Below are positions 1 to 64,000 of a DNA stretch of 64,000 nt, one piece after another. The position numbers and the translations under genes were made by a program. The stretch lies in NCBI GenBank assembly GCA_913045175.1, contig CAJWQG010000006.1:1-64000 (forward strand), read 5' to 3'. Positions within the stretch are counted from its first letter, which is position 1. The number at the start of each line of letters is the position of its first letter. The notes beneath the pieces were generated by a model. That model saw only the letters and a program-made list of their open reading frames with translations. It did not search any database and was not told where the DNA came from. The stretch comes from an uncultured Gammaproteobacteria bacterium (GTDB lineage Bacteria > Pseudomonadota > Gammaproteobacteria > Pseudomonadales > Azotimanducaceae).

Positions 1-561
1 TTTCTTAAGTTCGGTGATGGGCACGGATCCAGGATGGCGACTTAGTGGATGATCTGAGGCGCAGTACACGAAAAATTCGCTCTTCGTCAGGGTCTGGCCC
101 AGAAGGGCAGGCGGAATGCTATCGGGAGGTACCCCAACAAAAGCCACATCGACTTCTGCATTCTCTACCTGAGCATATAGCGTCTCGAAGTGTTCTTCGA
201 CAAACGTCACTCGTAGGTTCGGATAACGTTGTAGCAGCCCGTCATGTAGCGCCGCGACGAAGCGCGCGGGCCTGACTTCCCCCACACCGATGATCAGCGA
301 GGTCGGTGTGCCATCCAGTTCTGCCTCTGCCAGTCGGAGCTGTTCCAATATATGCTTTACATGTCGATAGAAATCCTTTCCTCTGGCGTTGGGTTTCATT
401 CCCCGTCCGTCACGCTCGAATAGGGGAACGCCCAGCTGAGTTTCCAAACGCTTGATGCTGCCAGAGAGCCCCGGCTGGGAAATATGCTGATCTTTTGCCG
501 CCGCATGCACGGTACCAAGTTCCACCAGTGCAACCAGATGCTTAAGCTGTCGAATATCCAT
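1..561 (-). CDS. LysR-family transcriptional regulator, 3' end outside window
   Basis: Reading the minus strand from the ATG at 561 gives 187 uninterrupted codons that run off the left edge. The N-terminus is MDIRQLKHLVALVELGTVHA, followed by a winged helix-turn-helix (roughly residues 18-60, with SQPGLSGSIKRLE and GVPLFER) typical of LysR regulators. After a linker helix an effector-binding domain begins near residue 90 (TSLIIGVGEVRPARFVAAL). LysR proteins are about 300 residues, so roughly 110 are missing. No strong Shine-Dalgarno is seen before the ATG. It points away from the catabolic genes to its right; its targets cannot be inferred from this window. Family assignment is firm, ligand unknown. 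Confidence 0.9.
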   Translation of the reverse strand, partial: MDIRQLKHLVALVELGTVHAAAKDQHISQPGLSGSIKRLETQLGVPLFERDGRGMKPNARGKDFYRHVKHILEQLRLAEAELDGTPTSLIIGVGEVRPARFVAALHDGLLQRYPNLRVTFVEEHFETLYAQVENAEVDVAFVGVPPDSIPPALLGQTLTKSEFFVYCASDHPLSRHPGSVPITELKK

Positions 562-620
562 AACAAAGGATTATCAATAACCCCACCAACTAAAACAAGC
601 CCTTAATATTCTCCTTAGAT

Positions 621-709
621 TGGGACACCCATCATTTCCGGCCAATCGATAACGTCCCGATCAAATCTGATGGATGTCCTGAACTTCTTGATGGATGTCC
701 TGAACTTCT
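621..709. repeat. Direct and inverted GATGGATGTCC repeats beside the RAYT gene
   Basis: Two perfect 21-bp tandem copies starting TGATGGATGTCC and ending GAACTTCT lie at 668-688 and 689-709, and a shortened third echo (GAACTTCT) follows at 713-720 and again at 730-737. An inverted relative, TGGGACACCCATCA, lies at 621-634 with one mismatch to the reverse complement of the core. The core reappears at 1883-1895 on the other side of the transposase gene. Because RAYT transposases act on small repeats in their own neighbourhood, I read these as the cognate repeat family; that link is inference. Confidence 0.65.
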
Positions 710-851
710 CATGAACTTCTCGAGGTCTTGAACTTCTCAGTTAGAGGCCACAGCCAGTAGCGATTAACCCTGCAGATTTAGCATATGCCTAAACATGTGC
801 CAGATGACGGCATGTGTCCATCCGGACCAGCGCAACAGAGTGCAAAGATGG

Positions 852-1787
852 CTACTGATGTAGATGCAAAGATCTGGTTTTGATCCAACGCTGGCCAATA
901 TCCCTGGCGTAGTCCTTTAGCGCTTGAAACGAACCATTGGCTCTCTGCCAATGGCCGGGCGTAGGCAGATAATGATCAATCCAGAGCAATGTGCTCTGTG
1001 ATGATTTGTGGAGTGGTATTCGTTTTGATGGCTCTGACTGTTTGTGTTGCTGTGCCGAGACTGTCCAGTGTGCCAATTCAATATAATCGGCGAGGGTGTA
1101 ATCGAATGGCAGAGCTGCGTGCGGGGGGTTGATGGCGGTAAGTGGTTTGTCATCTTGTGATTGTGTAAGGCGCTTATGCAGCGACGTGTATTTGGCTTCC
1201 GTGACGTCGTTAGCTATATCTGCTCTAACTGGATTAAGGTCGACATAGACCATGGCTGCCAAAATCGCGTTTTCGTCTAGCAGTTGTTGAGACTTGAACC
1301 GGCCTTCCCAGAACCGACCGGTGCAGTTGTCCTCATTGTTAGCTAGGCGCGCAAGTGGTTCGTTGATAAATCGCATGAACCAGGAGAGCGAGGCAAGGCG
1401 CTGCCGCAGTTCGAGTACGCGCTCGGTATCCTCTAGCAGTGCTCTTTTGTGGAGTTCTCTGAGTTTCCTATCCTCAAGCTTGGAATAACTTGGACATACG
1501 AACTGCCACCTTTCGGCGACCTCTTCGTTTGACCATCGCGCGACCTTTGCGGGATCGACACGTAACACGATGTGGTAGTGGTTAGACATGACAGCATAGC
1601 CATAAAGATCAATCGCGAAAACGTCAGCAAGTTTTAGGATTCGCTGCTCCAGCCAGTCGCGGCGATGATCGAAGTTATAGCCCGTGAGTTCATCCGTCCC
1701 ACATAGCCATGCGCGTCGAACGCATCTGGAACAGACGTGATATACGCCGCCTTCCGGGTTGATGAGATGGGCCCTTGGATATGTCAT
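852..1787 (-). CDS. REP-associated tyrosine transposase (RAYT, Y1/HUH family)
   Basis: A 311-residue single-strand transposase of the Y1 (IS200-like) family. The HUH metal-binding motif is seen as SNHYHIVL (H70, H72). The catalytic tyrosine is most likely Y181 in MVYVDLNPVRADIA, a sequence very typical of this family, preceded by the usual GRFWEGRFKSQ block. These proteins nick and rejoin single-stranded DNA at short palindromic repeats and are normally single-copy residents rather than self-mobile insertion sequences. The gene stands alone, is flanked on both sides by a shared GATGGATGTCC motif, and has no terminal inverted repeats marking an insertion sequence. Length is complete and there is no sign of decay. 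Confidence 0.88.
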   Translation of the reverse strand: MTYPRAHLINPEGGVYHVCSRCVRRAWLCGTDELTGYNFDHRRDWLEQRILKLADVFAIDLYGYAVMSNHYHIVLRVDPAKVARWSNEEVAERWQFVCPSYSKLEDRKLRELHKRALLEDTERVLELRQRLASLSWFMRFINEPLARLANNEDNCTGRFWEGRFKSQQLLDENAILAAMVYVDLNPVRADIANDVTEAKYTSLHKRLTQSQDDKPLTAINPPHAALPFDYTLADYIELAHWTVSAQQHKQSEPSKRIPLHKSSQSTLLWIDHYLPTPGHWQRANGSFQALKDYARDIGQRWIKTRSLHLHQ

Positions 1788-1882
1788 GGGCTTATTTTAG
1801 TTGAGGACGGGCGCCGTGCCAGTGGCCATGGATCATCTATGTTTGAGAATTGAGCCCGACCGAATGTAGGATGGATCGGTTA

Positions 1883-1895
1883 TGATGGATGTCCC
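1883..1895 (+). repeat. Isolated copy of the RAYT-linked motif (TGATGGATGTCCC)
   Basis: The 13-base sequence repeats the core found in tandem at 668-709 on the far side of the transposase gene. It lies in the 194-bp gap between the transposase start and the acyl-CoA dehydrogenase start. I see nothing else definite in that gap apart from the ribosome binding site (AGGAGA) of the dehydrogenase. Confidence 0.5.
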
Positions 1896-1981
1896 TATTC
1901 GAAGGTGGGAAGTAGTGACAGCGCCGAGATGTATCTGTGTGTGGGGTAATCTGTAGATTTTAATTAGTAGGAGAATAAGAA

Positions 1982-3229
1982 ATGCCCGATTTAAATAGCG
2001 ACCTGTTCAACCTTGCAATGTCAGAAGCAGCGCAACCGTTGATGTACGCGGTACAAAAACATATAGCCGACAATGTCGATCCAATTACCGAAGAGTTTTT
2101 TGCGCTGAATGCAGAAAAAACAGATCGATGGTCCTGGCATCCCCGACAACTGGAGCTTCTCGAGGGCGCGAAGGAGAAAGCGAAAGCTTCGGGCCTTTGG
2201 AATTTTTTCCTGCCTGATTCAGAGATGGGTGAGGGACTGACGAATCTGGATTACGCGTACATCGCCGCTGAACTTGGAAAATATGCGCTTGCGTCCGAAA
2301 CGCTCAATTGCAGCGCACCGGATACCGGCAATATGGAAGTGCTGGAACGTGTGGGTACGCCTGAACAAAAGGAACAATGGCTAAAGCCGTTATTGAACGG
2401 TGAAATACGATCCGCCTATGCAATGACTGAACCCGCATTGCCCTCATCGGACGCAAAGAACATCAGTACCAGCGCCGTCCTTGATGGCGATGAATGGGTG
2501 ATTAACGGAGAGAAGTACTATATCTCCGGAGCAGGTGACCCGCGCTGCAAAATCCTGATTACCATGGTCAAAACGGACCCTGAGGCAGCCCCTAGCAGGC
2601 AGCAGTCACAGATCCTCATTCCAAAAGACACACCGGGGGTCGAAATCATCGAGGGCATGCAGGTTTTCGGTCAGGACCACGCGCCGCGTGGTCACATGCA
2701 CCTGAAACTTAACAATGTGCGTGTACCCAAGGAAAACATCCTGTTAGGCGTCGGCCGTGGCTTTGAGATTTCGCAGGTTAGACTAGGTCCAGGAAGAATC
2801 CATCATTGCATGCGTACGATCGGTAAGGCCGAGAAAGCGCTGGAACTGATGGTCAAGCGCTCGGGCAGTCGCGTCGCTTTTGGAAAACCCATCGCGAAGT
2901 TAGGGAAGAACCTGGAAGTAATTTCCCGGGCACGAATCGAAATCAATGCCATGCGTCTGGCCGTACTACAGGCCGCCAAGGCCATGGATACCCTGGGTAA
3001 TAAAGAGGCCCGCGTCTACATCAGTGCTGTTAAGGCGATGGTGCCCGAGAAGGCCTGCCTTATTATTGATCAGGCCATCCAGATGCATGGGGCTACAGGG
3101 GTATCCCAGTGGACACCCCTGGCTGAAATGTATGCAGACGTTCGCCACTTACGATTTGCCGATGGCCCCGACGAGGTACACCACATGGTTGTGGGTCGTG
3201 CCGAGCTTCAGAAATATGACCTGTGGTAG
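1982..3229 (+). CDS. Acyl-CoA dehydrogenase family protein
   Basis: A 415-residue flavoprotein of the acyl-CoA dehydrogenase family, expected to oxidise an acyl-CoA at the alpha-beta bond using FAD and electron-transferring flavoprotein. Family marks are YAMTEPALPSSDAKNI (FAD/substrate region, about residues 148-163), the KYYISGAGDPRC stretch, LGPGRIHHCMRTIG and the C-terminal QMHGATGVSQWTPLAEMYAD. It is of the slightly long ACAD10/11-like type. The ATG is preceded by AGGAGAATAAGAA, a clear ribosome binding site. It opens a tight five-gene plus-strand run with a DUF35 protein, thiolase, LLM oxidoreductase and Gfo/Idh/MocA protein, so it probably starts a beta-oxidation-like degradation of an unidentified acid. 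The substrate cannot be told. Confidence 0.93.
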   Translation: MPDLNSDLFNLAMSEAAQPLMYAVQKHIADNVDPITEEFFALNAEKTDRWSWHPRQLELLEGAKEKAKASGLWNFFLPDSEMGEGLTNLDYAYIAAELGKYALASETLNCSAPDTGNMEVLERVGTPEQKEQWLKPLLNGEIRSAYAMTEPALPSSDAKNISTSAVLDGDEWVINGEKYYISGAGDPRCKILITMVKTDPEAAPSRQQSQILIPKDTPGVEIIEGMQVFGQDHAPRGHMHLKLNNVRVPKENILLGVGRGFEISQVRLGPGRIHHCMRTIGKAEKALELMVKRSGSRVAFGKPIAKLGKNLEVISRARIEINAMRLAVLQAAKAMDTLGNKEARVYISAVKAMVPEKACLIIDQAIQMHGATGVSQWTPLAEMYADVRHLRFADGPDEVHHMVVGRAELQKYDLW

Positions 3230-3239
3230 GTCGTGCTGA

Positions 3240-3650
3240 ATGACGCAGTACGACAAACCATTACCACACCCCAACGAGGAGACGAGGGGGTTCTGGGAGG
3301 GCTGCAACCGGGGTGAGCTGCTGATGCAGCGGTGCACAGATTGCTGCACATTTCGTTTCTTCCCTAGACCCATGTGCCATGTGTGTAATTCCATGAACGC
3401 AGAGTGGGTCAAAGTCAGCGGGAAAGGAAAGGTTTTCAGCTGGGTAGTGGTACGACAAGGCAGTCCGTCTTTCGCGGGCGACGTCCCTTACGTTGTGGCG
3501 TCGGTGCAGCTCGCAGAGCAGGATGACCTTCGGATGTTCGGCAATATCGAAGGCTGCGCGCCAGAAGACATCGAGCTTGATATGCCGGTGGAAGTTTTTT
3601 TTGACGAGGTCACCGAAGAGGTATCCTTACCAAAGTGGAAGCCGGCGTGA
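3240..3650 (+). CDS. Zn-ribbon OB-fold protein (DUF35 family)
   Basis: A 136-residue DUF35 protein with an N-terminal helix (PHPNEETRGFWEGCNRGEL), a zinc ribbon made by two pairs of cysteines (CTDC and CHVC, about residues 38-55) and a C-terminal OB fold ending in PVEVFFDEVTEE. Members bind as partners to thiolases or MaoC-type hydratases of the same operon and help bind acyl-CoA. Its stop codon overlaps the start of the downstream thiolase (TGATG), so the two are probably made in equal amounts and work as a complex, as known for steroid side-chain thiolase/DUF35 pairs. The ATG is 10 nt after the dehydrogenase stop. Confidence 0.9.
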   Translation: MTQYDKPLPHPNEETRGFWEGCNRGELLMQRCTDCCTFRFFPRPMCHVCNSMNAEWVKVSGKGKVFSWVVVRQGSPSFAGDVPYVVASVQLAEQDDLRMFGNIEGCAPEDIELDMPVEVFFDEVTEEVSLPKWKPA

Positions 3651-4870
3651 TGGGCACCCTGAAGGACAAGGTGGCAATCGTCGGCATCGGGCACTCGGCA
3701 ACCGATGGCGGCAGCAAGTTTGTAAAGAAGTATTCGAAGCTCTCTGGCGTCAGTGATGTACAACTTGCCCTTGAGGCATGCAAGATGGCCATCGAGGACG
3801 CCGGGTTAACGAGCAAGGATATCGATGGGATCGGGTGCGCTCACGCACTTGATTCTGCCGCCCCATCGCATCAGGTTGCCCTTGGCCTGGGTGTTCCGGA
3901 AATCAGTTTTCAGGTTGATAACTATGCCGGTGGTGCCGGGTCGATTGCGGTGGTGCAGATGGCAGCGGCAGCCATTGAAGCAGGGCTCGCCAAGAACGTG
4001 GTCTGCTATCGTGCCATGAAGACGAGCACGGCAGGAAGACTGACGGGCCATCCTCGGGGCACAAGTATCTCGCAGTTCCCCGACTATCACAGTGTCACCG
4101 GTGAGGCGGAGTTTATGGCGCCCTTCGGGTTAGACAGCGTGCGCATGGAGAACGCCATGCGATGGAAGCGGCACATGATCAAGTATGGCACCACCAGCGA
4201 GCAATCGGGCGCGGTAGCGATTACGCACCGGGAGCACGCAGCGTTGAATGACAGGGCCCTGGAGAGGGAGCCAATCACCATGGAGGATTACCTGAATTCA
4301 CCGATGATCATGGACCCGGTACGCGAGTTGGATATATGCCTCGCGTCGGACGGTGGCTACGCCGTTGTCCTGACCTCTGCAGAAAGCGCCAGAGATATGA
4401 AAAGGTCACCTGTCTATATTATGGGCGCCGCCATGGGAGGCGGGCCACTTCCGGGTTACGCGTCAGGATTCCCGGTGCAGGCACCGGAACCTGCAGAGGC
4501 TGCTGCCAAATATTTCTCAAAACGGCTCTATGACATGGCGGGTGTCGGACCGGGTGATATGGACTTTGCCCAGATCTACGACTGTTTTACCTTCGCGGTA
4601 ATCTATCAACTGGAAGGATATGGCTTCTGCAAGGAAGGGGAAGGGGGTCCTTTTGTGGAAGACGGTAGAATTGGGCTCGGGGGCGAACTACCTGTTAACA
4701 CGCACGGCGGTCAGTTGTCGGAGGGCTACTTCTGGTCTATGAATCACCTGTATGAGGCAGTCCAGCAATTGCGTGGCGAGGCTGGGGCCCGTCAGATTCA
4801 GGACGCTGAAATAGGGCTGGTCACGGGGCACACCGCCCAGGTGGGTAGTGCACTCATATTGCGGAGATAA
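3650..4870 (+). CDS. Thiolase / lipid-transfer-protein-like acetyl-CoA acetyltransferase
   Basis: A 406-residue thiolase of the SCP2/Ltp type. I choose the ATG at 3650, which overlaps the DUF35 stop and begins MGTLKDKVAIVGIGHSATDG; an in-frame GTG 15 nt upstream is less likely. Visible marks are GIGCAHALDSAAPSHQVA (nucleophile-cysteine region), YAGGAGSIAVVQMAAAAI, DFAQIYDCFTFAVIYQLE and the C-terminal GHTAQVGSALILRR. Proteins of this branch cleave or retro-aldol-cleave branched acyl-CoAs together with a DUF35 subunit, which is the immediate upstream gene. Together with the dehydrogenase they make a compact beta-oxidation or aldolase module. The chain being cut is unknown. Confidence 0.88.
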   Translation: MGTLKDKVAIVGIGHSATDGGSKFVKKYSKLSGVSDVQLALEACKMAIEDAGLTSKDIDGIGCAHALDSAAPSHQVALGLGVPEISFQVDNYAGGAGSIAVVQMAAAAIEAGLAKNVVCYRAMKTSTAGRLTGHPRGTSISQFPDYHSVTGEAEFMAPFGLDSVRMENAMRWKRHMIKYGTTSEQSGAVAITHREHAALNDRALEREPITMEDYLNSPMIMDPVRELDICLASDGGYAVVLTSAESARDMKRSPVYIMGAAMGGGPLPGYASGFPVQAPEPAEAAAKYFSKRLYDMAGVGPGDMDFAQIYDCFTFAVIYQLEGYGFCKEGEGGPFVEDGRIGLGGELPVNTHGGQLSEGYFWSMNHLYEAVQQLRGEAGARQIQDAEIGLVTGHTAQVGSALILRR

Positions 4871-4876
4871 AATGCC

Positions 4877-5956
4877 ATGAAAATCAGTTATTTGCAGTTT
4901 TGGGTTTCGATGCAGGGCGAATCGCATACACAAACCTACGACGCCAGCTTTGAAGAGATCCGTGCCCTCGACGAGTCGGGATGGGACACGGTTTGGTCCG
5001 GGGGTGTACCACTACGGACCATGGTGCCCGATACCCTGTTGCTGGCTGCCGCGATCGCTGCGCGTACCAGCCGGATCAAGATTGGCACAGCGGTGCATCT
5101 ACCAGGGCTCAAGGCTCGCGGCGAGGAATTTACTACTGACATTAAGGAAGGCGGTTCTCCTATAAATCGACGCGGAGGCAACGCCCGTAAATTTGGCTGG
5201 GTCTTTGACAACTTCACACCGGCAAACCCTCTGCAAACCGCAGAGCAGATCTCCATGCTCGACCAGCTCAGCCACGGTCGTTTTATCTATGGGGCCGGTG
5301 GCGACACAGCCGGCGATGAGGTGCGTCAACGACATCTACACGAGTACCTGGCGGTTATACGGCAGGTTCTGAGCGAGGATGTTTTCTCAGGCTTTGCGGG
5401 CGAGTTCTACAATTACCCCGCGTTGCCGGACGATGGTTCTAACTTCCTGCCGAAGTGCATCCAGAAGCCCCATCCGCCTATCCTGCTGCCCCTTGATAGC
5501 CAACAGGGCTTCATACCAATGGGCAAGCTGGGTTACCGAATCGCGATTGGCGGTGGCAGCCTGCACAATGTACGTGGTGACGCAGTGTTGAAAGATGATG
5601 TTAAGAATTATCGACAGGCCTGGTTGGATGCCGGGCACTCGGGCGATCCCTCTGTGTCGATTCGCATGAATACACGCGTGCTAGCCACACAGCGGGAGGC
5701 CGACCGTGTTCGAGAAGCTGCTCGGAAAACGCGGGTGGAGCACACATTAAGGGACAAGGGCGCTGAAGATGAGCCAGAGCGTTCGAGCGATCTGTATGGC
5801 ACACCGGAGGAGATCGTGGACCGAATTCACCAGCTGCGCGAAGACTTTGGTGCAGACGAGATCATCTGCACCATGCTGGGCGGTGCGGGCACTCGCGAGG
5901 ACGTCATGAAAAGCATACGGTTGCTTTCAGAGAAGGTAATTCCCAGGGTCAGTTGA
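4877..5956 (+). CDS. LLM-class flavin-dependent oxidoreductase
   Basis: A 359-residue luciferase-like monooxygenase (TIM barrel). Characteristic pieces are the N-terminal MKISYLQFWVSMQGESHT, the repeat TSRIKIGTAVHLPGLK for flavin binding, DQLSHGRFIYGAGGD and the C-terminal YGTPEEIVDRIHQLRE. Members oxidise substrates with reduced FMN or F420; the cofactor cannot be told here. It begins 6 nt after the thiolase and is co-oriented with it, so it probably oxygenates an intermediate of the same pathway. An insertion at about residues 80-100 (FTTDIKEGGSPINRRGGN) lengthens the barrel compared with the LLM enzyme encoded at 39995-41056. Confidence 0.88.
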   Translation: MKISYLQFWVSMQGESHTQTYDASFEEIRALDESGWDTVWSGGVPLRTMVPDTLLLAAAIAARTSRIKIGTAVHLPGLKARGEEFTTDIKEGGSPINRRGGNARKFGWVFDNFTPANPLQTAEQISMLDQLSHGRFIYGAGGDTAGDEVRQRHLHEYLAVIRQVLSEDVFSGFAGEFYNYPALPDDGSNFLPKCIQKPHPPILLPLDSQQGFIPMGKLGYRIAIGGGSLHNVRGDAVLKDDVKNYRQAWLDAGHSGDPSVSIRMNTRVLATQREADRVREAARKTRVEHTLRDKGAEDEPERSSDLYGTPEEIVDRIHQLREDFGADEIICTMLGGAGTREDVMKSIRLLSEKVIPRVS

Positions 5957-5980
5957 CGCTGGCATATAGGAAACAAGACT

Positions 5981-7045
5981 ATGTCCGAACCACTGAAAGT
6001 CGGTCTCGTTGGCACTGGAGGAATCTCCAGGTTTCATCTGCCGGCCTATCTGGAGCACCCGGACCGCGTGCAGCTTACGGCGATATGCGACATTGCCGAA
6101 CCGTTGGCGCAGGAGTATGCCAGGGAAGCAGGTGTTGATGCCGTCTACCTGGACTACGAGGACATGTTGCGCGATGCCGACATTGATGCCGTGGACATCT
6201 GTACGGGTCACCACTTGCATGCGCCTCAGACGATTGCCGCAGCAGCAGCCGGAAAACATGTGATCGTCGAAAAAGCGATGTCTAGTACGCTTGACGATTG
6301 TCGGGCAATGGTGGATGCGACCGACCGGGCCGGCGTCACCCTGATGGTTGGACAGCACCTGCGTTATTCCCCGGAAGCCCTTGCCGTAAAACGTCTTATC
6401 GATGGCGGCAAACTGGGTGAGATTCAGGCAGCTCGAACCCATGTGTTCCGACAGGGCCCGGTGGATTCGTGGTACGTCGACGGCAATGCCGGTGGCGGTG
6501 TGATGCTGGTCCAATCTATCCATTACATCGACCTGCTGCGTTACTACCTTGGCAACGTAAAAAGTGTGACCGGGATCTGCAGGTCGGTGCAGCCACAAAT
6601 GATCAATGGTGCGGAAGACCTGGTCACTGCATCACTGGAATTTGAGAACGGTGCTGTCTGTGACGTGTTCAGTAGCTGGACCACCGATCTGGTGCCGGAG
6701 CCATCTTTCTATTCGGTCCTGGGCAGTAAAGGAACCATACACTCGACACCACCGGCAACGGCCAAAGACGATAGTCCAATTCGCCACTTCGGTATTGTCA
6801 TGTACGGAGAAAAGAACGATGCACCCGGTCGGGAGAAACCGCTGATTGAACCCCTTGATACCAGTGACATCGTTCTACCCAGCACGAGTTTCTTTGTTAA
6901 TGAAATCCTGCACTTGGAGGAGTGCATCAGAACGGGAAGCGAGCCTTTGAGTTCCGGTCGGGATAATCTCGAAACGATGAAAGCGACTCTTGGTATCCTG
7001 GAATCATCACGGGCTTGTAAGCCCGTCGATATGGCTGATCTTTAG
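5981..7045 (+). CDS. Gfo/Idh/MocA family NAD(P)-dependent oxidoreductase
   Basis: A 354-residue protein with an N-terminal Rossmann fold (VGLVGTGGISRFHLPAYLE, residues 6-24) and the family's lysine motif in VIVEKAMSS (about residue 94), followed by the alpha/beta C-terminal domain (GGGVMLVQSIHYIDLLRYY). These enzymes oxidise or reduce hydroxyl groups on sugars, inositols and related cyclic alcohols. It is the last gene of the 1982-7045 plus-strand run, and its stop codon overlaps that of the convergent VOC gene by four bases. A ribosome binding site AGGAAA precedes the ATG. The substrate is unknown. Confidence 0.9.
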   Translation: MSEPLKVGLVGTGGISRFHLPAYLEHPDRVQLTAICDIAEPLAQEYAREAGVDAVYLDYEDMLRDADIDAVDICTGHHLHAPQTIAAAAAGKHVIVEKAMSSTLDDCRAMVDATDRAGVTLMVGQHLRYSPEALAVKRLIDGGKLGEIQAARTHVFRQGPVDSWYVDGNAGGGVMLVQSIHYIDLLRYYLGNVKSVTGICRSVQPQMINGAEDLVTASLEFENGAVCDVFSSWTTDLVPEPSFYSVLGSKGTIHSTPPATAKDDSPIRHFGIVMYGEKNDAPGREKPLIEPLDTSDIVLPSTSFFVNEILHLEECIRTGSEPLSSGRDNLETMKATLGILESSRACKPVDMADL

Positions 7046-7845
7046 TTTGTGGCGCTCAGCTCTACCAGTTCGAACCAGTTACCATCCGGATCCTCCACGA
7101 TGGCGATTTGGACCCCGGGAGCAATGTCTGCGGGTTCAAACGCGATAGTTCGTCCTGCATCGCGAGCTCGAGTCAGCACTGCATCGATGCTGTCTACTAC
7201 TGCGGTGAGGTAACGGATTCCCGAGTAGTCCTGAATATCTCCAGTTTCCGCCGGCAGGTCGTCCAGTTGCCACACCTTGAGTGTGGTATCTCCGGCCACA
7301 AATTCATGCTTCGTGGTGCCCAGCGTGGGCAGCTCTTCAGACTTGCCGGCCTCGAAACCAAGTACGTTCGTGAGAAATGAACGGGTCGCATCTGCATCAT
7401 TGACTGTCAGTCCGACTGCATTGAGTACCGCGCCGTCGCAAAAGTCAGGAGCGCCGACAAGTTCCACCATGGTGTTGTTGGGGTCGTGGGTGAACGCCAG
7501 CGTATAGTGGGTGTGATCCTCGATTGAAAGCGCATCGAATCCGGCTTTTACCAGAGACGCTGAGGTCGCTTCCAGATCTGGCACAACGATGGTCAGCAGT
7601 TTCATTCCCCTGCTTTCGTGCAGTCCGCTGGTCAATTTCTCCGGTGCTGATGGTGACTGATTAAACTTCACGATACCCTGGCCTGCTCCGAATCGTGTCA
7701 GACGGATGTCGGCAAAATTCATGTCTTCCAATCGTGGCATACCCAGGCCTTCCTGATAGAACGCCAGCATCACATCAAAGTCCTGAGGGACTAGGCCAAC
7801 GTCGAGCGCTGGTGAAATCATCCTGCCATTTTCTGTCTTGGTCAT
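7042..7845 (-). CDS. VOC (glyoxalase/dioxygenase) family protein, two modules
   Basis: I start this at 7845 (MTKTENGRMISPALDVGLVP) because TAGGAGACACCAG sits directly upstream; a longer reading frame to 7923 would overlap the previous gene and has no such site. The 267-residue protein holds two vicinal-oxygen-chelate modules: residues 10-125 (VGLVPQDFDVMLAFYQEGLG) and 130-262 (ALNAVGLTVNDADATRSFLT, ending GNWFELVELSATN). VOC proteins use a divalent metal for isomerisation, ring cleavage or glutathione chemistry. It is the last gene of the minus-strand unit that begins with the TonB receptor at 16926, so it may act on a product of that pathway. Confidence 0.88.
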   Translation of the reverse strand: MTKTENGRMISPALDVGLVPQDFDVMLAFYQEGLGMPRLEDMNFADIRLTRFGAGQGIVKFNQSPSAPEKLTSGLHESRGMKLLTIVVPDLEATSASLVKAGFDALSIEDHTHYTLAFTHDPNNTMVELVGAPDFCDGAVLNAVGLTVNDADATRSFLTNVLGFEAGKSEELPTLGTTKHEFVAGDTTLKVWQLDDLPAETGDIQDYSGIRYLTAVVDSIDAVLTRARDAGRTIAFEPADIAPGVQIAIVEDPDGNWFELVELSATN

Positions 7846-7888
7846 CTGGTGTCTCCTAAGGGCGGCGCGTTCAGTATACCGCAGGTCA

Positions 7889-8695
7889 TCAACTGGCCTT
7901 CGACCCCTGATCCAGTCGGACAATCTCGCCTGTAAAACTGTCGTCCGGGCATGGGAATCTCGTTAGCACCAATGGGTCGTGGCCGGGAATGATCAGGTCC
8001 TCGACATCGGCAAGCTCACCTACCTTGGTAAAACCGTCAATCATGTCGCCCACGTTGTATACGATGGGGAATGGGTTTTCATTGTCTCGATTGGCGTAGA
8101 GATGCACAGCATCTGAAGCTAGAACCAACCAGCCTTTTTCAGTCCATACCCGCACCACCTGGTGTCCGTCGGTGTGGCCACCTATGTGATGTACGCTGAT
8201 CCCCGGGGCAAGTTCGGTAGCACCATCAATGAAGTTGATACGCTCGTCATAGACCGCGCGCACAAAGTCGCAGACGTAATCGACATCAAAGGCTTTGCGC
8301 ATGGTCGCGGAACTCATATGGCGACCGGTGGCAAATGCGATTTCCCGCTCCTGCAGGTGCAGCCGGGCATTGGGAAACGATTTGAGATCACCGGCGTGGT
8401 CGTAATGCAGATGTGTGATGATAACGTCGTCCACCTGCCTGGAATCCACTCCCAGCATCTGCAAGCCTTCTGATGGCAAACGGGTGATTTCGCGTCCCCG
8501 CCGTTTTGCTCCTGCGTGGTCATAGCCAAGATCCACGACAAAGTTCCGACCGTTACCAGTGATCAGCCAGATGAAGAAATCTAGCGCCTGGGGACCGTCG
8601 TGAAAATCGGCATACATAAAATTATCGCGAGCCTCACGTTCGTGATGAGCATAGCGAATGGCGTAGACGGTGTATGGATCGATGGTTGTGCTCAT
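7889..8695 (-). CDS. Metallo-beta-lactamase-fold hydrolase, N-acyl homoserine lactonase-like
   Basis: A 268-residue MBL-fold enzyme with the metal motif THLHYDHAGDL (H-x-H-x-D-H, about residues 93-103), GGHTDGHQVVRV, the bridging aspartate in LASDAVHLYAN and the last ligand in IPGHDPLVL. The overall length and the YDHAGAKRRGREI / FHDGPQALDFFIWLI segments match the AHL-lactonase subfamily. In this setting, between MFS transporters and a VOC protein in a catabolic unit, hydrolysis of a lactone intermediate is as plausible as quorum quenching. ATG at 8695; 43 nt separate its stop from the VOC start. Confidence 0.85.
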   Translation of the reverse strand: MSTTIDPYTVYAIRYAHHEREARDNFMYADFHDGPQALDFFIWLITGNGRNFVVDLGYDHAGAKRRGREITRLPSEGLQMLGVDSRQVDDVIITHLHYDHAGDLKSFPNARLHLQEREIAFATGRHMSSATMRKAFDVDYVCDFVRAVYDERINFIDGATELAPGISVHHIGGHTDGHQVVRVWTEKGWLVLASDAVHLYANRDNENPFPIVYNVGDMIDGFTKVGELADVEDLIIPGHDPLVLTRFPCPDDSFTGEIVRLDQGSKAS

Positions 8696-8751
8696 GGGGT
8701 CCCCCTGTTTTCCATGAAGGATGGCGGGCAGAGCACGATGGCGTCAAGGGT

Positions 8752-10044
8752 CTATGCGTACTGTTTGATCACTGCCTGTCGGTCTTGATCAAACCGCTTT
8801 CCGGCATAAAAGAGCAGCGGAACTGCCAGAAAGGATATGCTGGTAAATATAATCATGCTTGTGGTGTATGGGCTTTCAACGCCTGTATCGATAAGCCAGT
8901 CAACGGTCAGTCCACTCGCGGTCACACCAAAACCGATACCAATTACGTTGATAGCGAGAATGGCGACGGCGGTGACGGTGCCACGAATCTGGGGAGGTAC
9001 TAGCTCCTGTATGGTGCCGAAGATAGGGCCGAAGAGACATCCCAACTGGAAAAATCCCATGCACATCCCCAGGTAAAAGAGGGGAGTACCAGCATCAACC
9101 ATCCTGTAAACGAGCATGATCGGCATGATAATCAGTGCGACCCAGAAGAGAAACATGGGCCGTCCAACACCTGTTTTCTTCAGAAAATAGTCGCTTCCGA
9201 GACCGCCAAACAGGTTTCCGGCCACACCAGCCACTAGTGCAATCCAGCCTGTCAGCTCTGCAATTTCGTTGCGATCGTAACCTCTTTCCTCAACGAACCA
9301 GATTTGCTCAAACATCGCTGCGCCCAGAAAGATATGCAGAGTCACCGCGCTAAAGACGGTCGCTGTCAGCGCGGGAGAGAAAAGAAATGCATCCTTGGTG
9401 GTTGCCAGCGTTTCTTTAAACGAAACTGGAGTCGCTGATGCGCTCTGTGCTTGCTCCTGGTGTCGTCGCGGTGTCTCCTTCAAAAAATACATAATGGCAG
9501 CGAAGAAGAGTCCTATGCCACCCAGTGTATAAAAACATCCTCGCCAACCAACCAGGGGCTCGAGATAAGCCACCACCAATAGGCTGCCGGAGATTCCAAT
9601 GGGCGCCGCCATATAATAGAACCCGGAGGCGAAACCCAGACTTTTTGCCGGAAAGCGATCTGACAGGATGGACATGGCGGTCGGCGTCATGATCGACTCC
9701 CCAATGCCAATAAAAAGGCGCGGAATCGCAAGACTCACAAACCCCTTTGCCATTCCGGATACCGCCGTTAGCGCGCTCCATACAGCCAATCCGAGAGCAA
9801 TAAAACGGGTCCTGTTTACCCGGTCGGCGAGCATACCCATGAAGATGCCGGCAAAAGAATAGAAGAAAATAAAGATAAGACCGGTGAGTAGCCCAAACTG
9901 CGTATTCGTCAGTTCCAGCTCTGGTTTTATCCAGTTAGCCATGCTGGCGATAAGCTGTCGGTCGATTACGTTCATCACGTTGATCACGGTAAGGAACACC
10001 AGAAAAGAGTAATCACCGATTTTGGCTTCTCTTTGGTCCGACAT
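8752..10044 (-). CDS. MFS transporter (spinster-like), copy 1
   Basis: A polytopic carrier of about 430 residues with 12 predicted membrane segments. The segment 2-3 loop has MGMLADRVNRTRFIALG, the classic MFS A-motif, and SLAIPRLFIGIGESIMTPTA follows in segment 4. I use the ATG at 10044 (MSDQREAKIGDYSF); the ATG at 10053 lies too close to its GGGA. It is followed by the lactonase-like gene and preceded by a clear paralogue at 10207-11502 in the same direction. Two adjacent, similar but not identical carriers suggest separate substrates or import plus export of the same compound class. Confidence 0.9.
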   Translation of the reverse strand: MSDQREAKIGDYSFLVFLTVINVMNVIDRQLIASMANWIKPELELTNTQFGLLTGLIFIFFYSFAGIFMGMLADRVNRTRFIALGLAVWSALTAVSGMAKGFVSLAIPRLFIGIGESIMTPTAMSILSDRFPAKSLGFASGFYYMAAPIGISGSLLVVAYLEPLVGWRGCFYTLGGIGLFFAAIMYFLKETPRRHQEQAQSASATPVSFKETLATTKDAFLFSPALTATVFSAVTLHIFLGAAMFEQIWFVEERGYDRNEIAELTGWIALVAGVAGNLFGGLGSDYFLKKTGVGRPMFLFWVALIIMPIMLVYRMVDAGTPLFYLGMCMGFFQLGCLFGPIFGTIQELVPPQIRGTVTAVAILAINVIGIGFGVTASGLTVDWLIDTGVESPYTTSMIIFTSISFLAVPLLFYAGKRFDQDRQAVIKQYA

Positions 10045-10164
10045 CTTTTGCATCCCTATTCTGAAAGTAAGTTGTGAAGAGAGTTTGAGCCCGGAGACTA
10101 CTCTCTATGTGCAATGAAGTAACGACAATAGAGATAACAACCCGCTATTGCTTGATACGTAAAT

Positions 10165-10220
10165 GTTATGAGCCCTCAGCGTTTCTTATAGAGCCCTCAG
10201 CTCTTATTAAGAGCCTTCAG
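10165..10220 (-). repeat. Three imperfect ~20-bp tandem units at the 3' end of an MFS gene
   Basis: On the plus strand GAGCCCTCAG occurs at about 10170 and 10191, and GAGCCTTCAG at 10211, each roughly 20 nt apart, so that the last codons and stop of the upstream MFS gene lie inside the array. One junction forms a small palindrome (GCTCTT-AAT-AAGAGC on the minus strand). No T-tract follows, so it is not an obvious intrinsic terminator. It may be an accidental slippage product. The rest of the 10045-10206 gap holds nothing I can name. Confidence 0.5.
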
Positions 10221-11502
10221 TCAGCGAACCTTCTCGCTCAAGCAGTGCATTTCTGTCTCTTTCAAAGCGATGACCTGCCAGCCAGAACATGGGGACCGAT
10301 GCCAAAGAGATCAGCGTGAACACTAACAGGGCCACGGTGTAGGGTTCTTCGATGTTGGCTGAAATGAGCCAGTCAATAACAACACCGGCGGAACTGACAC
10401 CGATGGCAACACCGAACAGCTGTATCGACAGGATAACGAACGCCATCATGGTGCCTCGGATGCGAGGCGGTGTTAGCTCCTGCACAGTGGCAAAAACCGG
10501 CCCGTAAAAACAGCCAACCTGAAAATAGGTAAAGAACAGCCCCGACCAGAACAATAGCGTTCCGGGTTCCACGATCCGATAGGCGATGTTGATGGGGGAG
10601 AGCAGGAGTATCGTCCAGAACAGAAACATCGGTCGGCCGATGCCGGTTTTGCGCAGGAACAGGTCTCCGCCATAGCCGCCGAACAAGGTGCCCGCTACGC
10701 CGCCCAGGATCGCATACCAGGCGGTGATTCTGGCGATCTCGGTACGTTCGAACCCCCGTTCCTGGGCGAACCAAAGCTGTTCGAAGACTCCGGCGCCAAG
10801 CATAAAGGTGAAGGCTACGCCGCCGAAAATGGTCATCTTCAGGGCAAGGGAGTGCTTTAAGGCTGAAACCAGAGTCTGGACGATCTCTTTCACAGATGGC
10901 TTGGTAAGTTCCGCATCGAGGTCCTGAGTGATTCTGCGAGGCTCTTTCATAAATAACATGACACCGGCAAGCACGACGCCGATAGCGCCCAACAGATAAA
11001 AGCAGCCGCGCCAGCCGAAGATGGGTTCCAGGTAGGCAACCACAAATAGACTCAACCCGACGCCGATAGGCACACCAAGGCCGAACACTCCCATTGCCGC
11101 ACCCTGCCACTTTGCAGGGAAACGATCACCAATAAGAGACAGTGACGCGGGGGTCAGAATCGACTCACCGACGCCTATAAACATTCTTGGTATGGCAAGG
11201 CTGACAAAACCGCGGGCCAACCCTGACAAAGCTGTTAAGGCGCTCCACAGGGCAAGGCCGCCTGCGATGAGGCGAGTTCGATTGAGCCGGTCGGCGAGGG
11301 CGCCCATAAAGAGCCCCATGACCGCGTAGAAGAAGATAAATACGAGGCCGGTTAATAATCCGAACTGGGTATTGGTGAGCTCCAGTTCCGGAACGATCCA
11401 GTTAGCGAAGCTGGCCAGCAGCTGGCGGTCAACGTAGTTGAGGATGTTGAGCAGCGTTAGAAAGAGCAGAAATCCAACGTCACGGGCGGTGACATTTTCC
11501 AT
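10207..11502 (-). CDS. MFS transporter (spinster-like), copy 2
   Basis: A 431-residue, 12-segment carrier paralogous to the neighbour at 8752-10044. Matching blocks include NYVDRQLLASFANWIVPELE in segment 1, MGALADRLNRTRLIAGG (A-motif) and AIPRMFIGVGESILTPASLS. It begins 2 nt after the stop of the SDR gene upstream, so it is co-translated with it. Spinster-type MFS members in proteobacteria often sit in degradation clusters for aromatic or steroid acids, but the substrate cannot be deduced from the sequence. Confidence 0.92.
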   Translation of the reverse strand: MENVTARDVGFLLFLTLLNILNYVDRQLLASFANWIVPELELTNTQFGLLTGLVFIFFYAVMGLFMGALADRLNRTRLIAGGLALWSALTALSGLARGFVSLAIPRMFIGVGESILTPASLSLIGDRFPAKWQGAAMGVFGLGVPIGVGLSLFVVAYLEPIFGWRGCFYLLGAIGVVLAGVMLFMKEPRRITQDLDAELTKPSVKEIVQTLVSALKHSLALKMTIFGGVAFTFMLGAGVFEQLWFAQERGFERTEIARITAWYAILGGVAGTLFGGYGGDLFLRKTGIGRPMFLFWTILLLSPINIAYRIVEPGTLLFWSGLFFTYFQVGCFYGPVFATVQELTPPRIRGTMMAFVILSIQLFGVAIGVSSAGVVIDWLISANIEEPYTVALLVFTLISLASVPMFWLAGHRFERDRNALLEREGSLTEGS

Positions 11503-11504
11503 AT

Positions 11505-12284
11505 TCAGCCCATCCTCATGCCACCGGAAATGGTAATGGTCTGTCCAGTCATGCCGTTTGATTCATCGGAAGCCAGATAGACGGCAATGTGCGCGACTTC
11601 TTCGGGTTCCAGGAAGCGTCCCATGGGGATGCGCTCCTGCGCAGTATTGCGTAACTCCTCCGGTGAAACTCCAATTTTTTCAGCTGCTTTGTCCAGGGCG
11701 CTGATCATGTCGGTCTCGACAATTCCCGGACAAATTGCATTCACATTAATGTTATTCAGTGCGTTTTCCAGTGCGACGCAGCGGGTAAGTGCGACGACGC
11801 CATGCTTGGAAATATTGTAGGCAGCCTGATTGGGGCTCTCCCACTTTCCGGCTGTCGAGGCAACGTTAATTACCTTGCCTCGTCCAAGTTTCTGCATGTG
11901 TCTGATGGCGTGTTGTGTGAGCTGGAATACCGCACGGAGGTTAACCTGCATGACCAGATCAAACTCGCTTATCTCGTACTCGGTGAAGGGCTTGCCGATG
12001 TGGATGCCGGCGTTGTTGACCAGTACGTCGAGGGTCGGATGCTGCTCAAGGACGGTGAAGAAAAGGCGGTCTATATCGTCTATATCACTGAGGTCCGCGG
12101 GGACAGTAGAGACCTCCACATCAAACTCATCCAATTTGGTTTTTGCGGCTTCGAGTCCGGCTTCATTTGTGGCGGTCAGAATCAGGTTTGCACCCTGACG
12201 TGCGAAGTGCTCCGCAATTGAAAAACCGATGCCGCGACTGGCGCCGGTTATTAAAGCAGTTCTGCCTTCAAGACGGTTCGTCAT
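11505..12284 (-). CDS. Short-chain dehydrogenase/reductase (SDR)
   Basis: A classical SDR of 259 residues from the ATG at 12284 (MTNRLEGRTALITGASRGIG). That start overlaps the GST stop codon as TGATG and lies ten bases after GGAGG; an ATG at 12293 is directly against the same GGAGG and is less likely. It carries the cofactor motif TGASRGIG, NNAGIH, the catalytic serine in NVASTAGKW and the YNISK dyad. The C-terminal GMTGQTITISGGMRMG is typical of the FabG-like branch. It should oxidise or reduce a hydroxy/keto group of the pathway intermediate, sitting between the GST and the first transporter. Confidence 0.92.
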   Translation of the reverse strand: MTNRLEGRTALITGASRGIGFSIAEHFARQGANLILTATNEAGLEAAKTKLDEFDVEVSTVPADLSDIDDIDRLFFTVLEQHPTLDVLVNNAGIHIGKPFTEYEISEFDLVMQVNLRAVFQLTQHAIRHMQKLGRGKVINVASTAGKWESPNQAAYNISKHGVVALTRCVALENALNNINVNAICPGIVETDMISALDKAAEKIGVSPEELRNTAQERIPMGRFLEPEEVAHIAVYLASDESNGMTGQTITISGGMRMG

Positions 12285-13396
12285 CAGAGCCATACCTCCA
12301 GGTTATTGTGTCGCCCAATTTCCCTGGTTAGTCTCATGTCGAGAACCTCGCGCATATTGCACGCTGAGAGCAGGGCGTCTACTTCATTCTTGGTTGCGTC
12401 ATCTAACGCGTCGTAAGTGTCCTGCGCGCGTTTCAGTACATAAAAGCGAAACGGCTGCGCTATGGCGGTGATCGATCTTCCTGATACCTCGAACTCAGCG
12501 TCGTCACCGACGCCACGCTCTACTTCGGTGAGCGGTGGCACGTCTGGATTTGCGGCTATCCACTCATTGATGCTGTTGCAGGCAGCGCAACTTTCGGGAA
12601 CAAAATCAGTCGCGAAGTGCTTCAGTACGTCTATCAACGTATCCGGAATCTCATCGTTGTCCAGGTACTTCTCTTCCTTATTGGCGAATTCGCCGATATC
12701 GGGCTCCGGTCGATTCATCCGTTCGCGCCATCTATACAGACGAGGCGCGTGCTGCTGCATTAACGAAAGGGGTTTCGGGTCACGACCCAGGTGTCCGTAG
12801 AGAGGCGCCATCATGCCGAAGTCACCCAAACAGGGCCTGCCGCCAAGAAAGTAGGGGTAGTCCGCAAAGTGCGTGTTCAGCACCTTCAGCATCGACATGT
12901 GTGTGGACTCGATCAGGTCATGGATCTCAGGTATCACGCCCCAGGCGGGATTGACCTCGGTCTTGATGAAATGCATGCGGTCTGCCGTGGCCTTCTCGCC
13001 CGGATAGAGTGTTTGAAAGTGAAACTTCAGGAACTCCTCCTGGTCTTCATCGAAGTTCCAGCGGTAATGCATACATTGTCGTAACAATCCCTCGGCACCA
13101 ATGGTGTCGAGCAGTTGACTGACAATCTGCTGCTTGGGCGTTGTGGGCGAATAGGTGTGGCCGCTCAGGGCCTCATAGTGGTCGATAATTGCGACGCCGT
13201 CGCGAATAACATCACCATTTGGAAACTCAATCGTAGGAATACCACGACGGTCGCCAGCCTTGGGCAAAACGACATCATAGAAGTGAGGAGACGAGTGGGG
13301 TTCTTCGCGATAATCAATGCCCGCTTTGATCAGATAGCTGCGTGCTCTACCTGTGTACAGAGATACGGGGGAGCCGTAGAGGGTAATTGGCTTCAT
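12284..13396 (-). CDS. Glutathione S-transferase family protein, long form (copy 1)
   Basis: A 370-residue protein that starts with a thioredoxin-like GST domain (MKPITLYGSPVSLYTGRARS, cis-proline in RGIPTIEFPNG, acidic site in VIRDGVAIID) followed by the all-helical domain with YPYFLGGRPCLGDFGMMAPL. It then carries an additional C-terminal domain of about 130 residues that ordinary 200-230-residue GSTs lack. It is closely paralogous along its whole length to the protein encoded at 38854-39966, including the shared ending TREIGR-NNLEVW. Both copies sit within TonB-receptor catabolic clusters, which suggests the same chemistry, perhaps reductive dehalogenation, ether cleavage or isomerisation, on related substrates. 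Confidence 0.85.
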   Translation of the reverse strand: MKPITLYGSPVSLYTGRARSYLIKAGIDYREEPHSSPHFYDVVLPKAGDRRGIPTIEFPNGDVIRDGVAIIDHYEALSGHTYSPTTPKQQIVSQLLDTIGAEGLLRQCMHYRWNFDEDQEEFLKFHFQTLYPGEKATADRMHFIKTEVNPAWGVIPEIHDLIESTHMSMLKVLNTHFADYPYFLGGRPCLGDFGMMAPLYGHLGRDPKPLSLMQQHAPRLYRWRERMNRPEPDIGEFANKEEKYLDNDEIPDTLIDVLKHFATDFVPESCAACNSINEWIAANPDVPPLTEVERGVGDDAEFEVSGRSITAIAQPFRFYVLKRAQDTYDALDDATKNEVDALLSACNMREVLDMRLTREIGRHNNLEVWL

Positions 13397-13432
13397 TAAT
13401 GAGTCCTTAGGGTCTTCGTTTTTTTTTGTTGT

Positions 13433-14683
13433 TTATCTTCCGAGGCTTTCCGCAAATTCAACGAGAGATGCCACGGTATCTCGGGTCAGCTCTGGGATTA
13501 GATCCGGCGTGGCGATTTCAGGCACGTGCGGCGCACCGGTAATGGTGCGCGATATTGCAGATACACCTGATTTTGTTAGTTTTTGGGCAAACACGGCGCC
13601 ATCATCTCTAATGAGATCGAGCTCGTAGTTGGTAATGATATGTGGCGGCAGGCCCTTGAGTTCCTTCGCCGTCGCATGAAACGGCCAGGCCATTGGGTCA
13701 TGTTCGTGCATGTCTTTCGGGTCATAAACCCGTGTCATCGCCCGCATCATCTCACGGGTACCCTGATAGCCCAGGTTTTCGCGCCAGGCCAGCAATTCCG
13801 GAGGTGCCGAAGAGTAGAATCCCAGGATCATCGGTGCCATGGCAAAGACACCATCAATCTCTTTGACCCACCCTTCTATATTGGCTTTTATGCCCGTTGC
13901 CACTGCCAGATTGCCACCGCCGGATTCGCCGGCGACAACGATGCTGGAAACGTTCAGTTTGGATCGATTGTCATAGGCCCAGCGCACACCGCTCGCACAG
14001 TCATTCAGTCCTGCGGGAAAAGGGTGGACGCCAAGTTTTCCGCCGGCATTTCTGAATTCAACGCCAACGACCACCATGCCTCGTTGTGCCAGGGTCTTGC
14101 GCCACCTGACGAAGGATGGGTCTTCCGCTGACGAGAAGGACATACCACCGCCGTGAATGTGTACCACGCAGGGTAGCTTTCGTCCTCGCTTTTTTGGCCC
14201 ATCAGTTTTTGGTCTATCAATAAAGAGTCTGATTTTGTTGCCATCGACGCCAACAATGGTCTCCTCGCTTGAAACAACATCAGAGAATTTTGGCATCATC
14301 GCAAGCGCAGCAGTTCCCTGCGCCTCAAGCATTTTTTCCATGGCGGCGACCCATGCGAGGCTTTCCTCATAGGATGATTCCAGGGTTACCTGGGGTGGCA
14401 TCACTGGTATTACGCCTGGAGGGGAAGGGGTGCTGAGTGCAGTGCGAACTCGCTCATTCAGGCGGGGGTCTGTAAGCAAGGTCAGATCAGGATTGCCCAA
14501 TCGTCCTGGAAGGACTACATCTAGATCGCAATCCGGCTCCGGAGCAGAGCCGGATACACGGCTGGCATGTAGCGCAGGGATCAGTGCGCCAGTCGCTAAG
14601 AGGCCATGCCCCATCTTTCGAAAGAATTGACGGCGTGCTGCCTGCGAACGACTCTGTAATGGCGCTTTCTTATCCCCTGCCAT
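13433..14683 (-). CDS. Alpha/beta hydrolase (HSL-like), Tat-exported
   Basis: A 416-residue esterase/lipase of the hormone-sensitive-lipase group. The N-terminus has a twin-arginine signal (ARRQFFRKMGHGLLATGALI), indicating folded export to the periplasm. The oxyanion motif is VVHIHGGGMSF (about residue 175), the nucleophile elbow is VVAGESGGGNLAV, and the family's DP-x-A/W acid region and histidine (TGAPHVPEI) follow. An exported esterase right after the TonB receptor gene fits a role in cleaving the imported compound before inner-membrane transport by the MFS carriers downstream. The ATG is at 14683 and the stop is 36 nt before the GST start. Confidence 0.88.
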   Translation of the reverse strand: MAGDKKAPLQSRSQAARRQFFRKMGHGLLATGALIPALHASRVSGSAPEPDCDLDVVLPGRLGNPDLTLLTDPRLNERVRTALSTPSPPGVIPVMPPQVTLESSYEESLAWVAAMEKMLEAQGTAALAMMPKFSDVVSSEETIVGVDGNKIRLFIDRPKTDGPKKRGRKLPCVVHIHGGGMSFSSAEDPSFVRWRKTLAQRGMVVVGVEFRNAGGKLGVHPFPAGLNDCASGVRWAYDNRSKLNVSSIVVAGESGGGNLAVATGIKANIEGWVKEIDGVFAMAPMILGFYSSAPPELLAWRENLGYQGTREMMRAMTRVYDPKDMHEHDPMAWPFHATAKELKGLPPHIITNYELDLIRDDGAVFAQKLTKSGVSAISRTITGAPHVPEIATPDLIPELTRDTVASLVEFAESLGR

Positions 14684-14715
14684 ATGTTTCTACAAATTCC
14701 TTCCTGTCGTAAAGA

Positions 14716-16926
14716 CTATCGCTGTCCGAAGAATCGGGTAAATTCTACACCAATCTGTCTTGGCATATTCCAGGTGCCCTGGCGGCCGTAGGTCGTGTTT
14801 GAGCCCTGTATGTTGGCTACATAATCTTTGTCCGTAAGGTTTCGAACAAACAGTCGGCCAGCATAAAGGTCATCGCTACTATTCCAGTTCACATTGAAGT
14901 TAAAGATCGTGTAGGGGTCCGTAGAATCTCCCTTTTGATCGAACTCCCTGTAATACACACGGGATCGGTAACTGGCGTCCAGACTCATGGTCAGGTAGCC
15001 ACCCGTTTCAAGCGGAGTTTCATAGGTTATGCCGATGTTCAGACTGGTATCAGGCGCATAGTTGAGAGGATTACCCTCGTTTTCCAATACCCCAAGCTCT
15101 GCCCGTAGTGTGTCGGTGTTCAGGAAAGGTCCGTATGCAGAATCGAGCAGGGTCAGCCCGCCATTGATGCTCCAGTTCTCATTCAGGATGGAAGACATCT
15201 CAATTTCGAGGCCATCAATCTCCGCATCACCGGCGTTAGTAATGGATCCCTGAATGCCAATCACCTGGGCAACCTGAAAATCTGAATAGTCATAGTGGAA
15301 CAGCGCCACTGTTAAGTCGGATGCGCCATCCAGAAGGCTGGCTTTAAGACCCATCTCGAAGGCGTCAACCGTTTCAGGTCTCCAGGGTGGGGCACATTCA
15401 GATCCGTTCACACCACCTACTTTGAACCCTTCAGAATACGTCGTGTACACCATGCTGGTGTCATTCAGGTCGTATTCAACAGAAGCTCTTATGGTGTTTT
15501 CAGACTCGTTCCACTCCTGTGCAAAGACGCCGGGACCGCAGAACCGAACAACTTCGACGGGGCCCATGCCCGGGAACTTCAGTCGAACCGCAAAGTTGTG
15601 CGCTTCACGCTTTTCTTCGTCAGTTGTGCGAATACCCGCACCAATGCGCACACGTTCTGACACCGTCCAGGTTGCGTCGACAAAAGCCGACTTCGATGTG
15701 GTGTCGAAAAAGGGTTGCTGAAAATCAAACTGATTTGCAAAAGGAAATCCGAACGCTGCAATAGGAAAATCGAAAAAGAAGGAAGCTTCGCGATCGTCGT
15801 CCATGTAATACAGACCTACAATCCAGTCAAGATTTCCATTAACGCCGGAAAGATTGATTTCCTGGGTAAATGTGTCGTGTTCCGCCGTGGATGTTCTCTG
15901 AAAAAGTCCCACGCTCGTACCATCTGCGGATATATGGTTTTGATCGAACCAGGTCTGCTTTGCGGTGATGGATTTTAGATTCATCTCACCTATAGCCCAG
16001 TTCAGTTCAAGGCTGGCTACATCATATTCGCGGTCCGAATCTACGGGGCCCTTGCTATAGATCTTCCAGGGCTCTTCAGTAAACAGAACGTCCGAGGGTG
16101 GCGTTGTGCTGGTGTCTATTGGCGGCAGGCCCGAAGCGGTACCCAGGTCATAGTGTCCAACGATCATAGAGTGGTGATCCCAGGGACCATTCATTTCACT
16201 TCGGCCATACATGAAGGTGGCATCCACGGTGTCTTTCAGGTCAGCAGTGAGGGTCAGTCGAAGGTTCGATTTTTCTCCCATCATCAAGTCAGTTTCACCC
16301 GGCATCAGATTCTTAATCCAGCCCTCGCCGGCATCCAGGAAATTGGCCGCCAGACGAAAGCCCGCTTTGTCCCCGATGGGGCCACTGATAACACCTTCCA
16401 GCGTGGCGTGCTCGTATTCAGCGTAACCGGCCTTGATGTGGCCGCTAAGCTCGTCGGTGGGTCTCGCCGAGATGAAGTTAATGGTTCCGCCGGTAGCGTT
16501 TCGCCCATAAAGTGTGCCCTGAGGTCCGCGCAGCACTTCAACTCGTACAAGGTCCAGCTGCGCTAACTGAGAACTGGATGCGATAGCCTGCACCACGCCA
16601 TCAATACTCACCATGACGCCCGGTGCATCGACAAATTCACCGATGCCACGTATCGCAACCTGGCGTCGACCGAGGAACTCACCGTATTGCAGGCTGGGTA
16701 CCAGGTACTGTATCTCAGAGATATCGCTAATGCCTTTGGCGCTCAATTCTTCGGCACCAAGTGCTGAAATTGACGCCGGCGTCGTTAATATCGATGCGTC
16801 GCGTTTTAGGCCCGTGACTACGATTTCTTCAAGCACAGAGGCGTCTTCGCCTTCTGCGCTGAACACATTGGTGGATATCGCGAGTCCGGTAGTGAACACA
16901 ATGCTTCCGATAAAAGCTGTTTTCAT
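14716..16926 (-). CDS. TonB-dependent receptor
   Basis: A 736-residue outer-membrane receptor. It begins with a Sec signal peptide (MKTAFIGSIVFTTGLAISTN, cut near FSA), then a TonB box (LEEIVVTG) and a plug domain with VRVEVLRGPQGTLYGRNATG. The beta-barrel ends in aromatic phenylalanine-rich FTRFFGQR as expected for outer-membrane insertion. It heads the 16926-7042 minus-strand unit and is divergent from a TetR regulator at 17128. A paired ATAG-N4-CTAT element overlaps its likely promoter 87 bp upstream. The ligand is unknown; receptors of this IroN/sugar-like subfamily often import organic nutrients rather than iron. Confidence 0.93.
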   Translation of the reverse strand: MKTAFIGSIVFTTGLAISTNVFSAEGEDASVLEEIVVTGLKRDASILTTPASISALGAEELSAKGISDISEIQYLVPSLQYGEFLGRRQVAIRGIGEFVDAPGVMVSIDGVVQAIASSSQLAQLDLVRVEVLRGPQGTLYGRNATGGTINFISARPTDELSGHIKAGYAEYEHATLEGVISGPIGDKAGFRLAANFLDAGEGWIKNLMPGETDLMMGEKSNLRLTLTADLKDTVDATFMYGRSEMNGPWDHHSMIVGHYDLGTASGLPPIDTSTTPPSDVLFTEEPWKIYSKGPVDSDREYDVASLELNWAIGEMNLKSITAKQTWFDQNHISADGTSVGLFQRTSTAEHDTFTQEINLSGVNGNLDWIVGLYYMDDDREASFFFDFPIAAFGFPFANQFDFQQPFFDTTSKSAFVDATWTVSERVRIGAGIRTTDEEKREAHNFAVRLKFPGMGPVEVVRFCGPGVFAQEWNESENTIRASVEYDLNDTSMVYTTYSEGFKVGGVNGSECAPPWRPETVDAFEMGLKASLLDGASDLTVALFHYDYSDFQVAQVIGIQGSITNAGDAEIDGLEIEMSSILNENWSINGGLTLLDSAYGPFLNTDTLRAELGVLENEGNPLNYAPDTSLNIGITYETPLETGGYLTMSLDASYRSRVYYREFDQKGDSTDPYTIFNFNVNWNSSDDLYAGRLFVRNLTDKDYVANIQGSNTTYGRQGTWNMPRQIGVEFTRFFGQR

Positions 16927-17013
16927 GAATTTCCCCTCAAGTGATCGGCTATTGCCGATTCAATTAATTGATTACTCGGCTAACTGAGATCGTCTATGGA
17001 CGATACATTCCCC

Positions 17014-17059
17014 ATAGCTTGCTATATTTAACATCAAATATATTAACATAGCCAACTAT
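17014..17059 (-). promoter_or_regulatory. Operator/promoter: two ATAG-N4-CTAT palindromes 34 bp apart
   Basis: Perfect half-site palindromes ATAGCTTGCTAT (17014-17025) and ATAGCCAACTAT (17048-17059) start 34 bp apart in the 201-bp gap between the TonB receptor and the TetR gene. Read towards the receptor, a TTTGATGTTAAAT block precedes the nearer site, which would itself form the -10 hexamer (TATAGC), with the distal site over the -35 region. The same arrangement with the same spacing is found at 33357-33402 before another TonB receptor. The likely binder is the TetR protein encoded next door; this is inference from position and symmetry. Confidence 0.7.
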
Positions 17060-17127
17060 GTTTAACTGAATTACTTCTGCGGTTTTGCTAATATGAATGG
17101 TGAGATGTCCAAGCCCGGGAAGATGTA

Positions 17128-17778
17128 TTGGCAATCCAGTACCCAAAACGAACAGAAAAGAAGCACAGGAACCGTGAATTGCTGGTCGATTCTGCAATCA
17201 GGCTTTTTTCGACCAAAGGCTACAAACACACCACATTAGAACAAATTGCGGCCAGTGCAGGCCTGCATGTGCAGACTTTGTATGGTCACTTTAAGAACAA
17301 AGAGGAACTATGCACTGCGGGGGCTGAATTTGCGGCGCGCCACTGCAGAGAGTACTTTGAAAAGTCACCGAACGACCAATCGACTTTCCAGATTTGGCGG
17401 CGGTTCATGAACGACTCGGTATCCGGGTTAACGCCCATGGGTTTTGGTGAACATAAGAGGGAGCAGCTACTTTCACCATCGTCACTATTGAATGACAATC
17501 ACCTGCTGATGGTCTACTCGGCCTATGAAGATCTGCTGACGGAATATCTTGCAAGAGACTTTCAAATGGACCCGAAATTCGATCGTTTACCCAGGTTGGT
17601 TGCAGCCATGCTATGGAGTGCTATCGAAGTGGCCTTGAAGCGCTGCGCGGGCCTTGATGTTGGGAAGGATCAGCTAAATGATGATTCCGCGGTCCTGGCT
17701 GAATGTGTCGGCGTCGTGGACGACATTGAAACAATTTTCGCTGGTTATATTAAGCGTGCAGACAATCAGATCGCGTAA
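17128..17778 (+). CDS. TetR/AcrR-family transcriptional regulator
   Basis: A 216-residue regulator with an N-terminal TetR helix-turn-helix (LLVDSAIRLFSTKGYKHTTL, then IAASAGLHVQTLYGHFKNKE, residues 14-60) and an unconserved all-helical ligand domain. The only reasonable start is the TTG at 17128, with GGGAAG upstream. It is divergently transcribed from the TonB-receptor unit and the gap holds two identical-type palindromes, the classical layout of a local repressor responding to the pathway substrate. Its stop lies 4 nt from the convergent TDGLP gene stop. Confidence 0.9.
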   Translation: MAIQYPKRTEKKHRNRELLVDSAIRLFSTKGYKHTTLEQIAASAGLHVQTLYGHFKNKEELCTAGAEFAARHCREYFEKSPNDQSTFQIWRRFMNDSVSGLTPMGFGEHKREQLLSPSSLLNDNHLLMVYSAYEDLLTEYLARDFQMDPKFDRLPRLVAAMLWSAIEVALKRCAGLDVGKDQLNDDSAVLAECVGVVDDIETIFAGYIKRADNQIA

Positions 17779-17781
17779 TAA

Positions 17782-18867
17782 TCAGAGTTGCCTTGTCCCG
17801 TCCGCTAACCCGGGAACTTCACAAAAGAAATTGTTGTCCACCTCAACGCTTACGGCTGAATTGGCGTGCGCTGCGCCGCCCCAGTTAGGCATCACCATGG
17901 AGTAGAGTCCACTACCGCCGGCCACCATCACCAGAATATTCTTCGGTTCAGCAAATGCGGAGTAAGTCTCGTCGGAAAAATCTCGACTAAACTGACCAGC
18001 GTAGCGGTTGTGGTCGGCGGTGGGCAGATGAGTAAGTTCCCACAGTCGTTTTTGTACCGATTCCCGATTCATGTTTGCCCGTTCCAGGACGCTGGCGTGC
18101 TTCGGCCCAAGTACAACGAGCGCAGTGCCGGAAGCCAAGATGGCATTGTTGGTGGCAATGTTTGCTAGCCCAATAGACAACACATGGAGCAGTTTCTCGG
18201 CATCTTCCGGATCATCCGCGTTGTCACTGTAGATAACGGAGTGAGGTGCCTCACAGCCCAGTACGGTAACGGCGCTATCGGCTGCATCGAATCCGAGGCT
18301 CGTATGCATAGGCGGGAAGGGTGAAGCTTCCTCGTCTTCCGCGAGACAGTAAGTGAACTTGCCTGGATGGCCCAACAGTGCCATATCAGAGACGCCGGGT
18401 TTACCGCCACCGATATTGATGAGGCACAGTCGTAGCGCTCTGCCAATACTGGCGTTGGCGCGGTGTCCTGGCCCCAGTGCACCAAAGCCTGATGCGACCG
18501 GGCCGCACTCAAATCGCGCGGGACCATTGACAATGATTAACGGTGCCGTGCAATGCGTTGTCGCCTGTACTTCCGTCAGATCGAATCTAGGATCAGCAAC
18601 CGCTTTTACGGCAGCGATGACGATAGGCATGTAGTCAGGGATGCATCCGGCCATCACTGCCGCAACAGCAACCTTTTCAACCGTGGCAATACCCATTCCC
18701 GGGCCCAACTCTCCAAGGACCATGTCGGGGTCCAGGCCGGTCGCGATAATCAGTCGTTCAACGCGCTCCTCCGTCGGTATGACTACGGGCAGGCCATCAG
18801 TACAGCCCATTTCATGGAGTGTCTCTAACGCGACTTCTTCATTCGAAGCTTCTAATAGCTCACTCAT
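17782..18867 (-). CDS. UGSC-associated partner protein (TDGLP protein), stand-alone
   Basis: A 361-residue protein I recognise only as the regular neighbour of UGSC selenoproteins. It is homologous to residues 180-520 of the protein encoded at 23809-25371. Shared blocks are TDGLPVV-PT-ERV, TVEK-A--AV-AGC-P-Y, VNGP-R, GALG-G-RANA-IGRALRL, GG-KPG and K-T-C-AE-EE. Two cysteines are conserved between the two copies, here C75 (AGC) and C174 (YCLAE), so a thiol function is possible. Its ATG overlaps the UGSC stop as ATGA, so the two are translationally coupled and likely form a complex. No signal peptide or membrane segment. The reaction is unknown. Confidence 0.8.
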   Translation of the reverse strand: MSELLEASNEEVALETLHEMGCTDGLPVVIPTEERVERLIIATGLDPDMVLGELGPGMGIATVEKVAVAAVMAGCIPDYMPIVIAAVKAVADPRFDLTEVQATTHCTAPLIIVNGPARFECGPVASGFGALGPGHRANASIGRALRLCLINIGGGKPGVSDMALLGHPGKFTYCLAEDEEASPFPPMHTSLGFDAADSAVTVLGCEAPHSVIYSDNADDPEDAEKLLHVLSIGLANIATNNAILASGTALVVLGPKHASVLERANMNRESVQKRLWELTHLPTADHNRYAGQFSRDFSDETYSAFAEPKNILVMVAGGSGLYSMVMPNWGGAAHANSAVSVEVDNNFFCEVPGLADGTRQL

Positions 18868-19397
18868 GCTGCAAATCGATCCACAATTTCCTCAACAATA
18901 TTATTGGCGATTTCCTGCATTCGGGCTTCGCCGGTACCCGCCACCGGGTGGGGTAGCTGTACTCTTGGAACAGTCGGCATACCAACAGACTGGGCGACAA
19001 AGTCACCCTGGGGCCAAAAGTCTTCCGTTACGAGGGATACGACCGGCATCCCGCTCTTTGCAATCTTGATTCCGTCACGCACGGTGCCGGATGTGCAACT
19101 GCCTCAATGGCCGTAGGCGGCGATGGCCACCTGACAGCTCGAGTTGATTTCTGCGAGCATCTCGTCGCTGACCACAATGGCGGCGTTTCGCTTATTCCAC
19201 AGTTTGGTGGAAACCTTGGGAAGACGTTCACGCAATGCGTTGTCGACCTTCGTCAGGAATAATTCGGAATCGGGAAATCCATTAGCGAGCAAGCCTACGG
19301 TGATTCCCTCGCCATCGTTGGCACTAATGTCCTTCGAGAGCTCATAGAGGTCAATCTCTGTTGCTATCTCACCTCGAGGATCATGAAACTTAACCAT
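18864..19397 (-). CDS. UGSC-family selenoprotein, copy 1 (in-frame TGA = Sec98)
   Basis: The frame from the ATG at 19397 (GGAGATGAACA upstream) reaches TGA at 19106-19104 after 97 codons and continues without break for 79 more to TGA at 18866. The bases after the first TGA give U-G-S-C-T-S-G-T, the hallmark of the UGSC (seleno)protein family, so the product is 177 residues with selenocysteine at 98. A hairpin starting 11 nt after the UGA fits a bacterial SECIS. The true stop overlaps the next gene (ATGA), which makes sense only if the UGA is read through. The Sec and C101 form a U-x-x-C redox pair. Conventional gene callers would split this into two short ORFs. The substrate is unknown. Confidence 0.9.
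19069..19092 (-). promoter_or_regulatory. Candidate bacterial SECIS hairpin, UGSC copy 1
   Basis: On the minus strand, starting 12 nt after the UGA, ATCCGGCAC can pair with GTGACGGAAT around a CGTGC loop: two A-U pairs, one bulged A, three G-C pairs, one G/A mismatch, then three pairs. The distance and the GU in the loop match the geometry of the E. coli fdhF element. Folded by eye only. Confidence 0.55.
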
Positions 19398-19416
19398 TGT
19401 TCATCTCCATCTCAAA

Positions 19417-19479
19417 AACTCAAAACGCATAAATCATAACTCAAAAATCAAAACTCACAACTCAAAAATCAAACTCCTA
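19417..19479. repeat. Three 21-bp A-rich tandem repeats between DUF3604 and UGSC genes
   Basis: Units starting AACTCAAAA at 19417, 19438 and 19459 repeat every 21 bp; the second and third share their first 15 bases (AACTCAAAAATCAAA). They fill most of the 79-bp gap between the DUF3604 stop and the UGSC start. Two helical turns per unit would place any bound factor on one face, but low-complexity slippage is equally possible. Confidence 0.6.
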
Positions 19480-21366
19480 AGGGCTATACCAGATCGGAGA
19501 ACTCCACGCACGATCCTGCAGTGTTGCGGGGAAGTCATCTCTTGGCTCAAAACCTGCACGAATAGCATCCCAGGTGCTCCATCGGCATTTCGGGTTTTCC
19601 AACACTCTGGCGTAGTAAAACGCGTGCTGATCCTGATCGAAGTCTGGATCCTGCCACAACGCCTTGATCTCCGGATCACCAATATCCTGTGGGATCTCGC
19701 AGGTGGTGATGTCAACCGTTGCGCCATTGTCGGGGCAGCGATGGTTTTTAGTATCTACCGTGCCGCCGTTAGAGCAGGCAACGTCGTAAACCATTTCCCT
19801 GGGTTCACCATCTTCGACCCAGCCTTTGATGATCTGTAGTCGTTGCAGCGGAGCGGTGTCAGGATCTCGCATTGCCCACACAAAAAATGAAGGTGATACT
19901 TCATTGTGAGTCAGATCGTTCCCCATGGTAACACCGTTAGCGTAGGCCTCGGCGATAGCGTTCCCAGAATTGACAATTGAACTGTCGAAGCCAGTGGACC
20001 CGAAAAACCGGATCTTGATGCGTGGACCGCTGGTGCTAAATGTTTCCTTGCGACGAAATGCATCATAAACATCAGCCCGGGTATTGGATTCTGCCCAGAC
20101 ACCGGCAAGCCCGGAGGCACCCCAATAATTAGGTGCGCCGGTTGCGTATTTTAGCTCTTCGGGCGTTGAGTTCGGCAGCGGGACTGAGCCGCGTCTATGG
20201 GGCTCAGCGTCCAGAACGCCAGCCTTGCTCCAGTAGTTGTCTTCATCGAATGAACCGGCGCCCGTGTGCGTATCCGACGCGCCAATCACACCGAACTTGT
20301 AGGGATTAAATCCAACGCTTTCCTGCATGACCATCCCGTTGAGATAGGCCTCGCGTACGTAGCTACCGGGGATTTTTGAGAACTCGGGGCTGGCAATAAT
20401 ATAAGGCATGATCTCGAAGTCTGCCCACTCGTCATTGGGTGAGAGTGTTGGGTGTGTTTCCGAAGTACCCTTTGCCTGCGTGATTTCCACGATAGGTTCG
20501 TTGCGCATGCGTAGTTCAGCATAGTCGGCGTCCATCGGATTACCCGCATAGGTCGTTTTCTGGAACATCCAGCCATCTGATCCATTGGAGTTGTGTGGGA
20601 TGGCTAGAGACTCTATACCTCGCGCGCGCAGGCCATCCATCCATCTCCATAGGTCCTCTGGGTTCAGAGAATCCAGGGAAACGTGTATCTGTTCCGGTAC
20701 ATTGCTGCTGCGAAAGATGACATTGCGGTGCAGGTTTTCAGCCCTGGCACCGGTAGCGGTGAATTCGTAGCCGATAAAGGTAGTGAAGTTTCCCGGGTCA
20801 TTGTGGCGTTCAGCCGCTGCGATGGTCTCCTGCCATGCGGATCGGGCTACATCCCGATCGTCCAGTTTATCTTCCAGATTGGCATCAGCCGTTTCGCTTC
20901 TTCGCCCCAAAACGTACCGGGTGAATCCTCGCATCGCGTTCAGTGCACTCTCGAAGTCAGTCGCTGCCCGCATGGCTGGCGCCAGTTCGTGTTCGCGATG
21001 AGGAGAATCTTCTTTTGCCAGTTCAGCCAACATGCCAAGGTACATGCCGTGGTCTGTGACGGCGACAAAGTCCAGCGGCTTCTTTAGTTGCATCGTAAAG
21101 CCGGAAGAATGTTCTATTGCGCCTCCCTTGCCAAAAATATAGGCGTCATCAGGCGTACGGCGGGTTAGGAACATATAAGCATCCATCGAAAATATGGTAT
21201 GCACATGGGTATCGCCGAAATAGGCATTCCTATGGGGATTGGAGTCAATCGAATCCTCGGGTGGATTGGCGGTGACAGCCGGTGACGAGGGTCTATCATC
21301 CTGACAACCTGCTAGTGTCAGTGACACTAGCAGTGGCACTAGCAGTGGCAACCCCCACCATCTCAT
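19477..21366 (-). CDS. DUF3604 lipoprotein (PHP-like metallohydrolase), copy 1
   Basis: A 629-residue DUF3604 protein. The N-terminus ends in a lipobox (LVSLTLAGC), so it is probably lipid-anchored. The PHP-like metal motif is NAYFGDTHVHTIFSMDAY (H-x-H), followed by DFVAVTDHGMYLG, FIGYEFTATG, AIPHNSNGSDG, FGVIGASDTHTGAG and the C-terminal KCRWSTWDAI-AG. Members are predicted metal-dependent phosphoesterase/hydrolase-like enzymes with no agreed substrate. It is the first gene of the 21366-17782 minus-strand group with the UGSC selenoprotein and its partner, 79 bp upstream of the former. Full-length sister at 30297-32183, broken sister at 27690-28793. Confidence 0.88.
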   Translation of the reverse strand: MRWWGLPLLVPLLVSLTLAGCQDDRPSSPAVTANPPEDSIDSNPHRNAYFGDTHVHTIFSMDAYMFLTRRTPDDAYIFGKGGAIEHSSGFTMQLKKPLDFVAVTDHGMYLGMLAELAKEDSPHREHELAPAMRAATDFESALNAMRGFTRYVLGRRSETADANLEDKLDDRDVARSAWQETIAAAERHNDPGNFTTFIGYEFTATGARAENLHRNVIFRSSNVPEQIHVSLDSLNPEDLWRWMDGLRARGIESLAIPHNSNGSDGWMFQKTTYAGNPMDADYAELRMRNEPIVEITQAKGTSETHPTLSPNDEWADFEIMPYIIASPEFSKIPGSYVREAYLNGMVMQESVGFNPYKFGVIGASDTHTGAGSFDEDNYWSKAGVLDAEPHRRGSVPLPNSTPEELKYATGAPNYWGASGLAGVWAESNTRADVYDAFRRKETFSTSGPRIKIRFFGSTGFDSSIVNSGNAIAEAYANGVTMGNDLTHNEVSPSFFVWAMRDPDTAPLQRLQIIKGWVEDGEPREMVYDVACSNGGTVDTKNHRCPDNGATVDITTCEIPQDIGDPEIKALWQDPDFDQDQHAFYYARVLENPKCRWSTWDAIRAGFEPRDDFPATLQDRAWSSPIWYSP

Positions 21367-21377
21367 GGCTGTTCCTT

Positions 21378-21396
21378 ACCCGTATTTGTTACGGGT
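21378..21396 (-). promoter_or_regulatory. Perfect hairpin directly upstream of the DUF3604 ribosome binding site
   Basis: ACCCGTA-TTTGT-TACGGGT forms a perfect 7-bp stem with 5-nt loop. On the minus strand it ends exactly where AAGGA, the ribosome binding site of the DUF3604 gene (ATG at 21366), begins. It could protect the leader or modulate initiation. No T-tract, so not a terminator. The rest of the 21367-21521 gap is AT-rich and may hold promoters for both directions. Confidence 0.5.
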
Positions 21397-21521
21397 GAAT
21401 TATATCGACCATCTTGAACCGCAGAACAACAGTATAAAGGTATCAGTTGATAACCCGGTGTTATGGATTAACAATCCACAGTTGTTATTACTGAGCTGTT
21501 CCACCTGTTACGATACGCGCC

Positions 21522-22286
21522 ATGAAAGAACCCCTGTTATGGTTTGTGCTCATTGGCGCATTGCTGTTCGCTGCCGATCAATTAAGAGCACCCGATACAA
21601 TCGTAGTTAACGACGTGGTGAAGACCCAGATTGCCACTCTCTGGGAAACCCAGATGGGTGCGAAGCCCAGTGCAGATGAACTTGATTCTCTGGTGCGCGA
21701 CTGGGTGCGTGAAGAGGTCTTCTACCGTGAAGCACTGCGATTAGGTCTCGATCGAGAAGACACCATTATTCGACGGCGACTGGTGCAGAAGCTGGGTTTT
21801 CTAGCGCGCGAGGTTGATGAGGAATCAATCACGGCAGAAGATGTTCAGACCTATTACCAGGAAAACATTGCTGACTACACCTTGCAGGTTCGATATTCAT
21901 TGTCGCAGGTCTATTTCAAAAATACTGACCAGTACGACTCTCTGATGCAACGACTGGCTGAGGGTGATAACTGGAAGGAACTGGGGGATAGCTCGATGCT
22001 GCCTCGCAGTCTGGTGCAAAAGAGCGAGCGTGAGGTGACGTCGACGCTGGGCGGTGAATTTACGGCGCAGTTATCCGAATTGATTAAGGGGCAGTGGGTT
22101 GGGCCAGTCTCCAGTACTTTTGGGCTTCATATAGTCAGGCTCGATGAATTAATACCGGAAACGCGGCGGCCACTTGCCTATATCGAGAATCAGGTTATCG
22201 CCGACCTTTTGCATCAACGCCGCGAACAATCCCTCGATGACTACCACGCAGAGCTACTGGATCAGTATGAAGTGGTTTACGAATAG
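21522..22286 (+). CDS. PpiC-type peptidyl-prolyl isomerase (parvulin-like), membrane-anchored
   Basis: A 254-residue protein with one N-terminal membrane segment (PLLWFVLIGALLFAADQLRA) and no cleavage site, so probably held on the periplasmic face. Residues 25-110 resemble the SurA-like helical chaperone part (VREEVFYREALRLGLDREDT). Residues 115-220 resemble a parvulin domain (LAEGDNWKELGDSSMLP, ending WVGPVSSTFGLHIVRLDE). It likely assists folding of exported proteins. It overlaps the beginning of the HupE-like frame by 20 bases; such parvulin/HupE pairs are common in marine proteobacteria and suggest joint function, possibly in maturation or metal supply. Confidence 0.85.
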   Translation: MKEPLLWFVLIGALLFAADQLRAPDTIVVNDVVKTQIATLWETQMGAKPSADELDSLVRDWVREEVFYREALRLGLDREDTIIRRRLVQKLGFLAREVDEESITAEDVQTYYQENIADYTLQVRYSLSQVYFKNTDQYDSLMQRLAEGDNWKELGDSSMLPRSLVQKSEREVTSTLGGEFTAQLSELIKGQWVGPVSSTFGLHIVRLDELIPETRRPLAYIENQVIADLLHQRREQSLDDYHAELLDQYEVVYE

Positions 22287-23355
22287 AGTCCGTCATCCTG
22301 AACGGAGTGAAGGATCTCTGTATGTCCCGGAGAGCAAGATCCTTCACTCCGTTCAGGATGACATTGGCGTAAGCAGATGCCACTTTGTTCTGAAAGGGTT
22401 TCTTCTTATTCTGGTGATTCTGATCGCCCAACCATCCTGGGCCCACGAAATGCGCCCCGCACTACTTACTATTAAACAGGTGGCCGGCGAGCAAAGTGAC
22501 AGTGCCACCTATCAGGCTGTCTTCAAGCAACCCCAGGTCCAGGGACGCTTTCTTAATCTTTCCATAGTGACCAATTGCGACAGCACGCTCGTCAACGCCA
22601 AAACCAATTCCAGTGCGCTGGAGGAAACGTTTTCCTTATCGTGCGCCGGGCCGCTTGCCAGCATCGAGATAGCCGGCCTTGAAAGAACATTGATCGATAC
22701 CATGATCACTGTTGAAGACCTGAGCGGATCGACCAAAAATTACCTGGTTAACGGCCGGGAGCCGAAAGTCAGTATTGCCGGAGAGACGTCGACACCGGTT
22801 TATCTTGTACTTGGCGTCGAGCATCTATTTTTTGGCATCGATCATGTGTTGTTTGTTCTGCTGCTGCTTTATCTGGTCAATGGCTGGGGGAATCTGGTTA
22901 AGGTGGTTACCAGTTTTACCGTGGCGCATTCCATCACTCTCGCATTGTCCGCATTTAATGTTGTTTCTGTGTCCCAGGCGCCCGTTGAAGCGCTGATTGC
23001 GCTCAGCATTGTGCTACTGGCAGCGGAAGCGCTGCGTGGCGAAGGCAGCCTGGTTCATCGCAAGCCCTGGCTTATCACATTTGCGTTCGGACTGTTGCAT
23101 GGTCTTGGATTTGCCGGTGCACTGGCGGAAATTGGATTACCCCAGGCGAGTGCGGCGATGGCACTGTTTCTGTTCAACGTTGGTATCGAGATCGGACAAC
23201 TGTCAATTATCGCCGTGGCGCTGACGCTCACCTTTGCAGTTACCAGGACAGGACTGAAACTCACCAGGACCATGGTCTCGTTGCCGGTCTATATCGTTGG
23301 CGGGGTATCCGTCTTCTGGTTTATCGACCGTAGTCTGCAGGTGGTTGCAAGCTAG
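22267..23355 (+). CDS. HupE/UreJ-family membrane protein, N-terminus disturbed by a repeat
   Basis: The conserved part starts with a signal-like segment (GFLLILVILIAQPSWAHEMR), then a periplasmic beta domain and, from about residue 170, HupE/UreJ_2 membrane helices with the metal-type motif LGVEHLFFGIDHVLFVLLLL and GLLHGLGFAGAL. Members are thought to move nickel or cobalt. I take the ATG at 22267, but residues 10-32 are the translation of an inserted hairpin repeat (HPERSEGS...ILHSVQDD). The original start was therefore lost, displaced, or is a non-ATG codon near 22390 just ahead of the signal sequence. The frame stays open through the repeat, so the protein may be made with an odd extension. 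Confidence 0.75.
   Translation: MKWFTNRVRHPERSEGSLYVPESKILHSVQDDIGVSRCHFVLKGFLLILVILIAQPSWAHEMRPALLTIKQVAGEQSDSATYQAVFKQPQVQGRFLNLSIVTNCDSTLVNAKTNSSALEETFSLSCAGPLASIEIAGLERTLIDTMITVEDLSGSTKNYLVNGREPKVSIAGETSTPVYLVLGVEHLFFGIDHVLFVLLLLYLVNGWGNLVKVVTSFTVAHSITLALSAFNVVSVSQAPVEALIALSIVLLAAEALRGEGSLVHRKPWLITFAFGLLHGLGFAGALAEIGLPQASAAMALFLFNVGIEIGQLSIIAVALTLTFAVTRTGLKLTRTMVSLPVYIVGGVSVFWFIDRSLQVVAS
22292..22362. repeat. Perfect 26-bp inverted repeat (widespread GTCATCCTGA hairpin element)
   Basis: Arms 22292-22317 and 22337-22362 are perfect reverse complements (GTCATCCTGAACGGAGTGAA... against its mirror) around a 21-nt loop. This is the intergenic hairpin family found in many bacterial genomes and mistranslated as HPERSEGS/ILHSVQDD. 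It begins 6 nt after the parvulin stop and lies inside the reading frame of the HupE-like gene. At this length the RNA would form a very stable stem between two co-transcribed genes. Confidence 0.9.
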
Positions 23356-23808
23356 CTGCTGGTCTCACTCGGGATTTTCGCGCCTATTGGCGAGTACAGC
23401 CTTCCTCATCACGGCATAACCAATAACATTACGTTATCAATAGATGTTGTTCTCTTTATAGAAACTAATTCGGTCTTGCGCGAAACTAAGAAAACGTAGA
23501 ACCAGTATAAAATTAGAACCAGCTTAAAACAGGCTGTGCCGGGCTATAGGCCATCCAATCACCGAGGGGAACAAACATGAAGATAAACACATCGGCGATC
23601 GTGTTCGCCATTTTTGCTGTTGTGGGCGCTAGTACGGGTTAGCCACGGCTGGTCTGTGAGTGCCTGCCGCTGAATTGTTTGCTAATACGTCATAGCCTGT
23701 GCGAAGGTGGTAGGGCATGGCGCACCAATACCCTATTCCTCATAGACACCACTTATGGTTTGCTCGAAACTTGGACACTCTCAGTAGGTTTCAGCTCCAG
23801 GAGAAAAA
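23356..23808. other. 453-bp non-coding stretch with direct repeats and a leader-like ORF
   Basis: No full gene fits here. Two 17-bp direct repeats beginning TAGAACCAG lie at 23497-23513 and 23514-23530, preceded by two GAAACTAA copies, so the area may be a promoter or operator. A mini-ORF at 23578-23643 follows. The final bases CCAGGAGAAAAA are the ribosome binding site of the thioredoxin-TDGLP gene. The 165 bp after the mini-ORF show no coding signal I can support. Confidence 0.5.
23578..23643 (+). pseudogene. 21-codon signal-peptide-like mini-ORF (remnant or leader)
   Basis: After GAGGGGAACAAAC the ATG at 23578 starts MKINTSAIVFAIFAVVGAST-G and stops at TAG. The sequence is a good signal peptide core and has a plausible ribosome binding site, but nothing recognisable continues in frame after the TAG. 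It is most simply the 5' stump of a lost exported protein; a short leader peptide regulating the downstream gene is a weaker alternative. Confidence 0.4.
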
Positions 23809-25371
23809 ATGCTTGGCGTAACATCGTTCTCACTCACTGGTCTTTCCGGGCAGGAAACTAGTTTTTCTACGGATCGTGCCAGTGTGGTGTGTTTCGTAAA
23901 AGAAGACTGTCCTACCTGTCGAACGGTGATGCCGGTATTGGCAGCTATGTTCAAGACATTTGCTGATCACATCGATTTTCACGTCATCGGGCAGACCGCG
24001 GAAGGTAATAGGCAGTTGGCTGAGGAGTTCGAACTACCCTTTGACCTGTTGGATGACAGCGCGCTTAAGGTGTCTTTCGACACCGACGTTGAAACGGTAC
24101 CCACACTGCTGGTCACCAATGCCAAAGGACAAACGGAGTCCGAGAGAATCGGTTTCGTGCGCGAAGAGTGGCAGGCATTGGTCGACGACCTGATCCAACA
24201 GTTTTCGGGAAGTGAGTGCGACCTAGACTGGTCAGCCCTACCTGAATGGCGCCCCGGCTGTGGTTCTTTGTCTGTCGATCCGATGCATGCAGGCCGTCTG
24301 CAGGCCGAGGCGGAAGGAAGCCCTATTCGTGCACGGCGCATAGAGGTGGGCAGCCTCGATGATGAATTTGAATTTATGTTTGACCAGGGTTTTACCGATG
24401 GTCTGCCGGTCGTACCTCCCACGCCTGAGCGGGTGTTACGGATGTTGTCAGGCACTAAGCGTGATGCCCAGGAAGTGGTGGCAACGATGGCTCCGAATAT
24501 GGCGAAGGTTACGGTGGAAAAAATTGCCATTAATGCAGTGCTGGCCGGTTGTAGACCGGAATATTTGCCGGTTGTGATTGCCGCTGTAGAAGCTGTTTGT
24601 ACCGATGACTTCAATATTCACGGCGTCATGGCGACGACCATGGGCGCGAGCCCCGTGATGGTGGTCAACGGGCCGATTCGTCACAGTCTTGACATGAATA
24701 TGGGCCTTGGGGCCCTGGGCCAGGGCAATCGTGCCAATGCGACGATCGGCCGGGCGCTGCGTCTTGCTATTCGTAACGTCGGTGGTGCTAAACCGGGAGG
24801 AACCGAACGTTCAACGTTCTCGAATCCCATGAAGTACACGATGTGCTTTGCCGAGTGGGAGGAGCGTTCCAATTGGGACCCACTGCATGTGGAAAGGGGG
24901 TTTTCTCCTGAAGATTCTGTGGTCACCGTATTTGCCATGACGGGAGGCCCGACGATCATAATGGATGAGGACTCGCTGGGTGGCGATGCGCTCGCAGGTT
25001 CTATCGGGGCGTCGACCAGCACCATGTTGAATGCCAAAGCCTATGGCTTTTCCACCTGCTTAATGGTGGTGTCTCCGGAGCATGTCGATACCTTCAAACG
25101 GGATGACTATAGCAAGGCACAAATGCGTCGACGCATGCAGGTGGCGAGCGAAAAGACGGTTGATGAGCTGATCGAGCTCGGGGTGACCGATGAACAACAG
25201 GCACGACTGAGTAAATTGGAACCAGATACTCGCCTCTCCAAATTTGGGAGTGACGAAGATATTGATATCGTCGTTGCCGGTAGCGAGGCGGGAAAATGTA
25301 CCGCCTTCTTTCACGGCTGGATACCGCGCAGTATCGGTTCCATTCCGGTTTCATCTAAGATAGAAGTGTAA
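23809..25371 (+). CDS. Thioredoxin-fold / TDGLP fusion protein, partner of UGSC selenoprotein
   Basis: A 520-residue two-part protein with ATG after AGGAG. Residues 1-135 form a thioredoxin fold: strand ASVVCFV, active-site KEDCPTC (C34, C37) and cis-proline VETVPTLLV (P98). After a linker (LPEWRPGCGSL, residues 145-155), residues 180-520 are homologous to the stand-alone TDGLP protein at 17782-18867, with TDGLPVVPP, AGC (C248), NRANATIGRALRL and MCFAEWEE (C346). The fusion of a CxxC thioredoxin to this domain, right before a UGSC selenoprotein gene, strongly suggests electron delivery to the Sec-Cys centre. No signal peptide, so cytoplasmic. It is 27 nt upstream of the selenoprotein. Confidence 0.85.
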   Translation: MLGVTSFSLTGLSGQETSFSTDRASVVCFVKEDCPTCRTVMPVLAAMFKTFADHIDFHVIGQTAEGNRQLAEEFELPFDLLDDSALKVSFDTDVETVPTLLVTNAKGQTESERIGFVREEWQALVDDLIQQFSGSECDLDWSALPEWRPGCGSLSVDPMHAGRLQAEAEGSPIRARRIEVGSLDDEFEFMFDQGFTDGLPVVPPTPERVLRMLSGTKRDAQEVVATMAPNMAKVTVEKIAINAVLAGCRPEYLPVVIAAVEAVCTDDFNIHGVMATTMGASPVMVVNGPIRHSLDMNMGLGALGQGNRANATIGRALRLAIRNVGGAKPGGTERSTFSNPMKYTMCFAEWEERSNWDPLHVERGFSPEDSVVTVFAMTGGPTIIMDEDSLGGDALAGSIGASTSTMLNAKAYGFSTCLMVVSPEHVDTFKRDDYSKAQMRRRMQVASEKTVDELIELGVTDEQQARLSKLEPDTRLSKFGSDEDIDIVVAGSEAGKCTAFFHGWIPRSIGSIPVSSKIEV

Positions 25372-25398
25372 AAGTGTCAAGAAGATGAGGAGTTTGCA

Positions 25399-25920
25399 AT
25401 GACAGTGACACTGTTAGATCCAACCAACGAGGAAGTCCCCGTCGCCCGGCAAGTCACGCCACGACCGGCGGAGGTCAAGGGACGGATTGCCTTTATGGAT
25501 ATTTCCAAACGCCAGGGCAATCTGCTGCTTGATAGGTTACAAGAGGCGTTGGAACAGCGCCTGCCGCAGATTGAGATTTCGCGCTATGTGAAACCGACCT
25601 TCTCCAAGCCAGCGCCCGATGAGTTGCGCCAGGAAATCAAAGCGGGCAACGATTTCGTGGTGGTCGCGCTGGCCGACTGAGGCTCTTGTACGTCGTGCAG
25701 TTTGCATGACATAGTTTGGTTTGAAATCCAGGGAATGCCTTCGGTTGCTATTGCCTCGACGGAGTTCGCCGATGCGGCGGAAACGCAGGCTGATGCACTC
25801 GGTATGTCCGACGCGAAGCGCGTATTGGTACAACACCCGATTCAGGATGCCAATCCGGCACAAATGTGTGCGAAAGCTGACGCCATTGTCGATCAGGTGA
25901 TTGCTGCACTAAGCAATTGA
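25399..25920 (+). CDS. UGSC-family selenoprotein, copy 2 (in-frame TGA = Sec94)
   Basis: From the ATG at 25399 (GAGGAG upstream) 93 codons lead to TGA at 25678-25680, followed in frame by U-G-S-C-T-S-C-S and 72 further codons to TGA at 25918. The product is 173 residues. Alignment with copy 1 shows the same layout: a first half with few matches, the UGSCTS centre, then GMP-V----TE-F and a closing helix (ADAIVDQVIAALSN). A clean 8-bp hairpin begins 11 nt after the UGA (25692-25710). Copy 2 has an extra Cys at U+6. It follows the thioredoxin-TDGLP gene by 27 nt and precedes an amidohydrolase by 67 nt. Function unknown; a redox role is inferred from the Sec-x-x-Cys centre. Confidence 0.92.
25692..25710 (+). 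promoter_or_regulatory. Candidate bacterial SECIS hairpin, UGSC copy 2
   Basis: GTCGTGCA (25692-25699) pairs with TGCATGAC (25703-25710), eight pairs including one G-U, around the loop GTT. Eleven bases separate it from the UGA at 25678-25680. This spacing matches the E. coli fdhF element and the two other candidates of this window. Confidence 0.7.
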
Positions 25921-25987
25921 TCTAAAAATGCTGGGGTCAGAATAAAATCGCAATTACATGAACACTATTTATTAAGAAGACGTATCT

Positions 25988-27697
25988 ATGGAGCATGAAA
26001 CAATCATTCGCGGTGGCACGGTAGTTGACGGCACAGGGGCGGCGGCCAAACGTGCAGACGTGGCGATAGATGAGGGGCGCATCAGCCGCATCGGCGATCT
26101 CACAGGTGAACAAGCGGGACGGACAATTGATGCAAACGGCAAAATAGTGACCCCCGGGTTTGTTGATCTGCACACTCACCTCGATGCACAGGCGGGATGG
26201 GATCCACAGATGAGCCCCAGCTCCTACCATGGTGTTACCACAGGAATCATAGGTAACTGCGGGATGACCTTTGCCCCAGTGCGTAAGGAGAATACCCGCT
26301 TCCTGGCTGAGCTGATGGAAGCAGTAGAAGACATCTCGGCAGAAGCAATTTTGGATGGACTCCCCTGGAACTGGTCAAGTTTTGGCGAGTATCTTGATAC
26401 CGTTCAGGGTCTTAATCCCGCGATCAATATTGCTTCTTTGGCCGGCCATTGTGCGATCCGCTTTGATGTTATGGGCGATAAGAGCTGCGATGACGGCGTG
26501 CACCCGGATGATCGGGAATTAGCCGGGATTGTTGATCTTGCCAAACGGACTATCGACGAGGGGGCCATTGGTATCTCCACTTCTCGTTTTATGAATCATC
26601 GAATGCTGGATGGTCGACTGGTTCCCGGAACATGGGCGGAGGAACGCGAACTTCAGGCGATCCAGGAAGCGATCGTTGAAGCCGGTGGCAGGGGCGCCAT
26701 GTTCCAGGCTGTGTGTGACTTTGAAAATCGTTTTGACGTTGACAAGGGGGTGCTGGAAGCCGGTGCGGAGGCAGGATGCCACGTTGTATTCTCCAACAGG
26801 GCACGCGGCGATGGTGATGGCGGTGTTTCCCAATGGAAAGAGTTTCTGGATCGCAATAATCAAGACGGTAAGAAGATGTCATCGTGCGTCCATACGCGGC
26901 CAAGTGGTTCTTTTTTTGGCCTGGCGCAGACCGTTTTTAACCCAATGGTCAATGACCTCGGGCCTTATTGGGGAGAAGTGATGTCGTTAATGACAATCCC
27001 CGAGAGGGTCGAAGCGATGAAACAGCCCGGTATGCGGGAGAAGCTAATCGCCGAAGGGGAACAGAGGGAGCAGTTCATTCGCATGGCGCGTGTACTTCAC
27101 CCCATGGGAATGGATGAATACCCTGATTGGGATATTGATAGTCGTCTTACGCTGGCTAGTATTGCAGAAGCGGCTGGTAAGAGTCCGATAGAAGTTTACG
27201 TAGACCGGATGATCGAATCCGAGGGTAGGGAATTATGGAATCTGTGGGCTTTCGGTGGTGATCTTGAGAACCAATGGAATTTGATGCGTTTGCCTCAGGT
27301 GGTCCCAATGCTTGGCGATGCGGGCGCCCATGTCGGTTTGTTCACTGATGCAGATTCTCCGACTTTCCTGCTAAGCGAGCTCGCCAGAGATCGCGGTGTC
27401 TTTACGCTGGAAGAGGCGGTACACCGGATAACAGCGCAGTCCGCCGAGGTCGTCGGTTTGAAAGAGCGGGGACAGATTCGTGAAGGCTGGCATGCTGATA
27501 TCAATGTGATTGATTACGACAATCTAAAGTCATGCCACCCGGAATATATTCGAGACCTGCCCCACAAGGTGGGTCGTATTGTGACGAAGAGCGAAGGCTA
27601 TGACGCAACGCTTGTCTCTGGCCGGATACTGATCGAAAAGGGAAAGTTCACCGGCGATAGCCGAGGTGAAGTGATTCGTGATTTTGCGCGTGGATAA
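25988..27697 (+). CDS. Amidohydrolase, N-acyl-D-amino-acid deacylase-like
   Basis: A 569-residue metal-dependent amidohydrolase. Visible features are the small beta-sandwich start (EHETIIRGGTVVDGTGAAAK), the metal motif FVDLHTHLDAQAGWDP (about residue 60), YHGVTTGIIGNCGMTFAPV with the cysteine typical of D-aminoacylases, and the end HADINVIDYDNL with a DLP-x-KVGRIV stretch. Members remove acyl groups from D-amino acids or hydrolyse related amides; many relatives in marine bacteria have no known substrate. It follows the UGSC selenoprotein in the same direction. Its stop overlaps the GTG start of the damaged DUF3604 gene by 8 bases. Confidence 0.85.
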   Translation: MEHETIIRGGTVVDGTGAAAKRADVAIDEGRISRIGDLTGEQAGRTIDANGKIVTPGFVDLHTHLDAQAGWDPQMSPSSYHGVTTGIIGNCGMTFAPVRKENTRFLAELMEAVEDISAEAILDGLPWNWSSFGEYLDTVQGLNPAINIASLAGHCAIRFDVMGDKSCDDGVHPDDRELAGIVDLAKRTIDEGAIGISTSRFMNHRMLDGRLVPGTWAEERELQAIQEAIVEAGGRGAMFQAVCDFENRFDVDKGVLEAGAEAGCHVVFSNRARGDGDGGVSQWKEFLDRNNQDGKKMSSCVHTRPSGSFFGLAQTVFNPMVNDLGPYWGEVMSLMTIPERVEAMKQPGMREKLIAEGEQREQFIRMARVLHPMGMDEYPDWDIDSRLTLASIAEAAGKSPIEVYVDRMIESEGRELWNLWAFGGDLENQWNLMRLPQVVPMLGDAGAHVGLFTDADSPTFLLSELARDRGVFTLEEAVHRITAQSAEVVGLKERGQIREGWHADINVIDYDNLKSCHPEYIRDLPHKVGRIVTKSEGYDATLVSGRILIEKGKFTGDSRGEVIRDFARG

Positions 27698-28793
27698 TCG
27701 TGTTCTGACTCTGTGTTTGCTTGTCTGTGCCGGCTGTGCCTAAGAGGACCAAACTGAGGAACTTCGTGTCGAAGTGACGGAACAATCTACAGGACAACCC
27801 TCAAAACATTCTACAAGTGAATCCGTTCCGGCCCGTAACCTCATCCAGCGCTTCCAGAATGTCAATTACGATATGCCTGCCGATGTTGGCACGGTGGATC
27901 CGTCAGCGAATTCTCAGCGTAATGCTTATTTTGGTGACCTTCACGTTCACAGCACATATTCGTTTGATGCGTTTGCCTACGGCACCATCGCCACACCCTA
28001 CGATGCCTATCGATACGCGAAAGGAGAAAAGTTAAGGCATCCCGTCGGCTTCGACGTGCAATTGCGGGAGCCGCTCGATTTCTATGCGGTGACCGATCAC
28101 GCGATGTACATCGGCGGAATGAATGCAGCAGCCGACACGTCAACGGAATTCTCGAAGCACAAGCCTTTTAGATTGCTACACAATCTGAACTCGCCGGACA
28201 GAGAGGTGGGTCGCGATGTTCGCGCCAGGGCTATGCCAACTTTTGTTATGTCGACGTTCGCCGGTATAGAGGAAGGCGCCTTCGATCTTGAGGCAGTCAA
28301 CAAGATATCCCGTGATACCTGGTCTGACATCATTGCTGCGGTAGAGCAGCATAATGATCCGGGTAACTTCACGACTTTTGTGGGTTATGAGTACACCAGC
28401 CAGTCGGATGAACGGGGTAATCTGCATCGCAATGTCATTTTCCGCGGTGCTGACAAGCTCCCGACCATACCGTTCTCGCGCCTGCACAGCAGGAACCCGG
28501 AAAAGCTCTGGGACTGGATGGATGGTCTCCGGGAGCAGGGCATTGAAGCATTGGCGATCCCGCACAATGCCAATGGTTCCAATGGGGCTATGTTTGAGCT
28601 GGTTGACTGGGCGAAGAATCCGATGGATGCGGAATATACGGGCCAGCGCCTTCGCAATGAACCGCTTGTAGAGATTACTCAGATCATAGGTTTCTACGAC
28701 GTTGGTGATGTTCTTGCCAAACTCGTTGCCAGTTCCGTCCATGCATATAACGATGTTCTTGCCAGCCATAGTTACCTCCCTATTTACCTATGA
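27690..28793 (+). pseudogene. DUF3604 lipoprotein pseudogene (nonsense codon and 3' truncation)
   Basis: The frame starting GTG at 27690 gives VDNRVLTLCLLVCAGCA, a lipoprotein-type leader, then TAA at 27741-27743, and resumes in the same frame. From 27774 on it is a clear DUF3604 protein: NAYFGDLHVHSTYSFDAF, DFYAVTDHAMYIG, FVGYEYTSQ, AIPHNANGSNGAMFE, RNEPLVEITQ. Immediately after EITQ (28682), where the full-length sisters continue with KGTSET and some 320 further residues, homology ends and 36 unrelated residues lead to TGA at 28793. The enzyme is thus half-length and has a stop in its leader. The break coincides with the remnant of an opposed DUF2235 gene. Confidence 0.85.
28689..28769 (-). 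pseudogene. DUF2235 (Tle1-like hydrolase) N-terminal remnant
   Basis: On the minus strand a perfect ribosome binding site (GGGAGG) precedes MAGKNIVICMDGTGNEFGKN and then ITNVVE, the start of DUF2235 proteins, whose N-terminal nucleophile region reads DGTGN. After about 27 residues the frame runs into antisense of the DUF3604 gene. The rest of the hydrolase (normally several hundred residues) is absent. Both truncated genes meet within 28680-28692. Confidence 0.75.
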
Positions 28794-28884
28794 GTTGTGT
28801 GCTTCATGAGTTTACATTAAATGCGTAGGACGACGACTAATCGGTGCTACCATGCCAGAGCTACAATGATCTGTGGAGATTAAT

Positions 28885-29616
28885 ATGAACGACCGGTCGG
28901 TTATGTCTCTCGCTGGTCCTGAGGTGCAGGATCTGAAGGAAGAGACCACGGTGCTTGATCGTATGTTGCGGTTTGATGGCGCCAGAGTGTTAGAACTAGG
29001 TTGTGGTGCAGCCGAGAAAACGCAACTAATCGTCGAGCAAACAGCTGTCACGGAAATTGTTGCAGCAGAAGTCGATGCCGTGCAGCACGAAAAGAATCTG
29101 GCGATGACGGGGCTCGACAGGATTACCTTCAAGTCCTATGGCGCAGAGAGTATTCAGGAACCAGATGCCAGTTTTGACATTGTACTGATGTTCAAGTCAC
29201 TGCATCACGTGCCAACTGAAAACATGGAAGCGGCGCTGAGGGAAATTTACCGCGTACTGAAACCAGGCGGGCATGCCTACATCTCGGAACCGGTGTTCGC
29301 CGGTGCTTTCAATGATGTCATGCGTGTATTTCATGACGAGGAAGTCGTGCGTCGAAACGCCTTTGAAACCGTAAAACGGGTGATAGCAGATCGCCTGTTT
29401 GATCTTCGCGAGGAATATTTTTTTCGTAATCGACTACGGTTAGAGTCATGGGAGCAGTACGAGCAAAACGTCATCAACGTGACGCATACCGATCATAGCC
29501 TGGAACCGACTCAACTAGCCGAGGTTAAGCAACGATTCGATGCGCATGAATCACCGGAAGGGTTTGTCTTCGAGATCCCCAATCGTGTGGATCTTTTGGA
29601 AAAGGTACAACAATGA
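28885..29616 (+). CDS. SAM-dependent methyltransferase (class I)
   Basis: A 243-residue class I methyltransferase. I start at the ATG at 28885 (MNDRSVMSLAGPEV) because GGAG lies nine bases ahead; an in-frame GTG 12 nt upstream is possible. Motif I is ARVLELGCGAAEKT, the acidic residue ending strand 2 is in VAAEVDA, and the post-motif block FDIVLMFKSLHHVP plus RVLKPGGHAYISEPV is typical of the Methyltransf_11 group. Its last base overlaps the start of the SGNH hydrolase gene (ATGA), so both are co-translated. The acceptor cannot be inferred. Confidence 0.9.
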   Translation: MNDRSVMSLAGPEVQDLKEETTVLDRMLRFDGARVLELGCGAAEKTQLIVEQTAVTEIVAAEVDAVQHEKNLAMTGLDRITFKSYGAESIQEPDASFDIVLMFKSLHHVPTENMEAALREIYRVLKPGGHAYISEPVFAGAFNDVMRVFHDEEVVRRNAFETVKRVIADRLFDLREEYFFRNRLRLESWEQYEQNVINVTHTDHSLEPTQLAEVKQRFDAHESPEGFVFEIPNRVDLLEKVQQ

Positions 29617-30296
29617 AAAAGGCACTCATCTGGATATCTGTGGGGCTTAACGTCCTTGTCGTTGCTGTGGTGATTTTGGCGATGAGTGGATCGCTTTTCA
29701 CTATTGTCGCGCCACTGTTTCGGAACTACATGGTCAACCCTAATTACGACCGCTGGGTCAGTCAGTTTGAGGCGCTTTCTGTAGAGCAAAGTGACGTGGT
29801 TTTTCTTGGAGATTCCATCACTCGCGGAGGATCCTGGGATGAACTGTATCCAGACCGTCCAATTCGCAATCGCGGTATTGGAGGCGATACCACAAGCGGC
29901 GTGTTGGAACGTTTGCACCAGGTGACCAGTGGCAACCCTTCCCAGGTGTTCCTGCTGATCGGTACCAACGACATCAGTTTCGGAGAACCTGATGAGACTA
30001 TCGTCAGCAACATTTCCACTATCGTCGATCGAATTGAGGACGAGTCGCCTGGGACGCAGGTCTACATACAAAGCATTCTGCCCCGCGCGGCCGATCATCG
30101 AGACCGGATTGAAGGACTCAACGAGAAGATTCGTGAAAGGATAATCGACCGGGCAGAGTGGGTTGATCTTTATCCTCTGTTTCTCGATGAGGACGGCTCC
30201 ATCGCTGATCAATACAGCAACGACGAGTTACACCTGCATGGAGCGGGCTACACGGTGTGGTCCGAGGCGATTGGTGATCAGGTCAGGGCGCGCTAG
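29613..30296 (+). CDS. SGNH/GDSL-family lipase or esterase, membrane-anchored
   Basis: A 227-residue SGNH hydrolase. An N-terminal hydrophobic segment (ALIWISVGLNVLVVAVVILA) probably anchors it facing the periplasm. Catalytic blocks are FLGDSITRGG (serine), NRGIGGDTTSG (glycine), LIGTNDISFG (asparagine) and DELHLHGAGY (Asp/His). It begins within the stop codon of the methyltransferase gene and ends one base before the convergent DUF3604 gene. Likely removes an acyl or acetyl group from a lipid or sugar; the partner methyltransferase suggests small-molecule or envelope modification. Confidence 0.9.
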   Translation: MKKALIWISVGLNVLVVAVVILAMSGSLFTIVAPLFRNYMVNPNYDRWVSQFEALSVEQSDVVFLGDSITRGGSWDELYPDRPIRNRGIGGDTTSGVLERLHQVTSGNPSQVFLLIGTNDISFGEPDETIVSNISTIVDRIEDESPGTQVYIQSILPRAADHRDRIEGLNEKIRERIIDRAEWVDLYPLFLDEDGSIADQYSNDELHLHGAGYTVWSEAIGDQVRAR

Positions 30297-32183
30297 TTAA
30301 CGCGCAGGCTCATACCATATCGGTGAACTCCAGGCGCGTTCCTGAAGGGTTGCGGCAACGTCTTCCCTGGGAGCAATACCCGCGCGAAGGGCGTCCCAGG
30401 CAGTCCAGCGACAGGTTGGGTTTTGTAGAACGCGAACATAGTAAAACGCGCGCTGGCTGTGATTGAAGGTCGGGTCCTGCCAGACGGCCTTGAGTTCCGT
30501 GGCACCCTTGTCGAAGGTGGTACTGCAATCGGTAATATCCACCGTCGCGCCATTGTCCGGACATCGATGGGTGTCGGGATCAGGCGTTAGTCCGTCGGAA
30601 CACGCAACATCGAAAACACGCTCGTGTGACTCTCCACCTTCCAACCAGCCCTTAACGATCTGTGCGCGTTGCAGCCAGGATTCCCGCGGGTCGCGCAGTG
30701 CCCAGATAAGAAACTGAGGTACTGTGTCTCCCATTGCCGCGAGGTCACCCCCCATGGGTACGCCGTCAGCGTACGCCTCAGCGATTGCGTCGTGGGTCTC
30801 AATAAGTTCTTTGGAGTAGTTGTAACCAGCAAAAAAACGCAGCTTGATTCTAGGCCCCGTGGTGGCAAAGGTTTCCTTGCGGCGCAGCGCCGCGAAGATT
30901 GACGCGCGCGTGTTCTCCTCGGCCCATACACCTGCGAGGCCAGAGGCACTAAAATCAACGAGTGCTGGATTGACTGGCTGTTTTGGATTTTTTGCTGGCA
31001 CACTACCTCGTGCTTCCGGAGAACCATCGCTAACACCGAGTTTGGCGAAGTACTGATCTTCCTCGATGGGGCTCGCTGCATTGTGGCCATCGGTCGAGCC
31101 AATGAAGCCAAATTGGTAGGGGTTATTGCCGATTGATTGTTCCAGTTCCAGCCCGGTGCGTAGTGCATCGCGCGCATACGCGCCGCTGGTGGCCCCCTCC
31201 GAACGGGTTAGGTTGCCGTCCATGGTGATCACGAAACTACTCTTTTTCCAGATTTCAAAGTCGGCCCATTCATCCGTGGACGACAACGTGGGTTGTGTCT
31301 CCGACGTACCTTTCACCTGGGCGATTTCAACTAAGGGTTCGTTACGTGTACGCAGATCCGCATAGGCCACATCAATAGGTTCACCGGCGATGTTGCTGCG
31401 CTCGAACATCAGGCCCCGACTCCAGTTAGCGTTGTGCGGAATTGCCAGTGCCTCTATGCCATTGCCACGTTGTGTGTCCATCCATCGCCATAGGGCTTCC
31501 GGGTTGCCATTACCGGCGCCAAAGGGCATCGCGGGCACCTCGCTTCCCTCGAAAATGACATTGCGGTGCAAGTTGGCACCACCTGGTTGGTATGAGTATT
31601 CGTAGCCAATAAACGCTGTAAATTCTCCGGGCAGGTTATGACGTTCAGCCGCTTCGATATTCTCCTGCCACGCTGCACTGATGACAGGCTCGACATCCAG
31701 CCCTGGTACGGGTTTGCCGATCAAATTGGGAGAAGCTAGCGCCATTTGTGCAACCTGGCGCTCTTTCGGGGTACCGGTATGACTTTGTATTACCAGAGGG
31801 TGCTTTGACAGTAGACTTTCGGGGTCTACATAGGCGGCACCCAAACCCATGTTTTCCGCATGGTCGGTGACGCCATAGAAGTCCAGGGCGCCACCCCGCA
31901 GGCGCATCGGATAGCCCAACGGATGGGTGACGGTTTCACCCTTCGCGTAGCGATAGGCATCGTCCGGTGTTGCGCGAACACCAACGTTGTAAGCATCGGA
32001 TGAGTTGGTGGTGTGGATGTGCAGGTCGCCAAAATAGGCATTGCGAAGCGGATTCGCAGCCTTTGTCATCCCTGTTTTTTCTGTTGACGCTTGTGGCGCA
32101 GCGGGTGTGATGTCATCGGGTTGGTCACACCCACCCAACAGTACTAGTCCTGCCACTATATGTCGTACGCGAATACCGTTCAT
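30297..32183 (-). CDS. DUF3604 lipoprotein (PHP-like metallohydrolase), copy 2
   Basis: A full-length 628-residue sister of the protein at 19477-21366. It has a lipobox (GLVLLGGC), the metal motif NAYFGDLHIHTTNSSDAY, DFYGVTDHAENMG, IGYEYSYQPGG, FGFIGSTDGHNAAS and the end CRWTAWDALRAGIAPREDVA. Its ATG overlaps the stop of the haloalkane dehalogenase gene, so the pair is one transcript. That pairing is the best functional hint in this window for DUF3604: it may handle a product of, or a compound taken up together with, a halogenated substrate. Confidence 0.88.
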   Translation of the reverse strand: MNGIRVRHIVAGLVLLGGCDQPDDITPAAPQASTEKTGMTKAANPLRNAYFGDLHIHTTNSSDAYNVGVRATPDDAYRYAKGETVTHPLGYPMRLRGGALDFYGVTDHAENMGLGAAYVDPESLLSKHPLVIQSHTGTPKERQVAQMALASPNLIGKPVPGLDVEPVISAAWQENIEAAERHNLPGEFTAFIGYEYSYQPGGANLHRNVIFEGSEVPAMPFGAGNGNPEALWRWMDTQRGNGIEALAIPHNANWSRGLMFERSNIAGEPIDVAYADLRTRNEPLVEIAQVKGTSETQPTLSSTDEWADFEIWKKSSFVITMDGNLTRSEGATSGAYARDALRTGLELEQSIGNNPYQFGFIGSTDGHNAASPIEEDQYFAKLGVSDGSPEARGSVPAKNPKQPVNPALVDFSASGLAGVWAEENTRASIFAALRRKETFATTGPRIKLRFFAGYNYSKELIETHDAIAEAYADGVPMGGDLAAMGDTVPQFLIWALRDPRESWLQRAQIVKGWLEGGESHERVFDVACSDGLTPDPDTHRCPDNGATVDITDCSTTFDKGATELKAVWQDPTFNHSQRAFYYVRVLQNPTCRWTAWDALRAGIAPREDVAATLQERAWSSPIWYEPAR

Positions 32184-33226
32184 GGATTTGCTTTGATGAA
32201 TTCGATCACTACCCTCGCAAATTCTTCACCCTGGTCTTCCTGCGTGTAGTGCATGGCATCTTTGATCGTCACATGCTTCTGGCCTTTCGCGCCCGGTACT
32301 TCCTCCTGGAACTGAATGTCCGTGCTACCCGGGTCACCATCGGTGAATGCCGTAAGGAATGGCTTGTCGAATGTTCTTAAAGCCTCCCAGGCTTTGCGAT
32401 TAGCGGGGACTTCAACATCGTCAGGGAATAGGGGGATCAGACTGGGAAATTGCCTCGCGCCCTGCAGATATTCTTCGGCAGGAAATGGCGCTGCGTAGGC
32501 TCGCTGCTCCTCGGCAGAGCAGCTATTTAGCCACAGGCTCATCATGGCGCCAGGATTGAAGTCGTCAGAGGCATCGCAATGTTTAATCCAATACATAAAA
32601 GGAGGCGTTGGATCTTTGTCATTGGACGCATTCTGTGTCTGCTCCTGAAAGCTGCCGCGTTCCATCAGATCCTCGCGCATGGCGGCGTTGGTTTCCTGCG
32701 TATTCAGCACCGGCGTATCGTCGAGCAATTGCCGTAGTTTTGCTGCCATCTCGTCAGGTATGCCCCGGGCATCCGCGAGGCCCGTATTAGTGACAACGAC
32801 CCGGGCGAATCGATCAGGGTCTGCAGCGACGATCCTTAATGTGATGGGTCCGCCCCAGTCCTGGGCCACGAGGGTGATGTTGTTGAGATTCATGCCACGA
32901 ACAAAGTCGTGCATCCATTGCACATGTCTGGCGAAGGTATAGTCGCTTCGCTGGGTAGGTTTGTCTGAGCGACCGAAGCCTACAATGTCCGGCGCAATGA
33001 CTCGATAGCCCGCCGCAGTCAGTGGCGGAATCATTTTTCGAAAGGAATAGGACCAGGTTGGCTGGCCGTGTATGCAAAAGATGATGGGTGCGTCTTTTGG
33101 TCCTTCATTCACGTAGTGCATGCGTAATTTACCACCCTCGCCATTGTCTATTTCGTGGTAGTTGGGTTGGTAAGGGAAATTGTCCAGATCCTGGAATCTC
33201 TCGTCCGGTGTTCGCGATGCCTGCAT
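32180..33226 (-). CDS. Haloalkane dehalogenase-like alpha/beta hydrolase
   Basis: A 348-residue alpha/beta hydrolase most like haloalkane dehalogenases. The nucleophile is the aspartate of VAQDWGGPI rather than a serine, the feature that separates these enzymes from esterases and lets them displace halide. The tryptophan after it and the HGQPTWSYSFRKM oxyanion loop also fit, although the usual halide-binding Asn or Glu after HG is Gln here. The length is 40-50 residues above typical. Start at the ATG at 33226 (MQASRTPDERFQDLD). It is divergent from a TonB receptor, coupled to a DUF3604 gene, and close to a GST and LLM enzyme, all in keeping with degradation of halogenated organics. An epoxide hydrolase is the main alternative. 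Confidence 0.8.
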   Translation of the reverse strand: MQASRTPDERFQDLDNFPYQPNYHEIDNGEGGKLRMHYVNEGPKDAPIIFCIHGQPTWSYSFRKMIPPLTAAGYRVIAPDIVGFGRSDKPTQRSDYTFARHVQWMHDFVRGMNLNNITLVAQDWGGPITLRIVAADPDRFARVVVTNTGLADARGIPDEMAAKLRQLLDDTPVLNTQETNAAMREDLMERGSFQEQTQNASNDKDPTPPFMYWIKHCDASDDFNPGAMMSLWLNSCSAEEQRAYAAPFPAEEYLQGARQFPSLIPLFPDDVEVPANRKAWEALRTFDKPFLTAFTDGDPGSTDIQFQEEVPGAKGQKHVTIKDAMHYTQEDQGEEFARVVIEFIKANP

Positions 33227-33356
33227 CAATATCTATCCAATTGAATTGAAGAACTGTGTGGGGGGAGAGCGTCTGCCAGTATGGGATGGACGCCGTGATT
33301 GTCAATTTGCAGATTGCTATCAACCGATAAGATTTCGTTGGGCATTATGGGTAAAT

Positions 33357-33402
33357 ATAGATAGCTATGACTATCCCTTTGATATTAAATATAGTTAGCT
33401 AT
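33357..33402 (+). promoter_or_regulatory. Operator/promoter: second pair of ATAG-N4-CTAT palindromes
   Basis: ATAGATAGCTAT (33357-33368) and ATAGTTAGCTAT (33391-33402) start 34 bp apart, as in the pair at 17014-17059. The 22-bp spacer matches the other one, read towards its receptor, in 15 of 22 positions, including TTTGATRTTAAAT next to the proximal site. A possible -35 ATGACT (33367-33372) and -10 TATAGT (33390-33395) are 17 bp apart, so both palindromes overlap promoter hexamers. 90 bp separate it from the TonB receptor ATG. Confidence 0.7.
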
Positions 33403-33492
33403 GAGAAATAAGTTGTGGGGTTTCGTAGCTGCGGAGGGGAGGTGGAGTTGATTCTTTACCTACCGTTTATATGAACCTAGGAGGGAATCATA

Positions 33493-35856
33493 ATGATTTC
33501 ACGCACCACTTTTGCAGCATCCAGCCTGTTCGTTATAGCAGGTTTTGGCAGCGCTTCTGTAATAGCAGAAGACAGCGCCAATGTAATTGAGGAAATTGTC
33601 GTCACCGCGACGAAACGATCTGAAAACCTCAAAGATATTCCGATGACGATTTCAGTCCTCGGGCAGGAAGACATTGAAGTCCAGGGCATCAACGACTCGG
33701 GCGACATCGCGCGTCGAGTCCCAGGGTTGATTCACAGCCAGGCAGGGAAAAATCTAACCCCACACTTTTCGTTACGTGGTATGGCTGTCTCGTCCAATCC
33801 GGAGAACGTCAATTCACCGGTTTCCACTTATCTGGATGACTTCCCGATCACGAGTTCAAACAGTTCAACGAATCCTGAACCCAATCTTTATGATGTTGAA
33901 CGTGTAGAGGTGTTAAAAGGTCCACAAGGAACGCTTTATGGCTCAGGCACACTCGGCGGCATCGTTCGGGTAGTGACCAACAAGGCTGACCCAAGTGGTT
34001 TTGACTATTCTGTGAGCACTGATTTCGGCTCAACCAGTGGTTCACTACGCCAGCGTTACAATGGCATGGTAAATATCCCGCTCAGCGATAATGCAGCACT
34101 GCGTCTGGTGGGTTTCGTGCGCGATGAAGAAGGCTGGGTTGATAACGTTGGCACAGGAATCGATGATGCCGATGCTCTCGAAGAAAGCGGCTTTCGCGCT
34201 TCACTGCTATGGATGGTCAACGATGACCTTACGGCGACATTCGGTACGATTTACCAAAAGAGTGAACCCGAGGATCTGTCCTTGTCGAACACGCGTAGCA
34301 ACATTGGCAGTGGAACAACGTTCAAACCTCAGTATTCGGATACCGAGTTCACTGCTCACAACCTTACGGTTGAATATGACATGGGGTTTGCGGAGCTGAC
34401 ATCCTCGACCAGTTACTTTGAAACCGAAACGGTCCAGGAGAACGATCTGAGTTCATTCCTGGCGGCAACACCATTTCCTTTCCCCTGGGGCATGATCCGA
34501 GATGACACCCACGACAATCTGATCCAGGAACTTCGACTCGTTTCAACAAACGATTCAAGACTGAGTTGGGTTGCTGGTGCCTACTATGCAAACCGCGAAA
34601 CAGATTACGGTCAGGATCACCACACGGTTCCGGAGCTTGTTGCGGCACGAAATCTGGCGGGTCTCTGGACGACATCGCTCTCCGACAATGTGTTCATTGA
34701 AGCTTCGAAGCGCGTCAATAGCGACGTTGAAAAAGCGATATTCGCTGAATTGAGTTACGAGCTGACTGATACCCTTAAGTTGGCGCTGGGCGCTCGAGTT
34801 GGCGAGGTAGAGGTCACTGACGTGCGTTGGGCTGAAGGTATTGAAGGCATCAGCGCTATGATACAGACCAATCTGCGATGGTACCTGGGCACAGTCGGTG
34901 CTGCACCAGAACTGGATGTTTATGATCTTAATCAGGTCTTTCCGCAGGGCGTGCGTCCATTCGGAGAACTGCAAGAAGATGGGACATATATAAACCAGGT
35001 GTGGGCGGTCAGCGACGACTACAGTACCCTAAAAGCCAGCCTCATTTGGCAGGCTAATGAAGACATCAATGTGTACGCGATGGCGGCCAAAGGTTTCCGG
35101 GGCCCACAGATCAACGGTGCCTCAACCACTAACGGTGGTGTGAGCCTGGTTGACCCGACTGACATTATCATTGGGCCCAATAGCAATGCCGATACGCTTT
35201 GGAACTACGAGCTGGGGATGAAAGGCAAGTGGTTTGACGGGACTTTGGATACGAAGGTGTCGTTGTATTTCCTGAGCTGGGACGATATGCAACATCAGGT
35301 AGTTCGTGTGTCTGATGCCGGTTCGTTCATTACCAATGCAGGCGCAGCGGAATCGAAAGGGTTAGAGGTTGAACTGCGTGCCCTACCGACAGCTAATTTG
35401 GAAGTCGGCTTAAACTTCTCTGTTTCAGATGCAAGAATGACGGAACTAACCGCGGCGCAGGAAGCGTTAACAGGCTTCGAGTTGGGTGTTTCCGAAAAAC
35501 TGACCAATCCTGAGTTTGAGGCCTCGGCGTTCGTACAATATACGACACCGGTCTTTGACGGTAACGAACTCTACCTGCGAACCGATATTCAGTACATTGA
35601 CGGTTACTTCAATAAGGGTTTGTTTGTACCTGGTCAGCCAGGCGTAGTTGATGCCGGTGCAGAGGAATCCGATGCGTACCACAATGTTAATGTCAGCGTC
35701 GGTCTGAACTCACAGAAATGGACGGCGAGCCTTTACGGTGAAAACGTTCTGGACAACGACGACATTATCTACATTTACCCCGCCGTTTTTCTGAAGAATC
35801 GATACGGCACGTTAAGGCCAAGAACCTTTGGTCTCCGACTCACGTATCGCATGTAA
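33493..35856 (+). CDS. TonB-dependent receptor
   Basis: A 787-residue outer-membrane receptor preceded by an excellent ribosome binding site (AGGAGGG). Signal peptide to about residue 26 (FGSASVIAED), TonB box IEEIVVTATKR, plug with VERVEVLKGPQGTLYGSGTL and a barrel ending PRTFGLRLTYRM. It heads the plus-strand catabolic unit to 43996 and is controlled by the paired-palindrome promoter. Together with the similar promoter of the receptor at 14716-16926 this suggests co-induction of two uptake systems. Ligand unknown. Confidence 0.93.
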   Translation: MISRTTFAASSLFVIAGFGSASVIAEDSANVIEEIVVTATKRSENLKDIPMTISVLGQEDIEVQGINDSGDIARRVPGLIHSQAGKNLTPHFSLRGMAVSSNPENVNSPVSTYLDDFPITSSNSSTNPEPNLYDVERVEVLKGPQGTLYGSGTLGGIVRVVTNKADPSGFDYSVSTDFGSTSGSLRQRYNGMVNIPLSDNAALRLVGFVRDEEGWVDNVGTGIDDADALEESGFRASLLWMVNDDLTATFGTIYQKSEPEDLSLSNTRSNIGSGTTFKPQYSDTEFTAHNLTVEYDMGFAELTSSTSYFETETVQENDLSSFLAATPFPFPWGMIRDDTHDNLIQELRLVSTNDSRLSWVAGAYYANRETDYGQDHHTVPELVAARNLAGLWTTSLSDNVFIEASKRVNSDVEKAIFAELSYELTDTLKLALGARVGEVEVTDVRWAEGIEGISAMIQTNLRWYLGTVGAAPELDVYDLNQVFPQGVRPFGELQEDGTYINQVWAVSDDYSTLKASLIWQANEDINVYAMAAKGFRGPQINGASTTNGGVSLVDPTDIIIGPNSNADTLWNYELGMKGKWFDGTLDTKVSLYFLSWDDMQHQVVRVSDAGSFITNAGAAESKGLEVELRALPTANLEVGLNFSVSDARMTELTAAQEALTGFELGVSEKLTNPEFEASAFVQYTTPVFDGNELYLRTDIQYIDGYFNKGLFVPGQPGVVDAGAEESDAYHNVNVSVGLNSQKWTASLYGENVLDNDDIIYIYPAVFLKNRYGTLRPRTFGLRLTYRM

Positions 35857-35878
35857 TTAGAATTCGTCCCCCTAGGTG

Positions 35879-35902
35879 GGTGCCGGGCCTCGTCCTGGCG
35901 CC
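35879..35902 (+). terminator. Possible weak terminator after TonB receptor
   Basis: GGTGCCGGG pairs with CCTGGCGCC (nine pairs, two G-U) around a CCTCGT loop, followed after seven bases by CTTTTCTT. A second small hairpin, GTGAAT/ATTCAC, lies at 35938-35955 before TTCTTTAG. Either may reduce transcription into the enzyme genes; neither has a perfect U-tract. Confidence 0.4.
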
Positions 35903-35980
35903 TGCCAACTTTTCTTGCAACATTGACGCCCGGGAGTGTGAATCCTAGTATTCACTCTTCTTTAGTTGTGGTCCTCCCAA

Positions 35981-37159
35981 GTGAAGGTAATCAAGACAGA
36001 AACTCTCCACGCCGATGCAGGTTGGCGCACCTTGTCGTTCCTCAAGATAACGACCGACGAGGGCATTGTTGGCTATAGCGAATATAACGAGTCGTTCGGT
36101 AGTACGGGAACCACTCATGCTATCGAGAACATGGGGCCGCTTATCGAAGGCACTGATCCGTTGGAGTATGCTGTCACGTCGTCTCGGCTATATGCGATGA
36201 CACGTCTGGCGCGGGGTGGTGTTAATGCTCAGGCGATTGCTGCAATTGAAAATGCTCTGCTGGACATAAAAGGTAAAGCACTTAACGTTCCGGTCCATGA
36301 ACTGCTCGGTGGAAAGCAGCGCGATACGCTTCCCCTGTATTGGTCTCATTGCGGCACATTCCGAATGGGAGAAGCGACTGCCGAATTTATTCGTAAGCCG
36401 GTGATGACGTCCGTCAAAGACCTTATTGATTTGGGAGCGGAGGTCAAAGAATCCGGCTACAAAGCGCTGAAATGTAATATGTATTTCTTCGGTGTGGGCA
36501 ACTACTTCCGTGGTGGCTTCGGTACTAATCTGCTGCCACGGGAAGAAAGCATGAATGCGGATAGCGATCAGCTCGAAGCTTTGACCGCACAAATGACCGC
36601 GCTCAGAGAAGGCGCTGGCGATGACATCGACATCCTGCTCGACATGAATTTCAGCTTTAAGACAGAAGGCTTTCTTAAGGTGATGCGTACCCTGAAACCG
36701 TTTGATCTATTCTGGTACGAACTGGACATGTTCAATCCGAAAGTCCTAGCCTACATACGTGAGCATGGCGACGTACCCATCGCCTCTTGTGAATCGTTGT
36801 ACGGCATCCGTGAGTTTGGCCCGTACTTCGAAAATAAGTCAGTAGACGTTGTCATTATCGATGTTCCCTGGAATGGCGCCTGGCAGTCATACAAGATTGC
36901 GGCCATGGCCGATGCGCATGAGGTAAACGTCGCACCCCACAATTTCTACGGCCATCTGGCCAGCGCCATGAGTGCCAACTTCTGTGCCGCATTGCCTAAC
37001 TTTCGTATCATGGAAATCGAAGTGGATGACGTGGCCTGGAAAGATGACCTGGTCACCCATCCGCCAGAAATTCGCAACGGCGAGTACGTTGTATCGGATC
37101 GCCCTGGCTGGGGTACAGATGTCAATGAAGAGGCGGTGCTGGCACACCCGCCGAAGTAA
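35981..37159 (+). CDS. Enolase-superfamily protein (mandelate racemase/muconate lactonizing type)
   Basis: About 392 residues from the GTG at 35981 (VKVIKTETLHADAG); a TTG at 35966 would add five residues. The capping domain (LSFLKITTDEGIVGYSEYNE) leads into the barrel with KALKCNMYF (catalytic-lysine position), metal ligands in ILLDMNFSF, WYELDMF and ASCESLYG, and HNFYGHLASAM at the end. These enzymes abstract a proton alpha to a carboxylate, leading to racemisation, dehydration or cycloisomerisation. As part of the receptor-headed cluster it likely works early on a hydroxy- or cyclic acid. The exact reaction is open. Confidence 0.88.
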   Translation: MKVIKTETLHADAGWRTLSFLKITTDEGIVGYSEYNESFGSTGTTHAIENMGPLIEGTDPLEYAVTSSRLYAMTRLARGGVNAQAIAAIENALLDIKGKALNVPVHELLGGKQRDTLPLYWSHCGTFRMGEATAEFIRKPVMTSVKDLIDLGAEVKESGYKALKCNMYFFGVGNYFRGGFGTNLLPREESMNADSDQLEALTAQMTALREGAGDDIDILLDMNFSFKTEGFLKVMRTLKPFDLFWYELDMFNPKVLAYIREHGDVPIASCESLYGIREFGPYFENKSVDVVIIDVPWNGAWQSYKIAAMADAHEVNVAPHNFYGHLASAMSANFCAALPNFRIMEIEVDDVAWKDDLVTHPPEIRNGEYVVSDRPGWGTDVNEEAVLAHPPK

Positions 37160-37186
37160 AGTTTTGAGCAGAACGCGGAGGACAAT

Positions 37187-37639
37187 ATGGCAGAAATAAA
37201 CGGGATCGCCCACATCCAGCTAACGGTAACGGACATGGAAAAATCCATACCATTTTATCGACGACTGTTGACAGGCATGGGGTTAACGCTGGTGAACGAT
37301 ACCCCGGATGGCATCTATGGCGTAGGCGGTAGAACGGGCATTAACATATCGCGCTCGGAAGCGTCCTATAGCAATGAACGTTTCAAACAGCGCCATCCAG
37401 GCCTGCATCATTTTTGTTTTCGCGCCCGAAGCCGGGAGGATGTCGATGAGATTCATGACATTGCGATTGAGATTGGCGCAAATATTATTCACGCGCCACA
37501 GGAAGATGGTTTTGCGCCGGGCTACTATTCGGTGTTGTTTGAAGATCCAGACGGTATTCGCATCGAAGCCAATCATGTTCCTGGTAAAGGATTGTTGGCT
37601 CCGGGCCGGGGACAGGTAGGCGGTACTAAAACCAAATAG
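37187..37639 (+). CDS. VOC-family protein, single domain
   Basis: A 150-residue glyoxalase-fold protein with GGAGGACAAT before its ATG. NGIAHIQLTVTDMEKSIPFY starts the first beta-alpha-beta unit, with the metal-type histidine in AHIQL, HHFCFRARSREDVD the second, and FEDPDGIRIEANHVPG gives the final glutamate ligand. Such small VOC proteins include lactoylglutathione lyases, fosfomycin-resistance-like transferases and dioxygenases; the metal ligands are in place, so catalytic activity is likely. It lies 27 nt after the enolase-superfamily gene. Confidence 0.88.
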   Translation: MAEINGIAHIQLTVTDMEKSIPFYRRLLTGMGLTLVNDTPDGIYGVGGRTGINISRSEASYSNERFKQRHPGLHHFCFRARSREDVDEIHDIAIEIGANIIHAPQEDGFAPGYYSVLFEDPDGIRIEANHVPGKGLLAPGRGQVGGTKTK

Positions 37640-37750
37640 GATGAATAATCGAACCAGCGATAACGATCCCTTATCGAGTGATATGTTTCTGTTAATGGAC
37701 GGCCGGACGAAGTCATTCGATACTTCGCCTAAGTGGTAGAGAGTTTGGTT

Positions 37751-38854
37751 ATGCAACCACCAGAAAATATACCGACACATTTGGCGCCGATTGCTGATGC
37801 GGCAGTCTCGTGGGTGAACGAGTCGCAAGACACAAACTATAGCTTGACGGGGCTGGTAGATATTGAGGGTGTCGGCGACGTAACGAAACCGTTTGATTTC
37901 GGGCTCGTGCTTTGCGACGGCGAGCTGTGTATGCGTGAACAGGTGAGCGTGACACCTGATGGTGATAGTTATCGGTTTGCCTATGTCGAAGAAGCTGAAC
38001 CTGATATTCCACCGCTGTTGGATCCACCTCCCGGTATTCGTCGGGAATGGCTGGACAAGCAGTTGGAGAAATACGAGTTCGTACTGCTCCTTTATTACCG
38101 CGGTCTGTGGTGACCTCCCTGTCGCTTCGAGTTACGAAGCTATGCTAAATCTGGTGTGCTGCAGGAAATCCATGCGGCAGGGGGCGAGGTGTTTGGCATT
38201 TCCAGTGAACCGCACACGCTTGCAGTAGAGGCAGAGCAAGAGTGGGAGACCGGATTCCCCATTGTAGGTGATCCTCATCATGAGCTTCGTGAGGAGTGCA
38301 GTGAAAGAGGTTGGATAGACGTCTTTGCCAATGAGAACTATGGCCACCTGCGAGAGCGCAAGTGGGCATCCCATCCAAAAGGTTACTACCAGCCGGCAGT
38401 AATCGCTGTTCACAAGTCCGGACGCGTCCTCTACCGTTGGCGCTGTGTACCCAAGTTCACCAACATGAATGGCGCTGGTCCTCGCCCGGAAGCCGCCTAC
38501 ACCTGTGACAAGATTCAGGCAGCGATGAATAGCACCGAAGACGCCCCGCTGGATAGAGAACCGGAAATGGGAACAGAGACGGCATCCTGGTTCCGGTTTA
38601 TGCTCATGTTGACGGCACATGGGTGGTTCATCAGACCCAGAGCGCTGCCGCTAGCTCGAGAGGGAGACAAAGAGAGTGTGAACCCACGGAAGGTGATGCG
38701 CCGGGTATACTGGTTTTTGGCGATGTGGCTGCTTCTCTTGGTAGTCCTGCCTATCGGTTGGTTCGGCATTGTACTACTGGCATGGGTTGTTGCTGTGATA
38801 CCCGGGCTGATTGAGATCCATCATCAGTTCCAGAACGAGCCCGATCCGTACTGA
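37751..38854 (+). CDS. Peroxiredoxin-like selenoprotein with C-terminal membrane segment (TGA = Sec121)
   Basis: From the ATG at 37751 (MQPPENIPTHLAPIADAAVS; a GTG at 37733 is possible) 120 codons lead to TGA at 38111-38113 and the same frame goes on for 246 codons to 38854. Around the TGA the protein reads EFVLLLYYRGLW-U-P-P-C, the active site of AhpC/TSA-like proteins, where the peroxidatic residue is normally Cys. FPIVGDP and YQPAVIAVHKSGRVLYRW complete the thioredoxin-like fold. Residues 315-355 are strongly hydrophobic (WLLLLVVLPIGWFGIVLLAW), giving one or two membrane passes. The read-through frame ends in ATGA, giving the start of the GST gene. A perfect hairpin lies 10 nt after the UGA. 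It probably reduces peroxides or disulfides at the inner membrane. Confidence 0.88.
38124..38140 (+). promoter_or_regulatory. Candidate bacterial SECIS hairpin, peroxiredoxin-like selenoprotein
   Basis: GCTTCG (38124-38129) pairs perfectly with CGAAGC (38135-38140) around the loop AGTTA. Ten bases separate it from the UGA. The loop contains GU, as in the other candidates and in the E. coli formate dehydrogenase element. Confidence 0.65.
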
Positions 38855-39966
38855 TGTCACCAGTAATTTTGTACGGATCACCCTTTTCCCTGTATTCGGG
38901 GAGGGCACGCAGCTATTTCATTAAGAACGGCATCGACTATCGGGAAATCGCCCCGGTAAGCAAACACTACGAATACAACGTTTTACCAGCAGCAGGTGGT
39001 CGCCGTGGCATGCCAACCATTGAGTTTGCCGATGGGTCGGTCATCAGAGACAGTGTTGCCATTGTTGATCACTTTGAAGAAGCCAATGGCCAGGCAAATT
39101 CCCCCCTGACAACAAAGCAGAATATTGTTAGTAGATTGCTGGACGTTATCGGGGCCGAGGGGATGCTGCGGCCTGCCATGCATTACCGCTGGAACTTTCC
39201 CGAGAATGAACCATTGCTGCGGTATCAGTTTGGGCACATCACGCCAATCGATCCAGCCTGGGAAGTCACCGTAGAGGGCCGATTCTCGCGCATGCATCAG
39301 GCATGTATTGATCTTGGTGTACCGCAAGAACACCATGCCCTGGTTGAGTCTCTTTATCTCGATCTGATCAGGAAACTGGACGCTCACTTTGAAAACTATC
39401 CACATTTACTCGGTGGCAGGCCCAGCATTGCAGACTTTGGCCTGATTGCGCCTATGTATGGACATTTGGCTCGCGATATAAAATCCCTTCCAATCCTGCA
39501 TGAACATGGCATATGGGTACTTCGCTGGGTCGAACGGATGAATCGACCGGAGCCCGATGTGGGCGAGTATGAGAATCCATTGGAAGACTATGTTGCCAAT
39601 GATGAGATACCCGACACATTGGTTGATGTGCTCAAACAGTTTGCCATCGATTTCGTGCCGGAGACCCTGGCCGCGTGTGACGCCACCAATGAATTTCTCG
39701 CGGCCGAGAATCCTGCTGTCGGTTCTGAAGTGGTAAGAGTTTCCGGCTTTGGTACTTTTGAGGTGAAGGGGAGTGTCATGCGGGCGGGCGCGCAACCCTT
39801 CAGGTTTTATCTGCTGAAGCGCGTGCAGGATCTTTACGAACAATTGAGCGAAGCAGATCGAAGAGATGTCACAGCATTGCTCGAACAATGTGACATGCTG
39901 CCGGTATTGGAAGCGAAGCTAACGAGAGAGATTGGTCGCGCGAATAATCTGGAAGTCTGGCGTTAA
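38854..39966 (+). CDS. Glutathione S-transferase family protein, long form (copy 2)
   Basis: A 370-residue paralogue of the protein at 12284-13396, equal in length and aligned end to end: ILYGSPFSLYSGRARSYFIK, RGMPTIEFADGSVIRDSVAI, HLLGGRPSIADFGLIAPMYG, MNRPEPDVGEYENP and the C-terminal extension ending TREIGRANNLEVW. The start codon overlaps the selenoprotein stop as ATGA, so the two are translated together. A peroxidase-like selenoprotein coupled to a GST suggests a glutathione-dependent redox or detoxification step in the cluster. Confidence 0.87.
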   Translation: MSPVILYGSPFSLYSGRARSYFIKNGIDYREIAPVSKHYEYNVLPAAGGRRGMPTIEFADGSVIRDSVAIVDHFEEANGQANSPLTTKQNIVSRLLDVIGAEGMLRPAMHYRWNFPENEPLLRYQFGHITPIDPAWEVTVEGRFSRMHQACIDLGVPQEHHALVESLYLDLIRKLDAHFENYPHLLGGRPSIADFGLIAPMYGHLARDIKSLPILHEHGIWVLRWVERMNRPEPDVGEYENPLEDYVANDEIPDTLVDVLKQFAIDFVPETLAACDATNEFLAAENPAVGSEVVRVSGFGTFEVKGSVMRAGAQPFRFYLLKRVQDLYEQLSEADRRDVTALLEQCDMLPVLEAKLTREIGRANNLEVWR

Positions 39967-39994
39967 CACACACCAATAGCTACAGGAGAATTGG

Positions 39995-41056
39995 ATGTCG
40001 AAGGTTGAATTCTGGCATGCCCGTCCCACCCATTTTTGGCATCAGGAATCGAAAATAGACGGTTCGTTTTCATTCGCGAAGCAGTATGAAGACGCGGGGT
40101 TCGATGGCATGCTGTTTTTCGACACGCAGAATCTGGCGCCGGAGGTTTATGTCAGTCTGGCCGCCGCGGCTAAAGAAACGACGACGCTGGGGTTGGGTAC
40201 GGGCGTTACCAATCCCATGACCCGGCATGCTGCGGTTGCAGCGGCCGCAATGAGTACGTTGCAGGAGCTGAGTAATGGCCGGGCTTATCTTGGTATTGGT
40301 CGTGGCGACTCATCGCTTGCGCATCTGGGGTATTCACCGATCGCGGTTGGGAAGTTTGAGGAGTATCTGGTCAATCTCCAATCCTATTTACGGGGGGAAG
40401 AGGTGGAATTCCCCAGCGATGCTAATGTGGATGATCTTCATTTGGGTGATCAGCCGGAAGGCAGTCGTTTGCAGTGGTTACAGAATGCGCCGAAAGTCCC
40501 GGTGGGTGTTGCCGCTACCGGACCCAGGGTTATCTCTATTTCTGCGCTGTATGCCGATAGAACGGACTTTATGTTGGGCGCTAGTGCAGAGCGTATTAAG
40601 TGGGGTATGGAAATCGCCAAAGAAGCGCGGGCCACCGCAGGGATCGAGGGTGATCAACCGGTATCCGCTTACGTTAATGTGGTGGTACACGACGACGGTG
40701 AACTTGCCTGGCAGATGGCGTCCGCAGCCATTAACAGTCAGGCAAGATTCATGGCAATGCACGGCAAGATCAATGGTCCTGTGTCAGATGGGGCCAGGGA
40801 AATACTCAATAACATCCATGACTCCTACAATATGAAGCAGCATGGTGCCCACGGTAACGATCTCGTTACCAGTGAGTTCGCCCATGAATTTGGTATCTAT
40901 GGGCCACCTTCCTATTGCGTTGATCGACTCGGCGAACTGGTAGATCTTGGTATCGATCGATTTATTCTTGCCGGGTGCCCGGACTTGGCATTGCAGCCGG
41001 AAATGGCGACGTTGGCACAGCGCTTTGTGTCGGATGTGTTGCCCAAGTTCAAATAG
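39995..41056 (+). CDS. LLM-class flavin-dependent oxidoreductase
   Basis: A 353-residue luciferase-like TIM barrel with AGGAGAA before the ATG. EFWHARPTHFWHQES starts it, DAGFDGMLFFDTQN, TTLGLGTGVTNPMTRHAAVA and ELSNGRAYLGIGRGDSSLAH are characteristic of the F420/FMN LLM group, and YGPPSYCVDRLGELVDLGID closes it. It may monooxygenate or dehydrogenate the pathway compound. Only distantly similar to the LLM enzyme at 4877-5956. It follows the GST gene by 28 nt. Confidence 0.88.
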   Translation: MSKVEFWHARPTHFWHQESKIDGSFSFAKQYEDAGFDGMLFFDTQNLAPEVYVSLAAAAKETTTLGLGTGVTNPMTRHAAVAAAAMSTLQELSNGRAYLGIGRGDSSLAHLGYSPIAVGKFEEYLVNLQSYLRGEEVEFPSDANVDDLHLGDQPEGSRLQWLQNAPKVPVGVAATGPRVISISALYADRTDFMLGASAERIKWGMEIAKEARATAGIEGDQPVSAYVNVVVHDDGELAWQMASAAINSQARFMAMHGKINGPVSDGAREILNNIHDSYNMKQHGAHGNDLVTSEFAHEFGIYGPPSYCVDRLGELVDLGIDRFILAGCPDLALQPEMATLAQRFVSDVLPKFK

Positions 41057-41154
41057 CGCAGGGTTGTATTCTATTACCGATTTGCAATCAATCGCCGGCT
41101 CGACTTATGCTCCTATGGGCTAAATAACTAAATTCAAAATAGGGGGATGCACCA

Positions 41155-42810
41155 ATGGCTACAGGTGCGAAGATCATCGCTGAATCACTCAAGCAACAGG
41201 GTGTCGATTATATGTTCGGCATCGTCGGTTTTCCGGTCGGATCGATTGCGGAGGAAGCACAGAAAGCAGGAATCAGATACGTCGGTATGCGCAACGAACA
41301 GGCCGCGAGCTATGCAGCTCAGGCGGCCGGATATCTCACCGGCAGGCCCCAGGCATGCCTTGTCGTTTCAGGCCCCGGCGTCATTCATGCGCTGTCGGGA
41401 TTGGCTAACGCAAAATCCAACTGCTGGCCCATGATCCTCATCGGTGGCGCCTCGGCGGTTAGCCAGAATGGTCGGGGTGCATTCCAGGAAGAAAGCCAGG
41501 TCATTTCCGCCACGCCGCTCTGTAAATATGCGCACGCGGTGGAAGATGCCAGGCGAATCCCATTTTATGTAGAGCAGGCTGTACGTACTTCATTCTACGG
41601 TCGTCCAGGTCCGGTGTACCTCGATATGCCCGATGACATCATTACCCAGGAAGTCGACGACGATAAGATTCGTATGGCGGCCACGATTCCCGATGCGCCG
41701 AGGCCGCAGGTGCTGGAAGACGATGTAGAGGCCGCACTCGCGGCGCTGGAGTCGGCGGAAAGACCCCTGGTGATCGTGGGTAAGGGTATGGCGTGGTCTC
41801 GAGCCGAAGAAGAGGTGCGAGAGTTTATCGAACGTACCCAGTTACCGTTTCTGGCGTCGCCCATGGGTAAAGGCGTGGTTCCTGACGATCATCCCCTGTC
41901 GGTTGGCGCGGCGCGAACGCTCGCGTTGCAGCAGGCAGATGTCGTCTTTCTGATGGGTGCAAGGTTTAACTGGATTATGCACTTTGGGATGTCACCGCGG
42001 TTTTCGAAAGACGTGCGGGTGATCCAACTCGATGCGGCGGCGGAAGAAATTGGCTCTAATGTACCAACGGAAGTGGCGCTGGTAGGTGATGGCAAGGCTG
42101 TAGTTGGTCAGTTGAACAAGGCCCTCGAGAATCGACAATGGTTTTACCCTGCAGAAACAGACTGGCGCAACGCAATAGCGGAGAAAGCTGCGGCTAACCA
42201 GGAAATGGTTCAGCCCATGGCTGATGACGATAGTGCGCCCACCAACTACTATCGCGCATTCAAGGATATACGCGACTGGTTACCTGACGATGCCATGATC
42301 GTCAGCGAAGGTGCTAATACTATGGATATTGGCCGCACCCAGATGCCCAACAATCTGCCAAGGTCGCGTCTTGATGCGGGCAGCTACGGCACGATGGGCG
42401 TGGGTATGGGTTTTGCGGTCGCCGCGGCAGTGGTGCATCCGGATCGACCCATTGTTGCTGTCGAAGGTGACTCTGGCTTCGGCTTTTCCGGTATGGAAGT
42501 CGAGACCATGTGTCGCAATAACCTGCCGGTGAAAATCGTGATTTTGAATAACGGTGGTATTGGTGGCGGGATTGATGAATTGCCCACGGACAAACCGATT
42601 CCACCTGGCGTGTTAACACCAAGAGCCCGCTATGATCTGATGATGGAAGCGTTTGGTGGCAAGGGCATTCTGGTTGAAGATCCGAAAGATCTAAAGGATG
42701 CGCTGGACGAGGCCATGGCCTTTGAAGGACCCGCGATTATTAACGTGCTTCTGGATCCAAAAGCAGGCAGAAAGCCGCAGCAGTTTGCCTGGCTGACCAA
42801 AGAGGAATAG
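41155..42810 (+). CDS. ThDP enzyme: oxalyl-CoA decarboxylase / 2-hydroxyacyl-CoA lyase-like
   Basis: A 551-residue thiamine-diphosphate enzyme. The pyrimidine domain has the catalytic glutamate in YVGMRNEQAASYAAQAAGYL, the middle domain follows near 190-330, and the PP domain has GDSGFGFSGMEVETM...NNGGIGG with the expected D and N ligands. QNGRGAFQEESQVISATPLC and RIPFYVEQAVRTSFYGRPGP place it with oxalyl-CoA decarboxylases and 2-hydroxyacyl-CoA lyases rather than acetolactate synthases. It is followed, 4 nt later, by a family III CoA-transferase, the same pairing as oxc-frc in oxalate use. It likely cleaves a 2-hydroxyacyl-CoA or oxalyl-CoA-like intermediate. Confidence 0.87.
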   Translation: MATGAKIIAESLKQQGVDYMFGIVGFPVGSIAEEAQKAGIRYVGMRNEQAASYAAQAAGYLTGRPQACLVVSGPGVIHALSGLANAKSNCWPMILIGGASAVSQNGRGAFQEESQVISATPLCKYAHAVEDARRIPFYVEQAVRTSFYGRPGPVYLDMPDDIITQEVDDDKIRMAATIPDAPRPQVLEDDVEAALAALESAERPLVIVGKGMAWSRAEEEVREFIERTQLPFLASPMGKGVVPDDHPLSVGAARTLALQQADVVFLMGARFNWIMHFGMSPRFSKDVRVIQLDAAAEEIGSNVPTEVALVGDGKAVVGQLNKALENRQWFYPAETDWRNAIAEKAAANQEMVQPMADDDSAPTNYYRAFKDIRDWLPDDAMIVSEGANTMDIGRTQMPNNLPRSRLDAGSYGTMGVGMGFAVAAAVVHPDRPIVAVEGDSGFGFSGMEVETMCRNNLPVKIVILNNGGIGGGIDELPTDKPIPPGVLTPRARYDLMMEAFGGKGILVEDPKDLKDALDEAMAFEGPAIINVLLDPKAGRKPQQFAWLTKEE

Positions 42811-42814
42811 TCAT

Positions 42815-43996
42815 ATGCCTGCTTTGGATGGGTTGCGTATTCTCGATTTGAGCCAGTACGAGTCGGGACCATCTTGCACCCAGGCGCTCGCCTGGATGGG
42901 CGCGGATGTCGTTAAGGTTGAACGGCCCGGAATTGGTGACCCTGGCCGTGGTGTGTCCAGCGACACGCGTGAATACTTCCTGATGTGGAACAGCAATAAA
43001 CGTAGCGTGACGTTGGCGCTGAACACTGATGCGGGCCGGAATACGTTGCTGAAGATGCTTTCCAAGTATGACGTGCTGGTAGAGAACTATGGCCCGGGCG
43101 TGGTTGAGAAGCTCAATCTAACTTACGAGGCTGTTAAAGAAGCCCATCCCGAAATTATTTACGCCAGCGTTAAAGGGTATGGGTCAGACGGTCCTTACGC
43201 CGACTACAAGTGTTTCGACATGGTGGCCCAGGCCGCCGCCGGGGCATTTTCAATTACAGGAGAAGCCGATGGTCCGCCCATGCGTCCCGGCCCAACCACG
43301 GGCGATACGGGGACCGGTGTTCAGCTGGCTATTGCGATTCTCGCGGCCTATATCCAGCGAATGAGAACGGGGAAAGGGCAAAAGATAGAGATCTCCATGC
43401 AGGAAGCCATGACCTACTATATTCGTAGCGGGCTTGCTCGTGCCCTGGGAGGCAAAGAAGTAGTAGAGAGAACCGGTAACGGAGATTTGCCCACGATGAC
43501 GCTGTATCCGTGTCGTGGTGGGGGACCGAACGATTACGTATTTGTCATGGCGACCACACCGCGTATGTGGCAGTTACTTTGCGATGTGATTGGCCACCCG
43601 GAACTGGTAACAGACCCGCGATTCGAACATCAGGCTGATCGTCTTAAAAACAAGGATGCACTCTATCCAATGGTTGAAACCTGGACCTTGCAGCAGGACA
43701 AATTTGAGGCCATGCGGATTCTCTCCGAGGGGGATGTGCCCGCAAGTGCGGTGCTGGATTCGGTAGATTTGTACAAAAATCCTCATCTCTTGGCACGCGG
43801 ATTCATCAAAGAGGTCGAGCATGAAGAAAAGGGCACGATCCGCCTGTTGGGCTGGCCCGCCAAGATGTCTGAGAGCGAAGTAGAGATTACTGCTGCCTGT
43901 CCCCTAGGCAAGTACACCGACGAGGTTGTCAGCGAAGATCTTGGGCTTTCCCCGGATGAGTTGGCAGCCCTTAAAATTCAAGGCGCGTTCGGTTAA
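42815..43996 (+). CDS. Family III CoA-transferase (CaiB/BaiF)
   Basis: A 393-residue CoA-transferase. ALDGLRILDLSQYESGPSCT, ADVVKVERPGIGDPGRG and NSNKRSVTLALNTDAGR are the usual N-terminal blocks; YKCFDMVAQAAAGAFSITGE carries the catalytic aspartate (D in FDMVAQ) and GPTTGDTGTGVQLAIAILAA the interlocking-chain loop. It moves CoA onto a carboxylate without ATP. It directly follows the ThDP enzyme and is very close in sequence to the CoA-transferase at 53281-54504. The pair probably activates a 2-hydroxy or dicarboxylic acid and then cleaves it. Confidence 0.9.
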   Translation: MPALDGLRILDLSQYESGPSCTQALAWMGADVVKVERPGIGDPGRGVSSDTREYFLMWNSNKRSVTLALNTDAGRNTLLKMLSKYDVLVENYGPGVVEKLNLTYEAVKEAHPEIIYASVKGYGSDGPYADYKCFDMVAQAAAGAFSITGEADGPPMRPGPTTGDTGTGVQLAIAILAAYIQRMRTGKGQKIEISMQEAMTYYIRSGLARALGGKEVVERTGNGDLPTMTLYPCRGGGPNDYVFVMATTPRMWQLLCDVIGHPELVTDPRFEHQADRLKNKDALYPMVETWTLQQDKFEAMRILSEGDVPASAVLDSVDLYKNPHLLARGFIKEVEHEEKGTIRLLGWPAKMSESEVEITAACPLGKYTDEVVSEDLGLSPDELAALKIQGAFG

Positions 43997-44124
43997 CCCT
44001 ACACCGTAATCCAGTGATCGCATGGCAAGAAACTAATATATCTAATATAAGGGTATTGCCGGGTTGAACGTCATGCTTTAAGGTTTTCCACGAGGAAAAT
44101 CATTAAATTTTAGGGGTAGTCAAA

Positions 44125-46551
44125 ATGATAAACAATCGATGGGCTGTATTGGTCCTGGGTATTACCATGCCATTGATTACACCAATGGCGGTGAGCAACG
44201 ACGAGAATGCTGACCGAGTTATTGATGAGATAGTGGTTACCGCGCAGCGCCGCGAACAAAAGGTTCTTGACGTACCACTCGCCATCAGTGTGTTTGATGA
44301 CGGTGCGATTAAGGAGCTTGGCGTTTCTGATCTGGAAGATCTCACCTTACTGATTCCTTCCACGACCTTCGGTTTCGATAACCAGGTGACGATTCGTGGC
44401 GTTGGGCAGCAGGCCTGGCGTGATGCCTCCGCTGAGGTTGGTGTCGCCGTTTACCAGAACGGTCTTTTCTATAATGAGAACTACGGCATTGTCGAATCCA
44501 GTATGTTCGATCTGGAGCGTGTGGAAGTTCTACGTGGCCCGCAGGGCACGTTATATGGCCGTAATTCCATGGGTGGTGCCATCAACTTTATCAGCAAGAA
44601 ACCCGAACAGGAGTTTGGTGGTGAAGTGCTGGTGGAACTCACTGATTTTAGCGGCCGTAGGGTAAATGGCATGGTGACAGGGCCACTCTCTGACCAGATT
44701 AGCTTTCGTCTCACCGGTGGATACGTGATGCGCGACGGCACCGCGGAAAATGTCGGCTCTGCACCGGATGCGGGTCGACTGGACAACTACTTCATGTCTC
44801 CCCAGGTTAGAATTCAAACCGATAGTGTTGACGTCAATCTGCGGTACGCGCGCTTCAGGGCGGATGAAGGTCATTTCGATCAGCTATTCTTTACCCAGCC
44901 AGACACGTCTGAAGAAACCTGGATTGGACCAATGGGGGTGGAAGCGGGGTTCAATACGCACTACCTGTATGAAACGCCAGCGCCATCTGCTGTTTTGAGC
45001 GGCCCGGCGAGGCACACCAATCAGATTGGCAAAGTCAAGCGCAAGGCGGTGGATCACAACCGGCGTAACGATCGCAGTATCGATCGCGACGTCATCAACG
45101 TGGAGGCATCGGTTACCTTGGGGGATAACTGGACCCTGACCTATATCGGCGGATGGTCTGATTCGGACACGTCATACATACACGATTCGGACTTTACCAG
45201 TCGAGTCCCCAGCGCGGGTGACCCGTTCATTGCAGCTGACGCACCCGTAGCCTTCCGCGACACTCAGGCGCAGGTATTTTTCCCCAAGACGATCCACTCG
45301 AATGAGCTACATCTGTTGGGTGAGCTGAACGATACCACGCTGCTATTCGGCCTCTACAAGTTCCATGAAAAAAGTCCGTTTGAACTCAATACGTACGAAT
45401 TCTCGACTGCGGGCATCGTTCAGGGCATCAACGGTTGTTTTGGCGTGGTACCGGTAACACGGGAATGCGCCTCGGCGGTTTCCTGGGTCATCGACGCGAC
45501 GGTGAGTTCTATCGCCGCGTTCGTCAATGTTGATCATCCAGTGAACGATCAATGGAACGTGTCGGTTGGCCTGCGTTACAGCGAGGATGACAAGGAACAA
45601 ACTCGCAATGATTTTTCGCTGCCCATCGTCTTTACACCTGAATTTGGCTTCGTGTTTGAGTTTGGCGAGGAGCCGGCGCAACGGACCTATGACGACTGGA
45701 TGGGGCATGTTACCGTGGAATTCCATCCCGAGGATGGCCATATGTTCCATGGCCGGTACGCCCGGGCATTTCGTGCAGGTGGTTTCAACAGCTTCACCTT
45801 TGGCGAGTCTGATCGGACCTATGGTGGCGAGACGATGGATTCATTCGAGTTTGGTTATAAAGGTACGCTTAACGATGGCCGTCTGACGCTGGCCGCAAAT
45901 ATGTATCGTTACGATTACTCTGATTACCAGCAACCGTTGAGCTATCGTAAAATCATTGAAGGCAACCCGGTTACGATCAGTAACTGGATTAACCTCGATG
46001 GGTCATCGATCACCGGTCTTGAGCTTGAAGCCAGCATTCTGCTTGCTGACAATCTAACGTTACGTGGTTTCTACGCGTGGACTGATTCTGAACTGGGCGA
46101 TCTGTTGGCGTTCAATGGGAGTAACCCAAATCAGGAATGGTTGTTTGATGAAGAAGAGGAAGCGTTATCACCGCTCAATCCCGTTCAGCTGGGTGGCAAT
46201 AGCTTCCCGAGTCTTGCAGAACAGCAGTTCTCTGCAGCACTGACCTGGAATATCCCTGACACCGATATGGGTGACTTCGAGGTGGTGACCCACTATAGCT
46301 GGGTTGGGGATCGTGAAGGGTCCATCTGGGGTATCGACCTTGACCGGATGGAGGCCTATGGCCGCTGGGACATTCGTGTTAACTGGGAACCCACAGACGA
46401 CCGCTTTGAAGTCACAGCCTTTATCGACAACGTGCTTGACGAGCATGGCGTGACCGAAAACGAGGCGCGAAACTGGGAAGAAGACTTTATCCGCGAGGGT
46501 TCGCTAACGGATGGCAGAATCTGGGGTGTTGAAACTCGTTTTGAGTTCTAG
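44125..46551 (+). CDS. TonB-dependent receptor
   Basis: An 808-residue receptor, the last gene before a strong terminator. Its signal peptide (VLVLGITMPLITPMAVS) is followed by the TonB box IDEIVVTAQRR, the plug LERVEVLRGPQGTLYGRNSM and a barrel ending GRIWGVETRFEF. AGGGGTAGTCAAA precedes the ATG. Unlike the two other receptors its upstream gap (43997-44124) shows no ATAG-N4-CTAT pair, so it is either read from the upstream operon or has a different promoter. Ligand unknown. Confidence 0.92.
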   Translation: MINNRWAVLVLGITMPLITPMAVSNDENADRVIDEIVVTAQRREQKVLDVPLAISVFDDGAIKELGVSDLEDLTLLIPSTTFGFDNQVTIRGVGQQAWRDASAEVGVAVYQNGLFYNENYGIVESSMFDLERVEVLRGPQGTLYGRNSMGGAINFISKKPEQEFGGEVLVELTDFSGRRVNGMVTGPLSDQISFRLTGGYVMRDGTAENVGSAPDAGRLDNYFMSPQVRIQTDSVDVNLRYARFRADEGHFDQLFFTQPDTSEETWIGPMGVEAGFNTHYLYETPAPSAVLSGPARHTNQIGKVKRKAVDHNRRNDRSIDRDVINVEASVTLGDNWTLTYIGGWSDSDTSYIHDSDFTSRVPSAGDPFIAADAPVAFRDTQAQVFFPKTIHSNELHLLGELNDTTLLFGLYKFHEKSPFELNTYEFSTAGIVQGINGCFGVVPVTRECASAVSWVIDATVSSIAAFVNVDHPVNDQWNVSVGLRYSEDDKEQTRNDFSLPIVFTPEFGFVFEFGEEPAQRTYDDWMGHVTVEFHPEDGHMFHGRYARAFRAGGFNSFTFGESDRTYGGETMDSFEFGYKGTLNDGRLTLAANMYRYDYSDYQQPLSYRKIIEGNPVTISNWINLDGSSITGLELEASILLADNLTLRGFYAWTDSELGDLLAFNGSNPNQEWLFDEEEEALSPLNPVQLGGNSFPSLAEQQFSAALTWNIPDTDMGDFEVVTHYSWVGDREGSIWGIDLDRMEAYGRWDIRVNWEPTDDRFEVTAFIDNVLDEHGVTENEARNWEEDFIREGSLTDGRIWGVETRFEF

Positions 46552-46578
46552 CGAACTTGCACGAAACCAGTGTGTCTG

Positions 46579-46618
46579 AAAAAGCTTTCCGGCAGTTTCG
46601 CCGGGAAGCTTTTTTTAT
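46579..46618 (+). terminator. Rho-independent terminator
   Basis: AAAGCTTTCCGGC pairs with GCCGGGAAGCTTT (one G-T) around AGTTTC and is followed by a run of T (46611-46616). It lies 28 bases after the TonB receptor stop and closes the plus-strand cluster. The hairpin with its A and T flanks could also act for the convergent CoA-transferase. Confidence 0.9.
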
Positions 46619-46666
46619 GTTTCGTTAGGACCCTATTGATCGTAGCTGCTGGCCCAATCGGTGATC

Positions 46667-47944
46667 TTAAGGTTCTTTATCTACTAGACCACGCATTATT
46701 GCTAAGCGTTCTTCTCGTTGTTCCGTTGCGGTATTTTCGACCTCTGCAATCTCATCGGCAGTGAAACCTAGCTCAGCCAGTATCTCGGCATTTGCTTCTC
46801 CCAGTTCCGGTGGATCACCCTTGACGCTACCTGGCGTTTCGCTTAGTGACACGAGGTTTCCTACTGTTTTCGTCTCTCCTGCGCCTGGTACGTTGACGGT
46901 GGTCAGGTAATCGTTGGCAATATTCTGTTCATCTTCCAGTACTTCGTTCCAGCTGCGCGCGCGTTCCCAGATGATTTCCGGTTGGGAATACAGGAACTCG
47001 GTCCATTCATCCATGGTCCTGGTGCCAAATGCGTCTTTAAAGACTTGCCGGATCTCGGCGGTGTCTTCTGGCGACAAAAAATTGCCCAGACGTTGTCCCG
47101 GGGTTTGAAAACGAGGGTCGACGGTCAGGTCCCAAGCCTCTATGAAAATACACAGCGAATCCCAGGCTTCCTGAGTCATAACCTGTGCCAATGTAATTGA
47201 ACCGCCGTCTTTGGTTTCGTAAATACCATAGAACCCAGCCATGATCGGATGATGAGTACCGGCTCTTGGTGAATTAGCACCCGTCATTGCGGCGTGTGTT
47301 AACTCCCATTGTTGTAACCACAGCGTTGCCCCGAGCGCGCTAGTCTGCACCCGTTGCCCTTTTCTGTGACGTTCCCGGGACAAAAGGGCAGTCATGACAC
47401 CCAGTGCCAACTGCATTCCACCGGCAGTGTCGGAAAGAATCGCGCCGGGCATTGCCGGTACTCTATCGGAATAGCCAGTGTGATTGATTAATCCACTCCT
47501 TGTCGCAGCGACCGCATCAATCATGGCCTTATTCGCATCCGGGCCCCTCGGTCCGAATCCGTTGACTGATGCATAAACAAGTCTTGGGTGTTTTTCCTTT
47601 AGTTGGTCGTAGGAACATCCCATTTTCTCAAGGGCCGGTTCGCGAAAATTTGTCAGAAATACATCGGCGGTCTCCAATAGCGCCATGACTGCTTTAGCCC
47701 CCAGTTCTGTGTGGGCATCCAGGCAGATTGATCGTTTGCCCCGATTGACGGTAATGAACTGGGTTCCCATGGTGCCATCCGACGTCTCATTTTCCCGCAT
47801 TTTTAGATAGCGCGTGCCATCCCCGATGGGCGGCTCAATTCTGATTACCTCAGCCCCCATGTCGCGCAGATACAGGGCTGCCGAAGGCCCCTGCACAGCA
47901 ATGGTCATCTCGATAACGGTCATGCCTTCTAACGGTTCGGGCAT
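46667..47944 (-). CDS. Family III CoA-transferase (CaiB/BaiF)
   Basis: A 425-residue CoA-transferase of a different branch from the other three. MPEPLEGMTVIEMTIAVQGP replaces the common start, then YLRDMGAEVIRIEPPIGDGT, NRGKRSICLDAHTELG, YASVNGFGPRGPDANKAMID with the aspartate of the catalytic region, and PGAILSDTAGGMQLALGVMT. Transcribed alone on the minus strand, divergent from the enoyl-CoA hydratase gene at 48064. It probably activates a carboxylic acid; donor and acceptor are unknown. Confidence 0.87.
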   Translation of the reverse strand: MPEPLEGMTVIEMTIAVQGPSAALYLRDMGAEVIRIEPPIGDGTRYLKMRENETSDGTMGTQFITVNRGKRSICLDAHTELGAKAVMALLETADVFLTNFREPALEKMGCSYDQLKEKHPRLVYASVNGFGPRGPDANKAMIDAVAATRSGLINHTGYSDRVPAMPGAILSDTAGGMQLALGVMTALLSRERHRKGQRVQTSALGATLWLQQWELTHAAMTGANSPRAGTHHPIMAGFYGIYETKDGGSITLAQVMTQEAWDSLCIFIEAWDLTVDPRFQTPGQRLGNFLSPEDTAEIRQVFKDAFGTRTMDEWTEFLYSQPEIIWERARSWNEVLEDEQNIANDYLTTVNVPGAGETKTVGNLVSLSETPGSVKGDPPELGEANAEILAELGFTADEIAEVENTATEQREERLAIMRGLVDKEP

Positions 47945-48063
47945 TCAGGTCCCCTGGATAGGAAAGCGTTAAGAATGCAGGAATTAGTTGACGGAGTGAA
48001 GGTCTGATTCCGGTTGATTAAATGGTGCGAGTTGCTCCTTAATAGCTTATTGGAGGAAGAGCA

Positions 48064-49050
48064 GTGCAACTTTTCGACGCAGGTCAACTCAAGGAACTCT
48101 CGCGTGAGCCTAACATGGCGGATGCGATGTCGGCCAATGTTCTGTGTGTCGATCTTCGCGATCAATCATTCAAAGATGACGAGGTGCAACTGCTGCGACA
48201 GTGGCTGATTCGACAGCCCGTACCCACAGTCGGTGTCCAAGAGAAGGAGAGTTCACTCACTGAAGGACTGGACCTGGTTTTTCACAACGAAGCGGATTGT
48301 GAAGAGATCGTCGGCATCATCGATCAGTACCCGAAGGCGAGTGCGGTCCTGGTTCAGGTGACTCGGGTGACGGAAACGCTGCCGGTAGCGAGTGCACTAT
48401 CGATGGAATCGCTCGCTTACGCCACGTTGCAGGCGGGGGAAGAGTTCGCCTGTTGGTTGGCGACGTATAAACAATCAAAGAAGGTAGGAAACGACGTTGA
48501 GCTTTCCGACCCTGTCCTGCTTGAGCGGGAAGGGGCGTTACTTCGAATCACGCTCAATACACCACAAAATAGAAATGCGCTATCGGTCCCGATGCGTGAT
48601 GGTCTTAGCGAAGCCTTCAATATGGTTGCGATGGATGCTTCCATCGAGAAGGTCATCGTTTCGGGTGTGGGGCCATGCTTTAGCGCCGGTGGTGATCTCA
48701 CCGAGTTTGGTGAAGCTACCGACCTCGCCGAGGCGCATCGAATCCGTCAGCTGCGGATGCCAGCACAATACCTTGCTCCTCATGCCGATAAATACACCGT
48801 CACGGTTCATGGCGCATGTATTGGCGCCGGCATCGAGATGTCTGCGTTTGCGGGTCGCATCTACGCGACGTCAGATGCGTTCTTTCAGCTGCCCGAAGTC
48901 GCTATGGGACTAATTCCCGGCGCTGGAGGATGTGTGAGTATTCCAAGGCGCATCGGCCGGCATAAGGCTAACCTGCTCGCGATTAGTGGTAGGAAGCTAT
49001 CTGCGCAGGATGCTCTGTCGTGGGGATTAATCGACGAGGTCGTCGACTAG
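48064..49050 (+). CDS. Enoyl-CoA hydratase/isomerase with N-terminal extension
   Basis: A 328-residue crotonase-fold protein starting at GTG with GGAGGAAGAGCA in front. The crotonase core runs from about residue 150 to the end: LRITLNTPQNRNALSVPMRD, GPCFSAGGDLTEFG (oxyanion hole), HGACIGAGIEM (oxyanion hole 2) and LPEVAMGLIPGAGG with the active-site Glu. It stops at GLIDEVVD, without the usual 50-60-residue helical C-terminus. The N-terminal 150 residues include ALSMESLAYATLQAGEEFAC, which resembles that missing C-terminal part, as if the domain were permuted. Its stop overlaps the convergent amidohydrolase gene by 4 bases. Confidence 0.85.
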   Translation: MQLFDAGQLKELSREPNMADAMSANVLCVDLRDQSFKDDEVQLLRQWLIRQPVPTVGVQEKESSLTEGLDLVFHNEADCEEIVGIIDQYPKASAVLVQVTRVTETLPVASALSMESLAYATLQAGEEFACWLATYKQSKKVGNDVELSDPVLLEREGALLRITLNTPQNRNALSVPMRDGLSEAFNMVAMDASIEKVIVSGVGPCFSAGGDLTEFGEATDLAEAHRIRQLRMPAQYLAPHADKYTVTVHGACIGAGIEMSAFAGRIYATSDAFFQLPEVAMGLIPGAGGCVSIPRRIGRHKANLLAISGRKLSAQDALSWGLIDEVVD

Positions 49051-50456
49051 TCGCGGTCGTAGATAACCTCTCCATCTCGAGTTGTCATGCGGACGTGCTT
49101 ACTGTTCAAATCAGATTTCAGCACGGCCCATGGCGCATCGAGCAAACAGCAGTCAGCCGGCTCCCCAGCTGTGATTGACCTGTTTTCGAAGGGAAGCGAT
49201 AGCTTTCCGAGGAAACTATTGAGCGCGATGTCAGGCGTAACGTATTCACTCTTGCCGAGGCAGTCGCCGGATGACGTTTGGCGGTCAGTCGCAGCATTCA
49301 TTGCCCTCCAAGGGTCGGGATCACCAAATGGCAGGTCGGTCCCGAAAGCGACTGGTATGTCAGCTTCCATCAGTGATCTGCATCGGTACAAAAATGGATG
49401 CTCAGTAGCGGGGATGTCCCTTAGATAGCTATCGCCGCGTTCGAAAATAAAGTTCGGTTGCGTTACGACACCTAGTTCCAGTTCTCGTAACTGCTCGATC
49501 AATGCGGGCGGGACGACCGAGGCATGTTCGATCCGATCGCCAGATATGGTGCCTGCACTGCGAAATGCAGAGAGCGTAAACACCAATTCTGTTTCTGTGA
49601 CGCAATGTACCGCAACGGTTCGGTTAGCGCGGTGGCTGTTCTCGATTGTGTCAACGAGTTCCGGAAAGTCCGGCAGGGATGAATCGTGCAAATGCACTTT
49701 TGTTTCGCCAAGAGTTAACCGGTCAACCACGTTTTTACATTCCGTCAGTTCAGGACGCCCCGATAATCTGACTTTCTGGAGCAGCGAACCCGTCGACTGT
49801 AGTTCTGCAAACCATTGCCAGGTGCTCTCGTCGTTAGAGGGTGTCATGTCGTTGATGCCGGTGATCCCGAATGCCGCAAGGTTTCGGCTGGCAACATCGA
49901 TAGGTGGTGGCTGTCTTCTGGTGAGCGAGCCGAGCAATTCATCCACATCGTATAGCCGGCCGTCATCACTACTTAGACGCACGCGTTCGTGATGACTAAG
50001 CGACGATGCGGCATACTGTATGAGCGCCAGTCCCTGACTATTGAGAATCCATAGCCGACCTGAGCGATGTTGAATTCTGATAGGTCGATTGGGTCCATTT
50101 TCGTCCAGCCATTGACGATCCAGCTTGGGATGGGTGCTTTCATGAAAACCAATGCCGCGCAGCCAGTGTGTGCCCGGCTGGTTGTTTAACGTTTTTGCCA
50201 GTGATTCCTCAGAGTTGATCTCAGGTGGTCCGCACGGCACCGAAGCAAGCGATGCGGCGTAGGAAATGAGGTGTACATGATGGTCGCTGAGACCGGGTAT
50301 CAGCAGGCAACCCTTTGCATCAATTACCCGAGCAGAGTCACCAGGAGCAATCCGGCCAATCTCGGTAATGACGCCGTTCGAGATTGAAATGTCGCTCAGA
50401 CTGCCAGGCTTTGAAAGCAGCTCCGCGTTGGTGATCAGCAGTGACTGGCTAGTCAC
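49047..50456 (-). CDS. Amidohydrolase family protein
   Basis: A 469-residue amidohydrolase of the YtcJ/amidohydrolase-3 type. The small composite domain (SLLITNAELLSKPGSLSDIS) precedes the metal motif PGLSDHHVHLISYA; further marks are GDRIEHASVVPPALIEQLRE, VAFGTDLPFGDPDPWRAM and the return to the small domain, AGEPADCCLLDAPW. It overlaps the 3' end of the acyl-CoA ligase gene by 8 bases, so ligase and hydrolase are made together. The substrate, perhaps a cyclic amide or enol ester, is unknown. Confidence 0.85.
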   Translation of the reverse strand: MTSQSLLITNAELLSKPGSLSDISISNGVITEIGRIAPGDSARVIDAKGCLLIPGLSDHHVHLISYAASLASVPCGPPEINSEESLAKTLNNQPGTHWLRGIGFHESTHPKLDRQWLDENGPNRPIRIQHRSGRLWILNSQGLALIQYAASSLSHHERVRLSSDDGRLYDVDELLGSLTRRQPPPIDVASRNLAAFGITGINDMTPSNDESTWQWFAELQSTGSLLQKVRLSGRPELTECKNVVDRLTLGETKVHLHDSSLPDFPELVDTIENSHRANRTVAVHCVTETELVFTLSAFRSAGTISGDRIEHASVVPPALIEQLRELELGVVTQPNFIFERGDSYLRDIPATEHPFLYRCRSLMEADIPVAFGTDLPFGDPDPWRAMNAATDRQTSSGDCLGKSEYVTPDIALNSFLGKLSLPFENRSITAGEPADCCLLDAPWAVLKSDLNSKHVRMTTRDGEVIYDRD

Positions 50457-51960
50457 CCTCGATCCGGAACCACTCGCTCACGACCCGTCTAAGGAGTTTG
50501 CCGGTCTCGTTGTAGGGCAGCTCGGAAGTGAAATGCACGACCTCGGGTACGCGGGAAGAACGCAGATGTTCTCGTATATGATCGCAAATCTCCTGTTCGG
50601 TGATCTCCTGGCCTTCAGCCTTAACGACTGCCAGCGCGACGACTTCACCCCATTCTTCAGAAGTCATCCCGACCGCTGCCGCATCTGTGATTGCCGGATG
50701 TTTGTGCAATAAGTCTTCGATTTCTCCGGGTGACATATTCTCACCACCACGCACGATTACATCGTCAGCACGCCCGGAAAGATACAGATAGCCATGATCA
50801 TCCAGATAGCCGGCATCACGTGTGGGGAACCAGCCGTCATCATCGAGTACGCTGCGCCCGTCGTACTCCCCGGAGACCTGGGGTCCGCGAACATATATTT
50901 CACCTGCGTCCCAGGGACCTAAGGGTTTGCCTTTCTCGTCACGAATTTCCAGCTCAAGTGAAGGTAGTGGTTTGCCCACAGAGCCAAGACGCGCATGCAC
51001 TGCGACGTCATCGTGATCAACGTGATCAACCGCAGTTCGATGATCCTCAGGACCAAGCAGGGTAATTGTTGAACTGGTCTCGGTAAGGCCATAGGCATTA
51101 GTAAAATTGACGTTGGGGAATAACTTCAGTGCCTGTTCGATCACTGGCACGGGCATCTTGCCGCCACCGTAGGCGATAGACGCCAGAGAACTCAGGCTTG
51201 AGAGTTCAATGTCTGATGCTTCCAGTTCGTCAATAATGCGCGTCAACATCGTCGGAACCACAAACGCGCTGGTAACGCCTTCCTGCGCGCACAGATTCAA
51301 CCATTCAAAAGGGTTAAAGGTGGGCAGTTGTACAATTTGTCGACAGGCGTAAATGGAACTCATCACCGCCGAGATGCCAGCGATATGATAGGGCGGCACA
51401 GAGACTAACGTGGCTTCTTCTTCACCTGCTCCCATAAACTCCACTGAGCCAAGGATATAGGACACCAGATGTTCGTGTCTTAAGATCGCTGCCTTGGGGG
51501 TGCCCGTGGTACCGCTGGTAAAAAGTTGTACGGCAACTGCTGAAGGATCTTCGTTCCAGGTGACCTCCATCTCATCACCGCTAAATACATCGCTCATGAA
51601 CTCACTGGTTGATTGCGTCACCCAGTGTTCAGGAGAGTGATCGGTCTCCTTTGGTCCAAGGATCAGATATGCAGGGTCAATTCGTTCCAGCAGCGGAATA
51701 ATTTGTTCATCGCTGAGTCGGTAGTTAATTGGTACATAGGGGATGCCTGCCATGGCAGCACCCATGAGTGCTATCGGTACGGCGGGGCTCGACTCGTCAA
51801 TCAGCGTTACATATTCACACTGGGCTGTTGAGAATCTATAGGCAGCACGCTTGGCTGCGCCATAGAGTTCCGCGTAGGTATGATGCGTACCTTCATGGGT
51901 CAGCGCTCGACGATCGCCGCAGGCTTCCGCGGCCATCTGGAGGAAAAGGGCAATATTCAT
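50449..51960 (-). CDS. Acyl-CoA synthetase (AMP-dependent ligase)
   Basis: A 503-residue ANL-superfamily ligase. The P-loop-like motif is QLFTSGTTGTPKAAILRHEH, then YGLTETSSTITLL (A5), GRADDVIVRGGENMSPGEIE (A8) and the catalytic lysine in NETGKLLRRVV. It forms acyl-AMP then acyl-CoA from a carboxylic acid. It starts 4 nt after a small cysteine-containing protein (51964-52254) and ends inside the start of the amidohydrolase gene. The acid is not identifiable; the compact N-domain suggests a medium-size or aromatic acid. Confidence 0.92.
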   Translation of the reverse strand: MNIALFLQMAAEACGDRRALTHEGTHHTYAELYGAAKRAAYRFSTAQCEYVTLIDESSPAVPIALMGAAMAGIPYVPINYRLSDEQIIPLLERIDPAYLILGPKETDHSPEHWVTQSTSEFMSDVFSGDEMEVTWNEDPSAVAVQLFTSGTTGTPKAAILRHEHLVSYILGSVEFMGAGEEEATLVSVPPYHIAGISAVMSSIYACRQIVQLPTFNPFEWLNLCAQEGVTSAFVVPTMLTRIIDELEASDIELSSLSSLASIAYGGGKMPVPVIEQALKLFPNVNFTNAYGLTETSSTITLLGPEDHRTAVDHVDHDDVAVHARLGSVGKPLPSLELEIRDEKGKPLGPWDAGEIYVRGPQVSGEYDGRSVLDDDGWFPTRDAGYLDDHGYLYLSGRADDVIVRGGENMSPGEIEDLLHKHPAITDAAAVGMTSEEWGEVVALAVVKAEGQEITEQEICDHIREHLRSSRVPEVVHFTSELPYNETGKLLRRVVSEWFRIEGD

Positions 51961-51963
51961 GGG

Positions 51964-52254
51964 CTAGTCAGAGGAAGGTAGCTTCTTGGTGTCCTTGGTC
52001 ATCAACTCGTCGCCGTTATAGTAGATGGAACCGTCGCCACTCTTTACGCAAAGGACCTCAACGGATTCTGCTTCATTGACGTAACGTTTACCGATTAGGC
52101 AGCCATCCATCTGGTCAGGGTTGGCCTCTGCCGACTCCGGCGCTTCAGCCATAGCAACACCGCCACAGGTCAGATCATCGCCTTCGGTTGCTTTGATGAC
52201 CATGATTTCCGCCTCGCAGACGGCGCTCTTGAGTCGCAATCCAGGTTTTAGCAT
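51964..52254 (-). CDS. Small conserved cysteine-containing protein next to acyl-CoA ligase
   Basis: A 96-residue protein without signal or membrane segment. MLKPGLRLKSAVCEAEIMVI and LTCGGVAM are reminiscent of a small uncharacterised family found beside acyl-CoA ligases in actinobacteria and proteobacteria; four cysteines (CE, CGG, GCL, VLC) are spaced so that they could bind a metal. It ends acidic and lysine-rich. It is 4 nt upstream of the ligase gene and likely the first gene of the 52254-49047 transcript. I do not know its function. Confidence 0.7.
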   Translation of the reverse strand: MLKPGLRLKSAVCEAEIMVIKATEGDDLTCGGVAMAEAPESAEANPDQMDGCLIGKRYVNEAESVEVLCVKSGDGSIYYNGDELMTKDTKKLPSSD

Positions 52255-52349
52255 CTTGGTTATTCCTTCTTATTAGCTATCACGATATTGACGGGTTTCC
52301 GTCCGAGTTCCGCATTATACGGACATACTGGACAAGACTCACGTGCTTC

Positions 52350-52385
52350 AATACAGTCGCTAATACAGCCTTAAATACAGTCAAA
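52350..52385. repeat. Three 12-bp direct repeats (AATACAG) upstream of MBL gene
   Basis: AATACAG begins at 52350, 52362 and 52374, a strict 12-bp spacing with variable five-base spacers. It lies in the 165-bp divergent gap between the small cysteine protein and the MBL gene at 52420. A binding array for an activator or a slipped repeat are both possible. Confidence 0.5.
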
Positions 52386-52419
52386 CCCTGGGCTTCCAAT
52401 TACCTTCGAAGGTTGAAAA

Positions 52420-53277
52420 ATGAATCAGTGGCAAATCGGCAACGTAAAGATAACCCGCATTGTAGAGATGGAAGTAGCGGGGGGTTCCCGCTTTATTCTC
52501 CCGGATGCCACGCGGGATGCGTGTAAGCCGCTGTCATGGATGAATCCCCACTTTATGGATGATGAGGGTAATCTCATCATGAGCATCCATGCCCTGGTGG
52601 TAGATACCGGGTCCCGTCGTATCCTGGTGGATACCTGCATCGGCAACGACAAGCAGCGCTCCATCCCCAACTGGACCAATCTGCAAACCAGTTTTCTCGA
52701 AGACCTGGAGGCAGCCGGATACCCTCGGGAAAGTATCGATACTGTGTTGTGCACACATCTTCACGTAGATCATGTGGGCTGGAATACCATGTTGGTAGAT
52801 GGTGAATGGATACCAACATTTAGCAATGCACGTTACCTGGTTGCTGAACAGGAGTTTAACTACTGGGATGGCGAAGGAGCGGACGACGAACTGAATCGAG
52901 GCATTATGGACGACTCTGTTCGACCAATTGTTGATGCGGGACTGATGGATTTCGTGAGCCTGGACCATCAGGTGTGCGAGGAGATCTGTCTGGAACCCAC
53001 CCCTGGGCATACCCCCGGGCATGTCAGTGTGCACATTAATTCCAACGGCGAGGAGGCGCTTATCACCGGCGACTCATTTCATCATCCCTGTCAGATGACG
53101 CGAGTGGACTGGTGTAGCAGTGCGGACTACGATCCTGTGCAGGCGCAGGCAACCCGCGAGAAATTACTCAAGCGCTATGCGGATGCAGACGTGCTGGTAA
53201 TCGGCACTCACTTTGCCACACCTACGGCTGGTTGGATTAAGCCTTTGGAGGAAGGTGGCTACTACCTGGAGGTTTAG
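52420..53277 (+). CDS. Metallo-beta-lactamase-fold hydrolase
   Basis: A 285-residue MBL enzyme with CTHLHVDHVGWNTMLVDGEW (H-x-H-x-D-H), PTPGHTPGHVSVHI (third histidine), GDSFHHPCQ (bridging aspartate) and IGTHFATPTAGWI. The start MNQWQIGNVKITRIVEMEVA is typical of the lactonase/alkylsulfatase-like branch. It lies 3 nt before a CoA-transferase start and so belongs to a two-gene unit. Thioester or lactone hydrolysis is likely. It is only distantly similar to the lactonase at 7889-8695. Confidence 0.88.
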   Translation: MNQWQIGNVKITRIVEMEVAGGSRFILPDATRDACKPLSWMNPHFMDDEGNLIMSIHALVVDTGSRRILVDTCIGNDKQRSIPNWTNLQTSFLEDLEAAGYPRESIDTVLCTHLHVDHVGWNTMLVDGEWIPTFSNARYLVAEQEFNYWDGEGADDELNRGIMDDSVRPIVDAGLMDFVSLDHQVCEEICLEPTPGHTPGHVSVHINSNGEEALITGDSFHHPCQMTRVDWCSSADYDPVQAQATREKLLKRYADADVLVIGTHFATPTAGWIKPLEEGGYYLEV

Positions 53278-53280
53278 CAA

Positions 53281-54504
53281 ATGGCCGCTTTAGACGGACT
53301 AAGAATTCTTGATTTAAGCCAGTACGAGGCGGGTACATCCTGCACCCAGGCGCTGGCATGGCTGGGGGCGGATGTGGTCAAGGTCGAACCTCCCCAATAT
53401 GGTGATCCTGGTCGGGGCGTGATGCGTACGTCGGCGGAAACGGATTACGCGCCTTATTTCATAGCCTGGAATGCCAACAAACGCAGCGTTGGCCTGGATC
53501 TTCGCACCGAGCGTGGTCGAAATCTGTTGCTGGAGTTGGCGCCGAAATACGACGTATTTGTGGAAAACTACGGGCCCGGTGTTGTCGAGAAACTGAACAT
53601 CGACTACGAAGCAATGAAAGCGGTGAATCCGGGCCTCATCTATGTGAGCATCAAGGGCTTCGGGAACTCCGGTCCGTGGGCGGGGTATCGCAGCCTGGAT
53701 ATGGTGGCCCAGGCAACCGGTGGCGCCTTCTCCGTCACCGGCGAGCCGGATGGCCCGCCCATGATGCCGGGCCCCACGACTGGTGACTCTGGTACCGGCG
53801 TACAAACAGCAATGGCGATTCTTGCGGCATACATACAGAAGCTACGCACGGGAGAGGGTCAGGAGATTGAGATATCGATGCAGGAAGCGGTAACCTACTA
53901 CTGCCGAACCCGGGCGATGGGTTACAGCGATCTTGGCAAGACGGTGACCGCTCGTAGTGGCAATCAGGGTACAGGACCACCGGTGGACCTATACCCCTGC
54001 AAACCGTTTGGGCCAAACGATTATATTTACCTTATGCCCGTCAACGAGGACCACTGGAGCGCGCTCTGCGCGATCATTGATCGCCCGGAGCTATCTATTG
54101 ATCCGCGGTTCGAAACCATGGCGGCGCGATCACAGAACGGTGAAGCGCTGTACCAGGAAATCACTGACTGGTGCAGCGATCGCACCAAGTACGAAGCGAT
54201 GGAAACGATTGCCGGGGCTGGTGTGTCCTGCGGTGCTGTTCTTGATTCCGTCGAACTGCACACCCACCCCCATCTGGTCGAACGTGGATTTGTGCATGAA
54301 CTCGACCTGCCCGTGCATGGCAAGGTTCGACTACTTGGTTTTGCACCCAGACTGTCGGCTTCGCACGTGGAGATGAAAGCGCCGCCTCGTTTGGGAGAGC
54401 ATACCGATGAGGTTCTGATGGAGGATCTTGGATTAAATCAAGCGGAACTGAAAGATCTGCTGGATGCTGGGGTGATTGGCGACAAGGGTCGGTTCTCCAG
54501 CTAG
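53281..54504 (+). CDS. Family III CoA-transferase (CaiB/BaiF)
   Basis: A 407-residue close paralogue of the protein at 42815-43996, sharing ALDGLRILDLSQYE-G-SCTQ at the start, YRSLDMVAQATGGAFSVTGE with the catalytic aspartate, PGPTTGDSGTGVQTAMAILA and the ending HTDEVLMEDLGL. It starts 3 nt after the MBL stop. Two near-identical transferases in separate clusters suggest related substrates, or a duplicated activation step. Its 3' end overlaps the convergent SDR gene by 4 bases. Confidence 0.9.
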   Translation: MAALDGLRILDLSQYEAGTSCTQALAWLGADVVKVEPPQYGDPGRGVMRTSAETDYAPYFIAWNANKRSVGLDLRTERGRNLLLELAPKYDVFVENYGPGVVEKLNIDYEAMKAVNPGLIYVSIKGFGNSGPWAGYRSLDMVAQATGGAFSVTGEPDGPPMMPGPTTGDSGTGVQTAMAILAAYIQKLRTGEGQEIEISMQEAVTYYCRTRAMGYSDLGKTVTARSGNQGTGPPVDLYPCKPFGPNDYIYLMPVNEDHWSALCAIIDRPELSIDPRFETMAARSQNGEALYQEITDWCSDRTKYEAMETIAGAGVSCGAVLDSVELHTHPHLVERGFVHELDLPVHGKVRLLGFAPRLSASHVEMKAPPRLGEHTDEVLMEDLGLNQAELKDLLDAGVIGDKGRFSS

Positions 54505-55376
54505 CGGTCATCATCCAATCGACGTATTTCTGGTGGCTCGCCGGTTGTCCCTTTCGTTAGTCCCGTCAACGGAGGATTGCGCCCCAGCGTCTTTGGAAAC
54601 CGTTTACTCATTTCCGGTCCCGCCGCGACTAATCCGCCATCTACAACGATAGATTCCCCGGTCATAAATTCCGCATCGTCAGAGGCGAGAAATAGCGTGG
54701 TTGCGGCGACATGTTCTGGCTGGCCGTGATCTGGCCAGGGTTGTGTGGTTTTTGCCTGCTCGATGGTTGCTTCAGTTTTACCGCCATCCGCCAGCGGAGT
54801 CACGATAAATCCCGGACAGACACAGTTGACGCGAATTCTGTGCGGCGCCAGATCGATTGCTGCCGATTTGGTCAGGTTTAGCACGGCGGCTTTTGCCGCA
54901 GAGTAAATCGCCGGGGCTGCATCACCACTGAGTGCAGCGATGGATGAGGTGTTGATGATCGACCCACCTTCATTCCGGGCAATCATCACCCGGGCCGCAT
55001 GCTTCATGCCGAGAAAGACGCCCTTGGCGAGAACATCGAAGGTGTAGTCCCAGGCTTCGGTGGTGATCTCCGTTAACGGACCAACGGCACCGCCGACCCC
55101 CGCATTGTTGAAAACCACGTCGAGACGTCCAAATTTCGAGCAGGCGTTTTCGATCATGGCAATGATGTCGGATTCCTGCGCAACATCGGTTTTAATGAAA
55201 CTGATGCAGTCACCCTGTCCATTGTCGGTGACTTCCTGGACGGTTCGTAAACCGTTGGCCTCGTTGAAATCGGCAACTACCACCGCGGCGCCTTCGTCCA
55301 GAAACCGACGGACTGTTGCAAGCCCAATACCACTCGCGCCGCCTGTTACCACAGCAACCTTGCCTGCTAATCTCAT
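54501..55376 (-). CDS. Short-chain dehydrogenase/reductase (SDR)
   Basis: A 291-residue SDR from the ATG at 55376 (MRLAGKVAVVTGGASGIGLA), which has AAGGAATACCAA in front; a longer frame to 55544 would run into the upstream gene. VVADFNEANG decides NAD preference, NNAGVGGA, INTSSIAAL and YSAAK are the usual motifs, and SIVVDGGLVAAGPEMSKRFP begins a tail about 40 residues longer than in most members. It follows a dienelactone hydrolase gene in the same direction. Confidence 0.9.
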   Translation of the reverse strand: MRLAGKVAVVTGGASGIGLATVRRFLDEGAAVVVADFNEANGLRTVQEVTDNGQGDCISFIKTDVAQESDIIAMIENACSKFGRLDVVFNNAGVGGAVGPLTEITTEAWDYTFDVLAKGVFLGMKHAARVMIARNEGGSIINTSSIAALSGDAAPAIYSAAKAAVLNLTKSAAIDLAPHRIRVNCVCPGFIVTPLADGGKTEATIEQAKTTQPWPDHGQPEHVAATTLFLASDDAEFMTGESIVVDGGLVAAGPEMSKRFPKTLGRNPPLTGLTKGTTGEPPEIRRLDDDR

Positions 55377-55395
55377 TTGGTATTCCTTATAGTGG

Positions 55396-56115
55396 TCAAC
55401 CCAGCTGTTTACCGAGAAAGCTGAGTACTTTTTCCCATGCGTCTTCCGCCTGGGATTTACGAAACCGGTCTTCGTTGGTGAAGTCCTGAAACCCGTGACC
55501 AGCACCATCGTACCGATGAAATTCCGCAGGTACCCCCGCTGCATTTAACGCGGCTTCGTAGTCGTACACATCATCTGGTGAAGGGCTCTGATCGTCGTTA
55601 CCGAAAATACCCAGAACCGGGCAGGGGATGTTGCCCGCCAGTTCGATGGGGGGTGGTGCGCCATCGGCAAAGGAAACCTTGATGCGACCACCGTAAATAA
55701 CTGCACAGGCTTTGAAGTTTGGATTGTGACAACACCCCAGCCATGAGACCCGGCCACCCCAACAGTGACCGAGAATGCCAATGCGATTCTCATCCACGTT
55801 GTCTCTTCCTGCCAGGAAGTTAAACGCAGCATCGAGATCGGCCACGGTCCAGTCATCTCGGAACTGTTCGACCTTGACCGACCGCTCCTCATCTTCCGGC
55901 CACCAGTGAAAGATAAAAGGCATAACGCAGACATAACCTGCAGCGGCATAGCGTTCACCTACTTTGAGCGTGAAGGGATCTTTCTCTAGTCCTTCATGGG
56001 CGACGGGTAAATGTTGCGCGATGATTAAACCGGGATGGGGGCCGTCACCTTCGGGTTCGAAGATGAGGGTGTGCATGGCATTGCCCTGCACATCCAGCGA
56101 AGTTGATTCGTACAT
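55396..56115 (-). CDS. Dienelactone hydrolase family protein
   Basis: A 239-residue alpha/beta hydrolase; I start at the ATG at 56115 (MYESTSLDVQGNAMHTLIFE) behind AGGGGGAA. The nucleophile is a cysteine in ILGHCWGGRVSW, the hallmark of dienelactone hydrolases, with the acid in IFGNDDQSPSPDD and the histidine in YDGAGHGFQDF. Such enzymes open lactones from aromatic ring cleavage, but many act on other esters. It is 19 nt upstream of the SDR start. Confidence 0.9.
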   Translation of the reverse strand: MYESTSLDVQGNAMHTLIFEPEGDGPHPGLIIAQHLPVAHEGLEKDPFTLKVGERYAAAGYVCVMPFIFHWWPEDEERSVKVEQFRDDWTVADLDAAFNFLAGRDNVDENRIGILGHCWGGRVSWLGCCHNPNFKACAVIYGGRIKVSFADGAPPPIELAGNIPCPVLGIFGNDDQSPSPDDVYDYEAALNAAGVPAEFHRYDGAGHGFQDFTNEDRFRKSQAEDAWEKVLSFLGKQLG

Positions 56116-56242
56116 GTTCAGTTCCCCCTGCGAGTGGAAAGGGAAATAATACACCATAGCGCGCCCGCCAAAGTGCGACCGGCCAGTTGATACATCAGGG
56201 AATCTGTCTCATGCTCTCATGTCCCACTGGAAGGAGGTTGAA

Positions 56243-57220
56243 ATGACCCTGCGATATTCGATGTTCCTCACCCTTATTCTTTCCTTGCCTGTAAATGCGC
56301 AGGATAAGGAAAAGCCCCAAGATGACCCGGACATAGATATGAGTATGGTCAAGCTTGTTGGCACGACCGCCCATGAGCCAATCAATGAAATGAGTGGCAT
56401 CGTAAAGAGCCGCAGGTACCCCGATGTGTATTGGGTGAACAACGATAGTGGTGATATCGCGCGTATTTTCGCCATACGGAAAAGCGGTGAGGTGGTCATA
56501 GGTGACCTAATGGCTAACGCATTCCATGGCGCGATACCGGAGGAGGGTAAGGAACCCTGGCCCGGCACTGAAGTACTGCTAGCCAATAATCAGGACTGGG
56601 AAGACATCGCGATTGATGATGAAAAGATTTATATCGCAGATCTCGGTAACAACGGCAACTATCGAAGAGACATGGGTGTTTATGTTCTATACGAACCAAA
56701 CCCGGAAGAAGTCATCCGTTCTCGCGTGCTCAACTTCATTCCTGTTAGATACCCGGACCAGGAAGACTACCCCGGGGAACGCTGGCACTTTGATAGCGAA
56801 GGCATGTTTATGGCGGATGGCAAACTGTATTTCGTGACCAAGCACCGAGCGGGTGGACACACGGAATGGGACCCGAGCGCCAATCTATACCGGCTGGATA
56901 CGTTTAAGACCTCAGAAGCGAATGTACTCAAGAAAGTCGACCGCAACGAGAATATAAATGTTGCGACAGGTGCGGATCTGTCTCCAGATGGTAAACATCT
57001 GGCAATTGTTACTTACAGTGCATTGTGGATATTCGAGGCGCCCACGTACGTCAGTAAGTGGTTGTCTGGCAAGTCTCGTATGCTCCCATTGGAATGGTCC
57101 GTGACATAGCAGGCAGAGGCGGTGTGTTGGGCGGAAGATGAAACAATTCTTGTCACCAACGAGCAGAGACAGATTTTCGAAATCAAGCTGGCGGATATTC
57201 CGGAGAGCGAGAAGCAGTAG
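56243..57220 (+). pseudogene. Secreted beta-propeller-like protein interrupted by an amber codon
   Basis: From the ATG at 56243 (AAGGAGG six bases upstream) the protein has a signal peptide (MTLRYSMFLTLILSLPVNA) and propeller-like repeats with DWEDIAIDDEKIYIADLGNN, GDIARIFAIRKSG and YVLYEPNPEEV, a pattern common in secreted proteins of unknown role. TAG at 57107-57109 interrupts it at codon 289, but the frame continues sensibly (QAEAVCWAEDETILVTNEQR) to TAG at 57218. A single base change has therefore removed the last 36 residues, including a propeller blade strand. A read error cannot be excluded. Confidence 0.7.
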
Positions 57221-57241
57221 GTGGCGTTACTAGTCCAGTGA

Positions 57242-57520
57242 AAACACGACGATCCGGTCCTCATGGGATTCTCGTGGGGAGCGATGCTAAGCCTTGCTTA
57301 TGCTGCTAAGTATTCTGAGTCGGTTGCTGCGATAGTCTTAGTGTGACACTGACCCTCACCCTGGTGAGCAATCAGAGATTCGCTTCTGCCCCATATTCCT
57401 CACCTTGAATATCAAGAACTTGAAAATTGCGGCCACTATCCGTGGCTTCAGCGATATGCCAAAGAAAAATTTCTTAGTTTGGCCACGGACTGGATGAAGT
57501 CTCAGACCAACGAATTATGA
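57242..57520 (+). pseudogene. Alpha/beta hydrolase remnant
   Basis: Two pieces of one hydrolase survive in the same frame: PVLMGFSWGAMLSLAYAAKY (nucleophile elbow G-x-S-x-G) at 57251-57346, and HLEYQELENCGHYPWLQRYA (catalytic His) ending at TGA 57518. Only about 45 bases with several stops remain between them where some 110-130 residues belong. The N-terminal 100 residues are also absent. It is a proline-iminopeptidase-like gene lost by internal deletion, and fills the gap between its two damaged neighbours. Confidence 0.7.
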
Positions 57521-57569
57521 AGATAAATGACGAGGGAGTAGTATCAGGAAATGAGAAAAAGGGATCGCT

Positions 57570-58526
57570 ATGGGTATAAAGCAAACTGTTTCGCACTTGA
57601 TGGCTGGGATCGTCTGTTTCGGTATTGGCTTCTGGCTGGGTTAGTCAGAGTCGACCGTTCAAAGCGCTAACAAGACGCAGCAACTCGAAGCGCAACTGGA
57701 ACAAGTTATCAGTGAAAAGGAAGGTTTGGAAAAATCCTTGGCTTCAATTCAGTCGAAGGATCTCGCGGCCCAGGAATACCAGGCTGGAACGATCGCTAGT
57801 ATCGAAAGTTCAGACAATGAACAAGCGAAAAAGAGCCAAGGGCCGGTGGGCGGGTTTCAAAAAGCGATGCTGGAAAACTTTGCGTCATCAGCTAGAAGCA
57901 TGTGCCAAACGATGTTTGCTCAGATGATGAAGACCGATGAAGAAGCTGACGCCTTTGTTGTTGAGTATGTGGCGTATCAATCAGAGATTATGAATCGCCA
58001 GTTCGAATTGATGGGGGGTGGAGTGAATCTGGATGATCTTCCTGAAGACGAGAAAGCAGCATTAGTGGGAAAAATGAACGACTTCAGAAAGCACATGGAA
58101 GTCTCGCTGGAGGAACGGATGAGGAATCATTTTGGCGACAATTACGATCAGTTCGATGCCTATCATCAGTCGATCACGATGAGGCAAAAACTTCAGGGCT
58201 TCGACAAGTCACTTCATGATTCCTTGGGCGACTATGCGCGCGAAGAAACTATCCGCATCATGATGGAAGAAGAGAAATTGCTGAGTTTCCCGGAGCAGGA
58301 ATTCAGCGTCGATGTGAAAGAGCGTCTTCGTGTCCAACTGGACCAAATGTCTTATGCAAAAGAATGGGAAGGCAATGTGCTTGCTCGGACGAGTGCCGTA
58401 TTGACGAGCGGTGAGCAGGAAGATCTTGCGGCGGCTCTCGAAAAGGGCCGAAGACAACAAGAGCTTTTCCTACAGATGCAGGAACTACGCGTGGGTGAGT
58501 CGAAGGAGGACTCGGAGGAGGAGTAG
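57570..58526 (+). pseudogene. Membrane-anchored coiled-coil protein with amber codon after the anchor
   Basis: The ATG at 57570 starts MGIKQTVSHLMAGIVCFGIG-FWLG, an N-terminal membrane anchor, then TAG at 57642-57644. The same frame continues SESTVQSANKTQQLEAQLEQ into a long helical, glutamate-rich protein (to 58526) with FASSARSMCQTMFAQMMKTD and several further coiled-coil stretches. If translation restarted at an internal codon (for example 57726) it would lack its anchor. I do not recognise the family. The frame after the stop is intact, so the mutation is recent, the result of a read error, or suppressed. Confidence 0.6.
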
Positions 58527-58549
58527 TTTGGTATCTGGTCCGATTGTGC

Positions 58550-59786
58550 TTACTCAATAATCGCCTGCCGAATGGCATTAGCAACATCGTGATGCAACTC
58601 GGTCGACATTTGCTGAATCAAGATGACAGCAACCAAATCTTCTTTGGGGCCGGTCCACGAGGTAGCACCCATCGCCCCCAGCCAGCCAAATGCGCCTGCA
58701 CTCCTTGCGCTTTTTGCTATCACAGGGTCAAGCGTTACCGCCACCGTAAAACCAAAGCCAAACCCTTTGTTTGTGCCTTTGGGCACGTAAAGGTCACCCA
58801 CATGATTGCTGGCCATCCACTCAACAGTTCTTGGCCCCAGTAGCCGATTGCCAAACAGTGTGCCGCCGTTCAGCAGCATTTGCTCGAAATGCAGATAGTC
58901 CCATACAGAGCTGTTGAGACCCCATGACCCTGAAAATACGTAGTGTTGCCAGGTAGTCCGCGCCGACTGTTTTTAGCCAGAACGCGGCGGTGTTGTTCGC
59001 TCTCCGGGACATTCCAGTAGGTGTTTTTCATGTCCAGAGGTTTCAGTATGTTTTCATGAACGAATTCGTTAAACGGGGTCTCTGTGACAACCTCGATGAT
59101 GCGAGCGACGATATCTAGTCCAATGGTCCCACTGTACGTCCAACGTGTCCCTGGTTGAAAATCCAGCAGACCGGCGGCGTATTTCGGAATCAACGTGGCA
59201 AGTGTCTCTCCTTCGCCCCGGTTCCACTCGATATTCGCAAGCGCACTACCAAGACCGTATCCGCCAATGCCGCCCGTATGCGTAAGCAAATCTTGAATGG
59301 TAAGAGGTCTATGGGTATCGATCAGGCGATGTTCAGGAATGTCATCGCGAGGTACATAACCCGGACTGATGTCTTCATCAGCGGGCACCTTCAACACGGC
59401 TACCTGGATACCTTCAAACTCGGGTATGTATTTTGATACGGGATCGGTTGCCTTAAAGAGACCCTGTTCAATCATCATCATTGCTGCAACACCAAGCACA
59501 GGCTTGGTAGATGGCCACATCTGGAACAGTGAATCTGTCGACATCGGGATGTCTTTTTCTACATTGGCCTTCCCGTGTGCTTGTAGATAGATGACCTGGC
59601 CCCGTCGCGCGACGCCAACCACTGCCCCTTGTACATTACCTGCATCGATGTGACGCTGGACCGCATCGGTAATCAGCTCCAGTCTCTCGCTAGACTTGCC
59701 GACATCTTCTGGCGTGCCCTTGGAAGTTCAGCAGCAAACGTGCCAAATGAAAATGAAGTGAGCGCGGCAAGTAGTAATGGCCTCAT
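58550..59786 (-). pseudogene. Serine beta-lactamase-like hydrolase with two frameshifts
   Basis: The ATG at 59786 (GGAGGTG upstream) starts a signal peptide (MRPLLLAALTSFSFGTFAAE). A frameshift near 59715-59735 moves to the frame of RLELITDAVQRHIDAGNVQG and onward through the active-site SxxK of MWPSTKPVLG, the Y-x-N equivalent YSG in WTYSGTIGLD, and HTGGIGGYGLG. A second shift near 58921-58935 leads to NSSVWDYLHFEQMLLNGGTL and the C-terminus GFGFTVAVTLDP...AFGWLGAMGATS, ending at 58550. All motifs of the class C/EstB-type family are there, so damage is limited to the two indels. Sequencing errors would give the same picture. Confidence 0.75.
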
Positions 59787-59899
59787 GAGTGGGCACCTCC
59801 ATTCGAAGAAGCGGCCAGTCTACTGCGCATGTGCGAGTGCGTCACCCGTGGAATAAAAAGACTAGTGTAATTCGATAGTTGAATTCATAAGATTCTTCT

Positions 59900-61072
59900 A
59901 TGCCACGCGGACGACCAGCAACAACAGATATTTTTACACCACGAGAGTGGCAGGTGCTGCTGCATCTTCGTCATGGGCTGACAAATGTGGAGATCGCGCA
60001 TGAACTGGGCGTTTCATTGGCAGGAGCGAAATATCACGTGTCCGAGATTCTGTCGAAGCTGGGTGTGAAATCCAGAAAAGAAGCAGCTGAGTGGCACCCG
60101 CGATCGATACCCAACCCCGAGATGTTTGATTCGATGAATCGATCTCATCTTGAACGGCAACTCCTCGACAAGATGCAAATAACGGCGCCCATTCTTCATA
60201 TCTATGACGGCGTAGACCGTTTCGTCTGCGAGCTGCCGGATTACCAATTCGCGGTTGTGGCGGATAATCCGACGGGCGTTGGGAAGAAGATTATCAGTCA
60301 AATTGCCACGCTGTTAGTCGAACTTCACAGTGCGCTGACCTCAGAACAAGCGATTGAACTGACCAAAGATGTCGAGATGTGGCCAGCGTCATCTGACTGG
60401 GTAAGAGAACGTCTGCCTCATGTCCTTAACGACCAGGGTCTGTTGTCTGAGCTTTATGATGTGATGGATCAGTATGATCAACTTGAAATTAAAAAATATG
60501 TACTTTGTCAGGGTGACCCGACCTTCCAAAACCTTGCGTTCAATGACGAGTTAGACTTGAACAATGAATCAGCTTATCCAGATGCGATAGTGCGTGCTGT
60601 TGAGCCGGAAGATTACCCGTCTATTCAGGCAATCTACGCCCAGCGCGGCACATACTTTGGCACGCTACAGTCGCCGTATCCGTCGCAGCCAATGTGGAAA
60701 GATCGTTTGGACGCACAACAACCAGGCTTTCGTGCGCTCGTCGCCTGTGTTGATGATGTACCTGTGGGGAATATCGGACTCTCGGTGATTGCCAATCCGC
60801 GTCGGCGACACGCCGCCCATGTTGGCATGGGCGTGCACGATGACTTCGCCGGTCGTGGCGTTGGGCAACTTCTGATGCAGGCGGCGCTTGACCTTGCTGA
60901 TAACTGGCTCAATCTGTTGCGGGTTGAACTTACCGTCTTTAGTGATAACGAGCGCGCTGTTCGCCTGTACAAGCGAAGTGGCTTCGAAGTCGAAGGTACA
61001 TTACGTAAATATGCGTTTCGTGATGGTGAATACGTTGATGCGTTTGCGATGGCGAGGTTTCGTCCGGATTGA
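59900..61072 (+). CDS. LuxR-type HTH / GNAT acetyltransferase fusion
   Basis: A 390-residue protein with an N-terminal LuxR-type helix-turn-helix (LTNVEIAHELGVSLAGAKYH, residues 10-65; FTPREWQVLLHLRHG just before it). A middle region of about 150 residues (70-225) without recognisable domain follows. A C-terminal GNAT acetyltransferase spans about residues 230-390, with GVHDDFAGRGVGQLLMQAAL (acetyl-CoA loop) and NERAVRLYKRSGFEVEGTLR. DNA binding and acetylation in one chain is unusual: it may acetylate a protein or sense acetyl-CoA while bound to promoters. It stands alone between a decayed gene and cyoE. Confidence 0.85.
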   Translation: MPRGRPATTDIFTPREWQVLLHLRHGLTNVEIAHELGVSLAGAKYHVSEILSKLGVKSRKEAAEWHPRSIPNPEMFDSMNRSHLERQLLDKMQITAPILHIYDGVDRFVCELPDYQFAVVADNPTGVGKKIISQIATLLVELHSALTSEQAIELTKDVEMWPASSDWVRERLPHVLNDQGLLSELYDVMDQYDQLEIKKYVLCQGDPTFQNLAFNDELDLNNESAYPDAIVRAVEPEDYPSIQAIYAQRGTYFGTLQSPYPSQPMWKDRLDAQQPGFRALVACVDDVPVGNIGLSVIANPRRRHAAHVGMGVHDDFAGRGVGQLLMQAALDLADNWLNLLRVELTVFSDNERAVRLYKRSGFEVEGTLRKYAFRDGEYVDAFAMARFRPD

Positions 61073-61081
61073 CGACGGTCA

Positions 61082-61984
61082 CTATAAAAGCGCCTTATCC
61101 AGAATCATTGCGAGCAGTAGCAGAGGTAGATACAAAATGGAGTATCTGAACGTTTGCCGCGCCCGTTCGAAAGTGGGCTGCATATAAAAAGCGAAACTGA
61201 AGCCGACAAACAGAAAACCAAGCACGATGGCAGTTGGCAGGTAAATCCAACTGAACTGTTCAAGCTGAAGTGGTATCAGACTCACCGCGAAAAGGACGAG
61301 TGTGTTGCTGATGATGTGAAATCCGGTTCGCTTCCCTGTCTCGTCATTGAAAGAGAGCATTTTGAAACCGCCTTTCTGATAGTCCTCTTTATACATCCAG
61401 GAAAGCGCAAAGAAGTGGGGAAACTGCCAGAAGAAAAGTAATGCAAACAGCGACCACGCTTCTGGTCCAAGTGTTTCATTTGCAGCGGCCCACCCGATGA
61501 GTGGGGGCAGGGCACCAACCACAGATCCGGCCCAGGTATTGAGCACACTTTTTTGCTTCAATGGGGTGTAAATGAACAGGTAGGTGCCCCAGGTCAGAAA
61601 GCCGATGAACACGGCCATCCAGTTAACAGCGATAGTCAGGTAGGTGAACCCCATGATGGAAACGATGATGCCGAACACGCCAGCTTCGCTTCGCGTGAGT
61701 TTCTTTGATGGGATGGGACGATTCTGGGTCCTCTCCATCAAAGAGTCAGGCACGGCCTCGTACCATTGATTCAGACAATTCGCCGCGGCTCCAATAAGCG
61801 CCGTGCCAATTAGCACATGGGCCAGCATTGTTAGATCGGATGCCTCAGAGAGGGCTAGATAGAATCCGGTTCCACACGAAACCAGTACCATTAACAGCAG
61901 CCTTGGTTTCGTTAGCGCAATAAAATCCCCTGCAATACCAAGTATAGAGTTTTGCTGACCGATTTCGGCAAGGCGGCGTTTCAT
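61082..61984 (-). CDS. cyoE: Protoheme IX farnesyltransferase (heme O synthase)
   Basis: A 300-residue UbiA-superfamily prenyltransferase that adds farnesyl to heme b to make heme O for terminal oxidases. Key motif N-x-x-x-D-x-x-x-D is seen as NCLNQWYEAVPDSLMERTQN, followed by RPIPSKKLTR; a second aspartate-containing loop is YKEDYQKGGFKML. Eight to nine hydrophobic segments are present (LLLMVLVSCGTGFYLALSEA first). The start MKRRLAEIGQQNSIL is cytoplasmic. It lies alone on the minus strand; no oxidase subunits are nearby, so it is probably detached from the usual cta cluster. Also named ctaB. Confidence 0.93.
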   Translation of the reverse strand: MKRRLAEIGQQNSILGIAGDFIALTKPRLLLMVLVSCGTGFYLALSEASDLTMLAHVLIGTALIGAAANCLNQWYEAVPDSLMERTQNRPIPSKKLTRSEAGVFGIIVSIMGFTYLTIAVNWMAVFIGFLTWGTYLFIYTPLKQKSVLNTWAGSVVGALPPLIGWAAANETLGPEAWSLFALLFFWQFPHFFALSWMYKEDYQKGGFKMLSFNDETGKRTGFHIISNTLVLFAVSLIPLQLEQFSWIYLPTAIVLGFLFVGFSFAFYMQPTFERARQTFRYSILYLPLLLLAMILDKALL

Positions 61985-62054
61985 GGGATATAGTGTTCTG
62001 ACCTTTGTGCAACTGCGTGAAGCATAACACTCATGAGTTATCTATAGGGCCTTC

Positions 62055-63437
62055 ATGACTGCAATCGATGCCTTGGAACGAATCTGGTCTGCCATTGACT
62101 TGCCGCGGGAATCTCTGGCTCACGTGTCACTGCCAGAGGTGGCACCCATGTTACGGAGTTCGTTTCACGTCGGTGCTGCAGCGCAAACCAGCATTGGTAC
62201 GGCGGCTCTGGCGGCGGCAGAGATCTGGTATCGGCGAACGGGGCAAAGGCAGCAAGTCAGTGTTGATATGCATGACGCTGAGTACGAGTGCACAGGTCAC
62301 TTCACCATCGATGGTTTAACGCCGGAAGTCTGGGCTAAATTGTCGGGGCTTTACCCCTGTGGGAAAGGTTACGTCCGTATACACGCTAACTTTGATCACC
62401 ATAGAGATGGTGTGCTGAGAATACTTGGCCTTCCAACGGGAGATGTAACGGAGCGAGACCAGGTTGAGAACGCGCTGTCTAAATGGGACGCCGAAGCGTT
62501 CGAAACAACTGCCTCGGAAGCTGGTCTTGTGGTTTCAAAGGTGAGGTCTTTTGACGAGTGGGATAAACATCCTCAGGCGCAAGCGCTGGCAAAGTTACCG
62601 TTACTTGCGGTCGATAAGATTGGTGATGCCGACGTGCAGCCTTTTTCAACAATATTAGAAGACGCGCTGCCACTCGCTGGCGTTCGGGTACTCGACCTGA
62701 CACGCATTCTTGCCGGGCCGACCTGTGGTCGTGTACTCGCTGCCTATGGTGCCGAGGTGATGCTGGTTAACTCTCCCAACTTGCCGAACATTGATAACGT
62801 CGTCGATACCAGCCGTGGCAAGTTGTCGGCGCTGATTGACCTCGAGACGGAGCAGGGTAGGAATCAGCTACACCAACTTCTAAGAGAAGCGGATGTAATT
62901 GTGCAGGGTTACCGACCAGGGGGCCTGGAACGATTCGGTTTTGGTGTGGAGGCCCTGGCCGAGCGCTACCCGGGTTTGGTTTATGTTGCATTGAGTGCCT
63001 ATAGCCATGAAGGCCCCTGGGCGGGAAAGCGGGGTTTCGATTCTCTGGTGCAGACGGCAACCGGATTCAATCATGCCGAAGCGGAAGCTGCCTCCAGCGA
63101 CACTCCTAAGGCGCTACCGGTACAAATTCTCGACTATGCGAGCGGTTTTTTTATGGCGTATGCCGCACAAGCCGCGCTATTGAAAAGAGCCAGTGAAGGT
63201 GGAAGTTGGCATGTTCGTGTGTCTCTGGCGCAGACGGCACGGTGGCTCAACAGTTTGGGAAGGATTGAGTACAACCATCAAACTCAGAACATCTCCTACG
63301 ATGATGTCTTGCGAACCTATGAATCCGGTTACGGCGTTTTAAGGTCCGCACCTCATGCGGCTAGGTTTTCCGTTTCGCAGGTTGATCAGGCCAGACCTTC
63401 CGTGGCAACGGGAACGAACGAACCGGTCTGGCCCTAG
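62055..63437 (+). CDS. Family III CoA-transferase, permuted two-part form
   Basis: A 460-residue CoA-transferase-family protein in which the usual N-terminal part comes second. The region from about 210 on reads LAGVRVLDLTRILAGPTCGR, AYGAEVMLVNSPNLPNID, TSRGKLSALIDLETEQGRNQ and RGFDSLVQTATGFNHAEAEA. Residues 1-200 (LAAAEIWYRRTGQRQQVSVD, GLYPCGKGYVRIHANFDHHR, LSKWDAEAFETTASEAGLVV) resemble the C-terminal half of standard members. Such arrangements occur in some proteobacterial CoA-transferases. Whether it still transfers CoA is uncertain: at the position of the catalytic aspartate, GFDSLVQ retains D. Confidence 0.8.
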   Translation: MTAIDALERIWSAIDLPRESLAHVSLPEVAPMLRSSFHVGAAAQTSIGTAALAAAEIWYRRTGQRQQVSVDMHDAEYECTGHFTIDGLTPEVWAKLSGLYPCGKGYVRIHANFDHHRDGVLRILGLPTGDVTERDQVENALSKWDAEAFETTASEAGLVVSKVRSFDEWDKHPQAQALAKLPLLAVDKIGDADVQPFSTILEDALPLAGVRVLDLTRILAGPTCGRVLAAYGAEVMLVNSPNLPNIDNVVDTSRGKLSALIDLETEQGRNQLHQLLREADVIVQGYRPGGLERFGFGVEALAERYPGLVYVALSAYSHEGPWAGKRGFDSLVQTATGFNHAEAEAASSDTPKALPVQILDYASGFFMAYAAQAALLKRASEGGSWHVRVSLAQTARWLNSLGRIEYNHQTQNISYDDVLRTYESGYGVLRSAPHAARFSVSQVDQARPSVATGTNEPVWP

Positions 63438-63474
63438 GGCGGTGGAACGCCTAAATCCTTACAGGTTGTTTTGA

Positions 63475-63807
63475 CTAATAGATCGTTGATTTCTCTGTGT
63501 CTTGGAATCGCAGATCTTCGATCCGAAACCCTGCGGCTTTTTTAAGGGGCTTCTTAGAAAACTGCCGATGCTGCTCGGAAGTAAAGGCCAGTGCCATGCC
63601 GACGATCTGTTCGTTCCGTTCGGCAAAGGTAATGTTCTCGTAGGAATAACTGTGGTTCGTGAAGGGGAAGGGGGTGGCGACAATGTGCGCCATCCGTCTA
63701 CCCATCCAGAAACGATTGAATCCTTGCGCCGCCTGATCGAGATAACCAGCGCACACCAGTCCTTCTTCATGGGTGGGCCTCGCGTCACGCAGAACGATGG
63801 AATTCAT
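63475..63807 (-). CDS. GNAT-type acetyltransferase, short
   Basis: A 110-residue protein starting 1 base after the ADP-ribosylglycohydrolase stop (ATG at 63807, TAG at 63811-63809). MNSIVLRDARPTHEEGLVCA and ITFAERNEQIVGMALAFTSE resemble the first half of a GNAT fold, but the acetyl-CoA loop (R/Q-x-x-G-x-G/A) and last strands are absent; after KKAAGFRIEDLRF the frame ends at TAG. It is either a truncated acetyltransferase or a short relative that I cannot place. A longer upstream frame extension overlaps the previous gene and is not used. Confidence 0.55.
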   Translation of the reverse strand: MNSIVLRDARPTHEEGLVCAGYLDQAAQGFNRFWMGRRMAHIVATPFPFTNHSYSYENITFAERNEQIVGMALAFTSEQHRQFSKKPLKKAAGFRIEDLRFQDTEKSTIY

Positions 63808-63808
63808 A

Positions 63809-64000
63809 CTATCGTGCGGTAATACCCTTCTGCACTTGCAGTGTTCGTTCAGCAAGTTCGGACATCTTGATCTCTTCGAAACCGAATACCTTGGGTCTGA
63901 TCGTGTCATTAAGTGGCGCAACCAGAGTTGAGTTCAACCCTTTGGCGCCGCTCGCAGCACCGACGATGGAACCACAGGTCGCACCGTTACAGTCGGTGTC
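63809..64000 (-). CDS. ADP-ribosylglycohydrolase family protein, C-terminal part
   Basis: The right edge holds the last 63 residues of a gene that continues outside: DTDCNGATCGSIVGAASGAK is the C-terminal metal-binding motif (D-T-D-x-N/D) of ADP-ribosylglycohydrolases, followed by APLNDTIRPKVFGFEEIKMS and a short helix to TAG. Such enzymes remove ADP-ribose from proteins or nucleic acids; many bacterial members act on small ADP-ribosylated compounds. The downstream short GNAT gene is translationally coupled to it. Confidence 0.8.
   Translation of the reverse strand, partial: DTDCNGATCGSIVGAASGAKGLNSTLVAPLNDTIRPKVFGFEEIKMSELAERTLQVQKGITAR

Follow-up and report, generated by a model that had tools for sequence, protein, structure and literature searches.

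A near-obligate pair of UGSC and TDGLP genes, probably encoding two parts of one thioredoxin-linked enzyme

The window, a stretch of 64,000 nucleotides from an uncultured gammaproteobacterium of the Azotimanducaceae, carries two genes of the selenoprotein family UGSC, each next to a gene for a partner protein, TDGLP. On the minus strand, UGSC gene 1 (18864..19397; 177 residues, UGSCTSG type, Sec at residue 98) has an in-frame UGA at 19104-19106 and a UGA stop codon at 18864-18866, coordinates that were checked on the read-through translation. It precedes TDGLP partner 1 (17782..18867, minus; 361 aa), the stop of the first gene and the start of the second overlapping in the letters ATGA. The order is inverted on the plus strand, where TDGLP partner 2 (whole ORF 23809-25371; 520 aa) precedes UGSC gene 2 (25399..25920; 173 residues, UGSCTSC type, Sec at residue 94), whose in-frame UGA lies at 25678-25680 and whose stop UGA lies at 25918-25920. 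Partner 2 is a fusion of a thioredoxin/redoxin-like N-terminal domain (23809..24330, plus, linker included), which reads CPTC at residues 34-37 and PGCGS in its linker, and a TDGLP domain (24319..25371, plus) starting at about residue 171. Its N-terminus matched AhpC-TSA at 27.0 bits (cut-off 26) and Thioredoxin at 17.9 bits, below the cut-off of 23.5. The two inverted gene pairs that a sequence-only reading had described thus stood when coordinates and in-frame UGAs were re-checked, and the cysteines C75/C248 and C174/C346 of the partners were located as claimed; C75 and C174 are conserved at 90% or more among 79 TDGLP rows. The same reading held that the pairs did not arise by simple duplication of a segment. 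Identity between the window pairs is 34% for TDGLP and 24% for UGSC, and the two fall in different TDGLP clades and are therefore not a recent duplication.

The UGSC family is already known as an orphan among selenoproteins; it is listed among the most abundant aquatic selenoprotein families and given there without a function. The window proteins belong to this family (PF24696/NF041046). They matched PF24696 of Pfam at 147.8 bits (gene 1) and 155.9 bits, with a gathering cut-off of 25, and all 73 of the 73 UGSC rows aligned here matched it as well. NF041046 of NCBIfam was matched by the plus-strand protein above its cut-off of 125 (155.3 bits) and by the minus-strand protein below it (111 bits). 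TDGLP had no family match in Pfam or NCBIfam, and at E <= 0.05 no Pfam family matched more than one of the 79 rows.

The genome of the window encodes tRNA-Sec (61.5 bits, above the gathering cut-off) and SelB (470.6 bits, above the cut-off). Across homologues the UGSC motif varies as UGxC; Sec was found in 76 of the 84 motif-scored copies and Cys in the other 8, with five loci (L054, L068, L079, L082, L090) outside the motif pattern used for scoring. Cys forms occur at L020, L022, L026, L029, L040, L041, L091, L092 and L054. A hairpin follows the UGA in all four UGSC copies of the genome, and in 50-nt folds possible SECIS-like hairpins lie 3' of the UGA at approximately 19067..19106 (minus) in gene 1 and 25678..25717 (plus) in gene 2. 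With mononucleotide shuffles, the mean fold z was -1.39 for the 76 Sec copies versus -0.22 for the 8 Cys copies. The alignment fold of 73 Sec copies gave -1.29, versus -0.07 +/- 0.21 (lowest -1.22) in 50 column shuffles; the 8 Cys copies, however, gave -1.66, with a different helix. The alignment fold is weak as support for the gene 2 hairpin. Rfam gave no SECIS match even at E <= 10. Fused homologues of Vibrio europaeus (L175) and Sporomusa termitida (L181), with weak UGSC scores of 30.8 and 22.1 bits, have MGTS instead of UGSC, and L079 also lacks Sec and Cys; the scaffold can therefore persist without the redox centre.

The tie between UGSC and TDGLP was borne out by a neighbourhood survey, in which the two form a near-obligate pair that is often fused and co-diverges. 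All four UGSC copies of the genome adjoin TDGLP, one of them as a fusion, and among 398 genomes of the phylum the same 5, this one included, carry both families while 393 carry neither. UGSC lay within 1 kb of TDGLP, always on the same strand and at a median gap of 52 nt, at 69 of the 80 TDGLP-led loci, which leave out L003-L008 and L094 since these repeat places already counted. Pairing spans bacteria and haloarchaea in both gene orders. By the nearest UGSC, 44 of the 69 pairs are UGSC-first and 25 TDGLP-first; this assignment of order and partner seems wrong for L049_460 and L086_7944, so that six changes of order is an upper figure. Among the 29 genomes chosen by TDGLP, copy counts of the two families are equal in 19 and within 2 in 9, and those of the remaining genome, G412, are lower bounds. 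UGSC-led loci were paired in 28 of 30 cases, a sample taken from the same 29 genomes and therefore not independent, and all 11 plasmid loci examined, from 24 plasmid records matched, carry the pair. Phages gave no match.

Independent occurrence of the two genes, named beforehand as the observation that would count against the pair, was found at few loci. Nine of the 80 TDGLP loci lack UGSC on the available stretch; three of these (L030, L033, L083) sit at a contig edge, and the other six (L025, L056, L060, L070, L076, L080) have a visible neighbourhood without UGSC. The genome of L070 has one UGSC and one TDGLP, 3.7 Mb apart. A small share is thus truly unlinked (6/80, beside 69/80 linked), by which the pairing is weakened, not overturned. 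It is very improbable that a mobile or duplicated segment simply left two copies in the window and that their pairing means nothing functionally: pairs do occur on plasmids, and an IS1071 transposase lies about 6 kb from one of them, but the low identities and different clades of the window pairs, the spread across bacteria and haloarchaea with either gene order and the co-occurrence in the 398 genomes argue against it.

Natural fusions of the pair occur at 15 of the 80 TDGLP-led loci, and single-chain UGSC/TDGLP fusions make up 19 rows at 16 loci after exclusion of L026, in which a codon other than that of the motif is TGA, and of two L082 rows with ambiguous bases. The trees of the partners correlate at r 0.74 over 76 pairs; the highest value among 1000 permutations was 0.21. 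The natural fusion at L047 is predicted as one compact body (pLDDT 85.2, pTM 0.88), with pLDDT below 50 only at segments 173-211 and 374-378. The model thus predicts a compact joint fold of UGSC and TDGLP, for which the pTM is indirect evidence. TDGLP partner 1 (m93175f142d5e) was modelled with pLDDT 93.3 and pTM 0.92.

The modelled UGSC domain (residues 23-176) had its best matches among Rossmann/flavodoxin/CheY-like folds (Z 12.2 to a de novo protein, 11.4 to 8s7v_H), and its predicted secondary structure has the Sec/Cys motif flanked by a strand and a helix. Foldseek gave no match for this domain at E <= 0.001, and no thioredoxin fold was among the matches listed. TDGLP had no clear fold match in the PDB: the best VIA Z was 5.4, and the weak matches, which the tool places under its "meaningful" level, include class I fumarase alpha, with the best Foldseek E (0.0089) and a VIA Z of 4.9, and Toblerone cyclic-amide hydrolases, with a Z of 4.5. 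By sequence, the PDB held no relative of TDGLP at E <= 5 and, for UGSC, nothing better than E 0.88. Invariant polar residues of TDGLP, in partner 1 numbering, are Asp24, Arg143 and Glu177.

The idea that thioredoxin supplies the reductant was strengthened by five further Trx-TDGLP fusions (L068, L081, L087, L090, L092), which with that of the window make six, and by operons with trxB or trxA in isolates: trxB-trxA-TDGLP-UGSC in Arthrobacter sp. ERGS1:01, TDGLP-UGSC-trxB in Roseovarius sp. THAF8 and trxB-TctC-SDR-TDGLP-UGSC in Variovorax sp. SRS16. Linkage to Trx or TrxB is confined to a minority of loci. Of the 80 loci, only L011 (1.6 kb off, opposite strand) and L041 (2.0 kb off) had strong TrxB, as did 3 of the 11 plasmid loci. 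Free TrxA, looked for with an HMM built from one sequence, gave no match at any of the 80. TrxB-like oxidoreductases in L057, L093, L174 and L180 were too weak (110-149 bits) to count as TrxB. An extra Cys at motif position +6 is present in 18 of 27 letter-scored TDGLP-first pairs and 0 of 42 UGSC-first pairs, a tally in which seven pairs have no scored motif, and in all five scored Trx-fused pairs. The fusion and the extra Cys occur in overlapping parts of the tree and are therefore not independent.

The sequence-only reading had DUF3604 lipoproteins flanking both loci. Three DUF3604 genes do lie near: one lying upstream of UGSC gene 1, on its strand (19477..21366, minus; PF12228, 748.9 bits), one at 27774-28793 (plus) and one at 30297-32183 (minus). 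The plus-strand gene covers only profile positions 2-266 of 591 and has no lipobox-like start, so that this description is right only in part. As a component of the system DUF3604 was not upheld, since an HMM built from two of the window's DUF3604 proteins had no match in L009-L093 at E <= 1e-10 (0 of 80 surveyed loci; only 1.5 kb of flank for L089-L093). The amidohydrolase at 25988-27697 likewise had none in L009-L093. No third constant partner was seen among the surveyed loci, where the recurrent neighbours are catabolic and transport genes of several families: a TctC cluster at 13 of 80 loci, and further CoA-transferase III, luciferase-like, acyl-CoA dehydrogenase, SDR and AMP-binding genes. 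The commonest neighbour cluster, at 24 loci, consists of shadow ORFs opposite TDGLP. In the expanded Chloroflexi genome, SBP_bac_5 was found in 44 of 90 neighbours; the pair adjoins an SBP in 31 of 57 cases in its arrays, which we estimate to be about as often as a random gene order would produce there. The neighbours are diverse, and they do not name the substrate.

Since the pair is nearly always together, often fused and sometimes wired to thioredoxin, UGSC and TDGLP look like two halves of one enzyme. We think it probable that they are subunits or domains of a thioredoxin-fed Sec/Cys enzyme, a reductase of small organic molecules in catabolic clusters. Pairing, fusion, co-divergence, the UGA codon and, at some loci, Trx/TrxB linkage are features of the sequences themselves; the active-site roles, the reductive chemistry, the C-X cleavage and the substrates are our inference. 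UGSC would be a small Rossmann/flavodoxin-like alpha/beta domain whose U/C-G-x-C motif bears Sec or Cys, and TDGLP an orphan fold packing against it with Asp24/Arg143/Glu177 and C75 and C174. Most likely the selenolate would attack a small organic molecule held by TDGLP, and the Se adduct may be resolved as a selenenyl sulfide by a cysteine of UGSC or of TDGLP. Transfer from NADPH through TrxB to thioredoxin, which is fused to TDGLP in the plus-strand pair, would restore the enzyme. The reaction is plausibly cleavage of a C-X bond beside a carboxylate or carbonyl, by analogy with glycine and D-proline reductases, and different paralogues would act on different imported substrates.

Alternatively, TDGLP may be the main catalyst of a non-redox lyase, isomerase or hydrolase, in which the Sec/Cys of UGSC is a nucleophile or metal ligand that thioredoxin merely keeps reduced. 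Members with Met or another residue at the Sec site persist, and two Sec-less members (L175, L181) lie near aconitase X genes. Beyond these, aconitase X as a neighbour had only a weaker match in L047. The fold matches to fumarase and the cyclic-amide hydrolases, and fumarase genes in 2 of 116 neighbours, point the same way; those matches are, however, under the tool's meaningful level, and both the retention of Sec or Cys in every scored copy, which suits redox or selenolate chemistry, and the TrxB/TrxA operons count against this explanation, which we regard as unlikely. Rather improbable, too, is a thiol/peroxide redox module for antioxidant defence or repair, with a thioredoxin-type UGSC, TDGLP as docking partner, and peroxides, sulfoxides or protein disulfides as targets instead of carbon substrates. 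The U-x-x-C motif and the Trx and TrxB linkage would suit it, and the available portions of PMC2398784 and PMC13188914 group UGSC with Trx-like folds. However, the best matches of the UGSC domain are Rossmann/flavodoxin/CheY-like, and 2-19 or at least 150 UGSC copies beside solute-binding and catabolic genes fit many substrates better.

The carbon-substrate reductase that we favour resembles PrdA/PrdB and GrdB (PF07355) in having Sec in a U-x-x-C motif and, as a proposal only for UGSC-TDGLP, in thiol-driven reductive cleavage. The partners PrdA and GrdE are of the proprotein type with pyruvoyl chemistry; TDGLP matches no Pfam family. The window UGSC proteins matched PF24696 and not PF07355 at E <= 0.01, and PF07355 was absent among the best 25 of 34 families for UGSC at E <= 5. 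Homology to GrdB/PrdB was not upheld, with an hhalign probability of 4% against four PrdB-like proteins of the same genome. Despite that probability, Sec was aligned on Sec. The four-row PrdB-like profile had no PDB relative at E <= 0.1. Judging from organism names, many UGSC-TDGLP carriers would be aerobes, unlike those of the comparison systems. In the available text of PMC13188914, PrdB is described as a selenoprotein that opens a ring reductively and GrdB as releasing ammonia; that of PMC10838667 implicates GrdB-like proteins in fluoroacetate defluorination. Thioredoxin-like selenoproteins (Trx-like, Prx-like, DsbA-like) share the U-x-x-C motif and thioredoxin coupling; here, in contrast, thioredoxin is a separate domain or gene and the UGSC domain is predicted to be Rossmann/flavodoxin-like. 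A 2008 paper (PMC2398784, in its accessible part) reports UGSC fused to 'Unknown_1', which is perhaps the same partner as TDGLP. The partner, the near-obligate pairing and the thioredoxin linkage are absent from the accounts of the family that we found, as far as their accessible text goes.

UGSC is present in 2-19 copies in 23 of the 29 TDGLP-chosen genomes and in at least 150 in one, a Chloroflexi MAG; the bacterial maximum is 63 selenoproteins according to the accessible part of a 2026 review. A wider view is possible, which we put forward tentatively: UGSC-TDGLP may form a superfamily, so far unrecognised, of selenoenzymes driven by thioredoxin for the reductive cleavage of many different small organics; each paralogue would have a receptor of its own, and the carriers would be bacteria and haloarchaea, aerobes among them. 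One groundwater Chloroflexi genome, with well over a hundred, may have the largest selenoproteome known. With operons of UGSC, its partner and thioredoxin, an orphan family becomes a two-part enzyme that can be purified and assayed, and Cys-form pairs in cultured isolates make the selenium machinery unnecessary. The paralogue counts suggest that selenium-dependent catabolism exceeds what is recorded.

In the window, UGSC and TDGLP genes form two pairs. On the minus strand, UGSC gene 1 (19397-18864, UGA at 19106-19104) is directly followed by TDGLP 1 (18867-17782, 361 aa), whose product carries a TDGLP motif, and the stop codon of the former and the start codon of the latter share ATGA. On the plus strand, a redoxin/thioredoxin-like domain with a CPTC motif is joined to a second TDGLP domain in a 520-aa ORF (23809-25371), and UGSC gene 2 (25399-25920, UGA at 25678-25680) starts 27 nt past it. 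Both UGSC proteins score well above the PF24696 cut-off, and only the plus-strand copy passes that of NF041046. Neither Pfam nor NCBIfam holds a match for the window's TDGLP, and at most one of 79 TDGLP rows fits any given family of these databases at E <= 0.05.

The four UGSC and four TDGLP genes of the own genome form four adjoining pairs, of which the one on contig 12 is a single fused ORF. When the UGSC family and the TDGLP profile were run separately on 398 genomes drawn from the phylum, the same five genomes, including the own genome, carried both and none carried either alone. In the best 80 loci (L009-L088) of a TDGLP-led scan of GTDB species genomes, UGSC was found within 1 kb of the top-scoring TDGLP in 69, on the same strand in every case; with the order set by the nearest UGSC, UGSC comes first in 44 and TDGLP in 25, and the median gap is 52 nt. 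In the other 11 loci, UGSC is 1.4-1.8 kb off (L068 and L079) or absent from the examined stretch (L025, L030, L033, L056, L060, L070, L076, L080 and L083). Since TDGLP is located at the contig edge in L030, L033 and L083, only six of these nine are clear absences. G418, the Poribacteria genome of L070, has a single match to each of UGSC and TDGLP, separated by 3.7 Mb, and the TDGLP C-terminus of L070, L076 and L080 aligns as two pieces.

In a UGSC-led set of 30 loci, a TDGLP match lies within 1.5 kb on the same strand in 28, including L122 and L138, where the match is partial at the stretch end; these loci were drawn from 29 genomes reached via TDGLP and some places overlap, so that the set is not independent of the TDGLP-led one. 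In one miss (L129), TDGLP is 2.1 kb distant on the contig; the other (L131) is from the Poribacteria genome in which the single UGSC lies 3.7 Mb from the single TDGLP. UGSC occurs in each of the 29 genomes, and UGSC and TDGLP counts are equal in 19 and differ by at most 2 in 9; in the remaining genome, G412, both counts are lower bounds. Among plasmids, 24 records matched, and both genes were present at all 11 loci examined from these, with weak UGSC scores in L175 and L181. The haloarchaeal plasmids L178 (6001-8663) and L179 (5953-8652) have TDGLP-UGSC-TDGLP triplets in which UGSC is of the Cys type.

UGSC and TDGLP matches in the same frame were found in 22 rows of 18 loci; after exclusion of L026 and two L082 rows, 19 fusion rows in 16 loci (15 of the 80 plus the own genome) were kept, and L053 has one fusion in each gene order. 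Tree distances of UGSC and TDGLP correlated with r 0.74 (76 pairs; maximum 0.21 over 1000 permutations), to which kinship of the organisms contributes, and gene order changed 6 times on the TDGLP tree versus at least 17 in 300 shuffles; two pairs in both analyses look mis-assigned. The window's two pairs fall in separate clades. UGSC was named as a major selenoprotein family in PMC2398784, Figure S1A of which has UGSC fused to "Unknown_1". "Unknown_1" is perhaps TDGLP, in which case the fusion would not be new. In searches of the open-access literature, none of the titles and abstracts listed dealt with UGSC-TDGLP pairing.

The predicted structure of the L047 fusion (17-row alignment) had pLDDT 85.2 and pTM 0.88; pLDDT fell below 50 only at 173-211, which is the linker, and at 374-378. 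We judge that domains without a defined placement would hardly give a pTM this high. Motif residues 90-93 are placed between a strand (83-89) and a helix (92-107). For the UGSC part, the structures matched were Rossmann/flavodoxin/CheY-like, with VIA Z reaching 12.2, in contrast to the Trx-like fold guessed in PMC2398784, and Foldseek gave nothing at E <= 0.001. TDGLP alone (79 rows) was predicted with pLDDT 93.3 and pTM 0.92; no clear match to this model was found among PDB structures, nor a relative in PDB by sequence. Asp24, Arg143 and Glu177 are kept in 79/79 TDGLP rows; for C75/C174 the share is 90% or more.

The own genome encodes tRNA-Sec and SelB, and all four of its UGSC copies have a hairpin 3' of the UGA. 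Compared with shuffles, Sec copies folded somewhat better (mean z -1.39, n=76) and Cys copies did not (-0.22, n=8). The alignment fold of 73 Sec copies gave -1.29 versus -0.07 +/- 0.21 for 50 column shuffles. Because the hairpins and the Sec-copy folding point to a SECIS downstream of the UGSC UGA, yet 8 Cys copies gave -1.66 in the alignment fold (with a different helix) and Rfam models had no match, such an element is plausible only. The own genome also has five PF07355 places, four of them above the cut-off; PrdB-like genes at L095, L096, L097 and L099 (contigs 2 and 58) have an in-frame UGA in a UPxC motif.

Thioredoxin is linked to the pair at some loci. An HMM built from four Trx domains (window, L068, L081 and L087) revealed further Trx-TDGLP fusions at L090 and L092. 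The L068 and L081 domains pass the Pfam Redoxin cut-off, and that of L087 is below the cut-off of its best family. The window (23809-24330), L068, L081 and L087 share a Pro-Gly/Ala-Cys-x-Ser linker between Trx domain and TDGLP, whose conserved Cys could be an electron relay. Gene orders in cultured isolates are trxB-trxA-TDGLP-UGSC (Arthrobacter sp. ERGS1:01), TDGLP-UGSC-trxB (Roseovarius sp. THAF8) and trxB-TctC-SDR-TDGLP-UGSC (Variovorax sp. SRS16), and UGSC of all three has a CGSC motif. Elsewhere strong TrxB matches are scarce: among the 80 loci, only L011 (on the opposite strand, 1.6 kb away) and L041 (on the same strand, 2.0 kb away) have one, and an HMM built from one TrxA sequence detected no free TrxA in any of the 80. 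Of the letter-scored pairs, 18 of 27 TDGLP-first and 0 of 42 UGSC-first ones have an extra Cys at Sec position +6, as do all five Trx-fused pairs scored; because these traits occur in shared clades, they do not count as independent evidence.

Because of the pairing, fusion and co-divergence, the simplest reading is that UGSC and TDGLP would form one enzyme. Since some loci have thioredoxin as a fused domain or as a neighbouring gene, the best-supported cycle is one in which the selenolate would attack a bound substrate, the Se adduct would be resolved to a selenenyl sulfide, and thioredoxin would reduce the latter. By analogy with GrdB/PrdB (PF07355 subunits of glycine and D-proline reductases), the reaction may be reductive C-X cleavage; the motif register agrees with that of UGSC, a likeness that does not by itself imply homology. 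Against a redox role in all members speak L079, which has no redox centre, and the fused homologues L175 6659-8344 (Vibrio europaeus) and L181 5323-7047 (Sporomusa termitida), in which MGTS replaces the UGSC motif. The latter two, each with aconitase X and DUF126 genes nearby, are perhaps a non-redox branch.

No third constant gene was found at UGSC-TDGLP loci. The sequence-only reading had included DUF3604 lipoproteins in the system; none was found at the 80 loci. Judged by its sequence, the window's DUF3604 gene at 27774-28793, which reaches only profile positions 2-266 of 591, is truncated or degraded; those at 19477-21366 and 30297-32183 are not. Neighbour clusters with a CoA-transferase III representative occur at 10 of the 80 loci. 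Solute-binding proteins accumulate near UGSC-TDGLP: neighbour clusters with a TctC representative at 13 of L009-L088 (39 copies, e.g. L065), and SBP_bac_5 in the Chloroflexi stretches L155-L170.

These stretches belong to G412, the Chloroflexi MAG NC_groundwater_644 (genome of L053 and L086), which has at least 150 UGSC genes (150 of 208 candidates scored, all above the cut-off; TGA inside the match in 146, absent in 4), at least 150 TDGLP (150 of 216 candidates scored) and one SelB above the cut-off. In 247 kb on three contigs picked for density, UGA is at the motif in 57/57 UGSC copies, and 56 of them have TDGLP within 500 nt on the same strand. The UGSC copies have a median identity of 27% and a highest of 79%, which marks them as paralogues rather than strain variants. 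SBP_bac_5 matches 44 of the 90 other ORFs and lies within 600 nt of 31/57 UGSC copies, a nearness that we estimate to be about that of chance order inside the arrays. A 2026 review (PMC13188914) gives 63, in a Methylomirabilota MAG, as a new upper bound of the bacterial selenoproteome. If the G412 MAG represents one genome, its UGSC count would be more than twice that maximum.
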